The position numbers and the translations under genes are program-made. A DNA stretch of 17,208 nucleotides from Chloroflexota bacterium (GTDB lineage Bacteria; Chloroflexota; Anaerolineae; B4-G1; SLSP01). Location: assembly GCA_022707665.1 (NCBI GenBank), contig JAKJAE010000022.1:1-17208 (forward strand). The letters run 5' to 3'. A model generated the notes under the pieces. The model did not search any database and was not told where the DNA came from. It saw only the letters and a program-made list of their open reading frames with translations. Of this stretch, positions 1 to 17,208 are shown in pieces. The stretch's first letter is position 1, and each line of letters opens with the position of its first letter.

Positions 1-141
1 GGCATCCTGTTCCTGGTGAATCTGTTCACGTCGCCGATGAAGACAACGGTTGGCTACCGCAGTTCGACGGAGGGCTGGGTCGACCTGGGTGAGCATACGG
101 TGCCGGCGGTGTCGGTCGTGCCCCTGGCTATCCAACCATGA
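1..141 (+). CDS. C-terminal end of an unidentified protein (truncated by window edge)
   Basis: An open frame runs from the first base to a TGA at 139-141 and gives the last 46 residues of a protein that begins outside the window. The visible part has a short hydrophobic start (ILFLVNLF) followed by polar and beta-prone sequence ending in VPLAIQP. No family signature is recognisable, so no function is assigned. It lies 53 bases upstream of the oxidoreductase gene on the same strand, so the two may be co-transcribed. The reading frame is consistent with the codon use of its neighbours, but the call rests on an open frame and position only. Confidence 0.55.
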   Translation, partial: GILFLVNLFTSPMKTTVGYRSSTEGWVDLGEHTVPAVSVVPLAIQP

Positions 142-194
142 GGGGCGTCTGCCCCCTAACAGACAGCAAAACCAGTAACCACGAAGGAGAGATC

Positions 195-1202
195 ATGGCA
201 AACTCATCAGCACCCCTACGCTGGGGCCTTGTGTCCACTGCTAACATCAACCGGGCGATGATCGACCCCATCCGCACAGCCGAACGCAGCCAACTGATCG
301 CCGTTGCCAGCCGCGATCTTGGCAAGGCACGTGCCTATGCCGAGGAGTGGTCTATCCCCAAGGCCTTCGGCTCCTACGAGGAGATGCTGGCAGACCCGGA
401 GATCGACGTCGTCTATATCTCGCTTCCCAACACTCTCCACGCCGAATGGACAGTCAAGGCAGCCGATGCGGGCAAACACGTCGTCTGTGAGAAGCCGATT
501 GTCCCAACGCTTCCCGAGCTGGACCTGATCGAGGATGCGGCGGCCCGCAACGCCGTCGTAGCCTTCGAGGCCTTTATGTACCTTCACCACCCCCAGACGC
601 TGTCGCTGCAGCGCATGGTCTCCGAGGGACGGATCGGTCGTCTGCAACTCATCCGAAGCTGGTTCAGCTTCTACCTACCCCGAGAGCAGTCGACGAACAT
701 CCGGCTCAACCCCACACTCGCAGGTGGGTCGCTGTGGGACGTAGGAGTCTACCCCAATAGCATGGCGATCACGATCGCGGGCCGGCCACCTGCTGAGGTT
801 TGGGCGCAGCAGATCGTAGGCGAGACCGGCGTCGATGTGACGATGATCGGCCAGATGCGCTTCGACGGCAGCATCAGTGCGCAGGTCTCGTCGAGCTTCC
901 GTATGCCTTTCACCGAAGGCACGGTCATCGTTGGCGATGAGGGCACAATCACGGTTCCACACCCCTGGAAACCGGGGATGAACGATGCTCCATCGGAGAT
1001 CATTTTTGAGCCACGCCAGGGCGAGGGCGAGGTCATCGCCATCGAGGGGATCGATCCGTACCGGTGTCAGGTGCGGGCGATGGAGGCGTGTGCACTGGAT
1101 GGTGCCAAACCGGTTGTCCCACTATCGCGGAGTCGCGACTTCCTCCGCAGCGTTCTGGCGCTCTACGAGTCCGCGAAGACGGGCAGAGTTGTTGCACTCT
1201 GA
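195..1202 (+). CDS. Gfo/Idh/MocA-family NAD(P)-dependent oxidoreductase
   Basis: Predicted 335-residue cytoplasmic sugar or polyol dehydrogenase. The N-terminal Rossmann fold begins WGLVSTANI (about residues 10-18). The family hallmark CEKP (98-101) carries the catalytic lysine K100. EAFMYLHHPQ (about 125-134) resembles the motif of NADP-linked D-xylose dehydrogenase and dihydrodiol dehydrogenase-type members. The substrate-domain motif GGSLWDVGVY is at 177-186. An in-frame ATG lies further upstream at 138, overlapping the previous stop. The start at 195 is preferred because AAGGAGA (184-190) sits just ahead of it and the Rossmann strand begins close to this Met. Length is normal for the family. 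The ADP-ribosylglycohydrolase gene follows after 56 bases, and together they look like part of a carbohydrate catabolic operon. The exact substrate cannot be read from sequence; a 1,5-anhydrofructose or xylose-type sugar is possible. Confidence 0.9.
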   Translation: MANSSAPLRWGLVSTANINRAMIDPIRTAERSQLIAVASRDLGKARAYAEEWSIPKAFGSYEEMLADPEIDVVYISLPNTLHAEWTVKAADAGKHVVCEKPIVPTLPELDLIEDAAARNAVVAFEAFMYLHHPQTLSLQRMVSEGRIGRLQLIRSWFSFYLPREQSTNIRLNPTLAGGSLWDVGVYPNSMAITIAGRPPAEVWAQQIVGETGVDVTMIGQMRFDGSISAQVSSSFRMPFTEGTVIVGDEGTITVPHPWKPGMNDAPSEIIFEPRQGEGEVIAIEGIDPYRCQVRAMEACALDGAKPVVPLSRSRDFLRSVLALYESAKTGRVVAL

Positions 1203-1258
1203 GGGCTACTATGGTGTAAGCCGTTGGTCTCATCTGCAGTCCTGACAAGGAGTTTCCT

Positions 1259-3393
<2,135 letters not shown>

Positions 3394-3394
<1 letters not shown>

Positions 3395-3464
3395 CCGAGT
3401 GCTTCGCAGCACTGTCCCAGCAACCGACAAGGGCACAGGCCGGTTGTCGGGACGCCCACTCGGT
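3394..3464 (+). promoter_or_regulatory. Structured intercistronic RNA element upstream of the DsrE-like gene
   Basis: The 86-base gap before the DsrE-like gene contains several exact complementary segments. ACCGAGTG (3394-3401) pairs with CACTCGGT (3457-3464) and closes the whole region. GTCCC (3414-3418) pairs with GGGAC (3449-3453), and CAACCG (3421-3426) with CGGTTG (3441-3446). AGTGCT (3398-3403) can alternatively fold on AGCACT (3408-3413), breaking part of the closing helix. There is no T-run after the structure, so it is not a standard intrinsic terminator. The ribosome site AGGAGGT (3470-3476) starts six bases after it. It could be a cis-regulatory RNA, or a processing or stability element. 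No known riboswitch class was recognised. Confidence 0.5.
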
Positions 3465-3480
3465 ATGCTAGGAGGTTAGG

Positions 3481-3831
3481 ATGGCTCAGAAGGTCGCTTT
3501 GGTAGCGTTCAATGGAGAACCGATGTGTTTCGTGCACGTTCTGCTCAACGCCCTTGATATGCAGGCGCGAGGCTATGAGGTGAAAGTCGTGATCGAGGGC
3601 AGCGCCACCCATACCGCCAATGCCCTTGCCGAACCCTCAGCGCAGTTTCACAAGGTGTACCAGCAAGTCAAGGAATTGGGTCTGATCGACTGCGTCTGCA
3701 AGGCGTGTTCGGCGCAAATGAAAGTGCTCTCGGGCATTGAGGCCCAGGGTCTACCACTGTGTGGCGAGATGGTAGGGCATCCCAGTCTGGCCCGGTACCT
3801 CGAGGCGGGGTACACCATCATCACGTTCTAG
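3481..3831 (+). CDS. DsrE-like small sulfur-relay-type protein
   Basis: 116-residue soluble protein with a Rossmann-like DsrE/DsrF fold pattern: beta strand KVALVAFNG at the N-terminus, FVHVLLNALDMQARGYEV as the following helix and turn, and VKVVIEG as the second strand. A cysteine cluster CVCKAC (C71, C73, C76), with C94 further on, matches the position where DsrE-family proteins carry their sulfur-handling cysteine. Members bind or transfer sulfane sulfur between partner proteins, but many genomic copies like this one have no proven role. The start is supported by AGGAGGT (3470-3476), four bases ahead. It is the last plus-strand gene before a convergent gene that ends only 15 bases away. 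It may be co-transcribed with the ADP-ribosylglycohydrolase gene through the structured spacer. Confidence 0.8.
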   Translation: MAQKVALVAFNGEPMCFVHVLLNALDMQARGYEVKVVIEGSATHTANALAEPSAQFHKVYQQVKELGLIDCVCKACSAQMKVLSGIEAQGLPLCGEMVGHPSLARYLEAGYTIITF

Positions 3832-3846
3832 GTCAGGCCTGCTTCG

Positions 3847-4914
3847 TCAGACGGTTACGTCGTCGCACGCGCAATTCTCTCCGCCGGCAATCTCATCGAG
3901 GAGCTTTACCACCAGCGCCGTCCAGCCAGTCTGATAGCAGCGATCGTATTTGCGCAGCGACTCGATGAGAAGATGGTTGATGGGGAACCAGATGGGTCCA
4001 CGCCAGTTTGAGTTGCCCCCAAACAGGTTGCTGCGCGACTCGCCCGGTTCGTAGCCCACTGAGTACCCCACGCCATCCGCATAGAAAGTGTAGGGATGGT
4101 CCTCGTGGTACCGCGATAGCGATCGCACGCCGAACGGCGACAGGAACTCGTTGTCGTCGAGCACACGTTGGAGCACCCGAACGAGTTGGTCCCGGTAGGG
4201 CAAGGCAAAGAGCAACTGCCCGTCGTCCCCGGGGTTGCTCAGGGCTGAGCCGTTGGCTACCAGGTGAGGTCGATGCACGCGCAGCCAGTCAACGCGCCGC
4301 TTGAAGTCTGGCAATCGTTCGACCATCGAGCCGTCGATCACCTCAACGGCGTACAACGGCGTGAGGCCCACCTTGGATCGAACCTTCATCGGCACGACAT
4401 CCCCGCCGGGCATATGGAGCACGTCGTAGTAAAAGCCGTCGCCCTCATCCCATATGCCAGCCTCGTGGTGGCCGCCCTGGCCCAGGTGCGCTAATGCATA
4501 GGAGATGTAGACAAAATGCTCGTAGAACTTGCTGGCGACGCTCTCGTACGCTGGGTTCTCCTGAGCCAACTCGATGGCGATCCTGAGCATATTGTGATGG
4601 TTCCCCTCCTCATTCGCCACACCAAACAGGCGTTCCTTGAGAAAAGGATCTCGCTCATTCCAGAAGGCAACGGCCAGGCACAGATTCTGAAACTGGTTGC
4701 ACACACCGCCGATGCCGTCTTCGCCCCAACGATAGGCACGGCTGCGCGCATGGTCGTGGGGAAAGTAGCGCCACGGGTCACGGACGGCGCTATAGTCTTC
4801 TCGAACAGTGCCCCAGGCGCGATCAGCAAGGTAAGGACCCCAGTGCCGCCATCTGGACCGCGGGTCGCGCGCCTCGGTGAGCCTGCGCTGTTCCGCCGTC
4901 TTCGGGAAGTCCAT
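3847..4914 (-). CDS. GH63-type glucosidase remnant with two in-frame internal deletions
   Basis: 355 residues, whereas the bacterial GH63-like glucosidases it matches are usually about 850-900. Residues 1-106 match the family N-terminus (HWGPYLADRAWGTVREDYS, HDHARSRAYRWGEDG, DPFLKERLFG, EGNH). Residue 108 onward then jumps directly to the C-terminal helical domain (NMLRIAIELAQENPAYE, GIWDEGDGFYYDVL, KVRSKVGLTPLYAVE, GGNSNWRGPIWFPINHLLIE). A second jump near residues 325-326 goes from ESLRKYDR to YQTGWTALVVKLL, skipping the block that normally contains the EYFHGDNG segment. From memory of the family, both presumed catalytic carboxylates lie in the missing blocks, so glycosidase activity is unlikely. 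The frame stays open throughout. AGGA (4924-4927, minus strand) nine bases before the ATG supports the start. It could be a decaying gene, a repurposed fragment or an assembly artefact. Confidence 0.75.
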   Translation of the reverse strand: MDFPKTAEQRRLTEARDPRSRWRHWGPYLADRAWGTVREDYSAVRDPWRYFPHDHARSRAYRWGEDGIGGVCNQFQNLCLAVAFWNERDPFLKERLFGVANEEGNHHNMLRIAIELAQENPAYESVASKFYEHFVYISYALAHLGQGGHHEAGIWDEGDGFYYDVLHMPGGDVVPMKVRSKVGLTPLYAVEVIDGSMVERLPDFKRRVDWLRVHRPHLVANGSALSNPGDDGQLLFALPYRDQLVRVLQRVLDDNEFLSPFGVRSLSRYHEDHPYTFYADGVGYSVGYEPGESRSNLFGGNSNWRGPIWFPINHLLIESLRKYDRCYQTGWTALVVKLLDEIAGGENCACDDVTV

Positions 4915-4935
4915 AACTGTTATTCCTATTGGTGG

Positions 4936-4964
4936 TTGACTTTTGGCATAGTTTGTGCTAGAGT
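4936..4964 (+). promoter_or_regulatory. Sigma70-type promoter for the leader ORF and TCA operon
   Basis: TTGACT (4936-4941) is followed after 17 bases by TAGAGT (4959-4964). Five of six bases match the -35 consensus and four of six the -10 consensus, with ideal spacing. Transcription would start near 4971, leaving only about 8 bases before the leader ORF's ATG at 4980. No comparable promoter was seen between the downstream terminator and citrate synthase, so the TCA genes probably depend on this promoter. Confidence 0.65.
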
Positions 4965-4979
4965 TTACCTAATAGTATC

Positions 4980-5081
4980 ATGGTATCCGAGACGAACGAG
5001 ACGATGTCCTTGCAGGCTTACCGACAGCAGATCCAGCCTCAGCCTAGGCCACCCTTCACACGGGGCGGTTGCTGCTGTTGA
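4980..5081 (+). CDS. Putative Cys-Cys-Cys leader peptide (33 codons)
   Basis: A 33-codon ORF starts with ATG about 8 bases from the predicted transcript start and ends with the codons TGC TGC TGT TGA (5070-5081), giving a C-terminus TRGGCCC. No Shine-Dalgarno sequence precedes the ATG, so initiation would be leaderless or nearly so; an in-frame ATG at 5004 is an alternative. The peptide is polar and rich in Gln, Pro and Arg, with no membrane segment. It sits between a promoter and an intrinsic terminator, 112 bases before citrate synthase. This is the layout of amino-acid attenuation leaders. Short ORFs with consecutive Cys codons are known as cysteine-responsive attenuators in mycobacteria. 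Coding status here is inferred from position and ending. A metal- or thiol-binding micropeptide is an alternative. Confidence 0.55.
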   Translation: MVSETNETMSLQAYRQQIQPQPRPPFTRGGCCC

Positions 5082-5106
5082 TGTAGCCCGAGATAGTCCA
5101 GACCAG

Positions 5107-5135
5107 CCAGCCTACCCCAAGTAGGCTGGTTTTTT
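5107..5135 (+). terminator. Intrinsic terminator/attenuator upstream of citrate synthase
   Basis: CCAGCCTAC (5107-5115) and GTAGGCTGG (5121-5129) form a perfect 9-bp stem with a 5-base loop. Six T's (5130-5135), then G and four more T's, follow directly. It lies 25 bases after the stop of the Cys-rich leader ORF and 58 bases before citrate synthase, so the operon must be read through it. Two partial copies of the left arm occur in the leader, CCAGCCT (5033-5039) and CAGCCTA (5040-5046), and could pair with the right arm instead. Confidence 0.85.
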
Positions 5136-5193
5136 GTTTTCTTGGAGGGGTGTGAGCATCGGAATCGCAAAGGCTTGATGAGGGAGGAGGAAG

Positions 5194-6435
5194 ATGAGGA
5201 TGACAACACCAGCGCACGCAGATACGATGGAGGCAGACACGGCCCGACTACGGGAGATGGATGCGCGGGCAGCGGTAATCGAGAGTACCTCGCGCGGTAG
5301 TGACGGTGGGCAGCCGACCTACGAAGGGCTCTCCGGCGTCGTCATCAGTGCCAGCGCGATCTGTGACGTGAACGGCGAGCGTGGTACGCTGAGCTACCGA
5401 GGCTACGACATCGGTGAGCTGGCTTGTCGCGCGACATTCGAGGAGACCGCTCATCTGCTGTGGCATGGCGACTTGCCCAGCCGCCAGGAGCTCGACAGCC
5501 TTACCGCCAGGCTCACTGCAGAGCGCGAACTCAACGGGGCAGCCGACCTCATTCTTTCAGCCCTCCCTACCCACGTCGAGCCAATGGATGCGCTGCGAAC
5601 AGCGGTGTCATCCCTCACCTGCAATGGGACCAATGGTCAGGACCCGGGTTCCATGCAGGAGGACCAGGCAATCTGCCTGGTCGCCAAGTTCCCCACGATC
5701 GTTGCGCGCTTCTACCGCCGCAGGCATTCCCTGCCACCCATCGCCCCGCGCCCGGACCTGAGCCACGCAGCGAACTTCCTGTATATGGTGCAGGGGCACG
5801 AACCCACAACACTGCAGGCCCAGACGATGGACCTGGCCATGCTGCTCATGGCCGAGCACGGTTTCAATGCTTCTACCTTCGCCGCTCGGGTAACAGCCGC
5901 AACGCTCTCAGATATGTACGCCGCAGTGACCTCAGCAGTGGGAACGCTCAAGGGTCCCCTGCATGGCGGCGCCAACGAGCAGGCCATGCGGATGATGCTC
6001 GAGATCGGAGAAGTCGCCAACGTGGCGCCCTACATCGATGATGCCCTGGCGCGCAAGCAGCGCATTATGGGGTTCGGCCATCGCGTGTACCGCCACTCTG
6101 CTGACCCACGCGCCGCATATCTGCGTGCCAGTCTGTTCGACCTGTGCGCTGAGTCGGGCGACTTCCATTTCTACGAACTGGCGACGACCATTGCCGAGGT
6201 CGTCCATGCCAAGAAGGGTCTCTACCCCAATGTGGACTTCTATGCGGCGCCCGTGCTCTATCTGCTGGGCATTCCGCTAGAGCTTTTCGTCACCGTGTTT
6301 GCAGTCAGCCGGGTGCCGGGATGGACCGCCCACGTGATGGAGCAGTATGCGAACAACAAGCTGATCCGCCCGCTGTCAACCTATGTCGGACCCGAAAACC
6401 GTGTATACTGCCCCATCGACGATCGGGGACACTAG
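5194..6435 (+). CDS. gltA: Citrate synthase
   Basis: 413 residues. It condenses acetyl-CoA and oxaloacetate to citrate, the entry step of the TCA cycle. The catalytic triad is visible: H257 in GPLHGGANE, H296 in GFGHRVYRH and D348 in NVDFYAAP. The citrate synthase N-terminal pattern GTLSYRGYDIGELA is also present. It carries about 40 residues more at the N-terminus than compact bacterial forms. The purine-rich ribosome site AGGGAGGAGG (5181-5190) lies only 3 bases before the ATG at 5194. The in-frame ATG at 5200, 9 bases after the site, is an equally good start and would remove two residues. It is first in a three-gene operon: the aconitase ribosome site overlaps this gene's stop. The terminator at 5107-5135 lies in its leader, so expression is probably controlled by read-through. 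Confidence 0.95.
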   Translation: MRMTTPAHADTMEADTARLREMDARAAVIESTSRGSDGGQPTYEGLSGVVISASAICDVNGERGTLSYRGYDIGELACRATFEETAHLLWHGDLPSRQELDSLTARLTAERELNGAADLILSALPTHVEPMDALRTAVSSLTCNGTNGQDPGSMQEDQAICLVAKFPTIVARFYRRRHSLPPIAPRPDLSHAANFLYMVQGHEPTTLQAQTMDLAMLLMAEHGFNASTFAARVTAATLSDMYAAVTSAVGTLKGPLHGGANEQAMRMMLEIGEVANVAPYIDDALARKQRIMGFGHRVYRHSADPRAAYLRASLFDLCAESGDFHFYELATTIAEVVHAKKGLYPNVDFYAAPVLYLLGIPLELFVTVFAVSRVPGWTAHVMEQYANNKLIRPLSTYVGPENRVYCPIDDRGH

Positions 6436-6444
6436 GAGGAACGC

Positions 6445-8379
6445 ATGGGCTATACGCTGGCCGAGAAGATCATCGCCGAGCACCTGGTCGAAGGTGAGAT
6501 GGTGCCCGGATCTGAGATCGGCATCCGCATCGACCACACGCTGACACAGGACGCCACGGGTACGATGGCGTGGCTGGAGTTCGAGGCTATGGGCATCGAC
6601 CGCGTCCGTACCGAGCGCGCCATCAGCTATGTAGATCACAATATGCTTCAGGCCGACTTCCGCAACGCCGATGACCACCGATACCTGCAGACGGCGGCGG
6701 CCCGCTATGGCGCCTTCTTCTCCCGACCTGGCAACGGCATCTGCCACCAGGTTCAATCGGAGCGCTTCAGCATACCAGGGAAGACGCTCCTCGGGGCCGA
6801 TAGCCACACGCCGAACTCGGGCGGCCTCGGCGTACTCGCAATCGGGTCCGGTGGACTCGACGTCGCCGTTGCTATGGGCGGCGGGCTCTTCTATACAGCG
6901 ATGCCGTCGATCCTGGGTGTGCGGTTGACGGGGGCTCTGGGGCCATGGGTCACGGCCAAGGACGTGATCCTCGAATTGCTCCGACGGTTGAGCGTCAAAG
7001 GCGGCCTGGGCAAGATCATCGAGTACTTTGGCCCCGGCCTGGCGAGCCTCACTGTCGACCAGCGGACGACGATCTGCAACATGGGCGCCGAGCTGGGCGC
7101 TACGACGTCGATCTTCCCCAGTGATGACCAGACGCGACGATACCTCGCAGCACAGGGTCGTCCGGAGGACTGGATACCACTGAGCGCAGACCCCGATGCA
7201 ACCTACGCACAGGTCGTCGAGATCGACCTCGCGGCCCTTGAACCACTCGTGGCGAAGCCTTCGATGCCCGACAATGTCGTGCCTATCACAGAGGTCGCTG
7301 GACAGCCGGTTGCGCAGGTGTGTGTTGGCTCGTGCGTGAACTCGTCCTTTGAGGACCTGATGACCGTAGCCGCGATACTGAAGGGCAAGCAGGTTCACCC
7401 AAGCGTGAGCATGACCATCACCCCTGGGAGCAAGCAGGTCTTCACGATGGTCGCAGAGAACGGTGCACTCGCCGACATGATCGCTGCCGGCGTGCGCGTT
7501 CTGGAGGCCGCGTGCGGCCCATGCCTGGGCATTGGTCAAGCCCCGGCAACCGGCGTGGCATCCATGCGCTCGATGAACCGCAACTTCAAGGGTCGCAGCG
7601 GCACAGCGGATGACAGCGTCTACCTTGCCAGTCCGGAGTCCTGCGCCGCCGCGGCGTTGACCGGCGTCATCACCGATCCACGGACATTGGGCCCCCCCCC
7701 CATCGTCGCAGCCCCACACGCCTATCCTACGAACGACACGATGATGATCGCACCGCTGCCGCCGGCGGAAGCCGCGCAGGTCGAGATTCTGCGCGGCCCG
7801 AACATCAAGCCGGTCCCCATCGGCAAGCCGATGGCCGCGACGATGTCGGGTCGAGTGCTGATCAAGGTAGGAGACAACGTCACCACCGACCACATCCTTC
7901 CCGCAGGGGCCTCCATACTCCCCCTACGCTCGAATATTCCTGCCATCTCAGAGTTCACGTTCCAGCGCGTCGATCCCGACTTCGTAAGTCGTGCTAAGGA
8001 ATGGGGCGGCGGTCTGATCGTCGGTGGCAGCAACTACGGGCAGGGCTCGAGCCGTGAGCACGCTGCCCTATCGCCGATGTACCTGGGCGTGCGCGCCGTT
8101 ATTGCCAAGTCCTTCGCCCGCATCCACTACGCCAACTTGATCAACAACGGCATCTTGCCGCTCACGTTCGATGCACCATCCGACTACGACACGCTGGATC
8201 TCGGCGATGAGTTGGTGTTTGCTGACGTCCGTATTGCGCTGCAGAAGAACGAACCCATCACCGTCGATAACCGGACCAAAGGCTTGCGCTACACGTTCCA
8301 TCCGCAGTTCAGCGACCGCGAGCTCGCCTACCTGTTGGCAGGCGGTCTGCTCAACCATACGCGTGGCATCGGAGCCTGA
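6445..8379 (+). CDS. acn: Aconitate hydratase (aconitase)
   Basis: 644 residues. It isomerises citrate to isocitrate via a [4Fe-4S] cluster. The three cluster ligands are visible as C297 in VGSCVNSS and C357/C360 in CGPCLG. The substrate-site signature [20 protein letters not shown] is near residues 115-134. The C-terminal swivel domain carries [15 protein letters not shown] (about 530-544). The ~640-residue size fits the compact mitochondrial-like bacterial aconitases rather than the ~900-residue AcnA or AcnB. The ribosome site AGGAGGA (6434-6440) overlaps the TAG of citrate synthase, suggesting translational coupling. A run of ten C's (7692-7701) encodes Pro residues near 416-419, between the catalytic core and the swivel domain. 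The requirement for Fe-S assembly, and hence cysteine, may be relevant to the Cys-codon leader upstream; that link is inference. Confidence 0.95.
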
Positions 8380-8383
8380 ACTG

Positions 8384-9415
8384 ATGGGACAGACAAGTTA
8401 CCACGTCACGCTCATTCCCGGCGATGGCATCGGCCCAGAAGTCATCGAAGCCAGCCGCAAAGTCCTTGAGGCCACGGGGGTACGCTTCGATTGGGACGTC
8501 CAACACGCAGGGGCCGCCGTCGCCGAGCGCGAGGGCACCCCACTGCCCGAGGCAGTCCTGGACTCGATCCGTGCCAACGGCGTCGCGCTCAAAGGGCCAG
8601 TGACCACACCGATTGGTTCGGGGTTTCGCAGCGTCAACGTTGGCATCCGCAAGGCGCTGGACCTCTACGCAAACGTCCGCCCAGCACTCACGTTGCCCGG
8701 CCTACCCGGGGTGCGTTCTGACGTCGATCTCATCGTGGTGCGAGAGAACACTGAAGGCCTCTACGTGGGCATCGAGCACGAAGTGATCCCCGACGTGGCT
8801 GCCGAGGCCACCAGGATCATCACCCGCCGGGCGTCAGAGCGGGTGGTACGTTACGCCTTCGAGTACGCCCGACGCAACGGACGGCGTGAGGTCACCGCCG
8901 TACACAAGGCGAACATCCTCAAGATCACCGACGGTCTCTTCCTCAAGGTTGCCCGCGAGGTGGCGGCAACGTATCCCGACATTGCCTACCGCGAGATGAT
9001 CATCGACGCTATGTGCATGCAGCTAGTCGTTCAGCCCGAGGCCTATGACGTGCTCGTGCTGACAAACCTATTCGGTGACATCGTCAGCGACTTGTGCGCG
9101 GGCCTTGTGGGCGGGCTTGGGGTTGCACCCGGGGCCAACATCGGCGAGACCCTGGCGGTCTTTGAGCCTGTGCACGGATCAGCTCCCGACATAGCCGGCA
9201 AGGACGTCGCCAACCCCACGGCGACGATCCTGACGGGTGCACTCATGCTGAGACACCTGGGCGAGCGCGAAGCAGCAGCACGCGTTGAGGCAGCCGTCGC
9301 GGCAGTCGCCAGAGAGGGGCGCGCCACCACAGCGGATCTCAGGAGCTGCCAGCCCAATGCCAGACTGATAGGCACACAGGCGATGGCCGACGAGATCATA
9401 CGGCATCTCAGTTAG
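8384..9415 (+). CDS. icd: NAD-type isocitrate dehydrogenase
   Basis: 343 residues of the isocitrate/isopropylmalate dehydrogenase family. It oxidatively decarboxylates isocitrate to 2-oxoglutarate. Visible features are [11 protein letters not shown] (10-20), a substrate loop [18 protein letters not shown] (83-100) with S83, N85, R89 and R99 typical of isocitrate rather than isopropylmalate enzymes, ENTEGLYVG (121-129), the catalytic lysine K175, and metal ligands D232 and D236 in [25 protein letters not shown] (264-278) has Asp where NADP enzymes have Lys/Tyr-type residues, indicating NAD. The frame is open upstream within acn, but the ATG at 8384, with GGAG (8371-8374) before it and 4 bases after the acn stop, is the likely start. 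It follows gltA and acn directly and ends the operon. Isopropylmalate or homoisocitrate dehydrogenase is possible but less likely in this context. Confidence 0.92.
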
Positions 9416-9430
9416 CCGGCTACCTCATCC

Positions 9431-9474
9431 ACGATGGGCCGGAACGCTGCCAGGGCAGCGTTTCGGCCCATCGT
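9431..9474 (+). terminator. Long hairpin terminator after the TCA operon
   Basis: ACGATGGGCCG (9431-9441) pairs with CGGCCCATCGT (9464-9474), and AACGCTGCC (9443-9451) pairs with GGCAGCGTT (9454-9462), joined by a G-T wobble. This gives an almost continuous stem of about 20 bp. The tail GTTTCC is only weakly T-rich. It begins 15 bases after the isocitrate dehydrogenase stop and immediately precedes the guaB promoter. Confidence 0.75.
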
Positions 9475-9480
9475 GTTTCC

Positions 9481-9508
9481 TGGACGTCTGGGCATTGCCG
9501 CCTACAAT
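9481..9508 (+). promoter_or_regulatory. Putative guaB promoter
   Basis: TGGACG (9481-9486) and TACAAT (9503-9508) are separated by 16 bases. The -10 matches five of six consensus bases and the -35 four of six. It lies directly after the upstream terminator and about 33 bases before the IMP dehydrogenase start, so guaB appears independently transcribed. Confidence 0.5.
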
Positions 9509-9541
9509 GGTTCGAATAGTCATACCCAGGGAGGAGCTCCA

Positions 9542-11020
9542 ATGCAAGATGATGCGCTGTTCGTCACAGGTGAAGCGCTCACGTTCGATGACGTTCTGAT
9601 TGTGCCTGGCTACTCAGACGTGTTGCCCGGTGACACTGACATTAGCACTCAGCTCACCGACAAGATCCGGCTGGCGATACCCATCATATCGGCAGCGATG
9701 GACACCGTGACGGAATCGTCGATGGCGATCGCACTCGCGCGCGAAGGTGGTATGGGCATCATCCACCGCAATATGTCACCCGAAGACCAGGCAGGCGAAG
9801 TGGCCAAAGTCAAGCGGTCGCAGTCGGGCATGATCGTCGACCCTATCACGCTTCCCCCAACAGCAACACTGCACGATGCAGAAAAGATCATGTCGACGTA
9901 TCACATCAGCGGGGTGCCTATCACAGCAGAGGGCAACCGCCTCGTCGGCATTCTGACCAACCGCGACTTCCGCTTCGTCGATCTGGAAGACTACGATCAC
10001 CCGGTCACCGAGTTCATGACCTCGGAGCACATCGTGTCCGCGCCCGTCAACATCAGCCTTGAAGATGCCAAGCGACTGCTGCACCAACACCGGATCGAAA
10101 AGCTGGTGCTGGTCGATGAGAACAACATTCTGAAAGGCCTGATCACGGTCAAGGACATCCAGAAGGCCCGGGACTTCCCCAATGCCACGTCCGATGCCCA
10201 GGGACGACTGGTCGTGGGCGCAGCGGTCGGCGTCGGCCAAGACCTGGAACATCGAGTCGAGCTGATGGTCGCAGCGGGTCTGGATCTGGTGGCCATCGAC
10301 ACTGCCCATGGTCACTCGGCTGGTGTGATACAGGCGATACAGCGCATTCGCGAAGTCACGCCCGACATTGTAGTCATGGCAGGAAACGTAGTGACAGCCG
10401 AGGGCACGCTTGATCTGATCAAAGCTGGTGCGGATGTGGTGAAAGTGGGCGTGGGCGCTGGATCGATCTGCACCACCCGTATCGTGGCTGGCGCTGGAAT
10501 GCCGCAGATGAGTGCGATCCACGCCTGTGCCAGGGCCGCCGCTGCCCATGGAATCCCGATCGTCGCCGACGGAGGCATCAAGTTCAGCGGCGACATCGTG
10601 AAGGCCATTGCGGGCGGGGCCCACGTTGTGATGCTGGGCAGTATGCTTGCCGGTATGGACGAATCTCCCGGCGATGTGGTCTTCTACGACGGGCGCCGGT
10701 TCAAGGAATACCGTGGTATGGGGAGCATCGGTGCCATGCGAGGTTACGGCCGAGATCGCTACGGCACCGGCCAGGGGCGTAGCGGTAAGACAGTGCCCGA
10801 GGGGGTGGAGGCAAGGGTACCCTACAAGGGCGCCCTTCACGAGTACATCTACCAGCTCGTTGGCGGCATCCGATCGGGATTAGGTTACGCCGGCGCGGCA
10901 GATTTGGCAGACCTCCGGGCCAAAGCCCGGTTCGTTCGCATCACGAACGCGGGCCTGATCGAGAGTCACCCGCACAATGTCACCATCACACAGGAACCGC
11001 CGAACTACCAGGTGCAATAG
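9542..11020 (+). CDS. guaB: Inosine-5'-monophosphate dehydrogenase
   Basis: 492 residues. It oxidises IMP to XMP with NAD, the committed step of guanine nucleotide synthesis. The TIM-barrel N-terminus starts [16 protein letters not shown] (12-27). A two-CBS (Bateman) regulatory insert occupies about 97-208, with HISGVPI (121-127) and [13 protein letters not shown] (183-195). The catalytic cysteine is C310 in GAGSICTTR. The mobile flap is [19 protein letters not shown] (392-410), with R406/Y407 in the usual RY position, followed by [13 protein letters not shown]. The frame is open 36 codons further upstream, but that stretch lies inside the terminator and promoter. AGGGAGGAG (9528-9536) before the ATG at 9542 supports the chosen start, and the resulting length is normal for the family. 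Neighbouring genes are functionally unrelated. Confidence 0.96.
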
Positions 11021-11070
11021 CGGCCGCGCACACCTCAGGTTGTGTCAACAGAATACGTAGCAGTGGTACC

Positions 11071-11216
11071 AAGTGCCAGGCACTTCGGAAAGTGCCTGGC
11101 ACTCAGAATCCGCGGTGCCGGGGACCTGCAGTGCAGCCGCCGCCCAACGCGCTGACGACCCCAAAACAAAGCCGCGAACCCCGGCACCTTGCACTACGCC
11201 CAAGTGCCGGGCACTT
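11071..11216. repeat. REP-like palindrome cluster between guaB and the IMPase-family gene
   Basis: The 198-base convergent gap holds several related palindromes. AGTGCCAGGCACTT (11072-11085) and AAGTGCCTGGCACT (11090-11103) form a perfect 14-bp inverted repeat with a 4-base loop, and each arm is itself palindromic around GTGCCxGGCAC. A third copy, AAGTGCCGGGCACTT, is at 11202-11216, three bases from the next gene's stop. In between, GGTGCCGGGG (11114-11123) is inverted as CCCCGGCACC (11179-11188). The whole is symmetric, like a REP/BIME or small non-autonomous element. No T-run is present, although the hairpin could still help end guaB transcripts. Nothing else is seen in the gap. Confidence 0.75.
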
Positions 11217-11218
11217 TC

Positions 11219-12250
11219 CTAAACGTGGAGCAGGCCTCGGCGCGTGAGCGACCGCAGCAGGGCAGGCTCGACAGTACTCCGGATCGCCGCGTTAGCATAT
11301 CCCACCCACCCCACATCGTGGGCGACATCGAGCGGCGCATCCAACGTCCCCCCATCGGGCGCTGTCACGATGACGCCCAGTTCCTCAGCAATGAGGGCCG
11401 TGCAGATGTCGTAAGGATGGCAACAGAGTCCCAGGGCCATCCCCTTTGCCGCCAACAGCACCTCAGTCAGCGGACGGAGGTCAGCTACGAAGCGATCGTG
11501 GCCCGCCATTAGCTCATAGAGCTGTCCGCCAGTCGAGATGTACTGATCCTCGAAACAGGCAGCCTTTCCGGGCTTCACGGGCCCCAACACGGCTGCGGCG
11601 ACCTCGTCGTCGATCGCAGCCAGTGTCTCGCGCGCACCGGGAAAGAAGCGGGCAACGGTGGCAAAACCATGGTCGATCGAGGTGGCACGCGAGGGCTGGA
11701 GGTGGAGGTGAGTCCGGAGGCCCGTGGTTCGGTCCAGTCGCCACGCCTGCACGCCCTGGCCGCGTAGTGCCCATACCTGGTCCGTCAGATGCTGCTTGAT
11801 CAACGGAACCTCGGTCTGGATGGCGAAAACGATATCGCGCAGCCCCGTGCTGGCGCCCAGATCCGGGGCCACGCCTGTCAGGATCCATGCGCTGCGCTTC
11901 TGGTACATCAGGCCTCGCGTACCATCGATGGGATCGACGATCACGCGCCAGCGTGCCTCCTCAGCGGGTGTGCCCCTTGGCAGAACGACGGAGCCACCGT
12001 CGGGCAGTCCCTCAGCGATCAAGACCAGAGGTGACAGAGACGCGACCTCGCTCTCAAAGGCCTCGATGAGTTGCTCCTCGCTGACGCGGTCGATGGCATA
12101 GATGGTATCGCCTGCATCATCAGCATCGATGGCTGAAAGGTCCGGTGTCCTCTGGCTCAAAACGGCGCCCTCTGTAGCCGCCACGACGGCATTGCGCATC
12201 CGGTCGTGAACGCGCGCGATGGGTTCAACAAGCTGTTCGATGGTGACCAT
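11219..12250 (-). CDS. Inositol monophosphatase-family phosphatase
   Basis: 343 residues of the Mg-dependent, Li-sensitive phosphomonoesterase superfamily (inositol monophosphatase, fructose-1,6-bisphosphatase class II-like, CysQ). The metal-site motifs are E80 in VLIAEG, then VDPIDGTRG (105-113) with D106, D109 and T111, and D281 in [13 protein letters not shown] near the C-terminus. At 343 residues it is longer than the usual ~260-residue IMPase. The substrate is therefore uncertain; sugar phosphates are as likely as inositol phosphate, given the neighbouring sugar-acid operon. The frame is open for 70 more codons upstream, but those run through the divergent promoter region, so the ATG at 12248-12250, with a modest AGAGG ribosome site, is preferred. 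It is divergent from the KDG kinase operon and probably shares regulation with it. Confidence 0.85.
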
Positions 12251-12321
12251 AGGAAGCCTCTCTGATGTCAGGTTGGGTCGGAAATGGTGACTGGCGGCAC
12301 GTCCGGCGTTGCAGGCGGTTC

Positions 12322-12349
12322 TTGACAGGTCCCTTGCAGCATATAAGAT
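12322..12349 (+). promoter_or_regulatory. Promoter of the KDG kinase operon
   Basis: A perfect -35 TTGACA (12322-12327) is followed after 16 bases by TAAGAT (12344-12349). The transcript would start near 12356 and give a ~37-base leader carrying the ribosome site AAGGAG. It overlaps a promoter on the opposite strand. Confidence 0.65.
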
Positions 12350-12366
12350 ACGCCTATCGTTGTCAA
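12338..12366 (-). promoter_or_regulatory. Promoter of the IMPase-family gene, overlapping the divergent promoter
   Basis: Read on the minus strand, TTGACA (12366-12361) is followed after 17 bases by TATGCT (12343-12338). That is a perfect -35 and a four-of-six -10. The transcript would start near 12331, about 80 bases before the IMPase-family ATG. The -10 hexamers of the two promoters are adjacent and each spacer contains the other promoter's -10. Confidence 0.6.
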
Positions 12367-12392
12367 TACACCCACCACACAAGGAGTGCGCT

Positions 12393-13424
12393 ATGAAGAA
12401 GATCGTCACCTTTGGCGAGATCATGCTGCGACTCGCCCCCCCTGGATTCCTTCGGTTCAACCAGGCGCAGAGCTTCGACGTGATCTACGGTGGCGGTGAA
12501 GCCAACGTCGCCGTCTCGGTAGCCAACTATGGTCTGCCGGTGGAGTACGTGACGCGCCTGCCCAAGAACGCCATCGGCGATGCTTGCCTCAATTTCATCC
12601 GGCAGTTCGGCGTCGGGACGTCGCACATCGTTCGCGGCGGCGATCGGCTCGGAATCTACTTTCTGGAGACCGGCGCGGCACAGCGGGGGAGCAACGTGAT
12701 CTACGACCGTGCAGGCTCAAGCCTTGCCACGATCGAACCGGGAATGGTCGACTGGGACGCTGCCTTTTCGGACGCGGGTTGGTTCCACTGGACGGGTATC
12801 ACCCCGGCGGTCTCTGAAGGCGCGGCTGCTGTCTGCCTTGAGGCTGTTCAGGCAGCCAAGAAGGCCGGCTTGACCGTGTCGTGCGATCTCAACTATCGCA
12901 GCAAACTCTGGAAGTGGGGCAAGAAACCCATCGAGGTCATGCAAGAGCTCGTCGCCTACTCCGACATCGCGATCGGGAACGAGGAAGATGCCGACAAGGT
13001 CTTCGGCATCCGCGCCCCTGAGGTCGATGTTACCAAGGGCAACGTTGCTGCCGATGCCTACGTCCACGTCTGCACCCAGCTCAAGGAGCGTTTTCCCAAC
13101 CTGCAAACGATCGCCGTCACCTTGCGCGGCTCTCTGTCGGCCAGCCACAACACCTGGAGCGGCATTCTCTGGCATGACGGGAGTATCTACACCGCACCCA
13201 CGTACGACATCGTCCATATCGTCGATCGCGTGGGCGGCGGCGACAGTTTCATGGGCGGGCTGATCTACGGCCTGCTCACGTACGAAGACAAACAGAACGC
13301 GATCAACTTCGCGGTGGCAGCCTCGGCACTGAAGCATAGCATCATGGGTGATTTCAACCTCGTCAGTGTCGGTGAGGTCGAGAAGTTGATGGGAGGCGAC
13401 GCCTCCGGTCGCGTCAACCGCTAG
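12393..13424 (+). CDS. kdgK: 2-keto-3-deoxygluconate kinase (PfkB family)
   Basis: 343 residues. Predicted to phosphorylate 2-keto-3-deoxygluconate (KDG) to KDPG with ATP. PfkB/ribokinase-fold features are the start [14 protein letters not shown] (4-17), [12 protein letters not shown] (33-44) and the substrate-side DLNYRSKLW (165-173). NEEDA (196-200) precedes the nucleotide site. [16 protein letters not shown] (278-293) is PfkB signature 2, with D284 as catalytic base. GGGD in place of the more common GAGD is frequent in the KDG kinase subgroup. The start at 12393 is preferred to an upstream in-frame ATG at 12309 because AAGGAG (12381-12386) sits 6 bases ahead and the upstream codons overlap the promoter. 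A KDPG aldolase gene follows 28 bases later, which strongly supports the KDG assignment over fructokinase. Confidence 0.9.
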
Positions 13425-13452
13425 GCACACTGCTTCATCCAAGGAGGATGGA

Positions 13453-14127
13453 ATGGCACGCTTCGATCGACTGACAGTTCTGCACACGATCATTGACATT
13501 GGGCTTGTGCCCCTGTTCTATAACGACGACGTCCAGCTCTGTAAGGATGTCATTAGCGCACTGGCTGCAGGTGGCGCGCACGTCGTGGAGTTTACCAACC
13601 GTGGCGACCAGGCACTGGAGGTTTTCAAGGAACTCGTTCCCCACTTTGCCAAAGCAGTACCCCAGCTGATCCTCGGCGTAGGCTCCGTCGTTGATGGCCC
13701 CACGGCGGCTCTGGCCATCGCCTACGGGGCGAACTTTGTCGTTGGTCCCATGCTCAATGCTGAAGTAGCCCGCATCTGTAACCGGCGTAAGGTTACCTAC
13801 ATGCCTGGGTGTGGCTCAGTCAGCGAGATCTCGGCAGCAGAGGAGCTTGGCGTCGAGATATGCAAGGTCTTCCCCGGAACCCAGGTGGGTGGGCCAGGCT
13901 TCATCAAGGCTGTAATGGCTCCAATGCCCTGGTCAAGGCTGATGCCTACGGGTGGCGTCTCGCTCGATGAGGCGAACATCAAGGCATGGATCACAGCCGG
14001 AGCAGTCTGCGTGGGGATGGGCAGCGATATGGTCAGGAAGGAGTGGCTGGCGGCCCGCGATTTCGAGAAGATCACGGCCAGCGCCAAGCAGGCACTGCAG
14101 TGGATCCGGGAGGCTCGCTCAAAGTAA
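13453..14127 (+). CDS. eda: KDPG/KHG aldolase
   Basis: 224 residues, class I aldolase of the KDPG/KHG family. It splits 2-keto-3-deoxy-6-phosphogluconate to pyruvate and glyceraldehyde-3-phosphate. The (beta/alpha)8 barrel shows VPLFYNDD at strand 1 and VVEFTNRG (44-51) with the active-site glutamate E46. GVGSVVDGPTAALAIAYGA is the usual strand 3-4 region. Schiff-base lysine K138 is in ICKVFPGTQVGG, and LMPTGGVS forms the phosphate-binding loop. The start is supported by AAGGAGG (13441-13447), 5 bases ahead. Directly downstream of KDG kinase, the pair forms the lower branch of hexuronate/gluconate (Entner-Doudoroff-type) degradation. Length and motifs are typical and nothing looks unusual. 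Confidence 0.93.
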   Translation: MARFDRLTVLHTIIDIGLVPLFYNDDVQLCKDVISALAAGGAHVVEFTNRGDQALEVFKELVPHFAKAVPQLILGVGSVVDGPTAALAIAYGANFVVGPMLNAEVARICNRRKVTYMPGCGSVSEISAAEELGVEICKVFPGTQVGGPGFIKAVMAPMPWSRLMPTGGVSLDEANIKAWITAGAVCVGMGSDMVRKEWLAARDFEKITASAKQALQWIREARSK

Positions 14128-14166
14128 CCCGAGCGCGGGCTTGGGGCTGGAGGGCACAGAACACGT

Positions 14167-15237
14167 ATGGATCACATGACATCGCGCGAGCGCTTCGCCA
14201 GGATGTACGCCCACCAGGAAGCGGACCGTGTTCCTATCATTGACTCACCGTGGGGCGCGACGATCGAGCGCTGGCAGAGCGAGGGGATGCCCGCGGATGT
14301 GAGCTTTGTGGATTACTTCGGGCTCGACAAGATCGCTCACATTAGCGTCGACAACAGCCCGCGTTACCCGACGCGCGTCATCGAGGAGACCGATGCCTAC
14401 ATCATCAACACGACCTCATGGGGTGCCACACTCAAGAACTGGAAGCACATTGCCTCCACGCCGGAATTCCTTGACTTCACTATCAAGGACCCTGACTCGT
14501 GGCGCAAGGCCAAGGCGAGGATGGTGCCAAGCCATGACCGGATCCCGTGGGAGCGGCTGAAGCACGACTACCCCACTTGGCGCAAAGAAGGCCATTGGAT
14601 CGAGGCTGGGCTCTGGTTCGGGTTTGATGTCACCCACTCCTGGACCGTTGGCACGGAGCGCCTGCTGATGGCCTTGATCGACGACCCCGAGTGGTGCGTT
14701 GATATGTTCAACCACTTTCTCGACGTCAACCTCGCGCTGCTTGACGCCGTATGGGATGCAGGCTACACGTTCGACGAGGTAACCTGGCCTGATGATATGG
14801 GCTACAAGCTCAACCAGTTCTTCTCGGTGCGCACCTACCGGCGCTTACTCAAGCCGGTCCACAAGCGTGCCGTCGACTGGGCTCACGCGAAGGGCATCAA
14901 AGCACGGCTCCACTCCTGCGGCGATATCCGCCCCTTCATCCCCGAGCTTGTGGAGATCGGTGTCGATGCCCTCAATCCGCTGGAGGTCAAAGCCGGCGTC
15001 GATCCCATTGCCGTCAAGCAGACCTATGGCGACCGCCTGGTTCTCCATGGCGGAATCAACGCTGTTCTGTGGGACGATATGGTTGCCATCGAGGCCGAAA
15101 TGCGGCGAGTCATCCCCATCGTCAAGGCGAATGGGGGCTACATCTTCTCGTCCGATCATTCGGTGCCCTCGGCTGTCAGCCTCGACAACTTCCGCACGAT
15201 CGTCAACTTGGCGAAGACCCTGGGAAGTTACGACTGA
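14167..15237 (+). CDS. Uroporphyrinogen decarboxylase-like (URO-D/MtaA superfamily) protein
   Basis: 356 residues with a URO-D superfamily TIM barrel: TSRERFARMYAHQEADRVPI (5-24) is the typical family start, WPDDMGYK (207-214) a central strand, and RLHSCGDIRPFIPELVEIGV begins at 248. HSCGD supplies H249 and C251, the HxC zinc pair of MtaA-type methyltransferases. Where MtaA has a third Cys near the C-terminus, this protein has FSSDHSVPS (327-335), so H331 may replace it or zinc binding may be lost. It is not the haem enzyme: the RPxWxMRQAGR signature of HemE is absent. GGAGGG (14149-14154) lies 12 bases before the ATG; the nearby ATG at 14176 is less well placed. It is third in the KDG kinase-aldolase operon. 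Such proteins recur in sugar catabolic clusters with unknown chemistry. Confidence 0.82.
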   Translation: MDHMTSRERFARMYAHQEADRVPIIDSPWGATIERWQSEGMPADVSFVDYFGLDKIAHISVDNSPRYPTRVIEETDAYIINTTSWGATLKNWKHIASTPEFLDFTIKDPDSWRKAKARMVPSHDRIPWERLKHDYPTWRKEGHWIEAGLWFGFDVTHSWTVGTERLLMALIDDPEWCVDMFNHFLDVNLALLDAVWDAGYTFDEVTWPDDMGYKLNQFFSVRTYRRLLKPVHKRAVDWAHAKGIKARLHSCGDIRPFIPELVEIGVDALNPLEVKAGVDPIAVKQTYGDRLVLHGGINAVLWDDMVAIEAEMRRVIPIVKANGGYIFSSDHSVPSAVSLDNFRTIVNLAKTLGSYD

Positions 15238-15260
15238 ATCGGAGAGATCACGGAGATGAA

Positions 15261-15291
15261 CAACGGGGCGCCCTGGCAGGGCGCCCCGTTG
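15261..15291. terminator. Hairpin between convergent operons (probable bidirectional terminator)
   Basis: CAACGGGGCGCCC (15261-15273) and GGGCGCCCCGTTG (15279-15291) form a perfect 13-bp GC-rich stem with a 5-base loop. It sits 23 bases after the URO-D-like stop and 17 bases beyond the end of the minus-strand glucokinase gene. T-runs are weak on both sides, so bidirectional function is inferred from position. Confidence 0.7.
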
Positions 15292-15308
15292 CGTTGACGA
15301 TCCGCGTA

Positions 15309-16055
15309 CTACTGGGCCGTGACTAACGCCTCGGCGGCGATAGCGGCCCCGACAATTCCAGCCTCGTTCTCCAATTCAGCCGGCACTATCTCCGCGTGAA
15401 CGTCCAGAACTTCAAGGAACTTGTCGATCTTCTTGCTGGCTCCGCCCCCCAGGATGAAAACATCCGGCCAGAAGAGCGCATCAAGGCGCTGCAGGTAACG
15501 GTTAAAGCGCTTCCCCCACTGCGCCCACTTGAGGTTGTCACGCTGGCGTGCAGCATCTGAGGCTTGCATCTCGGCATCCTGACCATCCATCTCTATGTGG
15601 CCCAGCTCGGTGTTCGGAACGAGGACTCCGTTGGTGAAGACGGCGGTCCCCAGCCCGGTCCCGATGGTAATGATAAAGACCACGCCATTGCGCCCGCGCC
15701 CGGCGCCGAAGCGCATCTCCGCCATACCGGCGGCATCCGCATCGTTAAGGACCCTGACAGGACATCCGGTCGACTTGCTGAAGAGCTCTTCCGCATGAGT
15801 GCCAATCCAGCTCTTGTGGACGTTCGCCGCTGTCTTGGCTACACCGTGCTGGATCACGGCAGGAAACCCTGCCCCAATTGGGCCCTTCCAGTCGAAGTTC
15901 CGGGCAACCTCCGCCACGACGTCTGCCACCTCCGCCGGTTCGGCACCCTCAGGCGTCGGGACGCGGAACCGATCGGACAACATAGTGCCCTTTTCCGTGT
16001 CGACGGGAGCGCCTTTGATGCCAGAACCACCAATATCAACGCCCAAAATGATCAT
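15309..16055 (-). CDS. ppgK: Polyphosphate glucokinase (ROK family)
   Basis: 248 residues. Predicted to phosphorylate glucose using inorganic polyphosphate (and often ATP). The N-terminal phosphate loop is [15 protein letters not shown] (5-19). The catalytic aspartate D105 lies in [18 protein letters not shown]. The second phosphate motif TIGTGLG is at 130-136, ELGH at 150-153, and [10 protein letters not shown] is near the C-terminus. It lacks the CxCGxxGC zinc loop of most ROK kinases and repressors, and has no helix-turn-helix. Both absences, and the ~250-residue length, fit polyphosphate glucokinase. The start is supported by a strong minus-strand GGAGGT (16061-16066). It has its own promoter about 75 bases upstream and a hairpin at its end, so it is probably monocistronic. 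Strict ATP-glucokinase activity cannot be excluded. Confidence 0.88.
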
Positions 16056-16129
16056 CCCCCACCTCCCTCAAGTGATCGTCCGCATCCGGCGAGGCACGGG
16101 TCGCACTCAGCCGCCGCACACTGTGGCGT

Positions 16130-16158
16130 ACCATATCACGCTTCACGAGTGCTGACAA
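16130..16158 (-). promoter_or_regulatory. Promoter of the polyphosphate glucokinase gene
   Basis: On the minus strand TTGTCA (16158-16153) is followed after 17 bases by TATGGT (16135-16130). That is five of six and four of six consensus matches with ideal spacing. The predicted leader is about 65-70 bases. Confidence 0.55.
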
Positions 16159-16199
16159 CCGGGATGGCATAGGATGAAGATCCAGTTGTGGAAAACGAT

Positions 16200-16223
16200 C
16201 CCCCCAGGCCGGAGCCTGGGGGG
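16200..16223 (-). terminator. Intrinsic terminator of the RNA-binding-protein gene
   Basis: CCCCCCAGGC (16200-16209) and GCCTGGGGGG (16214-16223) form a perfect 10-bp stem with a 4-base loop. Read on the minus strand, it is followed by GATCGTTTTCC, a short T-run. It lies 35 bases beyond the RRM gene stop and separates that gene from the glucokinase promoter. Confidence 0.75.
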
Positions 16224-16257
16224 AGGGAGAGTCACGTATATCGGAGGCGTCGAGGTA

Positions 16258-16632
16258 TTACCAGTCCCGGCGGCTTGCACCGCCACCACCACTGCCTGTG
16301 CGGCGCTGGCCACGGCCACCACCGCCACCACCACCGAAGCCGCCACCACCACCGAAGCCGCCACCACCACCGCCACCGCGGCCAGACTGCTGGCGAGGCT
16401 GGGCCTCGTTTACGCGCAGATTCCGTCCCTGATGTGGCTTCTGGTCCAGCGCCTCAACAGCAGCAGCACCTTCCTTGGCGTTGGGCATCTCAACAAAGGC
16501 GAACCCTCGAGAGCGCCCGGTATCCCGATCCGTGATGACGTTGACCTCGGCGACCTCGCCATATGGCTCAAAGAGCTGGCGAAGTTCATCCTCAGTCGCC
16601 TGATACGACAAATTCCCGACATAGATTCTCAT
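16258..16632 (-). CDS. RRM-type glycine-rich RNA-binding protein
   Basis: 124 residues. One RNA-recognition motif fills residues 1-75: RNP2 is IYVGNL (3-8) and RNP1 is RGFAFVEM (42-49), with the aromatic positions Y4, F44 and F46 intact for base stacking. A glycine-rich tail (about 84-118) with interspersed Phe and Arg ends in SRRDW. This single-RRM plus Gly-tail layout matches the cyanobacterial Rbp cold-inducible proteins and eukaryotic GRP-like proteins, and is found in many environmental bacteria. A role as an RNA chaperone or mRNA-binding protein under stress is inferred. AAAGGA precedes the ATG (minus strand) at a rather long spacing of about 11 bases. The gene has its own promoter with a ~60-base leader and a terminator. 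Confidence 0.92.
   Translation of the reverse strand: MRIYVGNLSYQATEDELRQLFEPYGEVAEVNVITDRDTGRSRGFAFVEMPNAKEGAAAVEALDQKPHQGRNLRVNEAQPRQQSGRGGGGGGGFGGGGGFGGGGGGGRGQRRTGSGGGGASRRDW
16279..16383 (-). repeat. GGN-codon low-complexity tract in the RRM gene
   Basis: The segment encoding the Gly-rich tail is an almost pure GGN triplet array (CCN on the plus strand). It includes two near-identical 18-base units covering about 16330-16365 that encode Gly-Gly-Phe-Gly repeats. Such tracts expand and contract by slippage in frame. Confidence 0.8.
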
Positions 16633-16700
16633 CTCGACGCGTCCTTTCCGACTACAGAAATACTAGACACCAACGCTCTTTGAACGCTGATTCTAGATCT

Positions 16701-16728
16701 ATTGTACACAAAAATACCATTTCCGCAA
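16701..16728 (-). promoter_or_regulatory. Promoter of the RRM gene
   Basis: On the minus strand TTGCGG (16728-16723) is followed after 16 bases by TACAAT (16706-16701). The -10 is strong and the -35 modest. The start point near 16693 would give a leader of about 60 bases. The presumed left end of the IS66-type element lies only about 15 bases behind the -35. Confidence 0.5.
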
Positions 16729-16743
16729 ATCGCCAGCGCTAGG

Positions 16744-17208
16744 TAAGTGTTCAGCGTTCCCCCGGGGCGTGGTATGATGGGCGGCGTGGAAGAGCGAACC
16801 GAGCGCAACTTAGCGGCAGAGAACGCAGCACTGCGGAGCGAGGTGGCGCGGCTGCAGGCTAAAAACGCAGCCTTGCAGGTGCAGGTGGCACAGCAGGGTG
16901 CGGAACTGGCCGCGGCGCTGGAACGATTGGCGGAGCTGGAGCGGCGGGGCCAGGAAGCGCCGGGATTTGTGAAGCCCAATCGGCCGAAGCCTGAGGGGGA
17001 ACGGCGACCGCGGAAGAAACGGGCCGCCGAACACAACACGTCGCGGCAACGGCTGACGCCGACACGGCAAGTGCGGCATGCGCTGGAGCGCTGCCCGGAG
17101 TGCCAGTACGAACTGCGGGGGGAGAGCATCGACTACACCCGCGAAGTGATCGAGTTGCCCGCGCCGCAAGCGGTGGAGGTAATCGAGCACCGCGTGGTGA
17201 AGCGCTGG
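16744..17208 (+). mobile_element. IS66-family insertion sequence, left part
   Basis: The transposase N-terminus at 16774 marks a mobile element that continues past the window. A candidate left terminal sequence begins GTAAGTGTTCAGCG at about 16744, 30 bases before the ATG. IS66-group ends commonly begin GTAA, so this boundary is plausible, but the right end and target duplication are not visible. The transposase appears to be the first gene, with no accessory tnpA/tnpB ahead of it, as in the single-gene ISBst12-like subgroup. Confidence 0.55.
16774..17208 (+). CDS. IS66-family transposase, N-terminal part (truncated by window edge)
   Basis: An open frame of 145 codons from ATG (16774, or the adjacent ATG at 16777) runs off the window without a stop. 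Residues 8-58 are a strongly heptad-patterned Leu/Ala/Glu coiled coil (LAAENAALRSEVARLQAKNA and so on). A basic linker with PGFVKPNRPKP and RRPRKKR follows. Then comes the zinc-finger start CPEC (C107, C110) and REVIELPAPQAVEVIEHRVV, the segment that precedes the second Cys pair in IS66 transposases. The catalytic DDE domain would lie outside the window. No clear ribosome site is visible. Intactness cannot be judged. Confidence 0.75.
   Translation, partial: MMGGVEERTERNLAAENAALRSEVARLQAKNAALQVQVAQQGAELAAALERLAELERRGQEAPGFVKPNRPKPEGERRPRKKRAAEHNTSRQRLTPTRQVRHALERCPECQYELRGESIDYTREVIELPAPQAVEVIEHRVVKRW

Follow-up and report, generated by a model that had tools for sequence, protein, structure and literature searches.

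Which signal governs transcription of a citrate synthase–aconitase–isocitrate dehydrogenase operon in an uncultured member of the Chloroflexota, and is it read by the short open reading frame (ORF) and terminator that stand before it? The question arises from a 17 208 nt stretch of contig JAKJAE010000022.1 (the window, meaning this whole stretch throughout), where an initial annotation had proposed leader-peptide attenuation with cysteine as the signal, as the ORF ends in three consecutive Cys codons. Poly-Cys leaderless ORFs of mycobacteria were reportedly the subject of Canestrari et al. in 2020. Here we compare the locus with those of relatives, examine its RNA pairing, and weigh what the putative leader might sense.

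Anatomy of the region upstream of citrate synthase

The features of the region are as follows.

4936..4964, + strand: sigma-70-like promoter, TTGACT-17-TAGAGT; the -35/-10 pair aligns in three leader-bearing relatives of the genus
5004..5081, + strand: probable leader peptide ORF, MSLQAYRQQIQPQPRPPFTRGGCCC, from the second in-frame ATG (another in-frame ATG is at 4980)
5022..5054, + strand: codon block RQQIQPQPRPP (Gln/Pro/Arg), proposed stall site, from frame control and composition
5034-5044: segment 1, CAGCCTCAGCC, within the codon block; a segment 1:2 helix is present in the consensus of covariance model R1 (below)
5062..5074, + strand: segment 2, GGGGCGGTTGCTG, proposed antiterminator strand
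5070..5081, + strand: Cys-Cys-Cys-stop; TGC at 5070-5072 corresponds to the stop TGA of the nearest relative, G004
5104..5118, + strand: segment 3, CAGCCAGCCTACCCC, 5' arm of the terminator
5105..5131, + strand: intrinsic terminator stem-loop (segments 3:4), followed by a T run
5194..6435, + strand: citrate synthase (2-methylcitrate synthase/citrate synthase II subfamily; TIGR01800, above cut-off)
6445..8379, + strand: aconitate hydratase (NF005558, above cut-off)
8171..9415, + strand: isocitrate dehydrogenase family (best match NF006529, 439 bits, below the cut-off of 510)
9434..11020, + strand: IMP dehydrogenase (TIGR01302, above cut-off)

Much of the initial annotation thus stands: the promoter, the short ORF with its Cys codons (4980-5081 when read from the first ATG, ending TGC TGC TGT TGA), the terminator, whose stem-loop begins 23 nt past the leader stop, and the downstream TCA operon, identified by profile matches, are all present. 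The open frame of the isocitrate dehydrogenase starts within aconitase, with homology only from about residue 76, and its true start is probably near 8380-8400.

In the 1 kb that was scanned, promoter-like sites numbered two (0.2 expected in shuffles) and terminator-like sites one (0.5 expected), which is a modest excess when each is taken singly; what makes the promoter–ORF–terminator anatomy convincing is that all three recur together before citrate synthase in relatives. The second promoter-like site, a 9-of-12 match at 5200-5228, lies within the citrate synthase gene. As the upstream gene (3847-4914) is oriented away from citrate synthase, the terminator would sit on a transcript from the promoter at about 4936, with a start that, judged from the promoter position, would be near 4970. 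The ATG at 4980 is close to this predicted start, and the ORF had accordingly been placed about 8 bases from it; the ATGs of the relatives, however, align with 5004, and the leader is therefore probably MSLQAYRQQIQPQPRPPFTRGGCCC rather than near-leaderless. No Rfam family, riboswitch or T-box matched the window at gathering score, the two sub-threshold matches around the leader having E-values of 1.5 and 8.3.

On the same strand, 18 nt separate the isocitrate dehydrogenase ORF from the IMP dehydrogenase gene that follows it, and a similar frame is seen by eye in G004 and G002. The IMP dehydrogenase gene may belong to the same operon, in which case attenuation may reach GMP synthesis.

Leaders before citrate synthase in related genomes

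Among 60 genomes searched, that of the window included, 35 matched the citrate synthase to some extent, 15 of them closely, with a best E of 7e-75 or below. The 500 nt upstream of each close citrate synthase were read, or 356 nt for G035 and 295 nt for G021, where contigs end. A leader ORF and terminator lay directly upstream in seven of the 15: four genomes of the same genus (G000, which is the window's, G001, G002 and G004), two of the same family (G017, G019) and one of the same order (G029). A fifth member of the genus, G003, had no citrate synthase match. A linked leader was absent from the upstream sequence of the other eight (G021, G035, G013, G050, G051, G054, G056 and G057), although G035, whose contig begins there, has a terminator-like hairpin with no Gln/Pro leader.

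The leader peptides are MSLQAYRQQIQPQPRPPFTRGGCCC in the window, MSIHGLRQPIQPRPPTTWGG in G004, MLIVRINRQPNKPQPLPCALRRRLMRFG in G002, MRESRQPKQPQPKPPYPWGRLMPSG in G001, MVVPHPPVNPQERPLKPRPSPGAGG in G029, MKTHNIVLIPAQQPKPSTLGRAG in G017 and MITHIILALAQQPQPYTLWRAG in G019. All seven share a Gln/Pro/Arg block with an in-frame ATG 12-30 nt before it, and the six from relatives have stem-loops in the same position as that of the window; an intrinsic terminator thus separates the leader ORF from the first structural gene. In 12-codon blocks positioned by eye, the leader frame has Gln, Pro or Arg at 52 of 84 codons and the other two frames at 15/84 and 10/84 (seven leaders); frame +2 of the block DNA meets a stop in six of the seven. 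Over whole leaders these residues make up 68 of 168, compared with 14.6% in nine ORFs of the window, an excess whose significance the binomial p of 3.5e-16 overstates because the leaders are related.

In the window, G004 and G002 the leader-bearing citrate synthase is followed by genes for aconitase and isocitrate dehydrogenase, as it is in G029, where the latter was recognised by eye; in G001 aconitase follows as far as the contig reaches. G017 has citrate synthase–proB–proA, and G019 citrate synthase–proB, then the start of a proA-like frame seen by eye. From these contents, the leader appears to head operons for 2-oxoglutarate or proline synthesis, and codons matching the operon end products are conserved in all seven linked leaders. 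G021, a close relative of G017 and G019, carries citrate synthase–proB with no leader within 295 nt upstream; a leader much like those of G017 and G019 occurs at the end of another of its contigs, the downstream gene lying beyond the contig.

The same leader layout at other genes

Two covariance models were used, R1 built from the seven leaders and R2 from 22. Of 48 genomes of the order, 31 had an R1 match at E<=0.05 and 36 an R2 match at E<=0.01; among 396 genomes of the class, R2 matched in 54 at E<=0.001. The weak R2 matches include bare terminators. In the genome of the window (73% complete) both models found a single such element, and the six other exact CAGCCTMAGCC sites there gave no R1 match.

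The same layout was found before glnA, with Gln-rich leaders, before proS, with Pro-rich leaders, and before argG and argC, with Arg-rich leaders. HMM matches were checked for one or more targets of every named type, and the others were read by eye; glnA, proS, argG, argC, LysX, acetolactate synthase, phosphoglycerate dehydrogenase and a second gltX copy in G001 scored above the HMM cut-off, and one carbamoyltransferase of the ornithine/N-acetylornithine family scored below it. Gln makes up 56 of 225 residues in glnA leaders versus 36/577 in other leaders (p 2e-12), Pro 33 of 123 in proS leaders versus 82/679 (p 5e-5), and Arg 40 of 231 in argG and argC leaders versus 41/571 (p 3e-5). These leaders were found with models trained on leaders and many are related, so the tests are not on independent leaders; the G021 leader was omitted from them. 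When the citrate synthase leaders are set against the rest of this collection, which was itself found by similarity and is already rich in Gln, Pro and Arg, the differences are small: Gln 18/168 versus 74/634 (p 0.68), Pro 32/168 versus 83/634 (p 0.036) and Arg 18/168 versus 63/634 (p 0.43). The citrate synthase leaders are thus mixed in composition and not specific for one amino acid.

The distribution has its gaps. In the window's genus, glnA (four loci) has no R2 match and neither does gltX at five of six loci, the exception being the second copy in G001; proB of this genus lacks such a leader too, and across the order an R2 match was absent at 11 proB loci other than the three adjoining citrate synthase.

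Several further leaders were seen. At L047, L049, L051, L053 and L054 (about 1501-1619), in one genus of the order, a conserved Pro-containing leader type, MDTYRLPSPPVPESQT, with a terminator lies upstream of a phosphoesterase-like frame. L177 (G023:C15:10174-10295) has an Arg/Pro/Glu/Gln-rich leader, MRHNDPVFQPRPEQRPQPPHIWGGRGK, before a periplasmic amino-acid-type binding protein, and L180 (G043:C70:7173-7284) is a weak R2 match (34 bits) before a protein with a glutamate synthase domain. Leaders with Lys/Arg codons stand before LysX-type ATP-grasp ligases (L182, L189, L190, L193, L201). At L202 and L204, acetolactate synthase is preceded by a leader rich in Leu/Ile/Val and phosphoglycerate dehydrogenase by one containing Ser; with these, the layout may not be confined to the glutamate family.

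Pairing of the leader RNA

Segment 2, around the position of the relatives' stop, is able to pair with segment 3. Compared with shuffled versions of segment 2, this pairing reached p<0.05 in three of eight citrate synthase leaders (mean z 1.6, G021 counted); for the window alone it was not significant (p 0.17, and 0.22 with the aligned stop as anchor). Across the wider set, a leader's own segment 3 was a better partner for its segment 2 than the mean swapped segment 3 in 31 of 33 leaders, with a permutation p of 5e-5, the floor of the test, both for leaders and for nine clusters. The swap test kept 33 of 37 leaders, those dropped (argG_G043, glnA_G013, argC_G193 and argC_G242) having a terminator or stop off the segment 2 position. 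The G021 leader, at its contig end with the downstream gene unseen, was retained in R2 training and in the shuffle and swap tests. Over the leader set, then, the swap test supports an alternative antiterminator pairing that would exclude the terminator.

Nascent folds of six citrate synthase leaders fit what a ribosome-mediated switch would need. With a ribosome at the stop, segment 3 is predicted to be free or weakly paired (0 to -5 kcal/mol); with a ribosome stalled at the codon block, it is predicted to be held by upstream sequence, or in G029 by post-stop sequence. The fully transcribed terminator is the predicted minimum in five of the six, which means that the outcome has to be decided kinetically, in the manner of classic attenuators.

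A model for the switch

Taken together, the comparison of sequences leads us to regard the element as probably a ribosome-mediated 1-2-3-4 attenuator that senses the charging of glutamate-family tRNAs. RNA polymerase would start near 4970 and a ribosome would begin the leader at the ATG at 5004. With Gln-, Pro- and Arg-tRNAs charged, the ribosome would reach the stop and cover segment 2, and the 3:4 terminator would form before citrate synthase. When charging of glutamate-family tRNAs is low, the ribosome would instead stall within RQQIQPQPRPP and leave segment 2 free to pair with segment 3 ahead of the synthesis of segment 4, allowing read-through into citrate synthase, aconitase and isocitrate dehydrogenase and hence more 2-oxoglutarate, which is the precursor of glutamate, glutamine, proline and arginine.

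The promoter, the ORF, the terminator, the shared codon block, the cognate 2:3 pairing and the codon logic at other genes are supported by comparison with relatives, as is the earlier proposal of leader-peptide attenuation of a citrate synthase operon; the transcript start, translation, stalling, read-through and the dominant one of Gln, Pro and Arg are what we infer. At the level of the family, we lean slightly towards an attenuator family in the Anaerolineae that keeps one RNA layout and fits its codons to the operon, the citrate synthase version reading Gln, Pro and Arg together and so setting 2-oxoglutarate synthesis.

What the leader senses

The initial annotation held that stalling on the three Cys codons sets operon read-through, and that cysteine supply or Fe-S capacity is the signal. 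The window does have three consecutive Cys codons before the stop, and in mycobacteria poly-Cys ORFs serve as attenuators that respond to cysteine, according to the available portions of PMC9031893; yet the Cys codons proved not to be conserved in the proposed search for Cys-run leaders before citrate synthase homologues. The run is absent from all six other linked leaders, the number of Cys residues being three in the window, one in G002 and none in the other five. Where the window reads GGGGCGGT TGC TGC TGT TGA, its nearest relative G004 reads GGGGCGGT TGA TGC TGT TGA, so that the first Cys codon is one base from a stop and the next two lie past the stop of G004. Four of the seven leaders (G004, G029, G017 and G019) end where the window has its first Cys codon; those of G001 and G002 pass this point in a different frame. 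TGC would be the derived state, and the Cys tail has the look of a three-codon extension particular to this lineage. Geometry is also against it: the Cys codons sit in and just after the antiterminator strand, and in folds with a ribosome modelled at the first of them segment 3 is free and the terminator intact, as with a ribosome at the stop. Nor is the Cys run with its stop, TGYTGYTGYTRR, enriched in the window's genome (31 matches versus 25 for the reversed control, which is background level), or Cys in citrate synthase leaders relative to the rest of the leader set (4/168 versus 10/634, p 0.33). On conservation, the one-base difference from a stop and RNA geometry, we reject cysteine or Fe-S control and consider a cysteine-responsive attenuator very improbable. 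A single base change can evidently make a deceptive codon run at the end of a leader.

Other readings keep an attenuator or a terminator and change what it responds to. An attenuator sensing something other than tRNA charging, either slow translation of Pro-rich sequence (and thus EF-P status) or nascent-chain arrest near the stop, would account for the Pro-Pro and Pro-rich stretches of several leaders and for the small residues (GG, RAG) right before the stop in four of the seven, and Pro codons in leader ORFs are tied to regulation elsewhere in the parts of the literature available to us. Across the leader set, however, codon identity tracks the downstream gene, as tRNA sensing predicts, and the final Gly codon is accounted for by segment 2 pairing; we think this reading unlikely. 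It is also conceivable that the Gln-Pro codons are a by-product of RNA pairing, through CAGCC in segment 1, and that the leader does no more than bring about constitutive partial termination. Segments 1 and 3 both contain CAGCC, the R1 consensus includes a helix between segments 1 and 2, and the Gln-Pro codons are indeed partly dictated by the CAGCC pairing. One CAGCC would suffice for this, yet the blocks hold further in-frame Pro, Arg and Gln codons, and glnA and argG/argC leaders have cognate codon runs in the same layout; with the cognate 2:3 pairing, these make the by-product explanation decidedly improbable. Least credible is that a promoter beyond the terminator supplies most of the operon's transcripts and that the leader has no bearing on them. 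The 9-of-12 match inside the gene would be its basis; against it, the direction of the upstream gene puts the terminator on the transcript from about 4936, and promoter, ORF and terminator recur jointly in relatives. Sensing of glutamate-family tRNA charging therefore remains the reading that we prefer.

Relation to known attenuators

The his, trp, leu, thr and ilv operons of enteric bacteria are governed by leader-peptide attenuators. The element described here resembles these in its short ORF with codons for pathway amino acids, its alternative hairpins and its terminator before the first structural gene. It differs in its target, part of the TCA cycle or, in two relatives, citrate synthase together with proB, in having codons for several glutamate-family amino acids at once, and in its occurrence in the Chloroflexota. 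The enteric amino-acid operons are described as under ribosome-mediated attenuation in the available portions of PMC9413887, and in those of PMC2965389 and PMC9413887 most of the leader-peptide attenuation described serves pathways of one amino acid each, in Proteobacteria, Actinobacteria and some Firmicutes. Histidine leader attenuators of Firmicutes (PMC2965389 and PMC9413887, in part) are, like the present case, found outside Proteobacteria and Actinobacteria, but respond to a single amino acid. With the poly-Cys ORFs of mycobacteria (PMC9031893, in part) the window shares a short ORF upstream of an operon ending in contiguous Cys codons; here, though, relatives lack the run, whose position is also ill suited to antitermination, and unlike in the leaderless mycobacterial ORFs the aligned start lies away from the 5' end. 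Proline codons also figure in the description of the Salmonella mgtCBR leader in the accessible text of PMC3641672; its target and lineage are different.

Attenuation of citrate synthase was not found in the accessible portions of the open-licence literature, including PMC4833913, PMC9413887, PMC9031893 and PMC2965389, and neither was a leader-peptide attenuator in Chloroflexota; the comparative survey of Lopatovskaya et al. (2010; cited in PMC4833913) might overlap with these findings. The mechanism is of a known kind; its lineage, target and mixed codons were not encountered in that literature and may have been reported elsewhere.

If the model is correct, a segment of the TCA cycle is run as an amino-acid biosynthetic operon through ribosome-mediated attenuation. 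The comparison gives a predicted set of attenuated genes, and leader-peptide attenuation looks like a general tool in this deep, mostly uncultured lineage, one that seems to reach central carbon flux via the joint read-out of several amino acids.
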